Virus record (IMG/VR): IMGVR_UViG_3300010430_005130
Location: 1-44,666 of that record
Reading direction: 5' to 3' (one strand)
Source: a virus
DNA length: 44,666 nucleotides
Shown here: positions 1-44,666 of the stretch, one piece after another
Position numbering within the stretch: position 1 is the stretch's first letter
Layout: each line of letters starts with the position of its first letter
The notes under the pieces: model-generated
What the model saw: only the letters and a program-made list of their open reading frames with translations
The model's database searches: none
Told to the model about the DNA's origin: nothing
Program-made: the position numbers and the translations under genes

Positions 1-324
1 ATGCGCGAACGGGAGGTCTGGCGCGACCCGGAGCTGACGGTTGCCCGTCTGGCCCGGCAGATCGGTTCCCCGCAGCGAGCGGTATCGGAGACGATCAACG
101 CGCATTGGCGCGTATCCGCCAGCCGATGGATCAATGAATACCGCATTTCCGACGCACAGGCGCTGATGGCAGGGAAACCGGACCGCCCGCTGGTCGAGCT
201 CATGCTGGATTGCGGTTTTCAGACCCGGTCCAACTTCAACAGGGCTTTCAAGGAGATTGTCGGTGAGACGCCGTCGGCCTGGCGGCGCAGCAACAAAAAA
301 GACCACCCCGAAGGGCGGCCCTGA
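1..324 (+). CDS. AraC-family regulator, DNA-binding C-terminal part (probably cut by window edge)
   Basis: The 107 residues form a typical AraC/XylS double helix-turn-helix domain. The first recognition region is around residues 14-35 (LTVARLARQIGSP) and the second around 65-95. The family signature near the C-terminus is visible as GFQTRSNFNRAFKEIVGETP followed by a W-R pair. AraC proteins are normally 250-330 residues with an N-terminal ligand or membrane domain. The gene therefore almost certainly starts upstream of base 1, and the ATG at base 1 is probably an internal methionine. It lies outside the attL site, so it is host chromosome, not phage. Its target cannot be told from this fragment. 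Confidence 0.8.
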   Translation: MREREVWRDPELTVARLARQIGSPQRAVSETINAHWRVSASRWINEYRISDAQALMAGKPDRPLVELMLDCGFQTRSNFNRAFKEIVGETPSAWRRSNKKDHPEGRP

Positions 325-443
325 TACTGGGACGATCGGTCCAGACGCTCGTGCGCGACGAAAGCCTGCATCGCCTCATGCTTGGCGATCACCACGGCCT
401 CTGCGTGCCGCCGCTTTTTTGCGCTTTGCCGCCATGAAAGGAG

Positions 444-507
444 TGGCGGAGAGGATGGGATTCGAACCCACGATACGCTTTTGACGTATACTCCCTTAGC
501 AGGGGCG
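444..507 (-). tRNA. tRNA-Ser(GCU) 3' part, attL core of the prophage
   Basis: Read on the minus strand, this is the 3' half of a serine tRNA: anticodon loop with GCU (bases 498-500), a long variable arm, the T loop GGTTCGAATCC, acceptor strand and CCA (444-446). Past about base 508 the sequence no longer fits a tRNA. The anticodon stem loses pairing and no D arm or 5' acceptor strand follows. This is what remains at one end when a phage integrates into the 3' half of a tRNA gene. The complete, restored tRNA-Ser should be at the far right end of the prophage, outside this window. The integrase gene lies 1.8 kb inward. Confidence 0.85.
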
Positions 508-653
508 TGGATGGATTTGATTAGTGATTAAATATCCAAAAAATACAATTGGTTATATGTTTAAACTAAGAAATTCGGTTTTATCCCCTGGGGAATCCCC
601 CGTGAAAGTTGATGTCTGAAATTGGATGTACTCGCTTGTACTAGTAGGGGCTC

Positions 654-1712
654 TCAGCCGGCCACAGACTCCGGAATGTATGGCTCAAATGGAGAGCCCC
701 GATACTTAGGTGGGAGGTTCATGAGCTGGTCGAGCGACTCGTTAGAATTGGGTGAGGGCATTTGTTGGGCTCCAATACCACTTACAGGTTGATATGACGC
801 GGACGGAACGGAGGCAGCTACCGTTGGCGTTGGACTTGGAGTTCCGGCCAAACGAGCGGAGGATGGCACTGCTACCGAAACACTACTAATCTCTGGTCTG
901 GGCTCTAATTGCGACCAAATAGAAAGCAGGCCTGATAAAAAACATACCGAACTAATGAATGCGAAAAATATAGGTCCAATCTCTATCGGAAATGAAATGA
1001 ACCCAATTTTGTAGTCATATGTAGAAAGTTTGTCGTTGAAATATAATATGCTCAAGAAGCGATTGTTGAAATAAATAATAGGCGGAATGAGAGAGGAAAA
1101 CATAAGTCCAATAGCAAAATATATCCCCACATTTTTAGCAAAAAATATAGAAGTTGGCTCACTCCAGTCTATTAGTGCGCCAACTGCAAACAAAGCGGCA
1201 GCATTTCCAATTGATACGCTAAGAAATAGCCTCCTTTGCCAGAAAATTTCCTCATCAATGTTAACTCTTGTTGTATCTCTATCGACTTCTGGAAATTGTT
1301 TTTCTTCTTTGTCTTCCCAATTAAAGTGGCTTTGTGAAAAGGTCGCTGAGGCCCTTTGAGACGCAATGGATTGATTATCGATAATTCGCGCTATCGCGCT
1401 TTCCGCTGTTTGGGTGGCTACCAAAGCGCTCAGAAGGGTGTCATGTGCGTTTCTGATGCGCTGATCGAGGGTGCGGTTGTTGGTGCCCCGGAGGTTTCCC
1501 AAGGCTAGTATCTTCTTGTCCAGCTCTCTCGCTATCGCCCTTAGCCGGTTAAGTGCGTTTATACTTGGTTTGTCTACGGCGGATCTTGCCCCGTAAACTG
1601 CTTCGAGGGCCGCAGTCTGTGCATCCATGATGGCTTGGTTGATGTCGTCTTGTTGTGTCATTGAATCGTGAGCATGCTGTTGAGCCGGTGGAGGCTGCAC
1701 TGTAAGTTTCAT
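654..1712 (-). CDS. Cargo membrane protein with three predicted membrane helices, function unknown
   Basis: About 352 residues if the ATG at 1710-1712 is used; an ATG at 1659-1661 (MTQQDDIN) is equally possible, and neither has a clear ribosome binding site. The N-terminal 100 residues are helical and charged (probable coiled coil). Three hydrophobic segments follow at about 162-182, 195-215 and 246-266, then a Ser/Pro-rich tail. Base composition is clearly more AT-rich than the phage structural genes, which suggests recent acquisition. It is divergent to the gene at 1744 and sits between attL and the integrase, a usual place for lysogenic-conversion or anti-phage cargo. I do not recognise the family; a role in superinfection exclusion or defence is only a guess from position and membrane topology. 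Confidence 0.7.
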   Translation of the reverse strand: MKLTVQPPPAQQHAHDSMTQQDDINQAIMDAQTAALEAVYGARSAVDKPSINALNRLRAIARELDKKILALGNLRGTNNRTLDQRIRNAHDTLLSALVATQTAESAIARIIDNQSIASQRASATFSQSHFNWEDKEEKQFPEVDRDTTRVNIDEEIFWQRRLFLSVSIGNAAALFAVGALIDWSEPTSIFFAKNVGIYFAIGLMFSSLIPPIIYFNNRFLSILYFNDKLSTYDYKIGFISFPIEIGPIFFAFISSVCFLSGLLSIWSQLEPRPEISSVSVAVPSSARLAGTPSPTPTVAASVPSASYQPVSGIGAQQMPSPNSNESLDQLMNLPPKYRGSPFEPYIPESVAG

Positions 1713-1743
1713 ATACATATTCACACAAGCGTTGGAGGTCTTT

Positions 1744-2289
1744 GTGAGGGTTAAATTTGCCTCGGATGGAGAAAGGGTGGTTGCGGTAATGCTGTGTGAG
1801 CTATTTGCGCAAGCCAGGGGAGAGTCGTCCGATGGTAGTTGGAGTTTGGCTGCGGAAGGTATTCGGGACGGTTTTATTGATGAATACCCGGTAGACATTA
1901 GACCAATATTTGACCAAAATCTAAAGGATTTAGTGTTTGAGATCCTTGATATGTTCCGAGTATTGTATTCCGTAATGGATAGATTGGAGTGTTCTGAAGC
2001 GAGTGAAATAAGAAGTAACCTTACGTTCTCCGGTTTTGATGGAAATTTAGAGCCAGATTTGGTTGCGTATATAAAATTTCTACATAAAACTGAACGTTGG
2101 ATCGAATCTACTGGCAGATATAAAAATTCGCATCGACCTATGCTTTCTAAATACGAACAATTGCTTAATAGATTCAATGAAATAAAAAGCGATTATGGTT
2201 CAGTTGAGGCGTTTGAGCGTTCGGCTACCGGTGTAGACATAAGGTATATTTCGGGAGATTTGAAGGCGCCTTGGAGCCAACGTTCCTAA
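1744..2289 (+). CDS. Cargo protein, divergent partner of the membrane protein, function unknown
   Basis: The start is taken as GTG at 1744 because GGAGG (1734-1738) lies 5 bases before it; a TTG at 1732 would place that motif inside the gene. The product is about 181 residues, acidic and mostly helical, without signal peptide or membrane segment. Its first residues are VRVKFASDGERVV. It is AT-rich like its divergent neighbour, from which it is separated by about 30 bases, so the two may share a control region. It ends one base before the integrase stop codon, and the two genes converge with no visible terminator between them. No family recognised. Confidence 0.7.
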   Translation: MRVKFASDGERVVAVMLCELFAQARGESSDGSWSLAAEGIRDGFIDEYPVDIRPIFDQNLKDLVFEILDMFRVLYSVMDRLECSEASEIRSNLTFSGFDGNLEPDLVAYIKFLHKTERWIESTGRYKNSHRPMLSKYEQLLNRFNEIKSDYGSVEAFERSATGVDIRYISGDLKAPWSQRS

Positions 2290-3414
2290 TCACACCCACG
2301 CCAGACGCCGCGGGCCGATGAAATCCTCATCGGTGTTGCGCTTGCCCTGCAGGGTTAGCGGGTCGGGGAATTCCCAGCGGTGGGTTCGCACTTCATCGGC
2401 CAGGCCGGGCGAAGCGATCTTCGCGTAGCGTTCCGGCATGGCGGCGGTGGTCCAGCCGCCCTCATTGCGCAGGCGCAGGAGATTGCGCTCGCAGGCGAAA
2501 TGCCAGGTTGCCCAGGTATGCCGGGTGACATGCGCGGTGAAGACGCGCGGATCCAGATCCATCTGCGGCAGGGTGCGGTCGAGGAAGGCCTTGAGCTGGC
2601 CGCCGCGATCGTCGCGATCGGCATACGGCTGGCCGTCCTGCCGGCGGAAGAGCGGGCCGCGTTCGCCGATATTGGGCAGGCGGGACAGGGCAGCCTTGAC
2701 GCGCGGCTGCAGCCAGACCACGCGCTCGGCATCGGTCTTGGTGTCGCGCAGCACGGCATAGCCGTAATCCATGAAGAGATCGTCGCGGGCGTCGATCGAC
2801 AGGGTCTCGCCCATGCGTGTGCCCTGGCCGACAAGGAAGGTGATCAGGGCGGCACGCCAGGGCGGCGGCGCGGCCTTTCGAAAGCGCGCATGCGGCATGG
2901 CCCGGCGGATCAACTCCTCCACCTGGGCCGGCCGGAAATAGACCAGGCGCGGTTTCGATTGCGGGGGCAGGGTGAGCAGGATCGGCTGGCCGTACTTGCG
3001 CGTGACGGCACTGACGACGCTGTGAAACTGGCGCCGGCGGGTGGCCGGGGCGGCATTGGGGTAGGCGCGGACTGCGGCCGCATCCACGGCGGCCTGGTCG
3101 AGCGCATCCAGATGGGTTTGCTCGATCTGGTCCAGAACCTTGTCGAGAAACCGGCCGGAGCCGCCGCATTTGAGATAGTGCGCGGCGGCATCGCCGAACG
3201 TCTTGCGGGTGGTGAATTCGCCCGTGAAGTTCTGCTGGTTCAGCTGGGCTTCGAGTCTCGACTTGATCGCGAGCGCTGTCGCTTCGCAAGCAGTGCCCGT
3301 GCTTCGCTCTGGGAAGGGAACATTAACGGCGCGGCCATCGACAAATCGGGTAACCGTACCGCGGATGTAGAAGTTTGGGGACTTGTTGAGGTTCTGGTGC
3401 AGTCGGAGCGGCAT
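2290..3414 (-). CDS. int: Tyrosine-type site-specific integrase
   Basis: Catalyses integration and excision between attP and the tRNA-Ser attB. Numbered from the ATG at 3412-3414 (374 residues), the catalytic set is complete: Arg200 in GQGTRMGE, Lys226 after the beta turn, His295-x-x-Arg298 in HVTRHTWATW, Trp321 in the usual His/Trp position, and nucleophile Tyr330 in MPERYAKIA. The N-terminal part is an arm/core-binding domain rich in basic residues. A GTG at 3459 in the same frame could add 15 residues. The gene lies close to the attL tRNA fragment and is preceded by an excisionase-like gene that overlaps it, so the two are probably co-transcribed. Confidence 0.95.
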   Translation of the reverse strand: MPLRLHQNLNKSPNFYIRGTVTRFVDGRAVNVPFPERSTGTACEATALAIKSRLEAQLNQQNFTGEFTTRKTFGDAAAHYLKCGGSGRFLDKVLDQIEQTHLDALDQAAVDAAAVRAYPNAAPATRRRQFHSVVSAVTRKYGQPILLTLPPQSKPRLVYFRPAQVEELIRRAMPHARFRKAAPPPWRAALITFLVGQGTRMGETLSIDARDDLFMDYGYAVLRDTKTDAERVVWLQPRVKAALSRLPNIGERGPLFRRQDGQPYADRDDRGGQLKAFLDRTLPQMDLDPRVFTAHVTRHTWATWHFACERNLLRLRNEGGWTTAAMPERYAKIASPGLADEVRTHRWEFPDPLTLQGKRNTDEDFIGPRRLAWV

Positions 3415-3620
3415 GTCGCAAGTCTCTGAAGTTCTTTCAGCTGGCCGGGCGTCATGCACACGTCCCGGCCGACGCGGGTGAAGGCGGCCCCGTGCCTGCG
3501 GATCATGTCGCGGATCACCCGTTCTGGATGCGCAACGCTAGTGTTACCCGTTTCATCGATCAGGCGGAAGACCTGGGCGATTTCGTGCAGCGTGTAGAGG
3601 GTTACGGGAGCGCCCGGCAT
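3240..3620 (-). CDS. Excisionase-like small DNA-binding protein, long overlap with int
   Basis: The start ATG (3618-3620) has AAGGA 7 bases upstream. The first 70 residues (MPGAPVTLYTLHEIAQVF..., then RHGAAFTRVGRDVCMTPGQL) look like an excisionase/AlpA-type winged helix: a helix-turn-helix followed by a short hairpin with a basic Arg and a second helix. Such proteins bend DNA at attP and direct integrase to excision. The frame stays open for about 175 bases inside int, so the last ~57 residues are read from DNA that also encodes the integrase N-terminus. That tail is Ser/Thr/Arg-rich and may have little function. The excision role is inferred from size, fold and position. Confidence 0.65.
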   Translation of the reverse strand: MPGAPVTLYTLHEIAQVFRLIDETGNTSVAHPERVIRDMIRRHGAAFTRVGRDVCMTPGQLKELQRLATCRSDCTRTSTSPQTSTSAVRLPDLSMAAPLMFPSQSEARALLAKRQRSRSSRDSKPS

Positions 3621-3783
3621 TGCGCTGTCCTTATGTGTTGGCTGAGTGACGTCAGGTATTGTTCGGCGAACCCAACCTCGATGCTTTGATGAGCGAGCTG
3701 ATGCGTTGAAGCTGTGGCGGAGAGGTTCAATGCGGTTTCCGTCATTATTGCCGAGCCGCCGCACTCTGGGATAACGTGAAGTT

Positions 3784-4299
3784 ATGGACGGAATTCGCGA
3801 ATTCCTCGGTTCTCCGTGGGTCGAACTTGTGCAGTGGAGTATTGCAGTGCTCGCGCTGCTGCTTGCCGCGGTGCGGTTGATTCACGATGTTTGGGCCCGT
3901 CGTACAGATCGGCGGGAAGCCCTGAAAAGCCGAGCGGAAATATATGTCTCGCGCGGTTCGATCCGAGTGGTTTTCGACCCTTTGGCAACCGGTGCCCACC
4001 ACACAGCCAGGTTGAAAGTCGTAAAGGGGGATGTTCGGCTCGCTAGCAACGACGAGTTGGTCTACAGCGACAAGGGCTTCAACGGTCGATTGTTGGCTCT
4101 GCCCGAAGGTCACGAAAGCTTGACCATCGACTTGGGGCGAAAATTTCGAGTTGGCTCGGGGCCAGAACATGGACTGATCGGAAATGCAATCGCTGTCGGT
4201 GGCACGGGGATTGTCAGGGTTGGCATTTGTTGGCACGGCAAGTGCCGATTTAGCGAGCGGGTCGATATAGTCAGTCCCATGCTGCCTCCGTCTGCATAA
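3784..4299 (+). CDS. Single-pass membrane-anchored protein, unknown function
   Basis: 171 residues. One membrane helix near the N-terminus (about residues 12-33, VELVQWSIAVLALLLAAVRL) is followed by a basic stretch (HDVWARRTDRREALKSR) that should stay in the cytoplasm. A soluble beta-rich domain of about 120 residues follows. It is the only rightward gene between int/xis and the leftward early operon, so it probably has its own promoter in the lysogen. The opposite strand is also open here, but that reading has no protein-like features. No family recognised; a lysogenic-conversion role is possible. Confidence 0.65.
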   Translation: MDGIREFLGSPWVELVQWSIAVLALLLAAVRLIHDVWARRTDRREALKSRAEIYVSRGSIRVVFDPLATGAHHTARLKVVKGDVRLASNDELVYSDKGFNGRLLALPEGHESLTIDLGRKFRVGSGPEHGLIGNAIAVGGTGIVRVGICWHGKCRFSERVDIVSPMLPPSA

Positions 4300-4313
4300 T
4301 CCTTCTTCGGCGT

Positions 4314-6428
4314 TCATGCCGCACCGCCTTTCCCGGCCAGCATGGCCGTGACCGATTTCTTGATCGTGGCGGGGGACCCGAACGTCATTTCCGGCGGGCA
4401 CCAGCCGGGCTTGCGGCTGGTGTGTTCCATGATCCAGGCGATGGCCTCGGCCTTTTTCGCCGGCATGTCGCCGGCGGCCGCGCCGATGCCGCAGGCCCGG
4501 GCGATCTGGCGCAGCTGGGCAAGGGTGAAGGCGGCCAGATAGTCGGCCGTCAATTCGAATTCGGGCACAAGGTGGTCGACCCGCCTGGCCAGCTTGCGGG
4601 TGAAGTCGTCACAGCCCGGCCCGGGATTATAGCCCGGCCACACGCCGGCCTGGGCGGCGATGAGGGCGGTGAACACCGCGGCCACATCGTCAAATTCGGC
4701 CTCCATCAGCGTATCAACGGCGGCCGCATAATTGGACACCAGCACGGCCGGGACCTTGACCTTGAAGCCCTTCGGCTGGCCGTCCGGCGAGAGGGCGGCA
4801 ATGCGTTCGGCGACCACGGCAAAGAGCGGCACCTCGCCATCATGGGAATTGCGCGTCGGCCGCTGGAACCAGCTGCCCGGCGCGTCATAGCCCACGCCCA
4901 TATCGCGATCGATCAGGCCGGCGATGGTGAGCGCCATGGCCAGTTGCGGGCCGGCATCGGCCAAGCCTTGGCGCAGGCGTGCCGTGAGATCGAGGCTGGC
5001 AGCCAGCCAATTGCGCTTGGCAAAGGGCTGGATCGCCTCTTCCCTGACCTGGCCGCTGGCGGTTTCGGTGGTGGTCTTGATCGGCTGGGCGCCCGGCCCG
5101 CTGGTTTTCGGCTCGACGCGGCGCTCGTGGATGCGGCCGCACTCGAGCCAGAGCAGGGCACCGCACTCGGCCGGCGCCGCCTCGGCCGGTGCGTCGTGCC
5201 ATTGATGGCGCTTGTAGGGATCGTCGAGGATTTCCACAAAGGCGAAGCCTTCGGCCAGCAGCTCTTTACACCGCCGCTTGATCCAGCCCATGGAGAGGGT
5301 GGTGACCAGGGCCGTGTCGAGCAGGATCGTCTCGCCGGTCTCCTGGTCTTCCATGGTGGGGCCGGAATAGTCGGCCACATCGAAGCGGGCTTCGGAAACG
5401 GGCAGGCCCTTCTGGCGCAGGCTCTTGGCGATCTGGTCGGCGGTCGACCATCCGTGATAGCCATACTCCATTGACGAAAGCGCGTTGCGCTGCATCTCCG
5501 CCGGTGCGGTGCAGATGGCGCGGGCCTGGGCGAGGGTGATGCGGCTTTCGGACAGCGCGGTCTGCAGCTCCGGATCCAGATTGCTGACCAGGTTGAAGCG
5601 GATCTGCACCCACCGCTCGGTCTTGCCCATGGCAGCCGCCAACTCCTTGGTGGCCACACCTTCGGCGAGGCGGCGCTCATGCTTGATCTGGTCTTCGGTG
5701 AAACCCTTTTCGATGGGATCGCCCTTGTAGATCTCGGACAGGACCTGTCCGACCCGCAACTCGCGGAAGGCGGCGATGCCGCGGGCTTCCTCCATGGGCG
5801 GGGGATCCTTGCGGTCGCGGTTCTCGGCCAGGGCCACCAGCAACAGATCCTTGTCGGACATGGGCTGTACGAGGGCGCGCATGCCGTAGTCGGCCGGCAG
5901 GTCGCCGCGCTGGATGAGGAGGCCGGTGGCGCGCCAGCGCCGCTCGCCGGCGGCGATCTCGTATTCGCCCGGCTTTTCCGGGTGCGGGCGCAGCACAATG
6001 TTTTGCAAGAGGCCCTTTTCCGCGATCGACCCGGCGAGCTCGTCTAGCTCGGCCGCATCGAACGTCTTGCGCGGGTTCAGCGGCGAGGCGTGAATGAGAT
6101 TGTGCGGGATGGCCTGCTCGCCGCCTTCTGCCGGCGTGGCGCCGGCAGGATCGGCAGGGGCGGCCGGGCGTGCCTCGCCATTCCAGGCGTCCAGGATGGA
6201 CCGGGCCTTGTCGCTGATCGTCAGCGGGGAGAGCGAGATCAGGCCGGTGTCGGCCATGCGCTTGGTTGACCGTGTGACATTGGACGGGTCGCGCCCGAGG
6301 CGTTCGCCCATCTGGGTCCAGGGCAGGGCGGTGTCGCCCTGGCTGTTATCGGCCAGCTCGATCAGAAGGGCGATCAGCTGCGGATCGAAGAGGCGCAGGG
6401 CGTCGGCCGTGGGGGTGGAAGCGTTCAT
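4314..6428 (-). CDS. ParB-like DNA-binding protein with N-terminal winged helix (704 aa)
   Basis: Residues 1-80 resemble a MarR-type winged helix (GERLGRDPSNVTRSTKRMADTGLISLS). Residues about 105-230 are a ParB/Srx N-terminal domain with LNPRKTF, the GLLQNIVLRP segment, the CTP-box-like GERRWRA at 161-167, and a later ENRDRKDPPPMEEARG motif. A KorB/ParB-type helix-turn-helix follows near 275-300 (TKELAAAMGKTERWVQ). The C-terminal 400 residues are unrecognised, and the protein is about twice the length of a partition ParB. There is no ParA next to it, so a plasmid-like partition role is doubtful. Large ParB-domain proteins in phages more often act as regulators or modifiers of early DNA. The start overlaps the upstream gene by ATGA, so they form one operon. 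Confidence 0.85.
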   Translation of the reverse strand: MNASTPTADALRLFDPQLIALLIELADNSQGDTALPWTQMGERLGRDPSNVTRSTKRMADTGLISLSPLTISDKARSILDAWNGEARPAAPADPAGATPAEGGEQAIPHNLIHASPLNPRKTFDAAELDELAGSIAEKGLLQNIVLRPHPEKPGEYEIAAGERRWRATGLLIQRGDLPADYGMRALVQPMSDKDLLLVALAENRDRKDPPPMEEARGIAAFRELRVGQVLSEIYKGDPIEKGFTEDQIKHERRLAEGVATKELAAAMGKTERWVQIRFNLVSNLDPELQTALSESRITLAQARAICTAPAEMQRNALSSMEYGYHGWSTADQIAKSLRQKGLPVSEARFDVADYSGPTMEDQETGETILLDTALVTTLSMGWIKRRCKELLAEGFAFVEILDDPYKRHQWHDAPAEAAPAECGALLWLECGRIHERRVEPKTSGPGAQPIKTTTETASGQVREEAIQPFAKRNWLAASLDLTARLRQGLADAGPQLAMALTIAGLIDRDMGVGYDAPGSWFQRPTRNSHDGEVPLFAVVAERIAALSPDGQPKGFKVKVPAVLVSNYAAAVDTLMEAEFDDVAAVFTALIAAQAGVWPGYNPGPGCDDFTRKLARRVDHLVPEFELTADYLAAFTLAQLRQIARACGIGAAAGDMPAKKAEAIAWIMEHTSRKPGWCPPEMTFGSPATIKKSVTAMLAGKGGAA

Positions 6429-6784
6429 TGCGCGGCTCCCGGTTGGTCGGTGGTGTCCAGCGGGTCGCCATTGGCGTCGATCGGCACCAGATGGGCGAGG
6501 CTTTGAAAGTGAAGCTGGCCCGTGAAGGGTGAGGTGGTGAGCCGCACGCCGGCCTCGCCGGCGGCCAGGTCCATCTCCTCGATCCGGCCCTCGACTTCGC
6601 GGCGTTGCATCAGAAATGCGACGCGGCGGCCGACCACCAGGTATCCGGACAAGGGCGTGCGGCCCCCATCATTGGCGGCCGCCGAACGGCGTTCGCTGGC
6701 GTCGGGATGGAAAAGTGCCCGTACCGTGGGCGGCAGATCGCCGTCCTGCGTGCAGAATGCAGAAATATCGGGTTCGTAAGCCAT
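6425..6784 (-). CDS. Small early protein upstream of the ParB-like gene, unknown
   Basis: 119 residues from the ATG at 6782-6784, preceded on the mRNA by a strong GGAGG that lies in the 3' arm of a hairpin (6789-6807). Its stop overlaps the ParB-like start by ATGA, so the two are translated together. There is no membrane segment. The N-terminal half is acidic and the C-terminal half includes a beta-rich part (SGYLVVGRRVAFLMQRREVEG). One copy of the dispersed palindrome lies within the gene and encodes the E-R-R-S residues. It is the first gene of the leftward early transcript controlled by two repressor-type palindromes. Function unknown. Confidence 0.7.
   Translation of the reverse strand: MAYEPDISAFCTQDGDLPPTVRALFHPDASERRSAAANDGGRTPLSGYLVVGRRVAFLMQRREVEGRIEEMDLAAGEAGVRLTTSPFTGQLHFQSLAHLVPIDANGDPLDTTDQPGAAQ
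6683..6695. repeat. Dispersed palindrome CGAACGGCGTTCG, copy 1
   Basis: Perfect 13-bp odd palindrome (centre G on the plus strand) inside the leftward gene 6425-6784, read there as E-R-R-S. Confidence 0.85.
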
Positions 6785-6788
6785 GTGG

Positions 6789-6807
6789 CCCTCCGTAGTT
6801 CGGAGGG
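6789..6807 (-). promoter_or_regulatory. Hairpin covering the ribosome binding site of the leftward early operon
   Basis: On the minus strand the leader reads CCCTCCG, loop AACTA, CGGAGGG: a perfect 7-bp stem. The GGAGG of the 3' arm is 5 bases before the ATG of the gene at 6784, so folding would hide the ribosome binding site. Confidence 0.6.
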
Positions 6808-6809
6808 AC

Positions 6810-6826
6810 TGTCGCACATAGCGACA
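6810..6826. promoter_or_regulatory. Repressor operator TGTCGCACATAGCGACA
   Basis: A 17-bp inverted repeat (6-bp arms, 5-bp spacer) identical in every base to the operator at 8110-8126 between the repressor and Cro-like genes. It lies about 25 bases upstream of the leftward early operon start, downstream of a TTGACC box on the minus strand. It is therefore placed to block that promoter. Confidence 0.8.
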
Positions 6827-6843
6827 TTTAGGGTCAACCAAAT

Positions 6844-6860
6844 TGTCGCTATTTGCGACT
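6844..6860. promoter_or_regulatory. Second leftward operator TGTCGC-TATTT-GCGACT
   Basis: Same arms and 5-bp spacer as the 6810 site with one arm mismatch; centres are 34 bp apart. It lies just beyond the stop codon of the 273-residue gene. Paired sites suggest cooperative repressor binding. Confidence 0.7.
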
Positions 6861-6870
6861 TATGGCGGTA

Positions 6871-7689
6871 TCAGTCTGCGATTGGGCCGTGCTCAAGCAG
6901 CCAATGCCAGAGCCCGTCAATCGGTACGGGCGTACCGTTGTGATGAAGCGCTACAACTTGATCGAGGTAGAATACCTTTTCGCCGGCCCATGCTCGTTTG
7001 TCCGCTGATGGTCGGCGTCGCGCGCTGGTTTGCAGGCGGATTCCGCGGTCAAATAGCTTCCATGTTGCATCGGAGACTTCAGCGTCGAAAGTTTCAGGCT
7101 CGTTGCTTGGGTGGCGCTGCCATTCGATTGTCAAGGCTAGAGGGGGCTCAAACTGGATTGTATGGTGCTGCGCAAGCTGCCAGATGTCTTTCGCAGCATT
7201 GGCGGGGGCGGCGGCCAATAGCCACTTCGGTACGTCGTCAATTACGACGCCATCCGCATCTACCAAGGATTCGATCTGATTGCCGGGAAAGGTCTTTTCG
7301 GAGTAGCGCTTGCCGCCACCTTTGGCTTCGCCAATAAGGCGATATTCGTCAGGGCGCTCTCCGATATCAACCATGTAAACGGTGACGGTGTAGTCGATCA
7401 GGCGACCTTCATCCCGACCGCGGTAGCGCTGAAAGTATTGAAGGTTGACTTGGCGAGGTGGCCGGACGGAGCGACGGTCCCAGCGAGGGCTAGACGGTTC
7501 CTGCGGATCCGGTTCCGGTGAGCCGAAATTCGTTGTGAGCTTGCCCGAAAATCGGATGGCGCGCCCTCCGACTTCGACCGTGGTTTCCCCCAGGTCGGTT
7601 ACCTTGGAGGTGGGGGCAGGTGCAGGGTTCCGCTCTGCCGAATAGGTGGAAGTCGATTGGCCGCCGAATATCCGCTGCCACCACTTCAT
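6871..7689 (-). CDS. Unknown protein co-transcribed with the repressor (272 aa)
   Basis: The ATG at 7687-7689 shares one base with the stop of the upstream repressor gene (TGATG), so translation is coupled. The product is a soluble protein with no signal peptide: a Pro/Ser-rich N-terminal linker, then a mixed alpha/beta domain. That domain contains a tract YTVTVYMVDIGERPDEYRLIG and a C-terminal part around WHWLLEHGP. Being in the lysogenic operon, it should be made in the prophage state, so a role in immunity, host fitness or exclusion is possible. No family recognised. Confidence 0.75.
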   Translation of the reverse strand: MKWWQRIFGGQSTSTYSAERNPAPAPTSKVTDLGETTVEVGGRAIRFSGKLTTNFGSPEPDPQEPSSPRWDRRSVRPPRQVNLQYFQRYRGRDEGRLIDYTVTVYMVDIGERPDEYRLIGEAKGGGKRYSEKTFPGNQIESLVDADGVVIDDVPKWLLAAAPANAAKDIWQLAQHHTIQFEPPLALTIEWQRHPSNEPETFDAEVSDATWKLFDRGIRLQTSARRRPSADKRAWAGEKVFYLDQVVALHHNGTPVPIDGLWHWLLEHGPIAD

Positions 7690-8072
7690 CAAGAACGGCC
7701 CCGCCGCTTACCAGATTCGCCGGGATCGTAGCCTGCCGGGTCCTCCGCGAAGCTTTCGGCAGTTCGAATGGCTTGATCGCGGCGATCCGCGGGGATCCTG
7801 GAAAAAATGGAAGCCCACTTGGTGTTGGTTGTGTTGGGGTCTCGGAATAGATCCGACACGGTGCAGCCATACACCTTCGCCATCGCCTCCAGATGGCGAC
7901 TGTTATAGTCGCGGCCCCGCTCGAGCTCGGACAGGTAGTTGCGTGAATATCCGAGGCGTTCGGCCGCCTGCTGTTGGGTGAGGCCGGCCTTCTTCCGCCA
8001 CTCGAAGAAGTAGACTTGTTTCTGGTCAGTGTCGTCGCTCATGGCGACATATTCCAGCGAAGCGGCATTCAT
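7689..8072 (-). CDS. XRE-family phage repressor (CI-like)
   Basis: About 127 residues from the ATG at 8070-8072; a second ATG at 8040-8042 would give 117. A canonical HTH_3 domain covers residues about 25-80 (WRKKAGLTQQQAAERLGYSRNYLSELERGR, then LEAMAKVYGCTVSDLF). There is no LexA/CI-type peptidase domain, so induction would not be by RecA-driven self-cleavage. It is divergent from a Cro-like gene 64 bases away, and the space between holds a perfect operator and half-sites. The start at 8072 lies about 10 bases after a possible -10 (TATCTG, minus strand) with no ribosome binding site, hinting at a nearly leaderless message. It is expected to repress both early promoters and itself. Confidence 0.85.
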   Translation of the reverse strand: MNAASLEYVAMSDDTDQKQVYFFEWRKKAGLTQQQAAERLGYSRNYLSELERGRDYNSRHLEAMAKVYGCTVSDLFRDPNTTNTKWASIFSRIPADRRDQAIRTAESFAEDPAGYDPGESGKRRGRS

Positions 8073-8076
8073 GTCG

Positions 8077-8138
8077 TCACACAGATAGCGACATTTGGCT
8101 TGACAGAAATGTCGCACATAGCGACATTTCGCGACATG
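8077..8138. promoter_or_regulatory. Divergent repressor/Cro control region with operator 8110-8126
   Basis: The core is TGTCGCACATAGCGACA (8110-8126), with arms extending to 9 bp (AAATGTCGC / GCGACATTT). Weaker sites are a half-site TAGCGACA ending at 8093 and GCGACA at 8131-8136. For rightward transcription TTGACA (8100-8105) is followed after 17 bases by GACATT (8123-8128), so the perfect operator covers the spacer and -10. The predicted start point falls at the ATG of the Cro-like gene. Confidence 0.75.
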
Positions 8139-8375
8139 AACCCGTTCTACTTATACGAGGCGCTGGGCGGAACGCTCGGTCAACTGGCGCAAAGCGGTGC
8201 CGCAAGTGCCAGCTATCTGCGCGACCTGAAGAGCGCTCCGCTGAGAATGCCCTCGCTCGATACCGCGCAGAAAATAGCCACGGCTTCGGGTGGGCTTGTG
8301 CCGGTAGGTGTCTGGACCGCGCGCCGCGATTGGGCCCGACGTGAAGCAACAACAACCCAGCGCGAGGCCTCCTGA
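8136..8375 (+). CDS. Cro/YdaS-like small DNA-binding protein
   Basis: 79 residues (MNPFYLYEALGGTLGQLAQS...). The pattern ALGGTLGQLAQSGAASASYLRDL followed by PSLDTAQKIATASGG fits a small Cro/YdaS-type helix-turn-helix. It is the first rightward early gene, divergent from the XRE repressor, as Cro is in lambda. It has no ribosome binding site: the ATG lies directly at the transcription start predicted from the TTGACA/GACATT promoter, so the message is probably leaderless. The expected role is repression of the repressor promoter to favour lytic growth. Confidence 0.7.
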   Translation: MNPFYLYEALGGTLGQLAQSGAASASYLRDLKSAPLRMPSLDTAQKIATASGGLVPVGVWTARRDWARREATTTQREAS

Positions 8376-8377
8376 TG

Positions 8378-8662
8378 TCACTCGCGCCGCAGATACCGGG
8401 CGAAGGCGGCCCGCACCTCCTCGAGCAGGCGCGAGGGCTTGCCTTCGAACTGGGCTTCCATTGTTTCCTGCAGCAATCCGGCATCGGTGTTTCCCCATAC
8501 CCAGAACCACGCCGCGCGCTCGCCCTCAATGACGAGTTTGATGCGTTCGGCGGGGTCGCCGGGAATGATGCGGATCTCGTCGACCTGCCAGGTGAGGGAC
8601 GCCGATTTGCGGTCGGCCGTCCAGTCGTACTGCGCGGGTGCACCGCGTACGCGTATTTCCAA
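8378..8662 (-). CDS. Small protein of unknown function, TTG start
   Basis: 94 residues with a TTG start; GGGAG lies 7 bases upstream on the minus strand. The product is soluble, with Trp-rich beta segments (LTWQVDEIRIIPGD, AAWFWVWG) and a helical C-terminus (LLEEVRAAFARYLRRE). It converges with the Cro-like gene, with only two bases between the stops, so it is read against the rightward early transcript. No family recognised. Confidence 0.6.
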   Translation of the reverse strand: MEIRVRGAPAQYDWTADRKSASLTWQVDEIRIIPGDPAERIKLVIEGERAAWFWVWGNTDAGLLQETMEAQFEGKPSRLLEEVRAAFARYLRRE

Positions 8663-8699
8663 TGTCCTTCTCCCTTGCCCAGGGGCGAGGGGAATGAAC

Positions 8700-8716
8700 T
8701 GTCACCGCGGGTGACA
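8700..8716. promoter_or_regulatory. 17-bp palindrome TGTCACC-GCG-GGTGACA
   Basis: Perfect 7-bp arms around GCG, about 40 bases upstream of the TTG start of the leftward gene at 8662. It is a likely operator for an unknown dimeric regulator. A related GTGAC-N4-GTCAC repeat lies at 9047-9060. Confidence 0.5.
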
Positions 8717-8780
8717 CAACCAACCAAGGGTTCGGCTGCGACAATCGGCGCCGCTCGTGGGGCGAATTGTTCCGCAATAA

Positions 8781-9011
8781 TCAAAGCGGTATGCGGGGCC
8801 GGCGCGAACGATCTGTGGCCGGCGTCACGCGCGCCGCACGATGGCTGCAATGGTTGCAGCGCAGCAGCCGGATCCGCACATGCACATAGCGCGGGCCGTC
8901 CGGGGCCGGTTCGGGCCGAAGGTGTCCGCGGGCGCAAGCCGGGCATGCGCGCCATTTTCGCTGCAGAGCCGAACAGACGGCCAGGACGCCGGAACGCGCG
9001 ATACGGAACAT
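8781..9011 (-). CDS. Possible zinc-ribbon protein
   Basis: About 76 residues from an ATG at 9009-9011. The central part has two Cys pairs of the form C-P-A-C ... C-N-H-C, separated by about 26 residues with an intervening RYVHVRIRLLRC strand. This spacing is usual for a small zinc ribbon. There is no convincing ribosome binding site, and the opposite strand is also open, so this could be spurious. Zinc-ribbon proteins of this size are common in early regions of alphaproteobacterial phages. Confidence 0.45.
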   Translation of the reverse strand: MFRIARSGVLAVCSALQRKWRACPACARGHLRPEPAPDGPRYVHVRIRLLRCNHCSHRAARVTPATDRSRRPRIPL

Positions 9012-9102
9012 GGGCGAACCATGATCCCGAAAATTCAAGAACCGTTGTGACGGTTGTCACGCCCTTGGCGCGCAACGTAAGCGCGCCGGGGAGGGCGCCA
9101 AG

Positions 9103-9336
9103 ATGTTGATGCGCCTCCCGGCTCTTGCCCTGACCATCGTGTTCTTCGTGGTCGCCTCGCTGCACGGCTTCCTGGCCGGCGCATCGGTGATGGCGGGGCT
9201 TCAGGCAGAGGGTTTGTCCGTCTCGCCCTGGTGGCCGGGTGTCTCCTGGATCGGCAGCGGCGCCCTGGCCGGGTTCTGGACCGTGATGATCCTGCGCGCC
9301 AGAACGCGCCTGGAGTTGCGCAGAGGCCAGCCATGA
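9103..9336 (+). CDS. Small membrane protein with two predicted helices
   Basis: 77 residues. Helix one is about residues 5-30 (LPALALTIVFFVVASLHGFLA) and helix two about 45-66 (PGVSWIGSGALAGFWTVMI), ending with a basic tail (RARTRLELRRGQP) that should face the cytoplasm. GGAGGG lies about 10 bases before the ATG; an alternative ATG is at 9109. It is an early-region gene of unknown function. Confidence 0.55.
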   Translation: MLMRLPALALTIVFFVVASLHGFLAGASVMAGLQAEGLSVSPWWPGVSWIGSGALAGFWTVMILRARTRLELRRGQP

Positions 9337-9368
9337 CGGGGCGGAGCGGAACCATCTGCGCCCCGGCG

Positions 9369-9509
9369 TCAGCGACTCTTGGGTTTGGGGGTGGGGCGCG
9401 GCTTGGGCGCGGGCCGGGGCTCGGGCCGGGGCCGGGGGCTGCCGGTCTCGCGGTCCGCGCCGGGTGTAGTGGTGCCTTTGCCCGTATTGGGTGTACCTTT
9501 GGGAGCCAT
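9369..9509 (-). CDS. 46-residue Pro/Arg/Lys-rich peptide
   Basis: It starts with ATG at 9507-9509 after GGAAGGA, 8 bases upstream on the minus strand, which is a good ribosome binding site. The sequence begins MAPKGTPNTGKGTTTPGA and ends in alternating basic-proline repeats (PRPEPRPAPKPRPTPKPK). It is fully disordered and strongly basic. Its start codon overlaps the region of the rightward gene start at 9508/9514, so the two messages are antisense at their 5' ends. Repetitive DNA could produce such a peptide by chance, so confidence is moderate. Confidence 0.45.
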   Translation of the reverse strand: MAPKGTPNTGKGTTTPGADRETGSPRPRPEPRPAPKPRPTPKPKSR

Positions 9510-9513
9510 GTCG

Positions 9514-10050
9514 ATGATCCTTCCATACAATGCCGATCTTGCCTGCGCGCTGCGCGCGGCAAATCCGGACGTGCTCGCCGAGATTGTACGACAGGCGGAA
9601 GTGCGCCTGCAATACTCGGCCCAGACAGCGCTTTTCCGCGACCAGCGCAACATGACGACGGGTGTTGCGTTCGGTGCATTTGCGGCGGCGGGTATCGGGG
9701 CGGCGGTGACAGCCATCGGACTGGAGCGGCCGATCTGGCCGCTGGTCGTGGCGGGCAGCGTGTTCGGTGTCTTCATGTTCGCTGCGGCGATGCTGGCCCT
9801 TTGGCAGGCCCGCCCGCGATCCTACTACACGCCAGGCAATACGCCGTTGATGTGGCTGGAGGATGTACAGGCGGGCATCGATTTGCAGGAAGGGCTGGCC
9901 GATACGGCGGCGGTGTATCAGGCCTGCATCGACTTCAACGAGAGCTTGGCCAGAGTGCAGTCTGTCTCGCTGATGGTGTCCTGGGGCCTGGCGGGGCTGG
10001 GCACATTGCTGGCGCTCGTGGCCGGGATTGCCGTTTCCGGCTTCCACTAG
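9514..10050 (+). CDS. Membrane protein with about three helices, unknown
   Basis: 178 residues from the ATG at 9514, chosen because GGGAG (9501-9505) is 8 bases upstream; the ATG at 9508 is too close. The N-terminal 45 residues are a soluble helix (CALRAANPDVLAEIVRQAEV). Hydrophobic segments lie at about 55-78, 85-107 and 155-176. Between the second and third is a soluble helical loop. Function unknown; topology suggests an inner-membrane protein made early. Confidence 0.65.
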   Translation: MILPYNADLACALRAANPDVLAEIVRQAEVRLQYSAQTALFRDQRNMTTGVAFGAFAAAGIGAAVTAIGLERPIWPLVVAGSVFGVFMFAAAMLALWQARPRSYYTPGNTPLMWLEDVQAGIDLQEGLADTAAVYQACIDFNESLARVQSVSLMVSWGLAGLGTLLALVAGIAVSGFH

Positions 10051-10070
10051 GCGTCCGTCCCTCCTCAATT

Positions 10071-10526
10071 TCATTCCCATCCGCCTCGCGTGCCCCCCGG
10101 GCGTTCGCCCCCATGAACGCCGCCGGCCAGCCGAACAACGCGAGGGGAGGGGGCATCCGTTGCGGCGTTCACGCCCGGCCACGACTGACCGGCCGGGTGC
10201 GTGGCGGATGCCCCCGACTTTTCCTCCTTGATTTCCTGTCTCTGCCCGTGTGGGCCGTGCGCTGCGCCCGTTGCGCCGGCCTGCCGCGTCTCACGGGTGG
10301 GGCGGGGGTCTGCTTCTGTCGTCCCGGCCTGCCGGGCACAGCCGCCCGGGGCCGCGCGGTGCAGGGCAGACCCCCGATCCGGTTTCGCCCGAGGCGCGCC
10401 CTGCGCGTTGCGGCCATCGCTGGCCAGCCAGGCGGCAATGCGGGCATTGCGCGCGGTGTCGGCCGGCAGGCCCAGCGCCGTGGCGAGGGCCGCAAGCGGG
10501 CCGGGTGTGATGTGGTGTCGTTTCAT
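10071..10526 (-). CDS. Doubtful leftward reading frame in a 0.5-kb GC-rich gap
   Basis: The first 35 residues (KRHHITPGPLAALATALGL) could form helices like a small DNA-binding protein; the rest is low-complexity Gly/Ala/Arg/Pro. No ribosome binding site is visible, and both strands are open because of high GC. If it is not a gene, the stretch 10051-10588 holds no coding sequence I can support, only GC-rich DNA with short inverted repeats. Confidence 0.3.
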   Translation of the reverse strand: MKRHHITPGPLAALATALGLPADTARNARIAAWLASDGRNAQGAPRAKPDRGSALHRAAPGGCARQAGTTEADPRPTRETRQAGATGAAHGPHGQRQEIKEEKSGASATHPAGQSWPGVNAATDAPSPRVVRLAGGVHGGERPGGTRGGWE

Positions 10527-10588
10527 GCCGGCGAGCATGGCTTGCCCGGCATGGCCTGCAAATCCGGAAAGCCGGGAGGGTCCCAAGA

Positions 10589-11089
10589 ATGAGCGGACGG
10601 GTTGCCAAGCCGCCGGAATGCCGGGTCCTGGGCGCGGATGATTATGCCGCGCTGAAGAATGCCACCCGGCTGGCCTTCATGGATGCGGGCGGGCCGGAAC
10701 AATTCTTTGAGGAAACGCGTGCGGGCTCGGCCGAGACGCTGCGCAATTACATCAAGCATGAACAGCCGGCCTTTGCGCCCGTCGACGTGATCGCCGATGC
10801 CGAAAAGCGGGCGCGGCGGCCCTTTGTGACCGAAGCGCTGGCGCGGATTGCGGGCTTTCGCCTGATGCCGGTGGCGGCTTCGGTGACGGGCCGGGGCGTG
10901 ATGTTCGATGCTCTGCGCGAGGCCTGCGAGTTCGGCGCCCAGGCCAGCGAGGACCTGCGCGACGGCAAGGTGGATCGCCTCGAGGCGCCGGAATTCCTGA
11001 AAGCCCTGCGCGAGGCGCAGCGCGCCTTTGCCGCGGCCGAGGCCCAGCTGCTGGCCGATCATCCATTTTTGAAGGGGGAAGCGGAGTGA
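10589..11089 (+). CDS. Early protein of unknown function (166 aa)
   Basis: The ATG has GGAGG about 9 bases upstream. The product is soluble and helical: residues 15-65 contain ADDYAALKNATRLAFMDAGG and EETRAGSAETLRNYIKHEQ, which could be a diverged helix-turn-helix for a phage regulator. The C-terminal half is a long charged helix region. It is the first gene of a tightly packed rightward operon; its stop overlaps the next start (GTGA). Similar small proteins at this position in alphaproteobacterial prophages are regulatory, but I cannot assign a family. Confidence 0.7.
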   Translation: MSGRVAKPPECRVLGADDYAALKNATRLAFMDAGGPEQFFEETRAGSAETLRNYIKHEQPAFAPVDVIADAEKRARRPFVTEALARIAGFRLMPVAASVTGRGVMFDALREACEFGAQASEDLRDGKVDRLEAPEFLKALREAQRAFAAAEAQLLADHPFLKGEAE

Positions 11090-11283
11090 CGAACCGGCTT
11101 GAACCTGCACCGCAGGGCGGCACGCCCGTCTGGGTGATGCTGGCCACTCGCGTCCTGGGGGGGCGAGCCATGAAGGTGCGCCGCGGCCAGGTGTTGGGTC
11201 TGAACATGCCGCCGGCGGGCTGGCTGTGCGTTCTGATGTGTGCCGCGGGGCTGACGTGGCTTGCGGCGGGGTGGCTGGCATGA
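11086..11283 (+). CDS. 65-residue single-helix membrane protein
   Basis: GTG start overlapping the previous stop by GTGA. The N-terminal 40 residues are soluble and basic, and one hydrophobic segment spans about residues 44-64 (GWLCVLMCAAGLTWLAAGWL) at the C-terminus. The topology is N-in, C-terminal tail anchor. The stop overlaps the next start (ATGA). Unknown function. Confidence 0.6.
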   Translation: MTNRLEPAPQGGTPVWVMLATRVLGGRAMKVRRGQVLGLNMPPAGWLCVLMCAAGLTWLAAGWLA

Positions 11284-11684
11284 CGGCTGTACCCGGAAAC
11301 ACGGCCAACAACGCACCCGTCTTGTGTGAAGTGGAATGGGCCGGGCTGACGGCGCAGATCGAGGCCTGGCGCGATGGCGCCGGGCGCATCACCGCCCTGG
11401 GCGAGGTGCGCTTTCCCGGTGGGCGCGGCGGCAAGACGGCCGCCATGGGCGCCCTGGCCGAAGCGGTGGCGAGCGTCGATCGATATCTGGCCGCGCCGCT
11501 GAACCCGCCCGGAAAGGGCGGCGGCGAAACGCGGCCGCTGGTGACACTGGCCGATCTGGCCGTGGTGCTGAAGGCGAACGGGCCTTCGGCCTTCCTGGAA
11601 ATCGTCAAGGTTCTGGCCCGCCTGGAAGCGGGCGCCCTGACCGGCGGCGGCGAACGGCGTTCGGCGGCGGTGGAGGTGGAGTGA
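11280..11684 (+). CDS. Early protein of unknown function (134 aa)
   Basis: ATG at 11280 overlaps the previous stop (ATGA). The product begins MTAVPGNTANN and has a beta-rich half (VLCEVEWAGLTAQIEAW, ALGEVRFPGGRGGK) and a helical half. Its C-terminal GGGERRSAAVEVE includes the E-R-R-S tract encoded by the dispersed palindrome. It is translationally coupled to neighbours on both sides. No family recognised. Confidence 0.65.
   Translation: MTAVPGNTANNAPVLCEVEWAGLTAQIEAWRDGAGRITALGEVRFPGGRGGKTAAMGALAEAVASVDRYLAAPLNPPGKGGGETRPLVTLADLAVVLKANGPSAFLEIVKVLARLEAGALTGGGERRSAAVEVE
11651..11663. repeat. Dispersed palindrome CGAACGGCGTTCG, copy 2
   Basis: Perfect 13-bp palindrome, centre G, near the 3' end of the gene 11280-11684, read in frame as E-R-R-S. 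Confidence 0.85.
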
Positions 11685-11764
11685 TGACAGTCTTGAACAA
11701 GGCGCGGCCCGGCCGGTTCTGCGTCGCGGACACTGCGAGGCAGCTATTCGGTGGTAGGGCCTGA
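11684..11764 (+). CDS. Possible 26-residue peptide
   Basis: ATG overlaps the previous stop (TGATG), and the frame runs 26 codons (MTVLNKARPGRFCVADTARQ...), ending inside the next gene. It could be a real coupled peptide or a leader that carries ribosomes to the GTG start at 11751. Low confidence because of its length. Confidence 0.35.
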   Translation: MTVLNKARPGRFCVADTARQLFGGRA

Positions 11765-11996
11765 CGGCACTGTGCTGACGAGCGGCTGGGGTGACCAGCT
11801 GCAGGCCACGATCCGAATGGAGCGGATGGAAGCGGAAGCAAAACTCGTCACCCGCCCGTGCATCACCTGCCGCACCGACATGCGCAGTGAGGGGCCGCAT
11901 CACCGCATGTGCGACGATTGCCGGATTCACGCCGCAGACGAATACGGGCGCCTGGAAACGGCGGCCATGCCGCGGCTTTTGATGAGGGGGCGTTGA
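11751..11996 (+). CDS. Small zinc-finger protein
   Basis: 81 residues with GTG start at 11751; GAGG lies about 10 bases before it. Residues about 37-60 carry C-I-T-C ... C-D-D-C with HH between (CITCRTDMRSEGPHHRMCDD), a treble-clef or zinc-ribbon pattern typical of small phage transcription or DNA-binding factors. It is the last gene of the early operon before the AT-rich island. Confidence 0.65.
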   Translation: MVGPDGTVLTSGWGDQLQATIRMERMEAEAKLVTRPCITCRTDMRSEGPHHRMCDDCRIHAADEYGRLETAAMPRLLMRGR

Positions 11997-12022
11997 TGGG
12001 CTCGAAGGCTGGTGCGCGCCGT

Positions 12023-13018
12023 TCAGTCTTCTTGTTCGCTCGCAAGAGTGAGGCGGGCTGCCTCAATTCGCTCAGCGCACGAGGGGTCTTGAGGGGGCAG
12101 TTCAATGGGCAGGATTTGCTGCGGATTGATCCCATTGATGCCTTCTCTCCGGAATACAACACTTTCATCCCAACAGGAATTGTTAAATACAATTCTCCCA
12201 CCGTGCAAGATAACAATCTCAGAGCCAGATATGAATTCGGAGCCGCTTATGTAAAGATTATCAGAATAAATCGTAATTCGTGTATCGGATACTATGGATC
12301 GGTTAATACTCGATTCGATAATTCTCTCTTCAGAAGTAGAGAGAATGTCGTTGGGGTGGATGGCAAAAATACTGGAAGAATCTATAACAGAGTTGTGTAT
12401 CGTGAATCGAAATTGAGGGGAAATAATAATACTCGAGTCTTCGGCATGATTGAATCTAGCTTCAACACTTTCTGCCGAAAGGGAAACAAGAGAGCTTTCT
12501 TCAGAGTTGCTAACCTGTATCTGAATGTGTTCAGCGTCGTACAATCCGAATCTGCTGTTGGTCAGTCTGAGTCCTGTTACATTGGCGAATGTTGTGCCGC
12601 TGACCCGGCTTTCGACCCTTATATTGCGCAGGTCAGCGGCTTCAACTGCGCCAGTTCGCTGAAGCAGTGTGGAAACGAGGTATCCGGCAATCGAACCGCG
12701 ATTGCCCTCAAGGGCCTCATCCAGCTGCCTGTGCAGGTGTACACTCTCTTGAAGGCGGTCGTACGATGCGGCAGCGGCTCTGTCGTCGGCCTCCAGAAGC
12801 CATTGAATAGCCGGGACCAGCAGACCAACTGTCGCAATATTACGGAACAGTTCGGCGCCGACCTGGATACGGCCAAAAATCGAACCGCTGGGCGCCCATT
12901 GAAGCTGGGTGAGCTTGTAGAGGTCGTTCCGCCGAAGGTTTCGGCGCCTGTTCTTTGGAACACCTTTCAACGGACACCCCCTCGTGCGCGCAGACCGCGA
13001 GACGATAGCCGCCTGCAT
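12023..13018 (-). CDS. Cargo protein: membrane helix, coiled coil and beta-helix-like repeats
   Basis: 331 residues from the ATG at 13016-13018; a later start is possible, as the first ~35 residues are basic and poorly structured. A hydrophobic segment (about 58-75, NIATVGLLVPAIQWLL) is followed by a helix. From about 125 a run of short strands follows (NIRVESRVSGTTFANVTGLR, then SRFGLYDAEHIQIQ, SSLVSLSAESVEARF, SSIIISPQFRFTIH). This is the rhythm of a pentapeptide-like or right-handed beta helix. The DNA is AT-rich and runs against the surrounding rightward operon. It lies between early and replication genes, so it is an independently expressed insertion. Function unknown; an envelope-associated cargo role is inferred. 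Confidence 0.7.
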   Translation of the reverse strand: MQAAIVSRSARTRGCPLKGVPKNRRRNLRRNDLYKLTQLQWAPSGSIFGRIQVGAELFRNIATVGLLVPAIQWLLEADDRAAAASYDRLQESVHLHRQLDEALEGNRGSIAGYLVSTLLQRTGAVEAADLRNIRVESRVSGTTFANVTGLRLTNSRFGLYDAEHIQIQVSNSEESSLVSLSAESVEARFNHAEDSSIIISPQFRFTIHNSVIDSSSIFAIHPNDILSTSEERIIESSINRSIVSDTRITIYSDNLYISGSEFISGSEIVILHGGRIVFNNSCWDESVVFRREGINGINPQQILPIELPPQDPSCAERIEAARLTLASEQED

Positions 13019-13174
13019 CTTTGCGCTGCAAGTGCTGAATTGAGCTTTGTGCGTGCGACACCTCAGCGGCAGAGCTGGTACCCGGTTCGGCTGGCCCTTT
13101 CGAGGAAATGGGTCGCAGGTCGGCCGGAGCTGATGCGTCCGCAGGCCTCGCCTGTGTTTGAGCAGTGGGTTAGA

Positions 13175-14185
13175 TCATCTCAGAATGATGGCGTAAATCG
13201 CCGTGGTCGATGCCGGCGTAATCATCAAAGACAGCTGCCACAATCTGTCCGATCTCTTCTCGGGATTGCGAATGGCTGCGATGCCGCAACCGGCTCCAAC
13301 GAAGATGCCAACCAGGCCCATTCCAATAGCGAGCGCACGCCCCCAAAAATTCGAAGGCGTGCGCGGCCGCCTTATGGCTTGTGGCGGGGTTGCGTCTGTT
13401 ACGGTTGTAATCTCATCGGTTCCTATCGGGCCTCCCAGCGAACCTGGCTGCGGATCGCTGGCGGCAGTGGCCGGAGTGTCTTGTTCTCGGCTGTCGTCCA
13501 GATCCGAAGCATCACTCCTCTGTGCCTGGAGTGTGCTTGGTGCGGAGTTCCTGAGTGTGCGGTGATCTTCGAACAAATAGTCGAGCGGAATTCCGAGTTC
13601 TGTGTATACGACTTCAAGTATGTAAGTTTCGTTGAATTGGGGGATTGTTTCTACAATAGATTGTTCGGTGCTGGCGAGCAGTCCACGCTGGCGCTCAACG
13701 GACAAGTCAATGTATACAACAATGTCATCGGGGTAGCGCCGAAAGCCAATTTCAATCGTATATTTGGCGATTTCATCTGCTTCGTACTGGTCGATGGTGC
13801 TTTGAAGCAACTGGGAGAACGTGTCCCATTCCCGGGGATGGCGAGGTTCGCTCGGGGAATGGTGAAGAATTGCTCCAATTACTCCACGGCAATTGTAGGG
13901 GCTGTTACACTGGTAAACACGGCCTCCCGAACGGTTGTGGTCTCGCAAGATCTGTTCGCGCGCCGACCCGGGCAAGTTGGCGTATTGTTCGTAAGCCGAC
14001 GCGTACGGGTCGTAGGGCCTGTTCCAGGGAGAGCTGTAACCGGGCGCCGAGGCGCGGGGCGGTGGGGGGCTCACTACCGAAAGAGGGTTGTTCGCAGGTA
14101 TCAGACTGTACACGCCGATCAACACAGCCGGAACTGCGGCGACGATAATGAGAAGGAGAACGAACCTGCTCGGTGTGCCCATCAT
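13175..14185 (-). CDS. Cargo membrane protein, N-terminal anchor and two C-terminal helices
   Basis: About 336 residues from the ATG at 14183-14185 (MMGTPSRF); an AGG lies within 10 bases upstream. Residues 8-30 are a signal anchor (VLLLIIVAAVPAVLIGVYSL). A Pro/Ser/Tyr-rich linker and a soluble domain with paired cysteines (QCNSPYNCRG) follow. A charged linker and two membrane helices lie near the C-terminus (RALAIGMGLVGIFVGAGCGI and MITPASTTAIYAIIL). It precedes the beta-helix-like gene on the same strand and probably forms an operon with it. No family recognised; likely lysogenic conversion or exclusion. Confidence 0.7.
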   Translation of the reverse strand: MMGTPSRFVLLLIIVAAVPAVLIGVYSLIPANNPLSVVSPPPPRASAPGYSSPWNRPYDPYASAYEQYANLPGSAREQILRDHNRSGGRVYQCNSPYNCRGVIGAILHHSPSEPRHPREWDTFSQLLQSTIDQYEADEIAKYTIEIGFRRYPDDIVVYIDLSVERQRGLLASTEQSIVETIPQFNETYILEVVYTELGIPLDYLFEDHRTLRNSAPSTLQAQRSDASDLDDSREQDTPATAASDPQPGSLGGPIGTDEITTVTDATPPQAIRRPRTPSNFWGRALAIGMGLVGIFVGAGCGIAAIRNPEKRSDRLWQLSLMITPASTTAIYAIILR

Positions 14186-14414
14186 TTTGAACCTGCCCCT
14201 AGTTTGAACGATCGTTATGACGATGCGTTGGCCAAGACCCAGCATTTCACCCTAGGTCGTGAGTTTCCGAAGTCCAGACCCTTGCTTGTGGTGAGGCGGG
14301 CTTGGCGGGGGCGTAACCGGTCGGCCAGAAACGTAGGACGCCGGGGACGTCAAAGCTCAATCTCGGCCGCTGGCGCTCAGTTTGCTTTGGACATTGTGGA
14401 TGCGGCGTCAGCTT

Positions 14415-14891
14415 ATGTGTGATTGCCCCCTCTATCGTGCCCAGGCCGACATGCTGGCCGATCTGCGCGAACGCGTGGCGCACCTGGAGGCGTTGACCGA
14501 CCCGGCCGTGCCTTTCGCGCCCTGGGAATGGGCGCTGGACCGGCCGCAGGCCATCTTGGCCCATTGCCTGGCGCGCGGGCCTGTGGAGGCCGCACGGGCG
14601 GCGATGTCGCTGGATCTGGGCATGGGCGGCCGGTCGCATGATGCGCGCGCCGTGGCGGCGCTTGTGGCGGGGCTGGCCCATCGCTTGATCGACTGGGGCT
14701 GGCTGGTGCGATGCGGGACGCCTGAGGGCCGGCCGGCGCGCCTGTCCGACACGCATGCCCTGCACCCTGACCAGTTGACCGCCTTCCGGGCCGCCTTGCG
14801 CGGCGAGGGCGATCCCGGTGCGCCGCCCGTGGCGCACCGGCCGATCCCGCCGGGTGCGCGCGCCTATCGCCTAAAGGAGGCGGTTTCGTGA
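14415..14891 (+). CDS. Unknown early protein upstream of the replication initiator
   Basis: 158 residues from the ATG at 14415 (MCDCPLYRAQ). The first 30 residues suit a coiled coil (ADMLADLRERVAHLEAL). Residues 75-125 suit a winged-helix-like fold (VAALVAGLAHRLIDWGWLVR then RPARLSD). Its stop overlaps the initiator start (GTGA), so it is part of the replication operon and may be a partner or regulator of the initiator. Confidence 0.65.
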   Translation: MCDCPLYRAQADMLADLRERVAHLEALTDPAVPFAPWEWALDRPQAILAHCLARGPVEAARAAMSLDLGMGGRSHDARAVAALVAGLAHRLIDWGWLVRCGTPEGRPARLSDTHALHPDQLTAFRAALRGEGDPGAPPVAHRPIPPGARAYRLKEAVS

Positions 14892-16225
14892 GCCGGTTAT
14901 CCGTCATTCCGGTCGCGGCCCTGGATGATGTAGCCGAGAAGCGCATTTCCGCGACCGATCTGCGCGTCCTGTGCGGCTTGGGCGCCTGTACCAATAAATG
15001 GGGCTGGGCGAATGACACCAAGCAGGACCGGATCGCGAAGAAAGCCAAGCTGACGCGGGAGACGGTGAACCGTTCGCTGAACCGGCTTGAGAGTATGGGC
15101 TGGGTCGAGGTCTATGAAAGCCGTGACCCCATGGCCAAGCTCAAGGGGCTTCTGTGCTATCGCGTGATCCTGGACCCGCCCTTCGGCCCGTGCGGCGAGC
15201 GGCTGGAGTCGCCGACCTACAAGCGCCGCCGGGCTGTCCTGACGCCGGAGCAGGAGCGCCAGGCGCGGGCCGGCGAGGGTGAGGCGGAAGGCGTTCCGGA
15301 CGCGGACGATGATGCGGCCCACGATACTGGCGAGGCGGCAAATCCGGCCGTGCGCGAGGTGGCCGAACCGGCCGATGCCGTCGCGCACGGTCACGCCGGA
15401 CCATCGGGCCCGGATGACGGCGCGGATATGCCTTCCGTGCAAGGTCCGGACGCGACCCCCTGTGATCGACGCGTCACAGGGGGGGGTGTGACGGGTGGAT
15501 CACAGGGGGGGTGTGATCACTGCGATCACAGGGGGTGTGATCACTGCGATCACAGCAGAGTCGATTCTTTTATCGATAAGAGTTCTATGAGTACCAGTGC
15601 GCGCAGGATGACCCGCGGCAAGCGGGTGGCCGGCGTGTGGTTCGACCCCGCTGTCGAGCTGATGCCCGCCCTGGTCGAGGCCAAGGTCCGCGATGCGGTG
15701 ACGGCGCATCTGGTCGAAGGGCTCGGACAGGCGCGGGCCATAGCCGCCCTGTCGCCGGTGGATGTGCGCGCCTACCGGCATCACGGGTCGGAGCGCTGGG
15801 CCGTGGTCTGCCCCGATCGGGCCGGGTGGGAAGCCTTCCGGCAACACCTCGCCGGGCTCGGCAGTGCGCTGACGGACAGGACCGGAACGCGTGTCCAGGT
15901 CATGACCGAGGCCCGTTGGGCCCGTCTCACTGCGGAAATCACCATGCCCTACACGCCGCCGGACGGCGAGGCCGGGCGATTGTTCGACATGGCGCGGGAG
16001 TGCGGCCGGACGGAGACCGATCTGGCGCCCTGCGTCGAGGATGGCTTCGTCGTCGTGCCGGATCCGGAGCATGGCTTCGCCGTCCGGTCCACCGGCATGA
16101 ATAGCCGCGAGGTCGGCCGGGTCTTCATCGGCGCCATCAAGGCGCTGGGCTGGAACACAACCGTTCGCCCGCAAACGCCGGCCGAACGTCTCAAACCGAA
16201 GGAGGTCGCCCATGGGCAAGCTTGA
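14888..16225 (+). CDS. Phage replication initiator with internal origin (lambda O-like layout)
   Basis: 445 residues with GTG start overlapping the previous stop. Residues about 20-95 form a winged helix (KRISATDLRVLCGLGAC, DRIAKKAKLTRETVNRSL, RLESMGWVEV), the fold of replication initiators. Residues 110-215 are a disordered Ala/Asp/Gly linker, whose DNA from 15461 carries four TGTGA...TCACA repeats and an AT-rich stretch. The C-terminal domain (about 220-445) has unrecognised sequence, perhaps for a host or helicase partner. Initiators with the origin inside their own linker are known from lambdoid phages. No helicase or loader gene is seen, so host DnaB recruitment would be needed. Confidence 0.8.
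   Translation: MSRLSVIPVAALDDVAEKRISATDLRVLCGLGACTNKWGWANDTKQDRIAKKAKLTRETVNRSLNRLESMGWVEVYESRDPMAKLKGLLCYRVILDPPFGPCGERLESPTYKRRRAVLTPEQERQARAGEGEAEGVPDADDDAAHDTGEAANPAVREVAEPADAVAHGHAGPSGPDDGADMPSVQGPDATPCDRRVTGGGVTGGSQGGCDHCDHRGCDHCDHSRVDSFIDKSSMSTSARRMTRGKRVAGVWFDPAVELMPALVEAKVRDAVTAHLVEGLGQARAIAALSPVDVRAYRHHGSERWAVVCPDRAGWEAFRQHLAGLGSALTDRTGTRVQVMTEARWARLTAEITMPYTPPDGEAGRLFDMARECGRTETDLAPCVEDGFVVVPDPEHGFAVRSTGMNSREVGRVFIGAIKALGWNTTVRPQTPAERLKPKEVAHGQA
15456..15595. repeat. Candidate phage origin: four iterons plus AT-rich unwinding stretch
   Basis: Four copies of TGTGA-N8/9-TCACA at 15461-15478, 15487-15504, 15512-15530 and 15536-15554, spaced 24-26 bp centre to centre and separated by runs of 5-8 G. 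The last two share the fuller palindrome TGTGATC-ACTGC-GATCACA. Immediately right lies an AT-rich segment (15561-15595) containing two abutting GANTC sites (15558-15562 and 15563-15567). The layout, inside the initiator gene, matches a lambda-type ori. Confidence 0.75.
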
Positions 16226-16973
16226 GGCCACGCCAGCCATGCGGGAGGGGGTGACGGTGCAGGCGCAGCGCAAGGCCGATGAGCGGCCGGACGTGGCCGA
16301 TTACGAGGCCCGGGCGGACGAACGGCGTTCGGCGCGCCTGGAAGCCGAACGCAAGCGGCGTGAGGCCTTTCTCGCTTCGGCCGAAGGGCAGGCTGCGATG
16401 GGGCGTCTAGATGCCATGCGGCGGGCGGGCGAAGCCCTGCGATCGTCAACGCGCTATGCCGATATTGATACCTTCACGGCTGCCGTGCGGGGGATCGAGA
16501 TCGAGCGCGGGCAGGTTCGAATCCTTGCGCCGAATGCCTATGTGGCGCGGCTGTACGCCCCAGGCAATGGCAAGGGCGGGCTGCTCAAGCGTGAGCAGGT
16601 TGCGGCCGCGGCCGACTATGCCGCCCTGTCCGATCAGCTGAAGGTCGGCGGGGCCAGCCGCGATCCGGCCGACATCCGCGTCGACGGCGGCGGCGCGGGC
16701 TGTACCGAGCTGGCCGTCCTCAATCGGATGGATGCCGCCGACCGCTTCCGCCGTGCCCGCACCGCGCTCGAGCATGCGTCCATCGTGCCCGAATGGGGCC
16801 GGGTGATTCGCAGGCTGACCGACTGGATCGTGCTCGATGGCGGGCATCCAATGGAGGATTTCGACTTGGGAAGCCTGCCGCATGGCCGGGGCGTGAAGTC
16901 CGAGATGGCCTGCAAGGCAATGCTTCTCGCCCAGGGGCTGGGGACATTGTGTCAACACTTCGAGCGAGGCTAG
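16212..16973 (+). CDS. Candidate late regulator (Q-like position), unknown family
   Basis: 253 residues; starts 14 bases before the initiator stop. Residues 15-75 are highly charged and helical (ADERRSARLEAERKRREAF). The C-terminal part (about 170-253, ADRFRRARTALEHAS, then KSEMACKAMLLAQGLGTL) looks like the helical C-terminal segment of small phage/host DUF6456-type proteins. It is followed within one base by a promoter and then a terminator, and after that by the terminase genes. This is the place of an antiterminator such as lambda Q, so late-gene control is inferred from context only. Confidence 0.65.
   Translation: MGKLEATPAMREGVTVQAQRKADERPDVADYEARADERRSARLEAERKRREAFLASAEGQAAMGRLDAMRRAGEALRSSTRYADIDTFTAAVRGIEIERGQVRILAPNAYVARLYAPGNGKGGLLKREQVAAAADYAALSDQLKVGGASRDPADIRVDGGGAGCTELAVLNRMDAADRFRRARTALEHASIVPEWGRVIRRLTDWIVLDGGHPMEDFDLGSLPHGRGVKSEMACKAMLLAQGLGTLCQHFERG
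16319..16331. repeat. Dispersed palindrome CGAACGGCGTTCG, copy 3
   Basis: Perfect 13-bp palindrome, centre G, within the gene 16212-16973, read in frame as E-R-R-S. Confidence 0.85.
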
Positions 16974-17013
16974 TTGACATCCAAGGTCCTAGGATATTAT
17001 CGATTTGTCCTAG
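16974..17013 (+). promoter_or_regulatory. Late promoter candidate with twin GTCCTAG boxes
   Basis: TTGACA (16974-16979) is followed by TATTAT (16995-17000), a spacing of 15 bases; shifting the -10 by a base or two gives 16-17. Direct repeats GTCCTAG at 16986-16992 and 17007-17013 are 21 bp apart, two helical turns, and bracket the -10. They are suited to binding by an activator, repressor or antiterminator. Confidence 0.6.
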
Positions 17014-17035
17014 ATGAGGTCATTGCGCCTCGCCA

Positions 17036-17068
17036 AGCCCCGCCGGCCACCGCCTCGCGGGGCTTTTT
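17036..17068 (+). terminator. Rho-independent terminator just after the late promoter
   Basis: Arms AGCCCCGC (17036-17043) and GCGGGGCT (17057-17064) form an 8-bp perfect stem, followed by a short T run (17064-17068). A transcript from the promoter at 16974 would end after only about 60 nt unless the polymerase is modified. Confidence 0.8.
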
Positions 17069-17217
17069 CATGCCCGAAACCCAACAAATCAACACGTTAG
17101 CGGGTCCTTCCCAGAGCTTCCGCGGATACGGGGCATCTGAGCGCGGAGCTTTTGAACACACAGGGCCCGTCAACATTGTTGACGTTTCGGGGCTAACTCG
17201 TTGACAGAACAGGAGGC

Positions 17218-17940
17218 TTGCCAGCGCTGCCGGTGGCACGATCACCGATGACTGATGTTCCGCTGCTTGACCGAAAACTGCCCGACGGGGCGCCGGCGTT
17301 TTTTGGGACTGTGGCCGCGTACGGCAAGGCGAGGGGTGTTTCCCGTCAGGCGGCCAGCCAGTGGAACAAGCGGGACGGACACATCGTCTTTGCCGTGTGC
17401 CCTGTTACCGGCAAGCGGGTGATCGATGCGGCGGCAAGCGATGAACGCCGAACGGGCAACCAGAACCCGTTGAAGCGTCAGGCCACTGCACCTGTCGCAC
17501 CGGATCCGGCCGAAGATTTGTTCGAGGAGCCGGCGGCGCAGGAGCAGGACAAACCGGCGAAGCCGGTGCCGGTCGACGATCCCTACAAGCGCAGCGCCGC
17601 CGAAGCTGTCAGCCGCGATAAATGGCTGGCACTGCGACAGCGCGAGCTGAAGGTGCGGCAGGAAATGGGCGAGCTCGCCCGCTTTCAGGATCTGCAAGAC
17701 TCGCTCTTCCAGGCAATGCGGCGGGTCCGCGATGCCATGCAGAGTGTGGCTTCGGAGTGCTGTGAACGCGCAAACCCGGATGATCCGGCGACGGCGCGCC
17801 GGGCGATCCAGGCCGAGATCGACAAGAAGCTCACAGCCGTCGCGATCGAAGTCGAACGGGTTCTTTCCGGCGCCGATACGGCCGAACTCCCCGAGATCGG
17901 CGCAGCGCCCGAGGCGGAAGGCGCCTTGGAAGATGCCTGA
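17218..17940 (+). CDS. Terminase small subunit (Nu1-like)
   Basis: About 230-240 residues. The start is unsure: AGGAGG (17211-17216) is too close to the TTG at 17218 and fits a CTG at 17227; the first ATG is 17248. An N-terminal helix-turn-helix (AYGKARGVSRQAASQWNK) recognises the cos/pac site. A Pro/Ala-rich linker and a helical region with many charged residues follow, for oligomerisation and contact with the large subunit. The stop overlaps the large-subunit start by 8 bases. Residues D-E-R-R-T come from a degenerate copy of the dispersed palindrome (17442-17454). Confidence 0.8.
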   Translation: MPALPVARSPMTDVPLLDRKLPDGAPAFFGTVAAYGKARGVSRQAASQWNKRDGHIVFAVCPVTGKRVIDAAASDERRTGNQNPLKRQATAPVAPDPAEDLFEEPAAQEQDKPAKPVPVDDPYKRSAAEAVSRDKWLALRQRELKVRQEMGELARFQDLQDSLFQAMRRVRDAMQSVASECCERANPDDPATARRAIQAEIDKKLTAVAIEVERVLSGADTAELPEIGAAPEAEGALEDA

Positions 17941-20098
17941 CGGTACACCGCCCGGCGATGTCTTTGACTTCGCGCCCTGGCCAGAGTTTGAGGCACATCT
18001 GAGCAAGCAGGCCGAAGCCTTCGGCGCAATGGTGCGAGAGGCGCTGACGCCTGACCCGCCCTTCAGCCTGCTGGCCTGGACGTGCGAAAACCGGGTATTC
18101 GATGAGATGTCATCGAACCCGGGCCTGTACGATCCGGACACGGCGCCCTACTGCAATGAACCGATCGACGCGCTCTCGCCGGGCATGGGCGTCGAGGAAA
18201 TGTCGGTCATCAAGTGCGCCCAGTCGGGCGGCACGGTTATCTTGGAGAGCTTCAAGGCCGGGCTGCTGTCATCCGTGGCGGCGCCGGCGATGCTGGTTCA
18301 CCCGACAATCCGGGCATTCGAGGACTGGGCCGAAGAGAAGTGGTGGCCGCTGGTCTACTCCACCCCCGCTCTTGACCCGGACCGGGGCGGGGCGGTTCGC
18401 GACCGCACAGACAAGAAGTCCGGCGGTTCGACTAGCAAGCGGATCCGCTTTCGCAAGGGCGGCTGGATCGTCGGCGCTGGATCCAATTCCGCTGCGACGC
18501 TGCGTCAGAAGTCGATCCGTTTCATGGCACTCGACGATCTCGACGGGTTCGAGATGTCGGCTGCCGAGGAAGGGGATCCGGAGAACCTGGCGCATCAGCG
18601 CACGAAGACATACCGCCGTCGCGGTCTGGCTGTGACGCTTCGGGTGTCCACACCGCTCCTGGAAGGCTCTTCCAGGATCATGAAGCACTACGCGAATTCG
18701 GACATGCGGCGGTTCTATCACCGCTGCAAGAATGCCGAGTGCCGGTCCCTTATCGATTTCGACTGGGAAGACATTATCCGCGAAAAGCGGCCGCCTTACC
18801 GGTCCCATGTCGTGTGCCCATCCTGTGGGACGGAACATCGGCACGGCGACAAACATCGGATGCAGATCGACGGCGCGTGGATACCCACAGCCGAGATCGA
18901 AGGAGAACACGACCAGGACGGCGTTACCAAGCCGCCCAAAGTGATCGAAGCGGCTGACGTCGAGCGTTGGCGCACCCGTGACATGAAGCACCTGGCCAAG
19001 CACCGGGGCTACTGGATCACGGGTTTCATGAACTTTGCCGAGACTTGGGACTCGATCGCGGAAGCCGAGGACCGGGCGGGCAAAGACCAGGAAGCCCTCA
19101 AGGTGTTCAACAACACTGTGCTGGGCCGGCCATTCAAGATCGCGTCGAAAACGCCGAAATGGGAAGAGCTGTACGGGATACGCAGCGAGAGCTTCCGCCG
19201 CGGCGAAGGTGCGAACGGTCCCTGCGTCTTCACCTTGTCGGTGGATGTTCAGTCGTATGGTCTCTACTGGCTGGCCAAGGGCTACAACGCCAATGAGGAG
19301 GGCTGGTATCTCGATTGGGGTCTGATTCCCGGGGAAACCGCTATCAAGGGCGATGGCGCCTGGAAGGAGCTCGACAAGATCGCCGATCGCGGTGCGCCTC
19401 TGGCACCGGGGGTCTACATCCCGTTCGACGTGATAGGGGTCGATGGCGGCTACAATACGGATGCCGTGAAGGAGTGGGCCAAGCACCGGCCGTTGGCCAT
19501 CGTCACAAAGGGTGACCCGGGCTGGGGCGCCGACATCATCAAGCTGGCCCGTCGCACCGAGGTTTCTCAGACCGGCCGCAAGAAAAAGTATGGCGAGCGG
19601 GTCTGGCACATTTCCACCTGGTCAGCGAAAGGCGCGTTGATCGCGCGCTACTACCGCTCGGTCGAGGTCGGTGCGATAGACGAGACTGGCGTGCCGAAGG
19701 GGTATTGCTGGCTGCCGATGAATGTGGATGAGGCCTTTTGCCGGCAGCTGACATCGGAATTCCTGCACTCCGAGCGCCGCAAGATCGATAATCTGCTGGT
19801 CCGGAAATGGGTGGTGAAGTCGGGCGAGGAAAACCACCTCTTCGACTGCGATGTGATCAGCTTTGCCGGGATCTGCTACCTGGGCGCTCGCGCACCGGGC
19901 GATCGCGGTTCCTGGACGCTGGAAGACTGGGTCGAACGCGAAGAACGCGTCCGCGCGATGCTGGATCGCGACCAGCAAGACCTGTTTGACCATGCGCGGC
20001 GCCGGCCATCTGCGCCGGCGGAAAGCGCGGCCATACCGGCCAAGTCTTCGGAATTGCCCACCGCCCTCCTGCGGATGGCGCAGCAGAATCGCGACTGA
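17933..20098 (+). CDS. terL: Terminase large subunit, lambda gpA family
   Basis: 721 residues from the ATG at 17933. It is the ATPase/nuclease motor that cuts and packages DNA. The gpA-type adenine/Walker A region lies near 91-101 (SVIKCAQSGGT, the degenerate P-loop usual in gpA). Walker B is at about 198-204 (MALDDLD). A zinc-finger-like insert has C265, C270, C295 and C298. The RNase H-like nuclease half begins near 400 (TLSVDVQ) with DVIGVDGGYNTDAV and a C-terminal DCDVISFA. Length and order fit GpA terminases, which points to cos-type packaging. The next expected gene, W, is displaced 2.6 kb by an insertion. Confidence 0.95.
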   Translation: MPDGTPPGDVFDFAPWPEFEAHLSKQAEAFGAMVREALTPDPPFSLLAWTCENRVFDEMSSNPGLYDPDTAPYCNEPIDALSPGMGVEEMSVIKCAQSGGTVILESFKAGLLSSVAAPAMLVHPTIRAFEDWAEEKWWPLVYSTPALDPDRGGAVRDRTDKKSGGSTSKRIRFRKGGWIVGAGSNSAATLRQKSIRFMALDDLDGFEMSAAEEGDPENLAHQRTKTYRRRGLAVTLRVSTPLLEGSSRIMKHYANSDMRRFYHRCKNAECRSLIDFDWEDIIREKRPPYRSHVVCPSCGTEHRHGDKHRMQIDGAWIPTAEIEGEHDQDGVTKPPKVIEAADVERWRTRDMKHLAKHRGYWITGFMNFAETWDSIAEAEDRAGKDQEALKVFNNTVLGRPFKIASKTPKWEELYGIRSESFRRGEGANGPCVFTLSVDVQSYGLYWLAKGYNANEEGWYLDWGLIPGETAIKGDGAWKELDKIADRGAPLAPGVYIPFDVIGVDGGYNTDAVKEWAKHRPLAIVTKGDPGWGADIIKLARRTEVSQTGRKKKYGERVWHISTWSAKGALIARYYRSVEVGAIDETGVPKGYCWLPMNVDEAFCRQLTSEFLHSERRKIDNLLVRKWVVKSGEENHLFDCDVISFAGICYLGARAPGDRGSWTLEDWVEREERVRAMLDRDQQDLFDHARRRPSAPAESAAIPAKSSELPTALLRMAQQNRD

Positions 20099-20136
20099 AA
20101 ACCGGCGCTGAGCGGCGTTCGGTGAACCAAACGAAA

Positions 20137-20162
20137 CCAGGGCCGGATTTCTCCGGCCCTGG
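20137..20162 (-). terminator. Terminator of mini-gene copy 1
   Basis: Arms CCAGGGCCGGA and TCCGGCCCTGG form an 11-bp perfect stem with a 4-base loop. On the minus strand it is followed by TTTCGTTT, so it terminates the leftward mini-gene; it may also slow rightward terminase transcripts. Confidence 0.75.
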
Positions 20163-20239
20163 TCATTCCATTCATTGGGGCTTCAACATCAAGCCTGTTA
20201 TGATACCGGCGAGATGAGCCCTCGTCTGGGCTGCCTCCC

Positions 20240-20317
20240 TCAGCGCTTCTGGCGAAGCATCGCCAATGTCGCCGCCAGTTGCGCTGAGGTCAGGGCTATC
20301 AGGATCCAGCTGTCCAT
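20240..20317 (-). CDS. 25-residue hydrophobic peptide, copy 1
   Basis: ATG with AAGGAG exactly 8 bases upstream. The peptide begins MDSWILIALTSAQ and ends LRQKR: a single hydrophobic helix with a basic C-terminus, the form of small membrane-acting peptides. The coding sequence for its last 15 residues and stop folds into a stem (arms CTCAGCGC/GCGCTGAG and CTGGCG/CGCCAG, 20239-20288). The second copy at 22023 differs by one residue (Ala to Val). It is followed by a terminator. A type I toxin-like or membrane-signalling peptide is possible but unproven. Confidence 0.65.
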   Translation of the reverse strand: MDSWILIALTSAQLAATLAMLRQKR

Positions 20318-20335
20318 ATCTGTCACTCCTTCCTC

Positions 20336-20726
20336 TCCGGTATGATCGCCCGGAGTGCGAGCTGCTAACCTTCTGACGCAGCGAGTGAAACGGCGCTGTT
20401 TACGACACGGTAGTGAAGGTTGATCAAAGGTTAAGAGAGCCATGATGAAGAATAATTGAACCCGGGCGTCGCGATTCTTTAACGTTTAGAAGAACCTCGC
20501 CTTGGAGCGCAGATGGAGTGAACTGTCGATTGTGCTGAACAATCGGCGCTGTATCAGAGAACAGGCATTGCGGGATAAGAAGTGCGATCTCGAACGGCAA
20601 GAGGAGTGCCGTCACTGCTCCAGTAGAATGTAGAACCGGTATGCCGGAATATCTTCTAGGTGCTACCGATCATAGGTGCAGGGGTGACGAACAGAATATT
20701 TAGCGCGAACAAGAGGCCAAAAACCG
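20336..20726. other. AT-rich stretch without supported gene
   Basis: About 390 bases between the mini-gene leader and the end of the leftward 196-residue gene. It contains the upstream region of mini-gene copy 1 and short open frames with no ribosome site. No tRNA or strong terminator was seen. Confidence 0.5.
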
Positions 20727-21317
20727 TTATTTTGAAGTGCCGAAAATCTTCGCGATTGGGTCGAAGGCCTTTAGTATCAACCAACTCGCAATCGAATAGG
20801 TGGTGCCGATGTAATAGCGGACCACACACCATCGAGCGTGGATTGTGTTACCAAGTGCCTTGGCGCAGATGTGCTCATCGACCATGTCAGAGTGCATCTG
20901 GCAAAAAATCTCTTGGTAAGTTCGTCGCGGAAAAAGCTTGGATAGAAAAAGGTCCCACGCTGTTCCCGGTGGTCGAGTGATTTCATCGGGCGCAGAAAAT
21001 CCATTACCAACGCCTACGATGTTTTTGACAGCATTAGAAGCATTGGTAATCATTCGACTAACATTGTAAAAATGGAAATTTTCTGCGCGTAATATAACCT
21101 TTGTAATTCCACGATTACGTTTGTGAGTTTTAAACATTGAAATGTTTAAGTTTTCGAAACGTACGCAATAGTTGTCTCGATCTTGGTGAATTTGTTCGAT
21201 TAGTTCTTGGGTTAATTTATGTTCGGCTTCTGCGCTAATTGACGCCCCTTGTTTACGCGCTGTTTGTACAATCGAATGTAGTCGTTCAATTGCACTAGTT
21301 TGCAGGTGACTAGCCAT
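20727..21317 (-). CDS. Insertion-encoded protein under PadR control, unknown (196 aa)
   Basis: Starts 3 bases after the stop of the PadR-type gene on the same strand, so the two form an operon. The N-terminal 60 residues are helical (SAIERLHSIVQTARKQGASI, EAEHKLTQELIEQIHQD). The middle is beta/alpha with many aromatic residues, and near residues 165-185 is a moderately hydrophobic stretch (VVRYYIGTTYSIASWLILKAF). It is clearly AT-rich against the neighbouring terminase and portal genes. No family recognised. Being paired with its own regulator inside the late operon, it is a cargo (moron) effector candidate. Confidence 0.75.
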   Translation of the reverse strand: MASHLQTSAIERLHSIVQTARKQGASISAEAEHKLTQELIEQIHQDRDNYCVRFENLNISMFKTHKRNRGITKVILRAENFHFYNVSRMITNASNAVKNIVGVGNGFSAPDEITRPPGTAWDLFLSKLFPRRTYQEIFCQMHSDMVDEHICAKALGNTIHARWCVVRYYIGTTYSIASWLILKAFDPIAKIFGTSK

Positions 21318-21320
21318 CGT

Positions 21321-21635
21321 TCAACCCCCAACCCGCAGGCCGTGAACGACGTTTGAACCGTAGCTTGTGGCAAACGTCTCATAGGCATTGTGAACGGCCT
21401 GACCGAGGCCAGTAATCCGGTAAACGCGTCTGGGGCGCTCTTTGCCCTCCTCGTCGGGGGCAACGCGGTCGGCGACCAGCTTCTTGTCCACCATTCTGGA
21501 CAGGTAGACGTAAATCGAATGCCGCTTCAGATGCTTGGACGATTTAACGAGTTCGAGACCGTATTTTTCCCGGCCGCCAATGAGTTGGTCGAGAATTTCG
21601 AATTCGGTTTTTGAAAGGCGCGGCATGTCAGTCAT
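21321..21635 (-). CDS. PadR/MarR-type winged-helix regulator
   Basis: 104 residues. The winged helix runs from about 7 to 85: SKTEFEILDQLIGGREKYGLELVK, HSIYVYLSRMVDKKLVADR (recognition helix), and a wing with RPRRVYRITGLG. This is the PadR pattern: a G-Y/L-E-L motif, Y-x-x-L, and RRxYxIT. The C-terminal dimer helix is short. A perfect 25-bp palindrome lies 14 bases upstream of the start and is the likely autoregulatory operator. An ATG three codons in is an alternative start. Confidence 0.85.
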   Translation of the reverse strand: MTDMPRLSKTEFEILDQLIGGREKYGLELVKSSKHLKRHSIYVYLSRMVDKKLVADRVAPDEEGKERPRRVYRITGLGQAVHNAYETFATSYGSNVVHGLRVGG

Positions 21636-21648
21636 GCAATCGGTCCGG

Positions 21649-21673
21649 GGTGTCTAACAAGTTGTTAGACACC
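21649..21673. promoter_or_regulatory. 25-bp perfect palindrome, PadR operator
   Basis: Arms GGTGTCTAACAA and TTGTTAGACACC around a central G (21661), 14 to 38 bases upstream of the regulator start, where its promoter should be. It is also about 75 bases before the rightward pseudogene. Confidence 0.75.
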
Positions 21674-21748
21674 GTAGCCGCGGTGCGACGCATCGTCAAT
21701 TGCGAGCCGGGCAAAGCCCATAACATCTTGAACCGGAGGCTTTATCCG

Positions 21749-21890
21749 ATGCGCACGCTCGAAGAGATCGATGCCCACATCGCAAAATCCCGAGGCGCTG
21801 GATGAGCTCACGTTCGGCAGCCGGCCGTCGCATGTGCGTCACGGCGACCGCGAGAGCCAGTTTGCCGGCGGCACTCTGGATGTCACCGGC
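21749..21890 (+). pseudogene. W-type head gene remnant fused to a portal gene remnant
   Basis: The ATG has GGAGG 8 bases upstream. The first codons match the intact W gene at 22700 (RTLEEIDAHIAK against RTLEEIDADIAK). A net 2-base loss then shifts the frame to a stop at 21803-21805. Out of frame the match continues (EALDEL, RHGDRE, QFAGG) and then jumps to TLDVTGA, which matches portal residues near 31-37. The join is at a shared GCCGGC. The W 3' end and portal 5' end are missing. It marks past recombination at this spot. Confidence 0.8.
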
Positions 21891-21892
21891 GC

Positions 21893-21905
21893 CGAACGGC
21901 GTTCG
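21893..21905. repeat. Dispersed palindrome CGAACGGCGTTCG, copy 4
   Basis: Perfect 13-bp palindrome at the junction of the W/portal remnant and cassette A copy 2; in the remnant frame it reads E-R-R-S. Confidence 0.85.
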
Positions 21906-21921
21906 GTGGTCGAAAAGAAAA

Positions 21922-21945
21922 CAGGGCCGGATTGCTCCGGCCCTG
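21922..21945 (-). terminator. Terminator of mini-gene copy 2
   Basis: Arms CAGGGCCGGA and TCCGGCCCTG form a 10-bp stem with a 4-base loop. On the minus strand it is followed by TTTTCTTTT, a canonical rho-independent terminator. Confidence 0.85.
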
Positions 21946-22022
21946 GCCATTCGATTAATTGGGGCTTCGCCGACAAGCTTGTTGTGATACAAGCAAGGTG
22001 TGCCCTTTCGAGGTTACCTCCC

Positions 22023-22100
22023 TCAGCGCTTCTGGCGAAGCATCACCAATGTCGCCGCCAGTTGCGCTGAGGTCAGGGCTATCAGGATCCAGCTGTCCAT
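22023..22100 (-). CDS. 25-residue hydrophobic peptide, copy 2
   Basis: Same peptide as the copy at 20240 except Val for Ala near residue 19. It has the same AAGGAG at 8 bases, the same folding 3' half (22022-22071) and its own terminator at 21922-21945. The leader upstream of the ribosome site has diverged from copy 1 while the coding stretch has not, which suggests selection on the peptide, its RNA fold, or both. Confidence 0.65.
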   Translation of the reverse strand: MDSWILIALTSAQLAATLVMLRQKR

Positions 22101-22125
22101 ATCTGTTTCTCCTTTCTCTCTGGAT

Positions 22126-22699
22126 TGCCCGCCCAGAGTGCGAGTTTCGCTCAGTGCGAGAGAGCAGTATCCGTAGCATTGGCTGTTGAATACGTCCTTA
22201 CATTGGCGATGGCTCAGGTTTACCACGACCTGCACGGCTACCGCGTCGCTGTCGTAAAAGTTTCACATTGCTTTTTCGCTTGACACTAAGCGACTTGCCG
22301 CTTGGGCATTGTGAATCGTTTGGAGTGAACCAACCAGATTGGGGAGTAAGCTTGCCTGTGGAAAGCTTCGCCCATTTGTTGATAACTCAGGCTTTTTTCC
22401 TACGAAGAATCTCTCCTGAGCGCTGATTTTAGGCCGAAATTGCAGCGCACAACCTTCCAGAAGCGATGCTTGATGCGGCGGTTGGGGAGAATTTCAGCAG
22501 CCCCACCGAATCAACGCCAGGAACAGCTTCGCCAGTTCCGAGCTTGCTACTTCCTTCACCTCATACCCGCCGAGAGAGAAGCGAGGCAGCGCCGGTGAAT
22601 TGATCCGGCCGCCGGGGCATGCCCCGGGCCCGCTTCAAACATGGCCGCCCGGGTGCGTTGTGCCCGGGCGGCCGAACCGTCACCCGACAGGAGCCGACC
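22126..22699. other. Non-coding gap before W, with promoter-like site and GC hairpins
   Basis: No supported gene in 570 bases. It holds TTGACA at 22280-22285 in an AT-rich setting (possible promoter reading toward W), a 16-bp palindrome CCGGGGCATGCCCCGG (22612-22627) and the strong hairpin at 22643-22673 just upstream of W. Rightward late transcripts must cross this leader. Confidence 0.5.
22643..22673 (+). promoter_or_regulatory. Strong hairpin in the W leader
   Basis: Arms GGCCGCCCGGG and CCCGGGCGGCC form an 11-bp perfect stem with a 9-base loop, ending 26 bases before the W start. No T run follows, so it is more likely an RNA-stability or pausing element than a terminator. Confidence 0.5.
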
Positions 22700-22930
22700 A
22701 TGCCGCGCACGCTCGAAGAGATCGATGCCGACATCGCCAAATTCCGCGAGGCGCTTGATGAGCTCGCGCTCGGCGGCAAGCCCTCACGCATGCGTCACGG
22801 CGATCGCGAGATCCAGTTCGCCGGCGGCAGCGATCCCGAAGCGCCGCTGCGGCGGCGCCTGTTCGAATTGCGCACCGAACGGGCCCGCCTCACTGGCGAG
22901 GCCGGTCCCGGCCGCCCGATCTATCTCTAA
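22700..22930 (+). CDS. Head-tail joining protein, lambda gpW family
   Basis: 76 residues, the family's usual size (68-80). AGGAG precedes the ATG. It starts with a helix (RTLEEIDADIAKFREALDEL), then a short beta hairpin (RHGDREIQFAGG), then a second helix (PLRRRLFELRTERARL), the alpha-beta-alpha fold of gpW. It plugs the portal after packaging and provides the surface for FII/tail joining. It lies directly before the portal, as in lambda; a broken duplicate is at 21749. Confidence 0.9.
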   Translation: MPRTLEEIDADIAKFREALDELALGGKPSRMRHGDREIQFAGGSDPEAPLRRRLFELRTERARLTGEAGPGRPIYL

Positions 22931-22944
22931 ACCAGGAGCCGCCC

Positions 22945-24633
22945 GTGCGACTGTCACCCGACTCCCGCCGCCTTGCCGCGGCGCGGTATAGCGCCGTCAT
23001 GTCCGCCGGTGGCCCCGCCGCCGTCCAGTCCGCCGCCGGCACCCTGGATGTCACGGGCGCCAGCCGGGCCGGGCGTACGGCCTATCGTGCGGCCGACCCG
23101 TTCGACCGTGTGTTTGCCGGGCGCAATGCCTCACGCCGGTCGGCCGATGGCAACTGGTTGGGCGAACGCCTGCGGGTGCTGCCCCGGGTCCGTGATGTGG
23201 TTCGCAATGAGCCGCTGGCCGACAGCGCGGTTGAACAGAAAGTGTCGCTGATCGTCGGCACCGGCTGGAAGTTCTCGTCCGCGCCGCCGCCGGAGGCCTT
23301 CGGTCTGTCGCCGGACGATGATCGCTATCTGCGCCTGACCGACAGTATCGAGGATGCCTGGCGCCGCGCGACCGGCGATCCGCTGTTCCGTCTCGATTAC
23401 GAAGAGGCGCTGCCCTTCGACCTGCAGCTGGATCTGGCGGTGCGTCATCGCATCGTCGACGGCGAAAGCATCGGCCTGTTCAACTGGATCGACGATCGCG
23501 GGGATGGCTTCCCCTTCCACACGGCCATTCAACTGGTACATCCCGCGCGCCTCGCCAATCCCATGGGGCGGGCAGACGGGTGGGGCGGCGCCATCCAGAT
23601 CGCGCTCAGGGATGGCACGTCCTATACGCTGGACGCTGAAGATGTCCGCGCCGGTGTAGCCACCGATGAGCGCGGCCGCGATATCGCCCTGCACATCCTG
23701 CGCGCCCATCCTGTCGATATCGGCAAATCGGCGATCAAGTCGATGCAGGGCGACTGGATCGATCGATACGAGACGCCCGGCCGGCCGCGCTATTTTCGCA
23801 GCCTGCGACGCCGGGAGATCGGGCAGACCCGGGGTGTCTCGGATCTGGCGTCCTCGCTGCGCCGCTTCGGTGCCTTCCAGGAGGCCACCGATACCGAAGC
23901 CCGCTCCCGCCTGATCAACGCGACGATCTTCGCCAGCATCTCCTCGCACCTCGATCCGGAATACCTGGTCGAACTGTTCGGAAACGATGCCGACAAACTG
24001 CTCGAGGCCCGAGCGGCCTTTTACGAGGCGTCCGGCTCGGACATCAACGCCAACAAGGTGTTGCGCACCTTCCCGGGCGATAATTTCGACATCAATGACA
24101 AGGTGCGGGCGGCCAACGCCTATGCCGATTTCTTCGGCGCACTCGCGGTGCAAGCCGGTGCGGGCGCGGGCGTGCCCGCAAACATGATGCTGCGGGACTT
24201 CTCGAAAGAGAATTTCTCCTCGGCCCGCACCGCCATCAATGACGCCTTCCGCATGGCAAAGCGCGAGCGGATCGTCGACGTGCTCAATTTCGCCCAGCCT
24301 GCTCTGCTCTGCATCCTGCAGGAAGCGTTCTACGACGGCCAGCTGGCCCTGCCACCTGGCGCACCGGACATCATGGATCGGCCGGATGTCTATGTGAAAG
24401 GCACCTGGATCGGCCCGCGGCGCGAATATGTCGACCCGGTCAAGGAAGCCCAGGGCGACCGCATGCAGGTCGAGAATTTCCAGGCCTCATTCTCCGACAT
24501 CGCCGAAGAGCGCGGAAAGCCGCTCGACGAAGTCATCGCCGAACGGGCGCGCGACCAGCGGCGCTTCGAACGCGCCAACGTCGCGCCCGGCTCATTCGAC
24601 CAGATCGCCGCCGTACGCGGTGGTAGCGAATAG
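22945..24633 (+). CDS. Portal protein, lambda gpB family
   Basis: 562 residues with GTG start; AGGAG 5 bases upstream. It forms the dodecameric ring at the packaging vertex through which DNA passes. Typical lambda-family features are the N-terminal basic region with RTAYRAADPFDR, RERLRVLPRVRD-like wing residues, the stem helices, and a central VHPARLANP segment. A conserved LRRREIGQTRGVSDLAS and a C-terminal GPRREYVDPVKEAQ also fit the family. Directly upstream of the protease gene. Confidence 0.93.
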   Translation: MRLSPDSRRLAAARYSAVMSAGGPAAVQSAAGTLDVTGASRAGRTAYRAADPFDRVFAGRNASRRSADGNWLGERLRVLPRVRDVVRNEPLADSAVEQKVSLIVGTGWKFSSAPPPEAFGLSPDDDRYLRLTDSIEDAWRRATGDPLFRLDYEEALPFDLQLDLAVRHRIVDGESIGLFNWIDDRGDGFPFHTAIQLVHPARLANPMGRADGWGGAIQIALRDGTSYTLDAEDVRAGVATDERGRDIALHILRAHPVDIGKSAIKSMQGDWIDRYETPGRPRYFRSLRRREIGQTRGVSDLASSLRRFGAFQEATDTEARSRLINATIFASISSHLDPEYLVELFGNDADKLLEARAAFYEASGSDINANKVLRTFPGDNFDINDKVRAANAYADFFGALAVQAGAGAGVPANMMLRDFSKENFSSARTAINDAFRMAKRERIVDVLNFAQPALLCILQEAFYDGQLALPPGAPDIMDRPDVYVKGTWIGPRREYVDPVKEAQGDRMQVENFQASFSDIAEERGKPLDEVIAERARDQRRFERANVAPGSFDQIAAVRGGSE

Positions 24634-24641
24634 GATCCGCC

Positions 24642-26228
24642 ATGCCCCGCTCACTCCGCCGCCGTCTGTCCATGAACGCCTCGCAGGGCGCCGTGCTGCT
24701 GGCGCTTCATGCCGGCTATGAAAACCATCTGGGCCGCCTGGGGCGCGTTGCCGACTGGCGTTATCGTGAGGATGCCCGGCCCGGCTTGCTCGATCGCGCC
24801 GGCGATATCGCACAGCGCGTCCTGCGCGGCCGGGAACCGGGCGGCGTCGAGTCGATGTTGAGTTTCCACGAAGAGGCCGAATGGACGCCGCACGGTTATT
24901 ACCTGGCGCGCGACTGCGCGGTGATACAGGTGCAGGGCGTTCTGGCCCGCAATGGCTATTGGGACTTCTGGGACGATTGCTTCAACTCCGGCTATGCCGA
25001 CATTGCCGAGGCGATCCGGGCCGCAAATGAAGACGAGCGGGTGGCCGCCGTCATGCTGCTGATCGACAGCCCGGGTGGGCTCTCCTACGGCACTGACGAA
25101 TTGTCCGAGATGATGCAGGCCAACCGGCAGGGCTCCGGCGGCAAGCCGCTCGTGGCCTTCTGTCACATGGCCTATTCCGCCGCCCAGCAGATCGCAGCCA
25201 GCTGCGATGCCTGTTATGCGCCGCGCGGTGCGGGCCTCGGCTCGATCGGCGTTCGCATGGGCTGGTTCGACTGGTCCGGCATGATGGCCGAAGACAAGGT
25301 CAAACGCGAAGAGTTCAAGTCCGGCGAGTTCAAGGACATGGGCTCGCCCTTCCGCGAAGTCACCGAATCCGAACGCGCCATGTTCCAGGCGCAAATCGAT
25401 GCGCACGCCGCATTCTTCTTCGAAGCCGTCGCCACCGGCCGCGGGATCTCGCTCGAGACTGTGAAGGGCTGGCAGGCCCGCACCTTCACGGCTGGCGCGG
25501 AAGGCGATCTCGATCCGGTCGCCGCCGGCCTGCTCGATGCCGTCCTCAATGAAGACGAGGCCTTCGAGGCCGCCCGCGCCCTGGCCGGGCTAACACCCTC
25601 CAGCGAGGCGGCTTCCGGCCGCGCTGCTTCGCAAACGGATCCCGCGGCCGCGACCAGCAAAAAGGAGCTGTCGATGAGTATCGAAGCCGAGATCGCGGCC
25701 TTGCGTGCCAAAGCCGCGAAGGGGGACGCAAAGGCGATTGACCGCCTGAAGTCCCTGGGTGTTTCCGTCAAGCCGCCCCGTTCGGATGGTTCGGCCACGC
25801 CTAAGGGCGAGGGGGATGATCCGGATGAAGTGTCCGAAGAGGAGGATACGGATCCGGAAGCCGAAAACGACGAGGACGATCCGGAAGCGGAAACCGACCC
25901 CGAAGATCCGGAAGCCGAGGATGAGGACGAGCCCAAATCCCTGGCCGCCGCGGGCCGCAAGATCGGCCGCATCGCCGCGCGCGATGGCAAGTCCGGCCTG
26001 GGCTGCACGCTCGCGGCCGACGTGGCCGCCGGCGAGATGCGCTACGCCACGGCCCTGCGCACTCTCAAGTCCGCCACGCGCGAGGGCTCGCCGCTCAAGG
26101 ACGCCATGCGTGGCCGCGGCGCCGGTGTGAAGCCGGGTCGCAAGGCCGACGATCCCAAGCCGGATGCGGAACGCAATGCCGGCCTGGGCCGTGCCATGGA
26201 CCGTGTCCTGGCCCGCACCAAGCGCTGA
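24642..26228 (+). CDS. Prohead protease with fused scaffold, lambda gpC family (S49)
   Basis: 528 residues. An S49/SppA-like serine protease fills about 85-310: the DSPGG loop (152-156), nucleophile Ser179 in CHMAYSAAQQ, and general-base Lys226 in EEFKSGEFKDM. From about 345 the C-terminal third is the scaffold domain: helical MSIEAEIAALRAKAAKGD, a very acidic Asp/Glu/Pro run, then a basic C-terminus. The scaffold is also made alone from an internal start. It cleaves scaffold and portal during prohead maturation. Confidence 0.92.
   Translation: MPRSLRRRLSMNASQGAVLLALHAGYENHLGRLGRVADWRYREDARPGLLDRAGDIAQRVLRGREPGGVESMLSFHEEAEWTPHGYYLARDCAVIQVQGVLARNGYWDFWDDCFNSGYADIAEAIRAANEDERVAAVMLLIDSPGGLSYGTDELSEMMQANRQGSGGKPLVAFCHMAYSAAQQIAASCDACYAPRGAGLGSIGVRMGWFDWSGMMAEDKVKREEFKSGEFKDMGSPFREVTESERAMFQAQIDAHAAFFFEAVATGRGISLETVKGWQARTFTAGAEGDLDPVAAGLLDAVLNEDEAFEAARALAGLTPSSEAASGRAASQTDPAAATSKKELSMSIEAEIAALRAKAAKGDAKAIDRLKSLGVSVKPPRSDGSATPKGEGDDPDEVSEEEDTDPEAENDEDDPEAETDPEDPEAEDEDEPKSLAAAGRKIGRIAARDGKSGLGCTLAADVAAGEMRYATALRTLKSATREGSPLKDAMRGRGAGVKPGRKADDPKPDAERNAGLGRAMDRVLARTKR
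25674..26228 (+). CDS. Nested scaffold protein (lambda Nu3-like), in-frame internal start
   Basis: ATG at 25674 in the protease frame has AAGGAG 6 bases upstream, an unusually strong internal ribosome site. The product of 184 residues starts MSIEAEIAALRAKAAKG and is the acidic, helical scaffold on which the capsid assembles. Lambda makes Nu3 from within C in the same way. Confidence 0.8.
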   Translation: MSIEAEIAALRAKAAKGDAKAIDRLKSLGVSVKPPRSDGSATPKGEGDDPDEVSEEEDTDPEAENDEDDPEAETDPEDPEAEDEDEPKSLAAAGRKIGRIAARDGKSGLGCTLAADVAAGEMRYATALRTLKSATREGSPLKDAMRGRGAGVKPGRKADDPKPDAERNAGLGRAMDRVLARTKR

Positions 26229-26275
26229 TCGCCCGGCGCACCTCTTCAACCCGTTAGCCGGAAAGGACTGACACC

Positions 26276-26968
26276 ATGTCTCTGCTTGCAGGTCAGACGT
26301 ACGATGAACCGCGGTCGATCTCGGACGTCCTCAAATATGAACTCGACCCGACTTATTGCCGCAAGACGCTCCCGCTCCTGGCGGGCTCCGGCGCCGTGCG
26401 GTCCATCGCCATCGGCACCATTCTTGGCCTTACGGCGTCGCTGGCAATCGCCGGCGCGGCCAATGCCGGAAATGTCGGCGCGGGCGCCCTGTCGGGTGTC
26501 GCGCTGAAGGCCAATGCCAACGTGGGCGACTATTCGGCCGAATGCATCGCCGAGTCGAATGGCGCGGCGGTCTTCGCCGTTTACGACCCGGATGGCTATC
26601 GCCTGGCCGATGCCGTCGAGGGCGTGGCGTATGACAATGGCGCCATTGCCTTCACCATCGGCACCGACACGCCCACCACCGAATTCGACATCGGCGATGG
26701 CTTCACCATCTCGGTCACGTCGGTGGCCGGCAAGGCGATTGCCCTCGACCTGACGGCGGTCGATGGCGGCGGCCGTGTGGCGGGCGTTAGCGTGCGCAAG
26801 GCCGAAGCGGCCGATGGTGCGGATGGCCGTGTCGCGGCTCTGGTCAAGGGGCCGGCCGAAGTGGCGCGCCAGCGCCTGGTCTATCCGGCCGGCGCCACCG
26901 CCGCCCAGAAGGCCGCAATCGAAGCCCAGCTGGCGGCTCTGGGCATCCACGTGGTCGACGTTTCCTGA
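26276..26968 (+). CDS. Head decoration protein, lambda gpD family (extended)
   Basis: 230 residues, longer than lambda gpD (110). The N-terminus (residues 1-60, EPRSISDVLKYELDPTYCRKTLPLLAGSGAVRSIAIGTIL) has the family's arm and beta start. A middle insertion from about 75 to 190 (VYDPDGYRLADAVEG..., TPTTEFDIGDGFTISV) is beta-rich and could be an extra Ig-like surface domain. The C-terminus (RQRLVYPAGATAAQKAAIEAQLAALGIHVV) is the classical gpD end. It trimerises on the expanded capsid to stabilise it. Confidence 0.88.
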   Translation: MSLLAGQTYDEPRSISDVLKYELDPTYCRKTLPLLAGSGAVRSIAIGTILGLTASLAIAGAANAGNVGAGALSGVALKANANVGDYSAECIAESNGAAVFAVYDPDGYRLADAVEGVAYDNGAIAFTIGTDTPTTEFDIGDGFTISVTSVAGKAIALDLTAVDGGGRVAGVSVRKAEAADGADGRVAALVKGPAEVARQRLVYPAGATAAQKAAIEAQLAALGIHVVDVS

Positions 26969-26976
26969 CCCGCCTG

Positions 26977-27000
26977 ACGGCCGGCCTTCGCGCCGGCCGT
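26977..27000 (+). terminator. Hairpin between D and E genes, probable partial terminator
   Basis: Arms ACGGCCGGC and GCCGGCCGT (9 bp) around a 6-base loop, followed by TCTCTTCC. The short pyrimidine tail suggests only partial termination or mRNA end protection. Confidence 0.55.
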
Positions 27001-27079
27001 TCTCTTCCAAACCATCTGTGAGATCCGGGTCCCGCTTGTCCGGGGCCGCGGCTCCTTAGTGACGAAAGGACCCGAACTC

Positions 27080-28150
27080 ATGTTCGAATTTCTTTACAAC
27101 AGCACGGCGCTGACCACCCAGATCAACCGCGTGCCCAACCTGTTTGGCCTGATCGGCGGTCTCGGCCTGTTTGAAGACGAGCCGATCGGTTCGACCACGG
27201 TCGAGATCCGTGAGAATGAAGAGGGGGTCGTGGTGCTCAACAGCACCGAGCGCAGCGGCGGCCCGCAGGATCGCAATGACCGTCCGCGTGGCAAGACCCG
27301 CACTTTCACCACCGCGCATTTCGAAAAGCCCGATGTGATCCGGCCGGCCGATGTCCAGGACCGCTTGCGGGTTCTGGGCCGCGAAAAGGTCGACGAGTCG
27401 GTCGACCAGGTGTTGGCCGAAAAGCTCGCGCGGCTGGCACGCGATCATTACCAGACGATCGAGTGGCTGCGTCTGGGGGCCCTCAAGGGCAAGATCCTGG
27501 ACGGCGACGGCACCACGGTGCTGCTCGACATGCACGCCTTCTTCGGCAAGGAGCAGGAGACGGTTTACTTCGATCTCACCAATGAAGACGCTGACGTGCT
27601 GGAAGCTTGTGAACAGGTTGGCGACGCGATCGGCCGCAACCTCAACGGCGAGATCATGACCGGCGTGACCGGCATTGTCTCGACCCGGTTCTTCAATCGC
27701 TTTGTTCAGCATCCCAAGGTCGAGAAATATTATCTGCAGCACCAGGGTGCCATGGCGCTGCACAGGCCGGATCGCGACATGCGGGGCGGCAACTGGGGCC
27801 GCAAGTTCGACTTCAACGGCCAGATCGAACTGATCGAATACAAGGGCAAGGCGCCGCTCAAGACGGGTGCGGTCGATTGTGTGACGGCCGGCGATGCTCA
27901 CTTCTTCCCGACCGGCACCATGGACACGTTCCGCACGGCCTTCTCGCCGCCCGACACGATGATGGAGGTGAACACGCCTCCGTCGCTGGAATCGGATCCG
28001 GACTTCGGCGGCTTCTTCCAGCTGTTCGCCTCGGCAAAGGAGCTGGATCACGGCAAGGGCGTGGAGATCTACACCGAATCCAATCCGACGCCGTATGTGA
28101 AGCGTCCCGAACTTCTCGTGCTGGGCAAGGACGGCGCCGATCCGGCCTGA
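27080..28150 (+). CDS. Major capsid protein, lambda gpE family
   Basis: 356 residues from the ATG at 27080 (MFEFLYNSTALTTQINRVPN). HK97 fold in the gpE branch: the N-arm (NLFGLIGGLGLFEDEPI), the E-loop region with QDRNDRPRGKTRTFTTAHF, and a spine helix with KVDESVDQVLAEKLARLARDH. A-domain strands ending with FPTGTMDTFRTAFSPPD and the conserved C-terminal SNPTPYVKRPELLVLG are also present. Size matches lambda E (341). Flanked by GC hairpins that may balance its high expression. Confidence 0.93.
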   Translation: MFEFLYNSTALTTQINRVPNLFGLIGGLGLFEDEPIGSTTVEIRENEEGVVVLNSTERSGGPQDRNDRPRGKTRTFTTAHFEKPDVIRPADVQDRLRVLGREKVDESVDQVLAEKLARLARDHYQTIEWLRLGALKGKILDGDGTTVLLDMHAFFGKEQETVYFDLTNEDADVLEACEQVGDAIGRNLNGEIMTGVTGIVSTRFFNRFVQHPKVEKYYLQHQGAMALHRPDRDMRGGNWGRKFDFNGQIELIEYKGKAPLKTGAVDCVTAGDAHFFPTGTMDTFRTAFSPPDTMMEVNTPPSLESDPDFGGFFQLFASAKELDHGKGVEIYTESNPTPYVKRPELLVLGKDGADPA

Positions 28151-28175
28151 TCGATATCCCTCCCCAACTCACAAG

Positions 28176-28205
28176 GGCCGGCGGCGGTGTCCGCCGGCCT
28201 TCTTC
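28176..28205 (+). terminator. Terminator-like hairpin after the capsid gene
   Basis: Arms GGCCGGCGG (28176-28184) and CCGCCGGCC (28191-28199) with a 6-base loop, followed by TTCTTCTC. It probably ends part of the capsid transcripts and raises the capsid to tail-protein ratio. Confidence 0.65.
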
Positions 28206-28285
28206 TCAAGTCCTGGGTGCGCATCCGGCCAGGGCTTCAGTCGAGGGCCTATGGCCTTGTGACGGGTGCCAGACGGGAGATCCCC

Positions 28286-28651
28286 ATGACGACGAAAAAG
28301 AGTGCGGGCAAGACGCCCGCGAAAGCCGCGCAACCCAAGGCGGCCGACGCGGCGAAGGCCGAAGCGGATCCGGGCCTGGGGCTGGACGATCAGGCCGCCA
28401 CGCCGCCGGCCGGCGATCAGACCGATGCAGACGCCGGTGCGGACGCCCAGGCCGAAACTACGGCAGAGACACCGGCCGGTGAAGGTGACGACACCGCCGC
28501 GCCGCCTGACGCAGCGGCTGATGCGCAGGGTGCGGTAACGGTCGCCTCCGGTGTCGGCCGCTATCGCGTGGTTAAAACGGGCGCGGAAATCCGCCTGGCC
28601 AATGCCCGCGCGGCGGCCCGTGTCGCCGCCGGCGAGCTCGAGCGCGTCTGA
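28286..28651 (+). CDS. FI-position protein, Ala/Asp/Glu-rich
   Basis: 121 residues, start ATG at 28286. The first 85 residues are low-complexity Lys/Ala then Asp/Ala/Glu/Pro, as in lambda FI and its relatives. The last 35 (GVGRYRVVKTGAEIRLANARA) form a small folded end. Lambda FI helps terminase-prohead docking. The assignment is by position and composition, not by sequence motif. Confidence 0.65.
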   Translation: MTTKKSAGKTPAKAAQPKAADAAKAEADPGLGLDDQAATPPAGDQTDADAGADAQAETTAETPAGEGDDTAAPPDAAADAQGAVTVASGVGRYRVVKTGAEIRLANARAAARVAAGELERV

Positions 28652-28654
28652 TCC

Positions 28655-29011
28655 ATGACAGACCTGTCCGCCTTCGATGCCCTGTTTGCGGCGTCGGCGC
28701 TGCCGGCGCTCTATGCGCAGTTCGGCACAGACATGACCTATACGCCGCCCGGCGGCGCGGGCATCGAAGGCGTGCGGGTGATCCGGGATGAACAGGACCG
28801 CACCGCCAATGCGGGCGAGTTTGGCAACATCCTGACGAAAGAGCGTTTCGGCCGGATCCAGACGGCCGATCCGGCTTTGGCCGCGGCCGGCGTCCGTCCG
28901 CGGCAGGGCGGCATATTGACCCGCGCCAATGGCGAACGCCTCAAGATCGACGCCGCGCCCCGCGCCGACAATGGTGAGTGGATCCTCGACCTGGTCGACG
29001 CGCCGGCCTGA
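28655..29011 (+). CDS. Head-tail joining protein, lambda FII-like
   Basis: 118 residues, 3 bases after the previous stop. Position (after FI, before Z), length (lambda FII 117) and beta-barrel-like pattern (MTYTPPGGAGIEGVRVIRD, GGILTRANGERLKID, EWILDLV) all fit the FII connector family, which completes the head and receives the tail tip. Confidence 0.75.
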   Translation: MTDLSAFDALFAASALPALYAQFGTDMTYTPPGGAGIEGVRVIRDEQDRTANAGEFGNILTKERFGRIQTADPALAAAGVRPRQGGILTRANGERLKIDAAPRADNGEWILDLVDAPA

Positions 29012-29013
29012 TC

Positions 29014-29733
29014 ATGCTGGGCCAGCCGGATTTCGGCATTGATATCGATATCGTCCAGGAACTCGCCGGCGATATCGACGTCACGGTCGAGGAGCTGGCG
29101 CAGGCCGCAATGGCCGCGGCCGACGCGATCGAGGATTGGGGCAAGCGCCAGCTGCGCACAGACACAGAGCCGGCGCTGGGCCGCAAGGTGGCCAATGCCT
29201 GGCGTTCGCGTGTCTGGCCGAACAAGGGCGGGCAGGCGTCCATCGCGCCGTCCATCGGGTGGTGGTCGAACGCGCCGCACATCATCACGGCGTTTTCCGA
29301 GGGCGTCACGGTTCGTGCCGGCACCGGCAAATACCTGATGATCCCGACGGAAAATGCCCCGCAATCCGGCCTCGGCTTCGGACAGTCCGGCCGGCTGCGG
29401 CGGGCCCGCAATTACGCGTTGGTCGCGGCCGAACGGAAGTTCGGAAAGCTGCGGGCCATCAAGGTGAAGGGCAAGGATCTGGTCCTGCTGGTCGCCGACA
29501 GGGTGCAGAAGAACAAGAGCGGATACGGCCCGGCCAGCAAGACGACGCTGCGGCGCGGCCGCGAGGAAAACGGCGTCGTCATGTTCATTCTGGTGCCGGC
29601 GGCCATCATGCCGAAGGTCGTGGATCCGCAATCCATAGCCGAGGCGATCGGCCGCGAAGGCCTCGAGCGTTTCGCCCGCGCCTTCCTGGAAGTCACGCGC
29701 CGCCGCTTCGGCCGCGAAGGGGAAAGCCCATGA
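29014..29733 (+). CDS. Minor tail protein Z-position (DUF6441-like)
   Basis: 239 residues from the ATG at 29014, 2 bases after the previous stop. An N-terminal helix (VEELAQAAMAAADAIEDWGKRQLR) is followed by an alpha/beta domain with WPNKGGQASIAPSIGWWSNAPHIITAF and ERFARAFLEVTRRRF at the end. This is the pattern of DUF6441 tail proteins of alphaproteobacterial phages, which take the place of lambda Z between FII and U. The stop overlaps the next start (ATGA). Confidence 0.7.
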   Translation: MLGQPDFGIDIDIVQELAGDIDVTVEELAQAAMAAADAIEDWGKRQLRTDTEPALGRKVANAWRSRVWPNKGGQASIAPSIGWWSNAPHIITAFSEGVTVRAGTGKYLMIPTENAPQSGLGFGQSGRLRRARNYALVAAERKFGKLRAIKVKGKDLVLLVADRVQKNKSGYGPASKTTLRRGREENGVVMFILVPAAIMPKVVDPQSIAEAIGREGLERFARAFLEVTRRRFGREGESP

Positions 29734-30209
29734 CCGCGATCATCGATCACGACGAGGCCCGCGCCGCGGTTGAAACGGTGATCCGGGCCGCTCTGGACGC
29801 GCTGGACGATACGCCGGAATTCGCGGTGCGGGATCCGCGCATGGTCGATATCGATGCGCCGGAGGGCGATACGGGCGGCGTGCGCGAAAAGGTGATGATG
29901 GCCGACGGCGAAGTCGACACCATCGCGTATTTGAACGGCGATCCGCAGACCTGGGATGTCGAAGCCCTGTTCGTGGTGCGCGTCGATGCCGTCGCCGGCG
30001 AGGATGCCGACCGTCATGCCCGGGTGAAAGAGATCCGCAAGGCCATCGTGGCCGCGATTACCGCGAATTACACGCTGGGCGGCCAGGCCACCTATGCCGA
30101 GGCCCGCCGCTTCCAGCCGGAAGACCTGAAAGCGGACGGCCTGCCGGCCGAAACCGCGCATGACCTGACGATTGCGGTGCAATTCGTCGCCCTGTCCCCG
30201 GTCGGCTGA
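29730..30209 (+). CDS. Tail terminator, lambda gpU-position
   Basis: 159 residues, ATGA overlap with the previous gene. A helix at the N-terminus (DEARAAVETVIRAALDAL) is followed by beta strands ending in ETAHDLTIAVQFVAL, the mixed alpha/beta ring fold of gpU-type terminators that cap the tail tube and bind the head connector. Assigned by position and predicted fold. Confidence 0.7.
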   Translation: MTAIIDHDEARAAVETVIRAALDALDDTPEFAVRDPRMVDIDAPEGDTGGVREKVMMADGEVDTIAYLNGDPQTWDVEALFVVRVDAVAGEDADRHARVKEIRKAIVAAITANYTLGGQATYAEARRFQPEDLKADGLPAETAHDLTIAVQFVALSPVG

Positions 30210-30236
30210 CCGGATCCACCCTGAAAGGAGGCCAGC

Positions 30237-30458
30237 ATGGCCAGTAAACCTGCCAAATCCGGCGGCACGGGCGAAACTGCGCCCAAGACCGCCGTCAAAC
30301 CCGTCGCAATCGTCGTGCTCAAGACGGCCGACGGGCTGGGCTCGCATGGCGAGATCCGCGATCGCGACCCGGAAGCGCTCAAGGCGGCCGGGTTCGCAGA
30401 GGGCGTCCATTGGCGCCGCGCCAAGGCCCGCGATCTGACGATCGCCGGCCGCCGCTAG
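30237..30458 (+). CDS. Small protein between tail terminator and tube genes
   Basis: 73 residues with AAAGGAGG before the ATG. Basic and disordered for 22 residues, then a short domain (AIVVLKTADGLGSHGEIRDRD, then EALKAAGFAEGVHWR). The second part resembles small structural proteins found next to tail tube genes. Unknown function. Confidence 0.65.
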   Translation: MASKPAKSGGTGETAPKTAVKPVAIVVLKTADGLGSHGEIRDRDPEALKAAGFAEGVHWRRAKARDLTIAGRR

Positions 30459-30473
30459 CCGGTTTCTGTGCGC

Positions 30474-30486
30474 CGAACGCCGTTCG
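30474..30486. repeat. Dispersed palindrome CGAACGCCGTTCG, copy 5 (reverse orientation)
   Basis: Lies between genes, 16 bases after a stop. Arms extend to 9 bp (CGCCGAACG / CGTTCGGCG), so the full palindrome is 19 bp (30471-30489). It is the only clearly intergenic perfect copy. Confidence 0.85.
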
Positions 30487-30521
30487 GCGGACTGTTTTTC
30501 CGCTAATCCAGGAGACTTCCC

Positions 30522-31493
30522 ATGCCTCAATTGGTCGGCCGTGAGGTCAAACTCTACACGCTTGCCCAGCTGGCCGCCGGCACGGCCGCAACGGGCAATT
30601 ACAACCCGCTCAACTATTACACGCTCACGCCGCGCCGGCGCGACGATCTGGTCGACGATCCGCTGATCGGTCTGGCCGCCGAAAACGTGATGGATGCCCA
30701 GCCCCCGGCCGAAGACCTGGTCGAGGGCGGGTTCAATCTCGATCTGCCGCTGTGCTTCAACCAGCTGGGCTGGGTGCTGCCGCATCTGCTGCGCGTTGAG
30801 GATCCCACCGGCGACGATCCATACACCCATGTCTTCAAATCCGGTGCGCGCGAGCATGCCGGCGGATCCTTCGCCTGGCAGGAGGGCGGCGACTGGCGCC
30901 TGGCCGACACGGTGACCTGGTCCAGCCTGCGCATCGGCCTCACGCCGGAACGCGGCCGGCGCCAGATCAGCCTGCAGGGCATGGCGGGCGATATCGCCAA
31001 ACCCGGCACCAGCCCGATCGGCACGCCGGGCACGGCCCTGGCGCTCAATCCCTTCCCCGCGGCCAAGGGCTGCAAGGTCATGGCCGACGATGTGATCATG
31101 GCCAACATCATGGGCGGCGATATCAATCTGTCGCGCACACTGGTGCCCTTCCGCGGCGCCTGGTCGCCGAACCGGGTGGCAAAGGAATTCACGCCGGACG
31201 TGAACACCTCGATCCTGTCGAACCTGCAATTCCGCGTCGTCAATAATGTCTGGCACGACGTGTCGCGCGCCAAGACGCCGCAGGACATCAAGCTGGTGTT
31301 CGAGACCGACGCCGGCAATTCGCTGACCATCGCCATGCCCGCCTCGCGTTTCGTGCCGACCGAACGCGCCGTCGGCGGCGAAGGCTTGCGCACGGAAAGC
31401 TATCAGGTGCGCAGCGAGGTGACCGACACGGCCGCCGCCGCAACCCTCACCCTGATCAACGGCATCGCCGCCTATCCCGGGGAAACCGAATGA
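30522..31493 (+). CDS. Major tail tube protein, gpV-position
   Basis: 323 residues, AGGAG before the ATG. Contains the tube-protein pattern of Rhodobacterales/Caulobacterales siphophages: YYTLTPRRRDDLVDDPLIG near the N-terminus, a long beta-sandwich and the DVNTSILSNLQFRVVNNVW strand. It ends at SYQVRSEVTDTAAAATLTLING. Position before the G/GT frameshift genes supports V. Its stop overlaps the G start (ATGA). Confidence 0.85.
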   Translation: MPQLVGREVKLYTLAQLAAGTAATGNYNPLNYYTLTPRRRDDLVDDPLIGLAAENVMDAQPPAEDLVEGGFNLDLPLCFNQLGWVLPHLLRVEDPTGDDPYTHVFKSGAREHAGGSFAWQEGGDWRLADTVTWSSLRIGLTPERGRRQISLQGMAGDIAKPGTSPIGTPGTALALNPFPAAKGCKVMADDVIMANIMGGDINLSRTLVPFRGAWSPNRVAKEFTPDVNTSILSNLQFRVVNNVWHDVSRAKTPQDIKLVFETDAGNSLTIAMPASRFVPTERAVGGEGLRTESYQVRSEVTDTAAAATLTLINGIAAYPGETE

Positions 31494-31975
31494 TCCCGCT
31501 CGATCTGAAACCCCGGCAGGACACGTATCGCATTGACCTGCCGGCGCTGAAATTCAAGACCGGCAAAGAGACGGTCATTCCCCACATCGTCATTGCCCGG
31601 CCGACCACGGCAACCGAGAAGGCGGCGTTTGCCGCCGCCCGGCGGGCCGTTCCGTCGCGTAATGAGGGCGAAGACGATGAGGCTTTCCTTGAGCGTGCCC
31701 GCGCCGATCTGGATGCGCTGGGCGTGCTTCGCGCGGTGCAGCGGTTGGGGATGGAGGCCGGGATCGATGGCGCGATCCGCACGCTGGCCCTGATCTACCA
31801 CGCGGTCGTGCTGGTCGAGAGCTGGGAAGGCTTCGGCGATCGCGTATCCGGCGAGCTGGTCGAGCCCGGCTTCGAAGCCGTCGCCGCTGCGATGCGCAAT
31901 TCCTACATCGCCTCGCAAGTGGAAGCCCGCATCAACGCGATCGTCGGAGAGGTCGCGGCCGAGGGAAACGCCTAA
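31490..31975 (+). CDS. Tail assembly chaperone G
   Basis: 161 residues; ATGA overlap with the tube gene. Helical protein that coats the tape measure during tail assembly. It ends E-G-N-A-stop, where the mRNA carries a frameshift signal. A fraction of ribosomes slip back one base and make a G-T fusion ending at 32361. This is the conserved lambda-type arrangement. Confidence 0.85.
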   Translation: MIPLDLKPRQDTYRIDLPALKFKTGKETVIPHIVIARPTTATEKAAFAAARRAVPSRNEGEDDEAFLERARADLDALGVLRAVQRLGMEAGIDGAIRTLALIYHAVVLVESWEGFGDRVSGELVEPGFEAVAAAMRNSYIASQVEARINAIVGEVAAEGNA

Positions 31976-32009
31976 GCGCCGTCTGCAAGTATCTCTTTGC
32001 AGGCGGCGC
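31963..32009 (+). promoter_or_regulatory. -1 programmed ribosomal frameshift site (GGGAAAC + stem-loop)
   Basis: The heptamer GGGAAAC (31963-31969) is in the required phase, G GGA AAC, four codons before the zero-frame stop. After a 6-base spacer comes a 13-bp stem, GCGCCGTCTGCAA (31976-31988) with TTGCAGGCGGCGC (31997-32009), one G-U pair and an 8-base loop. Confidence 0.9.
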
Positions 32010-32361
32010 GGAGAACTGCGGCCACTGTCTGGAAGTCGATGCCGCCTGCGCCCATGGCGGCCGGGTGCGCGATCCGCGCAAGGACGGGCCGGACGATCCG
32101 CCCCGCCATCTGTGTCCGCAGGTGGAATTTGCCCCTCTCACGCTCACCGGCCAGCGGGTTCTCGACACGGTGAGAAAGGGCGGGTGTTTCCGCACCGGAT
32201 GGGGCGGCTTCGAAGGCATCGACACGGGCGAGGCGCTGCGGCGTCTGGGGCCGGATATCGATGCCGAACTGGCGCGAGAGCTGCTGCAACGGGCCGAAAC
32301 GGGCATTCGCGACGGTCTCGCCGAACGCGACGAACGAACGGAGAAAGATCAGGATGGCTAG
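31969..32361 (+). CDS. T extension of the G-T fusion, reached by -1 frameshift
   Basis: After slipping, translation continues from codon CGC at 31969 to the stop at 32359-32361, adding 130 residues. The first part has a Cys cluster (CKYLFAGGAENCGHCLEVDAAC, positions 6-27, with more Cys near 50 and 67) that could bind zinc. The second part is helical (ALRRLGPDIDAELARELLQ). No independent start with a ribosome site is seen before the frame opens. The stop overlaps the tape-measure start. Confidence 0.85.
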   Translation, partial: RLSAVCKYLFAGGAENCGHCLEVDAACAHGGRVRDPRKDGPDDPPRHLCPQVEFAPLTLTGQRVLDTVRKGGCFRTGWGGFEGIDTGEALRRLGPDIDAELARELLQRAETGIRDGLAERDERTEKDQDG

Positions 32362-34678
32362 CCGCAATGCAGGCACGGTCGCGATCAAGCTGGATCTGCG
32401 CGGCCAGGAAGAACTGAAGCGTCGCCTGGGCGAGCTGGGCCCGGAAGGCGAACGCGTCTTCCGCGATCTATCGCGCGCCGCCAAGCCGACACAGCAGGAC
32501 TTCAAACTGGTCGACCGCGCCACCCGCGAGCTGCAGGACGGCATGGACGGTCTGGCACAGCGTGCCGGGCCTGTCGGGGCCTTCCTCACATCCGTGGGAC
32601 CGTGGGGCCTGGCCGCGGCGGCGGGACTGGGCGTGCTAGCTATGGCTGCGCGCGAAGTCTTCGTTCTGATGGAACGCAGTCGCGAAACGGCTTTCTGGGC
32701 GGAAGAGCTGGAGAATATCGAGCGCGCATCCGGTCTGGCTGCGGAAAGCGTAATGTCTCTGGTTTCGGCCGTCGAACTGGCTGGCGGCGAAGGTGCGCCC
32801 ATACTGGCTGGGCTGGAGGAGCTGTCCAAGCGCATTGGTGAATACCGCGCGCGGGGGGAGGGCGAGGCGCGCAATGCCTTCGATATCCTGGGCATGCGGG
32901 ATCTTGTGGACAGTGGCGCGGACGTGACCACCATTCTGGACACGGTTTTGGACCGCATGCGGGAGATCCAGGACCCGACCCAGAGGCAAGTCATCGCCGA
33001 TAAGCTGGGGCTGCGCGAAGCGGCGCCATTGCTTCAGCAGACAACCGAGGAAATGGATCGGCTTCTGGACACTGCCGAGCGCATCAATGCGTCGCTGTCC
33101 GGTGCTGCGATCCAGCGGTTCGCCGATGCTGCTTCTGCCATTCGCGAAGCTGAACTGCGCGCGGAGCGGGCCGGGCAGCTGGAATCCCTGGCAACGCTGG
33201 ATCTTGCCGTTCAGCGCGCAGAAGCGGCGGCGCGGATTGCCGAATGGCGGGCATCAGTCACGCTGGAACGGGTCGAGCTGGAAGAGCGAAGCACCGAGCA
33301 GCTGCAGCTGCAAGAAGTGCGATTGTCCCGGCTCGTCGATAGCCTTCAGGCGCAGCTGGCAAGTGACAGCCTGCCGGCGATGTTCCGGCCGGAAGTCGCG
33401 GATAATCTGGCCCGCACAGAGGAGCAGCTGCGCGAGATCCAGAACCGGCTGTTCGAGATGGGCCGGATGGACATGTCGATCGATGTCGACACCGCGTCGG
33501 CATTGGCCAGTTACCGCTCGATGGTGGCGAGCTGGGATGATGCCGGAGGTGCAGCAGATGAATTGCCGGCCCAGCGCCAGGCCGAGCTGCGCAATCTGGT
33601 CGAGCAATCCTTGCGCTCGATCATGACGCCGCTGGAACAGGTGGCCGAGCTGGAAAGCGAGCTGCAGCTGGCCCAGGCCAACGGGATCGAAATCACCGAC
33701 CAACAGATCGAGGCAATCCTGCGTCACCGGCGCGCCGCGCTGGACCTGCTGGAACCGCTCAAACAGCTGACTGATGAAGAGCGCAAGGCGGCCGGTGCGG
33801 CCGCGGCGGCGAACGATCCTCTGGAAGCCCAGAAGGAGCTGCTGGAATTGCTGATCGGCCCCGCCGATGCGGCGCGCGAGCGGCTGGGCAATCTTTACAA
33901 GCTGTGGGCCGACAGCCCGGAACACGCCGATATCATCACCGCGGAGATCGAGCGGGTGAAGGACGCGCTTTACGGGCAGGAAGACAGCAATGTCATCCGC
34001 ATGGAAGACCGCCTGCCGGGCCTCGCAAAGATGGCGCGCGAGTATTCCGACACGATGGACATGCTGGACCGCGGCGGGGTGCGGGCGCTGGACTCGATAT
34101 CGGACGGTCTGGCGGACATCCGCCACAATGCCGATGATGCGGGCGAGGCGTTCGAGCGCATGGGCTCGCGCATCGTCGACACCTTTATGGAGATGATGCA
34201 GCAGCGCTGGATCATCGGCCCGCTGGCCGGCGCGCTGGACACATTTGTCTCCGGCTTCTTCGGCGGCGGCAAGACGGCCGGGCTGGGCAAACTGCCCGGC
34301 TTCGATCGCGGCGCCGATATCCTGATCGGCGGCAATCGCGGCATCGATAACAATCTCCTGTCGATCAATAACAAGCCCACCGCCTGGGTGTCGGCCGACG
34401 AAACCGTGCGCATTCTGCCGAACATGACCGGCCAGACCGGCGGGGGTGGCCAGGCGCCGGCGCGGGTCGATCTGGGCGATCTGAACATCACGCTGAAGGA
34501 TGAACGCGGCGGCGGGCAGGGCGGCCGCGCCCGGGCCAGCGAACGCCGTTCGGCGAACGGAACGCGCGAGCTGACCATCTGGCTGGAAGAACAGATCGGC
34601 GGGATGCTGGGCAGCGGCAAGTTCGACGAGGAAATGCACACCCGCTATGGCTTCAATCCATCCCCGGGGGTGCGCTGA
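32354..34678 (+). CDS. Tape measure protein, gpH-position
   Basis: 774 residues. Long helical protein fixing tail length and later entering the envelope. The N-terminus has a basic helix; near residues 75-100 is a hydrophobic stretch (PVGAFLTSVGPWGLAAAAGLGVLAMAA). Long coiled-coil segments run from 230 to 560. A Gly-rich region near 625-650 (DTFVSGFFGGGKTAGLGKLPGFDRGADILIGG) and an end with MHTRYGFNPSPGVR match the lambda-tape C-terminus. At about 0.15 nm per residue the tail would be near 110 nm. It carries the palindrome's E-R-R-S tract. Confidence 0.9.
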   Translation: MASRNAGTVAIKLDLRGQEELKRRLGELGPEGERVFRDLSRAAKPTQQDFKLVDRATRELQDGMDGLAQRAGPVGAFLTSVGPWGLAAAAGLGVLAMAAREVFVLMERSRETAFWAEELENIERASGLAAESVMSLVSAVELAGGEGAPILAGLEELSKRIGEYRARGEGEARNAFDILGMRDLVDSGADVTTILDTVLDRMREIQDPTQRQVIADKLGLREAAPLLQQTTEEMDRLLDTAERINASLSGAAIQRFADAASAIREAELRAERAGQLESLATLDLAVQRAEAAARIAEWRASVTLERVELEERSTEQLQLQEVRLSRLVDSLQAQLASDSLPAMFRPEVADNLARTEEQLREIQNRLFEMGRMDMSIDVDTASALASYRSMVASWDDAGGAADELPAQRQAELRNLVEQSLRSIMTPLEQVAELESELQLAQANGIEITDQQIEAILRHRRAALDLLEPLKQLTDEERKAAGAAAAANDPLEAQKELLELLIGPADAARERLGNLYKLWADSPEHADIITAEIERVKDALYGQEDSNVIRMEDRLPGLAKMAREYSDTMDMLDRGGVRALDSISDGLADIRHNADDAGEAFERMGSRIVDTFMEMMQQRWIIGPLAGALDTFVSGFFGGGKTAGLGKLPGFDRGADILIGGNRGIDNNLLSINNKPTAWVSADETVRILPNMTGQTGGGGQAPARVDLGDLNITLKDERGGGQGGRARASERRSANGTRELTIWLEEQIGGMLGSGKFDEEMHTRYGFNPSPGVR
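34540..34552. repeat. Dispersed palindrome CGAACGCCGTTCG, copy 6
   Basis: Perfect palindrome near the 3' end of the tape-measure gene, in frame as E-R-R-S, followed by GCGAACGG, an extra half. Confidence 0.85.
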
Positions 34679-35052
34679 TGGCGATCGAATGGCCGGCAGG
34701 CCTGCCGGCGGAACCGGCGCGCGAAGGCTTTGGCTATAATCTCGGCAAGAATTGCGAGGAAAGCCAGACCGATGACGGCCCGCCCAAGGGCCGCCGCACC
34801 TCCACAATGGCGGTCGACAAGGTGCGCGTTCAATTCCGCTGGACCGTGGCGCAATACAAGGACGTGTTCCTGCCCTGGATCCGCGACGATCTGGCCGACG
34901 GCGCCAAGCGTTTTGACTGGCATGACGGCCTCTTGGACACGGATCATCTGGCCCGGATCGTCGGCGGCCGTGGCGGCGTGTCAGTGCGGCCCGGCCCGGG
35001 CGCGAAACTCACTGTCAGCTTTGAACTGGATCTGATCGATGCCGTCGCGTGA
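34678..35052 (+). CDS. Minor tail protein, gpM-like
   Basis: 124 residues, one-base overlap (TGATG) with the tape measure. Beta-rich, with the family's W/R-rich strand (KVRVQFRWTVAQYKDVFLPWIRDD) and the C-terminal KLTVSFELDLID. It belongs to the tail-tip hub with the next three genes, in lambda order M-L-K-I/J. Confidence 0.8.
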   Translation: MAIEWPAGLPAEPAREGFGYNLGKNCEESQTDDGPPKGRRTSTMAVDKVRVQFRWTVAQYKDVFLPWIRDDLADGAKRFDWHDGLLDTDHLARIVGGRGGVSVRPGPGAKLTVSFELDLIDAVA

Positions 35053-35542
35053 TTTTGTCGCGGGCGTTGTCGCCCAGGAGACAGACGAGGTCTATCTGGC
35101 CCTGGTCTCGATCTATCACCCGGATCTCGCCGATCTGGGCGAGAGTTTTCCGGAGCTGGACGTGTCGGGCGGCCGCCTGCGCTTCGTGAACAATACCGTC
35201 GATATCGAAAGCCGCGGCAACACGTTTACCGCCTATGGCTTCGATCTGGTCCTGCCCGGCCAGGGCGAGGGCGATGCGGGGCTGGCCTCGATCACGATCG
35301 ACAATGTGGATCAGCGCATCGCCCTGGTTCTGCGCAGCCTCACCACGGCGCTGGATGTGACGGTCGAGATCGTGCTGGCCGCGGATCCCGACACGGTGGA
35401 AATGACCCTGCCGGCCATGCGCATGGTCTCGGCATCGGGCGACCGTCTGCAGATCGCCGGCGATCTCGCCGTGGAAGACGACAGCAATGAGCAGCTGGTG
35501 TCGTACTCCTTCGTGCCGGCCCACGCGCCCGCCCTGTTCTGA
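35039..35542 (+). CDS. Minor tail protein, DUF1833 (gpL-position)
   Basis: 167 residues overlapping gpM by 14 bases. DUF1833 features: VYLALVSIYHPDLADL, LRFVNNTVDIESRGNTFTAYGF, and ASITIDNVDQRIALVLRSL. Tail-tip protein replacing lambda L. No iron-sulfur Cys motif of gpL is present. Confidence 0.85.
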   Translation: MPSRDFVAGVVAQETDEVYLALVSIYHPDLADLGESFPELDVSGGRLRFVNNTVDIESRGNTFTAYGFDLVLPGQGEGDAGLASITIDNVDQRIALVLRSLTTALDVTVEIVLAADPDTVEMTLPAMRMVSASGDRLQIAGDLAVEDDSNEQLVSYSFVPAHAPALF

Positions 35543-35546
35543 CGCC

Positions 35547-35981
35547 ATGCGCCCCGAACCGGGCTGGCATCGGCCCTATCTGGCAACGCCCTGGCTGTGG
35601 CGCGGCCGGGATCCGCGCGGCTGGGATTGCTGGGGCCTGATCGCCTGGTGCCGGCCGCAGCATTTCGGGCGGCCTGCGGCCGATCATGCCGATCTTTATT
35701 CCGGCGCCATGCCGGCCAGCCAGACCGAACGCTTCGACCTGCAGGCCAGCCTGATCGGCGCCCATGTCGGCCAATGGTCGCGGCTGGACGGGCCGCGGCC
35801 CGGCGCCGTCGTCCTGTTCAATGTGGCGGGGCGCCCCGTGCATGTCGGCCTGTGCCTGGGCCGCGGCCTCTTCCTGCACGCCCATCACCCGGCCGGTGCC
35901 CGGCCGGGGGTGCCGGCCACCATCATCGAAAACTTGTCGGCCCATGTCTGGGCCCGGCGTGTCGAGGGCTTTTATGACTGA
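35547..35981 (+). CDS. NlpC/P60 peptidase of the tail tip, gpK-like
   Basis: 144 residues. Catalytic Cys in RGWDCWGL (about residue 29) and His in PVHVGLCLG (about residue 96), with a second His-rich strand (LFLHAHHP). It cleaves peptidoglycan during DNA entry or assists tip assembly. Its last 8 bases overlap the start of the J protein. Confidence 0.88.
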   Translation: MRPEPGWHRPYLATPWLWRGRDPRGWDCWGLIAWCRPQHFGRPAADHADLYSGAMPASQTERFDLQASLIGAHVGQWSRLDGPRPGAVVLFNVAGRPVHVGLCLGRGLFLHAHHPAGARPGVPATIIENLSAHVWARRVEGFYD

Positions 35982-38900
35982 CACTGCGACCGGTCTGTCT
36001 TTGCGGCCTAGCGTTCCGGCCCTGCGCGCGCGCTCGCGTGCGGCGCTGGAGGCGGGCACGGCCGTCACGCTGGCCCTGCACCCGTTTGACCTCAAGGCAG
36101 TCGACCAGGTTCAGGCGCCGGCCGGCGCCAGCCTGGCCGACATGGCCGAAGCCTTTGTCGCCGATCCGGTGATCCGCGCACATCTGGTGGCCCATGTCGA
36201 CGGCGTGGCCGTGCCGCGCGATGCGTGGGGCGAAACCTGCCCGGCCGAAGGTGCGCGCGTTTTGATGTCGGTGCGGCCTGCCGGCGGCGATGGCGGCAAG
36301 ATCCTCCGCACCGTGCTGCAGATTGCCCTGATCGCTGTCGCGGCTTGGGTAGGTGGCGGGGCACTCGCAGGCGTGTGGGGGTCGGCCTTTGCAGCGCAGA
36401 CGATCGGCGCCGCGCTGGCCTCGGCCGCTGTGGTGGTGGTCGGCTCGCTGGCGATCAATGCGCTGGTGCCGCCGCCGCAGCCCAGCCTGGACGGGATGGC
36501 TTCGCCGGATCCGGTGTATTCGGTGGATGGCGCGCGCAATCGCGCCACGCCCTACCAGCCTTTCCCCACCTTCATCGGCACGCACCGGATTTATCCGCCG
36601 TTGCAGGGCATGCCGGTCAAGGATGTGGCGGGCGATCAGGTCTGGCTTCGCTATCTGCTGAACCTCGGCCCGATGCCGCTGGACTATGCGAACATCCGCA
36701 TCGGCGAAACGCCGATCGATGAGTATGCCGGCGTGGAATACGAGGTGCGCGCCAAGCCCGGCGATGCGCCGATCTCGCTCTATCGCGACGATCCTTACAC
36801 CGAAGATCTGGGCGTTGTGCTGGACAATGCCGGCTGGGTGAGCCGCACCAGCCAGACCAAGACAACCGAGCTGATCGCCATCGTCTTCTTCCCGCAAGGC
36901 CTGGGACAGATCGATTCAAAGGGCAAATGGAAGTCTCTGTCGGCCAGCGTGAACATGCGCTACCGGCCGGCCGGATCCACCGGCGTCTGGACCTATGCCC
37001 GCGCCAGCGCACCGCAGGCCAACGCGGCCGCGGCCGATGCGGGGCGCGACCGGTTCGGCTGGTTCGATGCCGAGCCGGATCTGGAAAACTGGTCGGGCAA
37101 TCTGCCCGGCGGCACGGTGACGGGTGCGCAAACCATCGCGCGATCGACGCCCGGCAAGCCCTTTGCCGTCCAGCTGCGCGCGGCCGTGCCGGAGGGGCAA
37201 TACGAGGTCGAACTGCAGCGCACGGACACGCCGCAGGGCGATGGCAAGACCCTGTTCGACCAGATGCAATGGTCGGCCCTGCGCTCGATCTCCTCGCGCA
37301 ATCCCATGCCGGTCGACGGGTTCGCTTATATGGCCGTGCGCATCAAGGCGTCCGACCAGCTCAATGGCGTGATCGACACGATCAATCTGGATGTCACCCG
37401 CATTGCCGAGACGCTGGATCCCGCGATAGCCGACGATGAAGATGCCGATCTGTCGGCCGTGACGCCGGACGACTGGCCGGCCGGGCCGACGCAATATGCC
37501 TCTGACGGCGCGCTCTTCCTCTATCGCGGCGGCCACACGGCCAAGCCGCGGCCGGACGATGCGATCGACTGGCCCGCATGGTCGGCCTTCCACCAGTGGT
37601 GCAAGCTGAACGACTACAAGTGCAATCGCGTGTTCGACCGGCCGATCTCGCGCGGCGAGGCGGCACGCCAGGTGTGCGCCGCGGCCCGCGCCAGGCCGGT
37701 GCAGATCAATGGCAAGCTGTCGGTCATCATCGATGGCGAACGAGCCGAGGGCGAGCGCCAGCTTTTCACCCCGCGATCGACGCGCGGGTTTCGCTTCCGA
37801 AAGACCTTCCCGGGCGAAGTGCACGGCCTGCGCGTGCCCTTCATCAATGAGAATGAGGGATATCGGTCGGATGAAATGCTCGTCTTTGCGGACGGGTATT
37901 CCGAGCTGGGCGAGGATGGCGGCGGCCCGGCCGGCACGGTGGCGGCCACCCTTTATGAACAATTCGAAGTGCCCGGCGTCACCGATCCGGATCAGGTGTG
38001 GAAGCTGGCGCGCTTCTGGCTCTACACCTCGCTTTATCAGACCGAAGTCTTCGAATTCGATGTCGATATCGAAAGCCTCGTTTCGCACGTCGGTCACCTG
38101 GCGGCCGTTGCCCATGACGTGATGCTGGTCGGGCTGGGATCCGGCCGGGTTGAAAAACTGATCACCGACGAAGCGGGCGATGTCACCGGCATCGTTCTGG
38201 ACGAAAAACCCGATCTGTCCCAGGGCCGCCTGGTGATGGAAGCGGGCAAGGCCTATGGCATCCGCTGGCGGCAGGTGACAGAGGCGGGCACCGGATCGGG
38301 ATCCTTCCGCGTGTCGGTCTCGAGCGCGCTGCAGCTGGCCACCGTGCCGGGGGCTGCCAATGTGCTCACCCTGCCCGAACCGGTCGATCCGGCCGAAGCG
38401 CCCGCCCTGGGCGAGCTGGTCGCCTTTGGCGAGTTCGGCAAGGAAACCGCCCAGATCCTGATCAAGCGGATCCGGCCGGGCCGGAATTTCGGCGCGAAGA
38501 TCGAGGCGGTCGCCTATGCGCCGGAGCGCTTCCTGGTCGATCAGGGCGAGGTACCGGCCTTCGATACCCGCATCACCCTGCCGCGCGTGCAGACGCCGCC
38601 CACACCGGCCCTGGCGGCAATCTCCGTCACGGCCGACGGGATCTTCGTCAGCTATACGGTCCCGGACACCTGGGCGGACAATCTGGAAGGCTTCCGCGTG
38701 CGCTGGCGGCAATCGCCGCAGGAAGGATCGGACAACCAGTTCGAGGCGCTGGCCGATCTGGACGCCGATGCGCGCGTCGTGGCGCTGCCGCCCGGCCAGC
38801 CGGGCCGTACCTATGATGTGGAAATCACCGCGCTGGGCACGAACGGCCGTGCCGGCGAGCCGCTGATCGTTACGGAGATCGGTGCGGATGAAACCGTGCC

Positions 38901-41019
38901 CGTGCCCGCCGACGTGTCGATCACGCCGGCCACCTTCGCGGGCCCGTCCGGATCCGCCGTTCCGGGCGTGACGATCAGCTGGGCGCCGGTCGAGGATCCG
39001 CGCATTGCCGCGCTGTTGATCTATGCCCGTGTCACCGGCAGCGGCGCGGACTTCCTGCAGGTCGATATCGAACCGCCGCGCACCGGCGCCGGCGATGTGC
39101 GCGGCCTCACGCCCGGCGAGACCTATGACTTCCGGCTGGCCTACCGCAATGAGCGCGGTGCGGAAACGGCAGAGCCCGCCGAAGTGCTGGCCGTGACGGT
39201 GCCGGATACGTTGATTTCATCGGACACGGTTTCGTTCGGTGGCCGCACTGCCGAAGAGGTGCTGGCCGATCTCGAAGACGCCGTCCGGCAGGGTGCGGAG
39301 CTGGACGAATACCTGTCCGACGCTGTGCTGCGCCTCGCCGCCGGCATGAAGGCGATACAGGACTACCTGGACAGCCTTGGATACCTGGACGGCCTGCCGG
39401 TCGGGCTGCGCGTCATCGAAGAGCGAACCATCCGCGAAGAGGCGGATGCCGTCGCGTTCGAGGACCGCCTGCTGATCACCGGCCGGGTGGGCGATGCCGA
39501 GGGCGCGATTGCCGAGGAAACCGCGCTGCGGGTGCAAGCCGACCTCTTCGAAGCCAGCGCCCGCAATGTCCTGGCAGGCCGTGTGGATGATGCCGAGGGC
39601 GCAATCACCGAAGAAACCGCGCTGCGCATACAGGCCGATCTGCTGGAAGCTTCGGCGCGCACCGTGCTCTCCGGCCGGGTGGATAATGCGGAGGGCGCGA
39701 TCGTCGACGAGGCCGCGCTCCGCATACAGGGAGACCTTGCCGAAGCGCAGGCCCGGCAGCTGGTGCAGACGGCGGTCGACAACAACTATTCGGCCTTCCT
39801 GCAGGAAGTGACGGCGCGGACTGACGCAGACAGTGCCTTCACCGAACTCTTCCAGCTGCTGGGAGCCGTGGCGCCGGGCGGCGAAGCCTTCCGGCTTTCG
39901 GTTTCGACCGTAGAGGTGGGCGAAGATGGGCCGCTGGTCACGGTCCTGTCCGGTCTCTATGCGGCCGACGCGGACAGCGCGAGCGAGATCGTGACGCTGC
40001 AGTCGGCCTCGGCTAGTCAGGCGAGCCAGATTACCAGCTTGTCGACCACGACGGACGGTATCACGAACTCGATCACCCAGCTTTTCACCGTCACGGACAA
40101 TCTCGAACTGCGGGCGGCGCTGGCGCTGAGTGCCAACGGTGTCGTCACCGGTTACGAGATCGACGGCATCACCAGCAGCATCTACCTCGTCGCGCAGAAC
40201 TTCGCCCTGGTATCCACCGATGCCGGCGGAACCGCCTACTATCCGTTCGCGATCGCAGACGGGAAGGTGAACTTCACGGCCGACGTGTCGATCGACGGCA
40301 ATTTGATGGTGGCCGGAACGCTGAAGGCGGGCACGATCGAGGCGGGCAATCTGGGCCTGCGCGCGGCGACGTACCTGGACGAATTCGTCTGGACGACAGC
40401 GAGCGGCACGACGTCGAGCACGACGCAATTCAACACGCTGACGCTGGAGACGGCCGACCTGCCGATCAAGCCGGGCTCGATGATGACGGTCAGCGTCGAG
40501 CACACCTGCCGGGCGACCTACAACTCGTTCGAGTATTTTTATTACAAAGACGACGTCGAATTGGTGATCCAGTACCCGACGCAAGCCACAGAGGTGTATA
40601 CGCCCCCGGCCTGGAAGACGGCCGAGCACGTCCACAAGACCGCGTCGAATGTCGGTGCGGGCGCCAATGTCGGCACCGATTATCCGCTCGGAAAGTCCGT
40701 CAGCCGCACCGTGCCTGTGGTCTCAACCGGGGCTTTCCCTTGGGTCAAGGGCGGCGAGACCTTCACGAAGGTGCGGGCCCGCTTGCGCGTAGCGGCGCGC
40801 AATCCGAACCCCGGTAACAACACCTGTGTCTACGGCTCGATCGACAGCAACAAGATCCGGTCGGGTCTGAGACAGCGCGACGTGCTGGTCGAGCTTCGGG
40901 CCGATATCGACGGCCCGATGCTCAACGTCACCAAGACGACGATTTCCGGCTCTACCACGACGGCCGGCGGCGTCGACGGAATCGGCACCATCCCCCCTAT
41001 CAACTGGCAACTGGTCTGA
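35974..41019 (+). CDS. Tail tip host-specificity protein J with fused gpI-like N-terminus
   Basis: 1681 residues. Residues 1-105 are a ubiquitin-like beta-grasp domain; 105-165 hold two Gly/Ala-rich hydrophobic helices as in lambda I. The J hub starts near 180 (YSVDGARNRATPYQPFPTFIG). Fibronectin-III-like domains lie near 872-970 and 976-1076. A coiled coil with three ~32-residue repeats (about 1140-1268, LxGRVDDAEGAITEETALRIQ) follows. A beta-rich C-terminal domain (about 1380-1681) probably contacts the receptor. Stop is 11 bases before the next gene. Largest gene of the window. Confidence 0.9.
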   Translation: MTDTATGLSLRPSVPALRARSRAALEAGTAVTLALHPFDLKAVDQVQAPAGASLADMAEAFVADPVIRAHLVAHVDGVAVPRDAWGETCPAEGARVLMSVRPAGGDGGKILRTVLQIALIAVAAWVGGGALAGVWGSAFAAQTIGAALASAAVVVVGSLAINALVPPPQPSLDGMASPDPVYSVDGARNRATPYQPFPTFIGTHRIYPPLQGMPVKDVAGDQVWLRYLLNLGPMPLDYANIRIGETPIDEYAGVEYEVRAKPGDAPISLYRDDPYTEDLGVVLDNAGWVSRTSQTKTTELIAIVFFPQGLGQIDSKGKWKSLSASVNMRYRPAGSTGVWTYARASAPQANAAAADAGRDRFGWFDAEPDLENWSGNLPGGTVTGAQTIARSTPGKPFAVQLRAAVPEGQYEVELQRTDTPQGDGKTLFDQMQWSALRSISSRNPMPVDGFAYMAVRIKASDQLNGVIDTINLDVTRIAETLDPAIADDEDADLSAVTPDDWPAGPTQYASDGALFLYRGGHTAKPRPDDAIDWPAWSAFHQWCKLNDYKCNRVFDRPISRGEAARQVCAAARARPVQINGKLSVIIDGERAEGERQLFTPRSTRGFRFRKTFPGEVHGLRVPFINENEGYRSDEMLVFADGYSELGEDGGGPAGTVAATLYEQFEVPGVTDPDQVWKLARFWLYTSLYQTEVFEFDVDIESLVSHVGHLAAVAHDVMLVGLGSGRVEKLITDEAGDVTGIVLDEKPDLSQGRLVMEAGKAYGIRWRQVTEAGTGSGSFRVSVSSALQLATVPGAANVLTLPEPVDPAEAPALGELVAFGEFGKETAQILIKRIRPGRNFGAKIEAVAYAPERFLVDQGEVPAFDTRITLPRVQTPPTPALAAISVTADGIFVSYTVPDTWADNLEGFRVRWRQSPQEGSDNQFEALADLDADARVVALPPGQPGRTYDVEITALGTNGRAGEPLIVTEIGADETVPVPADVSITPATFAGPSGSAVPGVTISWAPVEDPRIAALLIYARVTGSGADFLQVDIEPPRTGAGDVRGLTPGETYDFRLAYRNERGAETAEPAEVLAVTVPDTLISSDTVSFGGRTAEEVLADLEDAVRQGAELDEYLSDAVLRLAAGMKAIQDYLDSLGYLDGLPVGLRVIEERTIREEADAVAFEDRLLITGRVGDAEGAIAEETALRVQADLFEASARNVLAGRVDDAEGAITEETALRIQADLLEASARTVLSGRVDNAEGAIVDEAALRIQGDLAEAQARQLVQTAVDNNYSAFLQEVTARTDADSAFTELFQLLGAVAPGGEAFRLSVSTVEVGEDGPLVTVLSGLYAADADSASEIVTLQSASASQASQITSLSTTTDGITNSITQLFTVTDNLELRAALALSANGVVTGYEIDGITSSIYLVAQNFALVSTDAGGTAYYPFAIADGKVNFTADVSIDGNLMVAGTLKAGTIEAGNLGLRAATYLDEFVWTTASGTTSSTTQFNTLTLETADLPIKPGSMMTVSVEHTCRATYNSFEYFYYKDDVELVIQYPTQATEVYTPPAWKTAEHVHKTASNVGAGANVGTDYPLGKSVSRTVPVVSTGAFPWVKGGETFTKVRARLRVAARNPNPGNNTCVYGSIDSNKIRSGLRQRDVLVELRADIDGPMLNVTKTTISGSTTTAGGVDGIGTIPPINWQLV
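39470..39770 (+). repeat. In-gene repeats coding the J coiled coil
   Basis: Three to four imperfect units of about 100 bases with the core GGCCGGGTG-GATGCCGAGGGCGC, GAGGAAACCGCGCTGCG and CAGGCCGA. They encode heptad-like repeats and could change number by recombination. Confidence 0.7.
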
Positions 41020-41030
41020 AGGAGCTTGTT

Positions 41031-41297
41031 ATGAGCACGCCTGCCAAATCCACTCCGGCATCTGTCGGTGATATCGAAGCCCAGATCCAAGCCCTGCAGA
41101 AGCAGCGCGCCGAAGCGATGGCGCCGCTGCTTGAGGAGGGGCGGGCCCTCCTGGCGTCGGCCGACTTCGACGCGGCCGTCACCGGTCTGCAGGCGCTGGC
41201 CGAACGCCTGCCCGCCGATAGCGGCGAGCGCACCGCGCTGCGGTCCCTCATCACGACGGTGGGGCACTGCCGGAACGTCTTCCGGAGCGGCCGATGA
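41031..41297 (+). CDS. Small helical protein after J
   Basis: 88 residues, AAGGAG before the ATG. A coiled-coil N-terminal half (DIEAQIQALQKQRAEAMAPL) and TPR-like helices (ADFDAAVTGLQALAERLPADS). Its stop overlaps the next start by ATGA. Unknown role, perhaps fibre attachment. Confidence 0.65.
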   Translation: MSTPAKSTPASVGDIEAQIQALQKQRAEAMAPLLEEGRALLASADFDAAVTGLQALAERLPADSGERTALRSLITTVGHCRNVFRSGR

Positions 41298-41563
41298 ACG
41301 CGGCCGCGCAGAAGCCGCAGGAGGCGGCAACCGTCAAGCAGCAAGCGACGGCGCTGGCGAATGAGGAGCTGGCCTTGCTGCGCCGGCTGTACGAGCTGCG
41401 CGAGGAAGAGGGCGAGGTGGTCCGGCGTCTCGACCGGCTGCGCGCCCGCATCGCGGGCGGTGCCGAGATGCTGGATCTGCACCAGCGCGAAGTGAACGCA
41501 GCCCTGGCGGCGCGCGCCGCCGAAACTCAAGAGGACAGCGAGCATGGCAACGCTGACGAATGA
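41294..41563 (+). CDS. Small coiled-coil protein
   Basis: 89 residues, ATGA overlap. A long amphipathic helix (ALANEELALLRRLYELREEE, then VRRLDRLRARI) and an acidic tail. It overlaps the fibre gene by 20 bases, so the three genes are translated together. Unknown; possibly a fibre adaptor or chaperone. Confidence 0.65.
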   Translation: MNAAAQKPQEAATVKQQATALANEELALLRRLYELREEEGEVVRRLDRLRARIAGGAEMLDLHQREVNAALAARAAETQEDSEHGNADE

Positions 41564-44456
41564 CGCTTTCGCGGCGGTCCTTCTGGGCATCGTCGCCGAT
41601 TATCACAACGGCGTCACCACACAGGCCGAGGCCGTGGAAGCCCTGAAAGCCGAGCTGCCGAAATGGGCGAAGGGCGGCGCCGCTGTGGCGGTCTCGGCCG
41701 CGCTCGCTTCCGAAGCGATCACCTCGCTAAACCGCTACCTGCAGCAAGGGGTCGATTGGTACGCCGGCACCGCGACCGGTGGCCCGAACAATGACGGCTA
41801 TTACCCGGTCACCGACACGGCCGGGAATGACTACCTGCTGCCCAGTCCTGCCAAGCTGATCGCCGATCTCGCCGGCGTGGCGCCGCAGGGTGCATTGGAC
41901 GATGTGGCGGATCTGCCCGCAGCGGGAAACGCGGTGGGCGATTACTACACGCACCCGGACCCGAACGATGCCGAAGCGCCGCGCCGCGCGTCGGGCTGGA
42001 CAGGTGCGGCCTGGGTGGATCTGGGAGCCTGGCAGGGCGAAACCGGCGCGGGCGGCGTCGACGGCGCTTCGATCCTGACGGGCGCCGGTGCGCCGGGCGC
42101 GGGCGATGGCGTCGATGGCGACAGCTATATCGACACCACGACCGGGGATGTCTACGGGCCGAAAGCGGGCGGTGCCTGGGGCGCCGCGACCGGCAACATC
42201 AAGGGGCCGCAGGGCGACGCCGGCGCGGACGGGGTGGATGGCGACGATGGCGCTTCGATCCTGTCAGGCGCCGGAGCGCCGGGTGCGGGCGATGGCATCG
42301 ATGGCGACAGCTATATCGACACCACGACCGGGGATGTCTACGGGCCGAAAGCGGGCGGTGCCTGGGGCGCTGCAACCGGCAACATCAAAGGGCCGCAGGG
42401 CGATGCCGGCGCGGACGGGGTGGATGGCGCCTCGATCCTGACGGGGGCGGGTGCACCGGACGCGGGCGATGGCGTCGATGGCGACAGCTATATCGACACC
42501 ACGACCGGTGATGTCTACGGGCCGAAAGCGGGCGGCGCCTGGAGTGCCGCGACCGGCAACATCAAGGGTGACAAGGGCGATACTGGCGAGCCCTTCAGCT
42601 GGGACGCACAGGGTTCCTTCGCAGCCCGTTCGACCTATGACGGAGAGGCCGAAGGGTTCGCCTATCTGGCGCTGGATGGTGACGGCGGTTCCGGCGGTCC
42701 CGCGGTTCTCTACCTCAAGAGCAGCGGAGCATCGGGCGACTGGTCCGGTGCCGTGCCGTTTCAGGGCCTGCAGGGCAATGACGGCGCCTCGATCCTGTCA
42801 GGCGCCGGAGCGCCGGGTACGGGCGATGGCATCGACGGCGACAGCTATATCGACACCACGACCGGTAATGTCTACGGGCCGAAAGCGGGCGGCGCCTGGG
42901 GCGCTGCGACCGGCAACATCAAAGGACCGGAGGGGCCGCAGGGCCTGAAGGGCGATCCCGGTCCTGGGCTGCCTGCGGGCGGCACGGCCGGGCAGATCCT
43001 CGTGAAGGCCAGCGGTACGGACTATGAGACCGGTTGGGCTGATCCGCCGACCGGCGGCGGTATGCAGGTTGCCGAGATCCAGACGGCCGCGTTTACACCG
43101 AAGATCGGCATGGCCTATCCGGTGTCCACGGCCGGTGGCCCGGTTACGCTGTCCGCCCTGCCGACGGGAGCCGAGCAGGGCGATCGGTTCGAGCTGCACG
43201 ATAGCGGTCGGAGCTGGGGCGAGACGAACAAGGTGATCGTGCCTGGCGATCCTTACGACACGTGGCTGACCAATGTCGGCGGCGTCGTGATGTTCGAGCA
43301 CGATGGCACCGGCTGGCAGATCTACATCCAGAGCGGCGATGACCCGGCCGACTATCTGGAACAGCATGTCGCCCGGCCCTCGATCATCAGCCCAGTGAAC
43401 GGCGCAACGGATGTGGGGGAATCTCCGACAATCGAGTCCAGCGTTTTCGCCGTGGTCAACGGCGTGGACACGCAAATTGCGGCGGGTTGGAAGATCACGT
43501 CGGACGCGGCGGGCGAAACGGTTGTGGTGCAATCCCTTGCCGACGCCGTGAACCTGACGAGCTGGACTGTCCCGATTGGCAATCTGACGCCGTCTACGGG
43601 CTTCTATGTGTGGGTGATGCATACGGGCGCCACCTATGGCGACAGCGCGTGGTCGCTCGCCGGGAGCTTCACCACGGCCGCGGTCTTCATGGACCCGGAC
43701 GCGCAAGTGATCATCAACGCCATGTCCTCGACGCCTTCGGGCGCCCGCCAATCTCTGATCGAAGATCTGGTCGCCGGGCTGAAGGCGGATGGGATCTGGG
43801 CCAAGCTGGATGCGCTGTGGGTGCTGGCAGCGCACGACAGTCAGGCGGCGGCGTTGAACTGGATGGACCCCGCGGGCTCGCCGATCCTGCCCGTCAATGC
43901 GCCGGTGTTCACGGCAGACCGAGGCTTCAAGGGCGACAACACGTCGACCCATCTGGACACTCAGTTTGTGCCCGGCACGGACGCCGTCAACTTTGTGCAG
44001 GACAGCGCGAGCGCCGGTATCTGGGTGCGAGAAGTCGCATCTGACAATGGTGACATCTATCTAGGCACCGGTGACAATTCGTCATCCTCGACCTTCACCC
44101 GAATCCAGCGCCGCAGCGATGGTGTCGAGTGGCGGGTGTGGGGGCCGAATGGCGGGCTGCTGGATGGGGGTACTGACTCCGAAGTCGCGACCGGCTTGCT
44201 GGTGGCAGACCGGAGCGGCGCGACGGCCTTTCACACCTACCGGAACGGTGCCCTTGAGAATACCGGTTCCGCAGGCTCCGGCTCTCCCTCGCCATATTCA
44301 GTCTATTTGCTCGCCGCCAACGGCAGCGGCGCGGCGGGCTCCCAATCCGATGCCCAGCTGTCGGCCGCGTTCCTCGGCGGCAGCCTGACCGGCACGGAGC
44401 ACGCGAACCTCCACACCCGTCTCAACACCTACCTCACCGCCGTGGGAGCCGTCTAA
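41544..44456 (+). CDS. Tail fibre with collagen-like repeat modules and LamG-like end
   Basis: 970 residues. Residues 1-110 are an N-terminal assembly domain. Residues 170-475 hold four modules (DGASILTGAGAPGAGDG, then GDSYIDTTTGDVYGPKAGG, then ATGNIKG) joined by Gly-x-y collagen-like linkers (GPQGDAGADGVDG). A central beta region with an FN3-like segment near 605-715 (RPSIISPVNGATDVG) follows. The end (about 790-970) has the pattern of a concanavalin/LamG domain (GIWVREVAS, EWRVWGPNGG, FHTYRNG), a likely carbohydrate binder. It should be the receptor-contact fibre. Confidence 0.85.
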   Translation: MATLTNDAFAAVLLGIVADYHNGVTTQAEAVEALKAELPKWAKGGAAVAVSAALASEAITSLNRYLQQGVDWYAGTATGGPNNDGYYPVTDTAGNDYLLPSPAKLIADLAGVAPQGALDDVADLPAAGNAVGDYYTHPDPNDAEAPRRASGWTGAAWVDLGAWQGETGAGGVDGASILTGAGAPGAGDGVDGDSYIDTTTGDVYGPKAGGAWGAATGNIKGPQGDAGADGVDGDDGASILSGAGAPGAGDGIDGDSYIDTTTGDVYGPKAGGAWGAATGNIKGPQGDAGADGVDGASILTGAGAPDAGDGVDGDSYIDTTTGDVYGPKAGGAWSAATGNIKGDKGDTGEPFSWDAQGSFAARSTYDGEAEGFAYLALDGDGGSGGPAVLYLKSSGASGDWSGAVPFQGLQGNDGASILSGAGAPGTGDGIDGDSYIDTTTGNVYGPKAGGAWGAATGNIKGPEGPQGLKGDPGPGLPAGGTAGQILVKASGTDYETGWADPPTGGGMQVAEIQTAAFTPKIGMAYPVSTAGGPVTLSALPTGAEQGDRFELHDSGRSWGETNKVIVPGDPYDTWLTNVGGVVMFEHDGTGWQIYIQSGDDPADYLEQHVARPSIISPVNGATDVGESPTIESSVFAVVNGVDTQIAAGWKITSDAAGETVVVQSLADAVNLTSWTVPIGNLTPSTGFYVWVMHTGATYGDSAWSLAGSFTTAAVFMDPDAQVIINAMSSTPSGARQSLIEDLVAGLKADGIWAKLDALWVLAAHDSQAAALNWMDPAGSPILPVNAPVFTADRGFKGDNTSTHLDTQFVPGTDAVNFVQDSASAGIWVREVASDNGDIYLGTGDNSSSSTFTRIQRRSDGVEWRVWGPNGGLLDGGTDSEVATGLLVADRSGATAFHTYRNGALENTGSAGSGSPSPYSVYLLAANGSGAAGSQSDAQLSAAFLGGSLTGTEHANLHTRLNTYLTAVGAV
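42063..42945 (+). repeat. Tail-fibre DNA repeats, four units
   Basis: Units of about 130-150 nearly identical bases start at 42063, 42249, 42426 and 42783; the third and fourth are separated by a unique insert. Identity is high enough for recombination to change repeat number. Confidence 0.85.
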
Positions 44457-44666
44457 ATGATCATCCTGACGCAAGACCAGCGTGACGCGCTCGCTGGCGA
44501 TTATGACGCCGGCAGGCTTGAGCCGGTCGAGGCGGTGCCAGGTCTGTACTATGTGCCGGATCGTCTGGCGGCGATCTTCCCCGGCCTCGCCGATCTGCCG
44601 GTAGTGCCGGATCTGCTTGAGGCGGCAAAGGCGCATATGATCGGGCAGGCCGCGGCGCTGCGCTGG
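44457..44666 (+). CDS. Protein downstream of the fibre, cut by the window edge
   Basis: ATG directly after the fibre stop (TAA ATG); 70 codons are visible (MIILTQDQRDALAGDYDAGR...). Ile/Leu-rich start and a Pro-rich middle (FPGLADLPVVPDLLEAA). Position suggests a fibre-associated or chaperone protein; family not recognised. Confidence 0.6.
   Translation, partial: MIILTQDQRDALAGDYDAGRLEPVEAVPGLYYVPDRLAAIFPGLADLPVVPDLLEAAKAHMIGQAAALRW

What the first reader, a model, noticed from the sequence alone, without database searches (positions are those of the whole stretch)
16212..17068. Candidate Q-type late switch: gene, promoter, twin boxes, terminator, then terminase
A promoter begins right after the 253-residue gene and would give only a ~60-nt RNA ending at a strong terminator; terminase follows. 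This is the pR'-tR' layout of lambda. GTCCTAG boxes 21 bp apart bracket the -10, where a Q-like factor could bind. The protein is not of a known Q family that I can recognise.
Basis: partly seen in the sequence, partly recalled or inferred. Interest (0 to 1): 0.6.

Follow-up and report, generated by a model that had tools for sequence, protein, structure and literature searches.

The report
Phage late-gene antitermination switch, GafZ-like
This bacterial virus appears to switch on its late genes with an anti-termination protein that is a distant relative of GafZ, the regulator of gene transfer agents, and that reads a small DNA palindrome hidden in the promoter just behind its own gene; the palindrome and a short stretch of the protein change together between related viruses.

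Summary
A -35 TTGACA follows the stop codon of a 253-residue gene (P); a terminator ends about 57 nt past the likely start site; terminase follows. The order initiator > P > TTGAC > hairpin terminator (> cos-like block) > terminase is kept in about ten relatives, mostly Maricaulis-type phages.

Corrected points: the twin GTCCTAG boxes are not conserved. The first lies inside a 17-bp palindrome (16979-16995) in the -35/-10 spacer. Most divergent relatives have a palindrome at the same centre but of different sequence (0 of 20,000 shuffle sets as good). The -10 is weak, and no sigma-pause element is visible.

P matches no known Q family. Profile comparison makes its C-terminal half a distant relative of GafZ (DUF6456), the Caulobacter GTA antiterminator whose binding palindrome also lies between -35 and -10. 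Against a near-twin phage, 8 of P's 14 amino-acid changes fall in residues 221-232, and the spacer core changes with them; two other phages show the reciprocal combination.

Best reading: a Q-like late switch run by a phage relative of GafZ that reads the spacer palindrome. Antitermination itself is inferred; no RNA or protein data exist. The block between terminator and terminase is probably cos.

The parts
16212..16973 (+). P: 253-aa Q-like/GafZ-like antiterminator candidate; overlaps the end of the O-like initiator gene
   Evidence: ORF; homologs of 24-94% identity over the aligned length in the same position between initiator and terminase; C-terminal ~140 aa match GafZ/DUF6456 by hhalign
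16872..16907 (+). codons 221-232 of P: putative DNA-specificity segment at the N-terminal edge of the last helix
   Evidence: 8 of 14 aa differences between window P and L002 P fall here, against 1 in residues 1-220; residues 229-230 are KS in window/L013 and NE in L002/L004; it precedes/enters the last predicted helix
16974..16979 (+). -35 element TTGACA of the putative late promoter (pR'-like)
   Evidence: TTGAC at this place in all 11 loci
16979..16995 (+). 17-bp imperfect palindrome ATCCaAGG-T-CCTaGGAT, putative binding element of P (equivalent of QBE/ZBE)
   Evidence: 7 of 8 arm pairs, shuffle p 0.004 for the window alone; summed over 8 phages 47 against 27.4 +/- 2.6, 0/20000; centre scan peaks at 8.0 nt after the -35
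16998..17003 (+). weak -10 candidate (TATCGA, 18-bp spacer) in the register shared by relatives; alternative TATTAT 16995-17000 (15-bp spacer) is not conserved
17015..17032 (+). RNA hairpin 1 (GAGGU..GCCUC) at the 5' part of the short RNA
   Evidence: predicted in all relatives; one two-sided change (G-C to A-U, L003) and one-sided changes, compared by eye
17035..17068 (+). tR'-like intrinsic terminator, stem 17035-17043/17057-17065, T-run 17064-17068
   Evidence: fold; stem sequence changes on both sides between clades
17098..17148 (+). cos-like block TTAGCGGGTCCTTCC...CGCGGATACGGGGCATCTGAGCG: packaging site candidate, not part of the switch
   Evidence: conserved in the P phages and present in L065, a phage fragment where it also lies just before a GpA-type terminase but with no P gene in the ~1 kb available upstream
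17248..17940 (+). terminase small subunit (first late gene); ORF also open from TTG 17218
   Evidence: phrog_57 E 1.4e-8
17732..20098 (+). ORF holding the terminase large subunit (GpA family)
   Evidence: PF05876 and PF20454, phrog_15
14888..16225 (+). O-like replication initiator upstream of P
   Evidence: HTH_36, phrog_270

Best explanation
P is the late-gene processive antiterminator of a lambda-like temperate phage of Maricaulis-type bacteria. P binds, probably as a dimer through its C-terminal helix-turn-helix-like end, to a palindrome in the spacer between -35 and -10 of the late promoter directly behind its own gene. RNA polymerase starts there by default and stops after roughly 57 nt at the hairpin terminator; with P loaded at the promoter it reads through into cos, terminase and the virion genes. 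The protein is a distant relative of GafZ, the antiterminator of the Caulobacter gene transfer agent. Unlike the GTA promoter, which has a degenerate -35 and needs GafY, this promoter has a near-consensus -35 and the window has no GafY-type DnaA domain. Shown: gene, synteny, palindrome, terminator, remote homology, co-variation. Inferred: promoter activity, binding, loading on polymerase, read-through.
For: Same order initiator > P > TTGAC > hairpin(s) > cos-like block > terminase in all relatives whose flanks are available. Spacer palindrome centred 8 nt after the -35 in divergent phages, each with its own sequence; 0/20000 shuffle sets as good. P family versus GafZ/DUF6456: hhalign E 2.1e-6, prob 89; best of 100 column shuffles 0.01, reversed 0.5-0.6; reciprocal best among 62 natural families, next best 0.05 and 0.019. 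GafZ is an antiterminator with a sigma-like HTH and a palindromic element between -10 and -35 (PMC11150451). Coupled change: window and L002 are identical over 110 residues before the segment but differ in the segment and in the spacer core; L004/L013 (93/110) show the reciprocal combination; cores window=L013 AGGTCCT, L002=L004 ACCGGGT. Lambda-like surroundings: integrase, cI-like, CII-like, O-like genes.
Against: No transcript or protein data. The -10 is weak in most relatives and no TANNNT pause element follows. L002, L004 and L013 have only a short palindromic core, not significant alone. L015/L016/L018 have a strong hairpin but no clear U-run. HMM search with DUF6456 alone does not find P; the homology rests on profile-profile comparison, and the second P clade alone gives only E 0.011. 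Structure search found no solved antiterminator or sigma HTH. The segment-core link rests on four phages.
Confidence: 0.72

Rival explanations
1. P is a conventional activator (or autoregulator) of the late promoter that binds the spacer palindrome, and the terminator merely ends the early operon; no antitermination.
For: Palindrome and co-variation show DNA recognition only. GafZ loss also lowered a terminator-less GTA reporter about fourfold (PMC11150451). The weak -10 fits a promoter that needs help.
Against: A terminator directly after the promoter, and before the first late gene, would defeat a plain activator; the relation is kept in the relatives examined. The nearest studied relative is an antiterminator.
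Confidence: 0.15
2. There is no promoter: TTGAC is one of a set of GTTGAC sites for another protein (for example terminase small subunit or a phage regulator), and the hairpin is the end of the early transcript.
For: GTTGAC clusters here: 5 of the window's 14 copies lie in 16951-17205; a GTCAA...TTGAC inverted pair straddles the P stop in all loci; the -10 is poorly conserved.
Against: Does not explain the spacer palindrome at fixed distance, its co-variation with P, or the homology of P to GafZ.
Confidence: 0.08
3. Antitermination acts through the nascent RNA: hairpin 1 is a nut- or put-like element, and P or the RNA itself modifies polymerase.
For: Hairpin 1 is predicted in all loci.
Against: No Rfam family fits (best two are far below gathering score); the loop is not conserved; the specificity co-variation is with DNA upstream of the transcript.
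Confidence: 0.05

Closest known systems
GafZ / C-terminal part of GafA (DUF6456, PF20057), GTA antiterminator of Caulobacter crescentus (PMC11150451)
   Same: Collinear C-terminal ~140 aa by profile comparison; binding palindrome between -35 and -10; sits before a block of virion genes; terminator to be passed downstream
   Different: P is not found by the DUF6456 model, has another N-terminal half, is phage-encoded next to its target, has no GafY partner in the window, and has a near-consensus -35; the GTA terminator lies after the first gene, here it lies before it
Lambda-type Q proteins (PF03589, PF06530, PF06323) and pR'-tR'
   Same: Gene position, promoter-terminator-late gene order, binding element position
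   Different: No sequence family match; no visible sigma-pause element; cos and terminase rather than lysis genes follow directly
AlpA of Pseudomonas aeruginosa (PMC9371919)
   Same: Element between -10 and -35, read-through of a promoter-proximal terminator
   Different: AlpA element is a single 6-bp site; the proteins are not related by any search here

Membership tests
Known phage Q families (PF03589, PF06530, PF06323) | sequence match to a Q family model | tested here: not met
   no Pfam hit up to E 1 for P; A3 members hit only two unrelated families weakly
Q-type late switch (functional kind) | gene followed by promoter, short leader, terminator, late genes | tested here: met
   layout in sequence only; promoter activity untested
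Q-type late switch (functional kind) | protein-binding DNA element in the promoter spacer | tested here: inconclusive
   conserved-position palindrome and co-variation with the protein support it; binding itself untested
Q-type late switch (functional kind) | -10-like sigma-dependent pause element in the first transcribed bases | tested here: not met
   no TANNNT in any of 11 loci; degenerate elements not excluded
Q-type late switch (functional kind) | read-through of terminators that depends on the protein | not testable with these tools
   needs a reporter or RNA end mapping
GafZ / DUF6456 | match to PF20057 over its cut-off | tested here: not met
   no hit in the window up to E 10
GafZ / DUF6456 | homology by profile-profile comparison | tested here: met
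   E 2.1e-6; shuffles and reversals; reciprocal best of 62 families
GafZ / DUF6456 | GafY (DnaA-like domain) partner | tested here: not met
   no PF08299 match in the window; the record may be incomplete
GafZ / DUF6456 | sigma-like helix-turn-helix fold | tested here: inconclusive
   model of residues 105-253 pLDDT 78, pTM 0.75, helix pair around the segment, but no PDB match

The most novel reading that the evidence does not exclude
A phage family of Q-type antiterminators, homologous to the GTA regulator GafZ and without a convincing match in Pfam, PHROGs or NCBIfam, whose DNA specificity is set by a short segment at the last helix and has been exchanged between phages together with the promoter palindrome. 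It would show the kind of phage switch from which GTA control was domesticated.
Probability: 0.55. Interest if true: 0.72.

Novelty: new variant of a known kind. Interest (0 to 1): 0.6.

Why it matters
How GafZ loads and where GTA control came from are open questions. A compact phage system with the antiterminator next to its target, a near-consensus -35, no GafY in the window, and natural pairs that differ in specificity would make both testable. One relative lies in Maricaulis maris strain DSM 4734, so experiments are possible. No paper in the held library that mentions GafZ or DUF6456 describes such a phage protein in its title or listed abstract (most were not read in full).

Tried and rejected
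Twin GTCCTAG boxes as the binding site: not conserved. TATTAT as -10: 15-bp spacer, absent in relatives. Close homologs in annotated phage genomes: none. Homologs in genome contigs with P alone: none; with the alignment, two Maricaulis. Solved-structure sequence search: nothing. Full-length model: low confidence (pLDDT 69.6), meaningless matches. Weak DUF4407, Red1 and CheD hits ignored, as was the weak phrog_21451 hit (0.0017, unknown function). Hits L029 and L030 from the order-wide search looked spurious: the open frames there are unrelated proteins. Two-mismatch cos motif hits L069/L070 appear to lie in unrelated coding DNA. Rfam: two matches far below gathering score. MAFFT alignment A5 slips in hairpin 1 because loop lengths differ; stems were compared by eye, so no covariation count is claimed. 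In some searches my terminase-small query for the window began one base out of frame; its identities are not used, and one search replaces that control.

Full report
WHAT IS THERE. The window is an IMG/VR virus record of 44,666 bases with a lambda-like order of genes: integrase (2290-3459, minus), ParB-like (4314-6428, minus) and a cI-like regulator (7689-8117, minus); a CII-like gene (10589-11086), an O-like initiator (14888-16225), P (16212-16973) and terminase; then portal, protease, decoration, major head and tail genes. TTGACA follows the P stop codon directly (16974-16979). A hairpin with a T-run ends at 17068; the 61-nt RNA 17009-17069 folds at -28.8 kcal/mol, z -2.95.

RELATIVES. P has no match in the annotated phage collection, but alignment searches found it in IMG/VR contigs and in Maricaulis genomes, and two more loci turned up in an order-wide search (L027, L028). 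Identity to window P falls from 94% to 24% over the aligned length. Where flanks exist, P lies between an O-like initiator or another upstream replication-type gene and terminase; in L014, L015, L016 and L027 a ParB-domain-like gene (my reading of the sequence) is inserted before terminase small. The family is narrow: 3 believable genomes of 398 in the order (L026, L027, L028), and in 385 of the class only the Maricaulis genome already known.

THE PROMOTER. All 11 loci keep TTGAC next to the P stop. The GTCCTAG pair is not conserved and the box count in the window is at chance level.

THE SPACER PALINDROME. The window's spacer holds ATCCaAGG-T-CCTaGGAT (16979-16995). Relatives hold other palindromes at the same centre: ATCCAAA-CAG-TTTGGAT (L003), CTAAAc-CGG-tTTTAG (L014), CCGAA-GG-TTCGG (L015), CGAACGTTCG (L016, L018), CAAAgGACgTTTG (L005), GCAAAT-ACCC-ATTTGC (L028). 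Summed over eight phages the number of paired positions is 47 against 27.4 +/- 2.6 in shuffled spacers (0 of 20,000 sets reach it), and a scan of centres peaks sharply at 8.0 nt after the -35. L002, L004 and L013 have only a short core (ACCGGGT or AGGTCCT). Centre conserved but sequence changing is what a co-evolving protein site should look like.

WHAT P IS. P has no Pfam hit to Q families or anything else of note. I noticed a resemblance of its C-terminal end to DUF6456 and tested it. DUF6456 (PF20057) is found in Caulobacter vibrioides and in GafA-type proteins (PMC9638019). Twenty-three such proteins from Caulobacterales-type genomes were aligned and compared with the P family: E 2.1e-6, probability 89, 140 columns, collinear to the C-terminus. 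Reversed alignments give 0.5-0.6; the best of 100 column shuffles gives 0.01. Among 62 natural families built from the same loci, GafZ/DUF6456 is the best non-self match of P (4.3e-5, next 0.05) and P the best of GafZ (3.6e-6, next 0.019). The direct HMM search with PF20057 does not see P, and the second P clade alone is only marginal (0.011), so this is remote homology, not membership. GafZ is described as an antiterminator that needs a palindrome between -10 and -35 of the GTA promoter and has a predicted sigma-like HTH (PMC11150451). The model of P residues 105-253 (pLDDT 78, pTM 0.75) puts a helix pair at the C-terminus, but Foldseek finds nothing in the PDB.

PROTEIN-DNA CO-VARIATION. Window P and L002 P differ by one residue in 1-220 (with most of the 39 synonymous codon changes lying there), but by eight in 221-232; the spacer DNA is also replaced, while the terminator and hairpin 1 are identical. 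Over the 110 residues before the segment, window and L002 are identical and L004 and L013 share 93; yet the 7-bp core is shared by window and L013 (AGGTCCT) and by L002 and L004 (ACCGGGT), and residues 229-230 follow the core (KS, KS; NE, NE). Overall segment identity supports this only mildly (8 and 8 of 17 for core-sharing pairs against 4 and 6 across). Four phages are few, and recombination can move both pieces together, but the two divergent patches are separated by a conserved stretch, which argues for a functional link.

HOW IT PROBABLY WORKS. Polymerase starts at the late promoter, makes a short two-hairpin RNA and stops. P, made late in the early operon, binds the spacer palindrome, joins polymerase and lets it pass the terminator into cos and the virion genes. 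In the Caulobacter GTA the -35 is degenerate and GafY/IHF recruit polymerase; a consensus -35 removes that need (PMC11150451). The phage has the near-consensus -35, and no DnaA-type GafY domain is found in the window. Promoter activity, binding and read-through are inferences.

THE REST OF THE INTERVAL. Between terminator and terminase lies TTAGCGGGTCCTTCC...GGATACGGGGCATCTGAGCG. The IMG/VR scan for CGTATACGGGGCRTCTNAGCG found 10 contigs; nine carry P and the tenth (L065) has the block immediately before a GpA-type terminase without a P gene in the ~1 kb upstream. It is therefore best read as a packaging (cos) site, with GTTGAC repeats near the terminase start as possible terminase-binding sites; this is inference.

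VERDICT. New variant of a known kind, interest 0.6.

Noticed in passing
window 17098-17148: Strongly conserved cos-like block between terminator and terminase, also in L065, a phage fragment with no P gene in the available upstream ~1 kb.
   Followed up: partly
window 16951-16978: Inverted pair GTCAA-N18-TTGAC straddling the P stop codon, kept in all 11 loci with 17-20 or 8 bp between the arms (about one helical turn apart); the coding part uses the rarer CAA codon (52 CAA against 204 CAG in 12 window ORFs).
   Followed up: partly
window 17169-17205: Further GTTGAC repeats before terminase; 5 of 14 copies in the window lie in 16951-17205.
   Followed up: no
window 15455-15554: Tandem 24-nt repeats GGGGGTGTGATCACTGCGATCACA and related inverted repeats inside the O-like gene, as in a lambda-type replication origin.
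   Followed up: partly
L002 5001-8848: L002 is near-identical to the window in P (96%) but only about 48% in terminase large: a mosaic junction lies past the cos-like block.
   Followed up: no
L015, L016, L018 at 6550-6624: The hairpin at the terminator position has a strong stem but no clear U-run, so termination there may differ.
   Followed up: no
L024 638-1848: The Maricaulis maris genome has adjacent ORFs resembling GafY (DnaA-like, my reading) and GafZ (DUF6456) in addition to the prophage P gene, so both systems may coexist in one cell.
   Followed up: no
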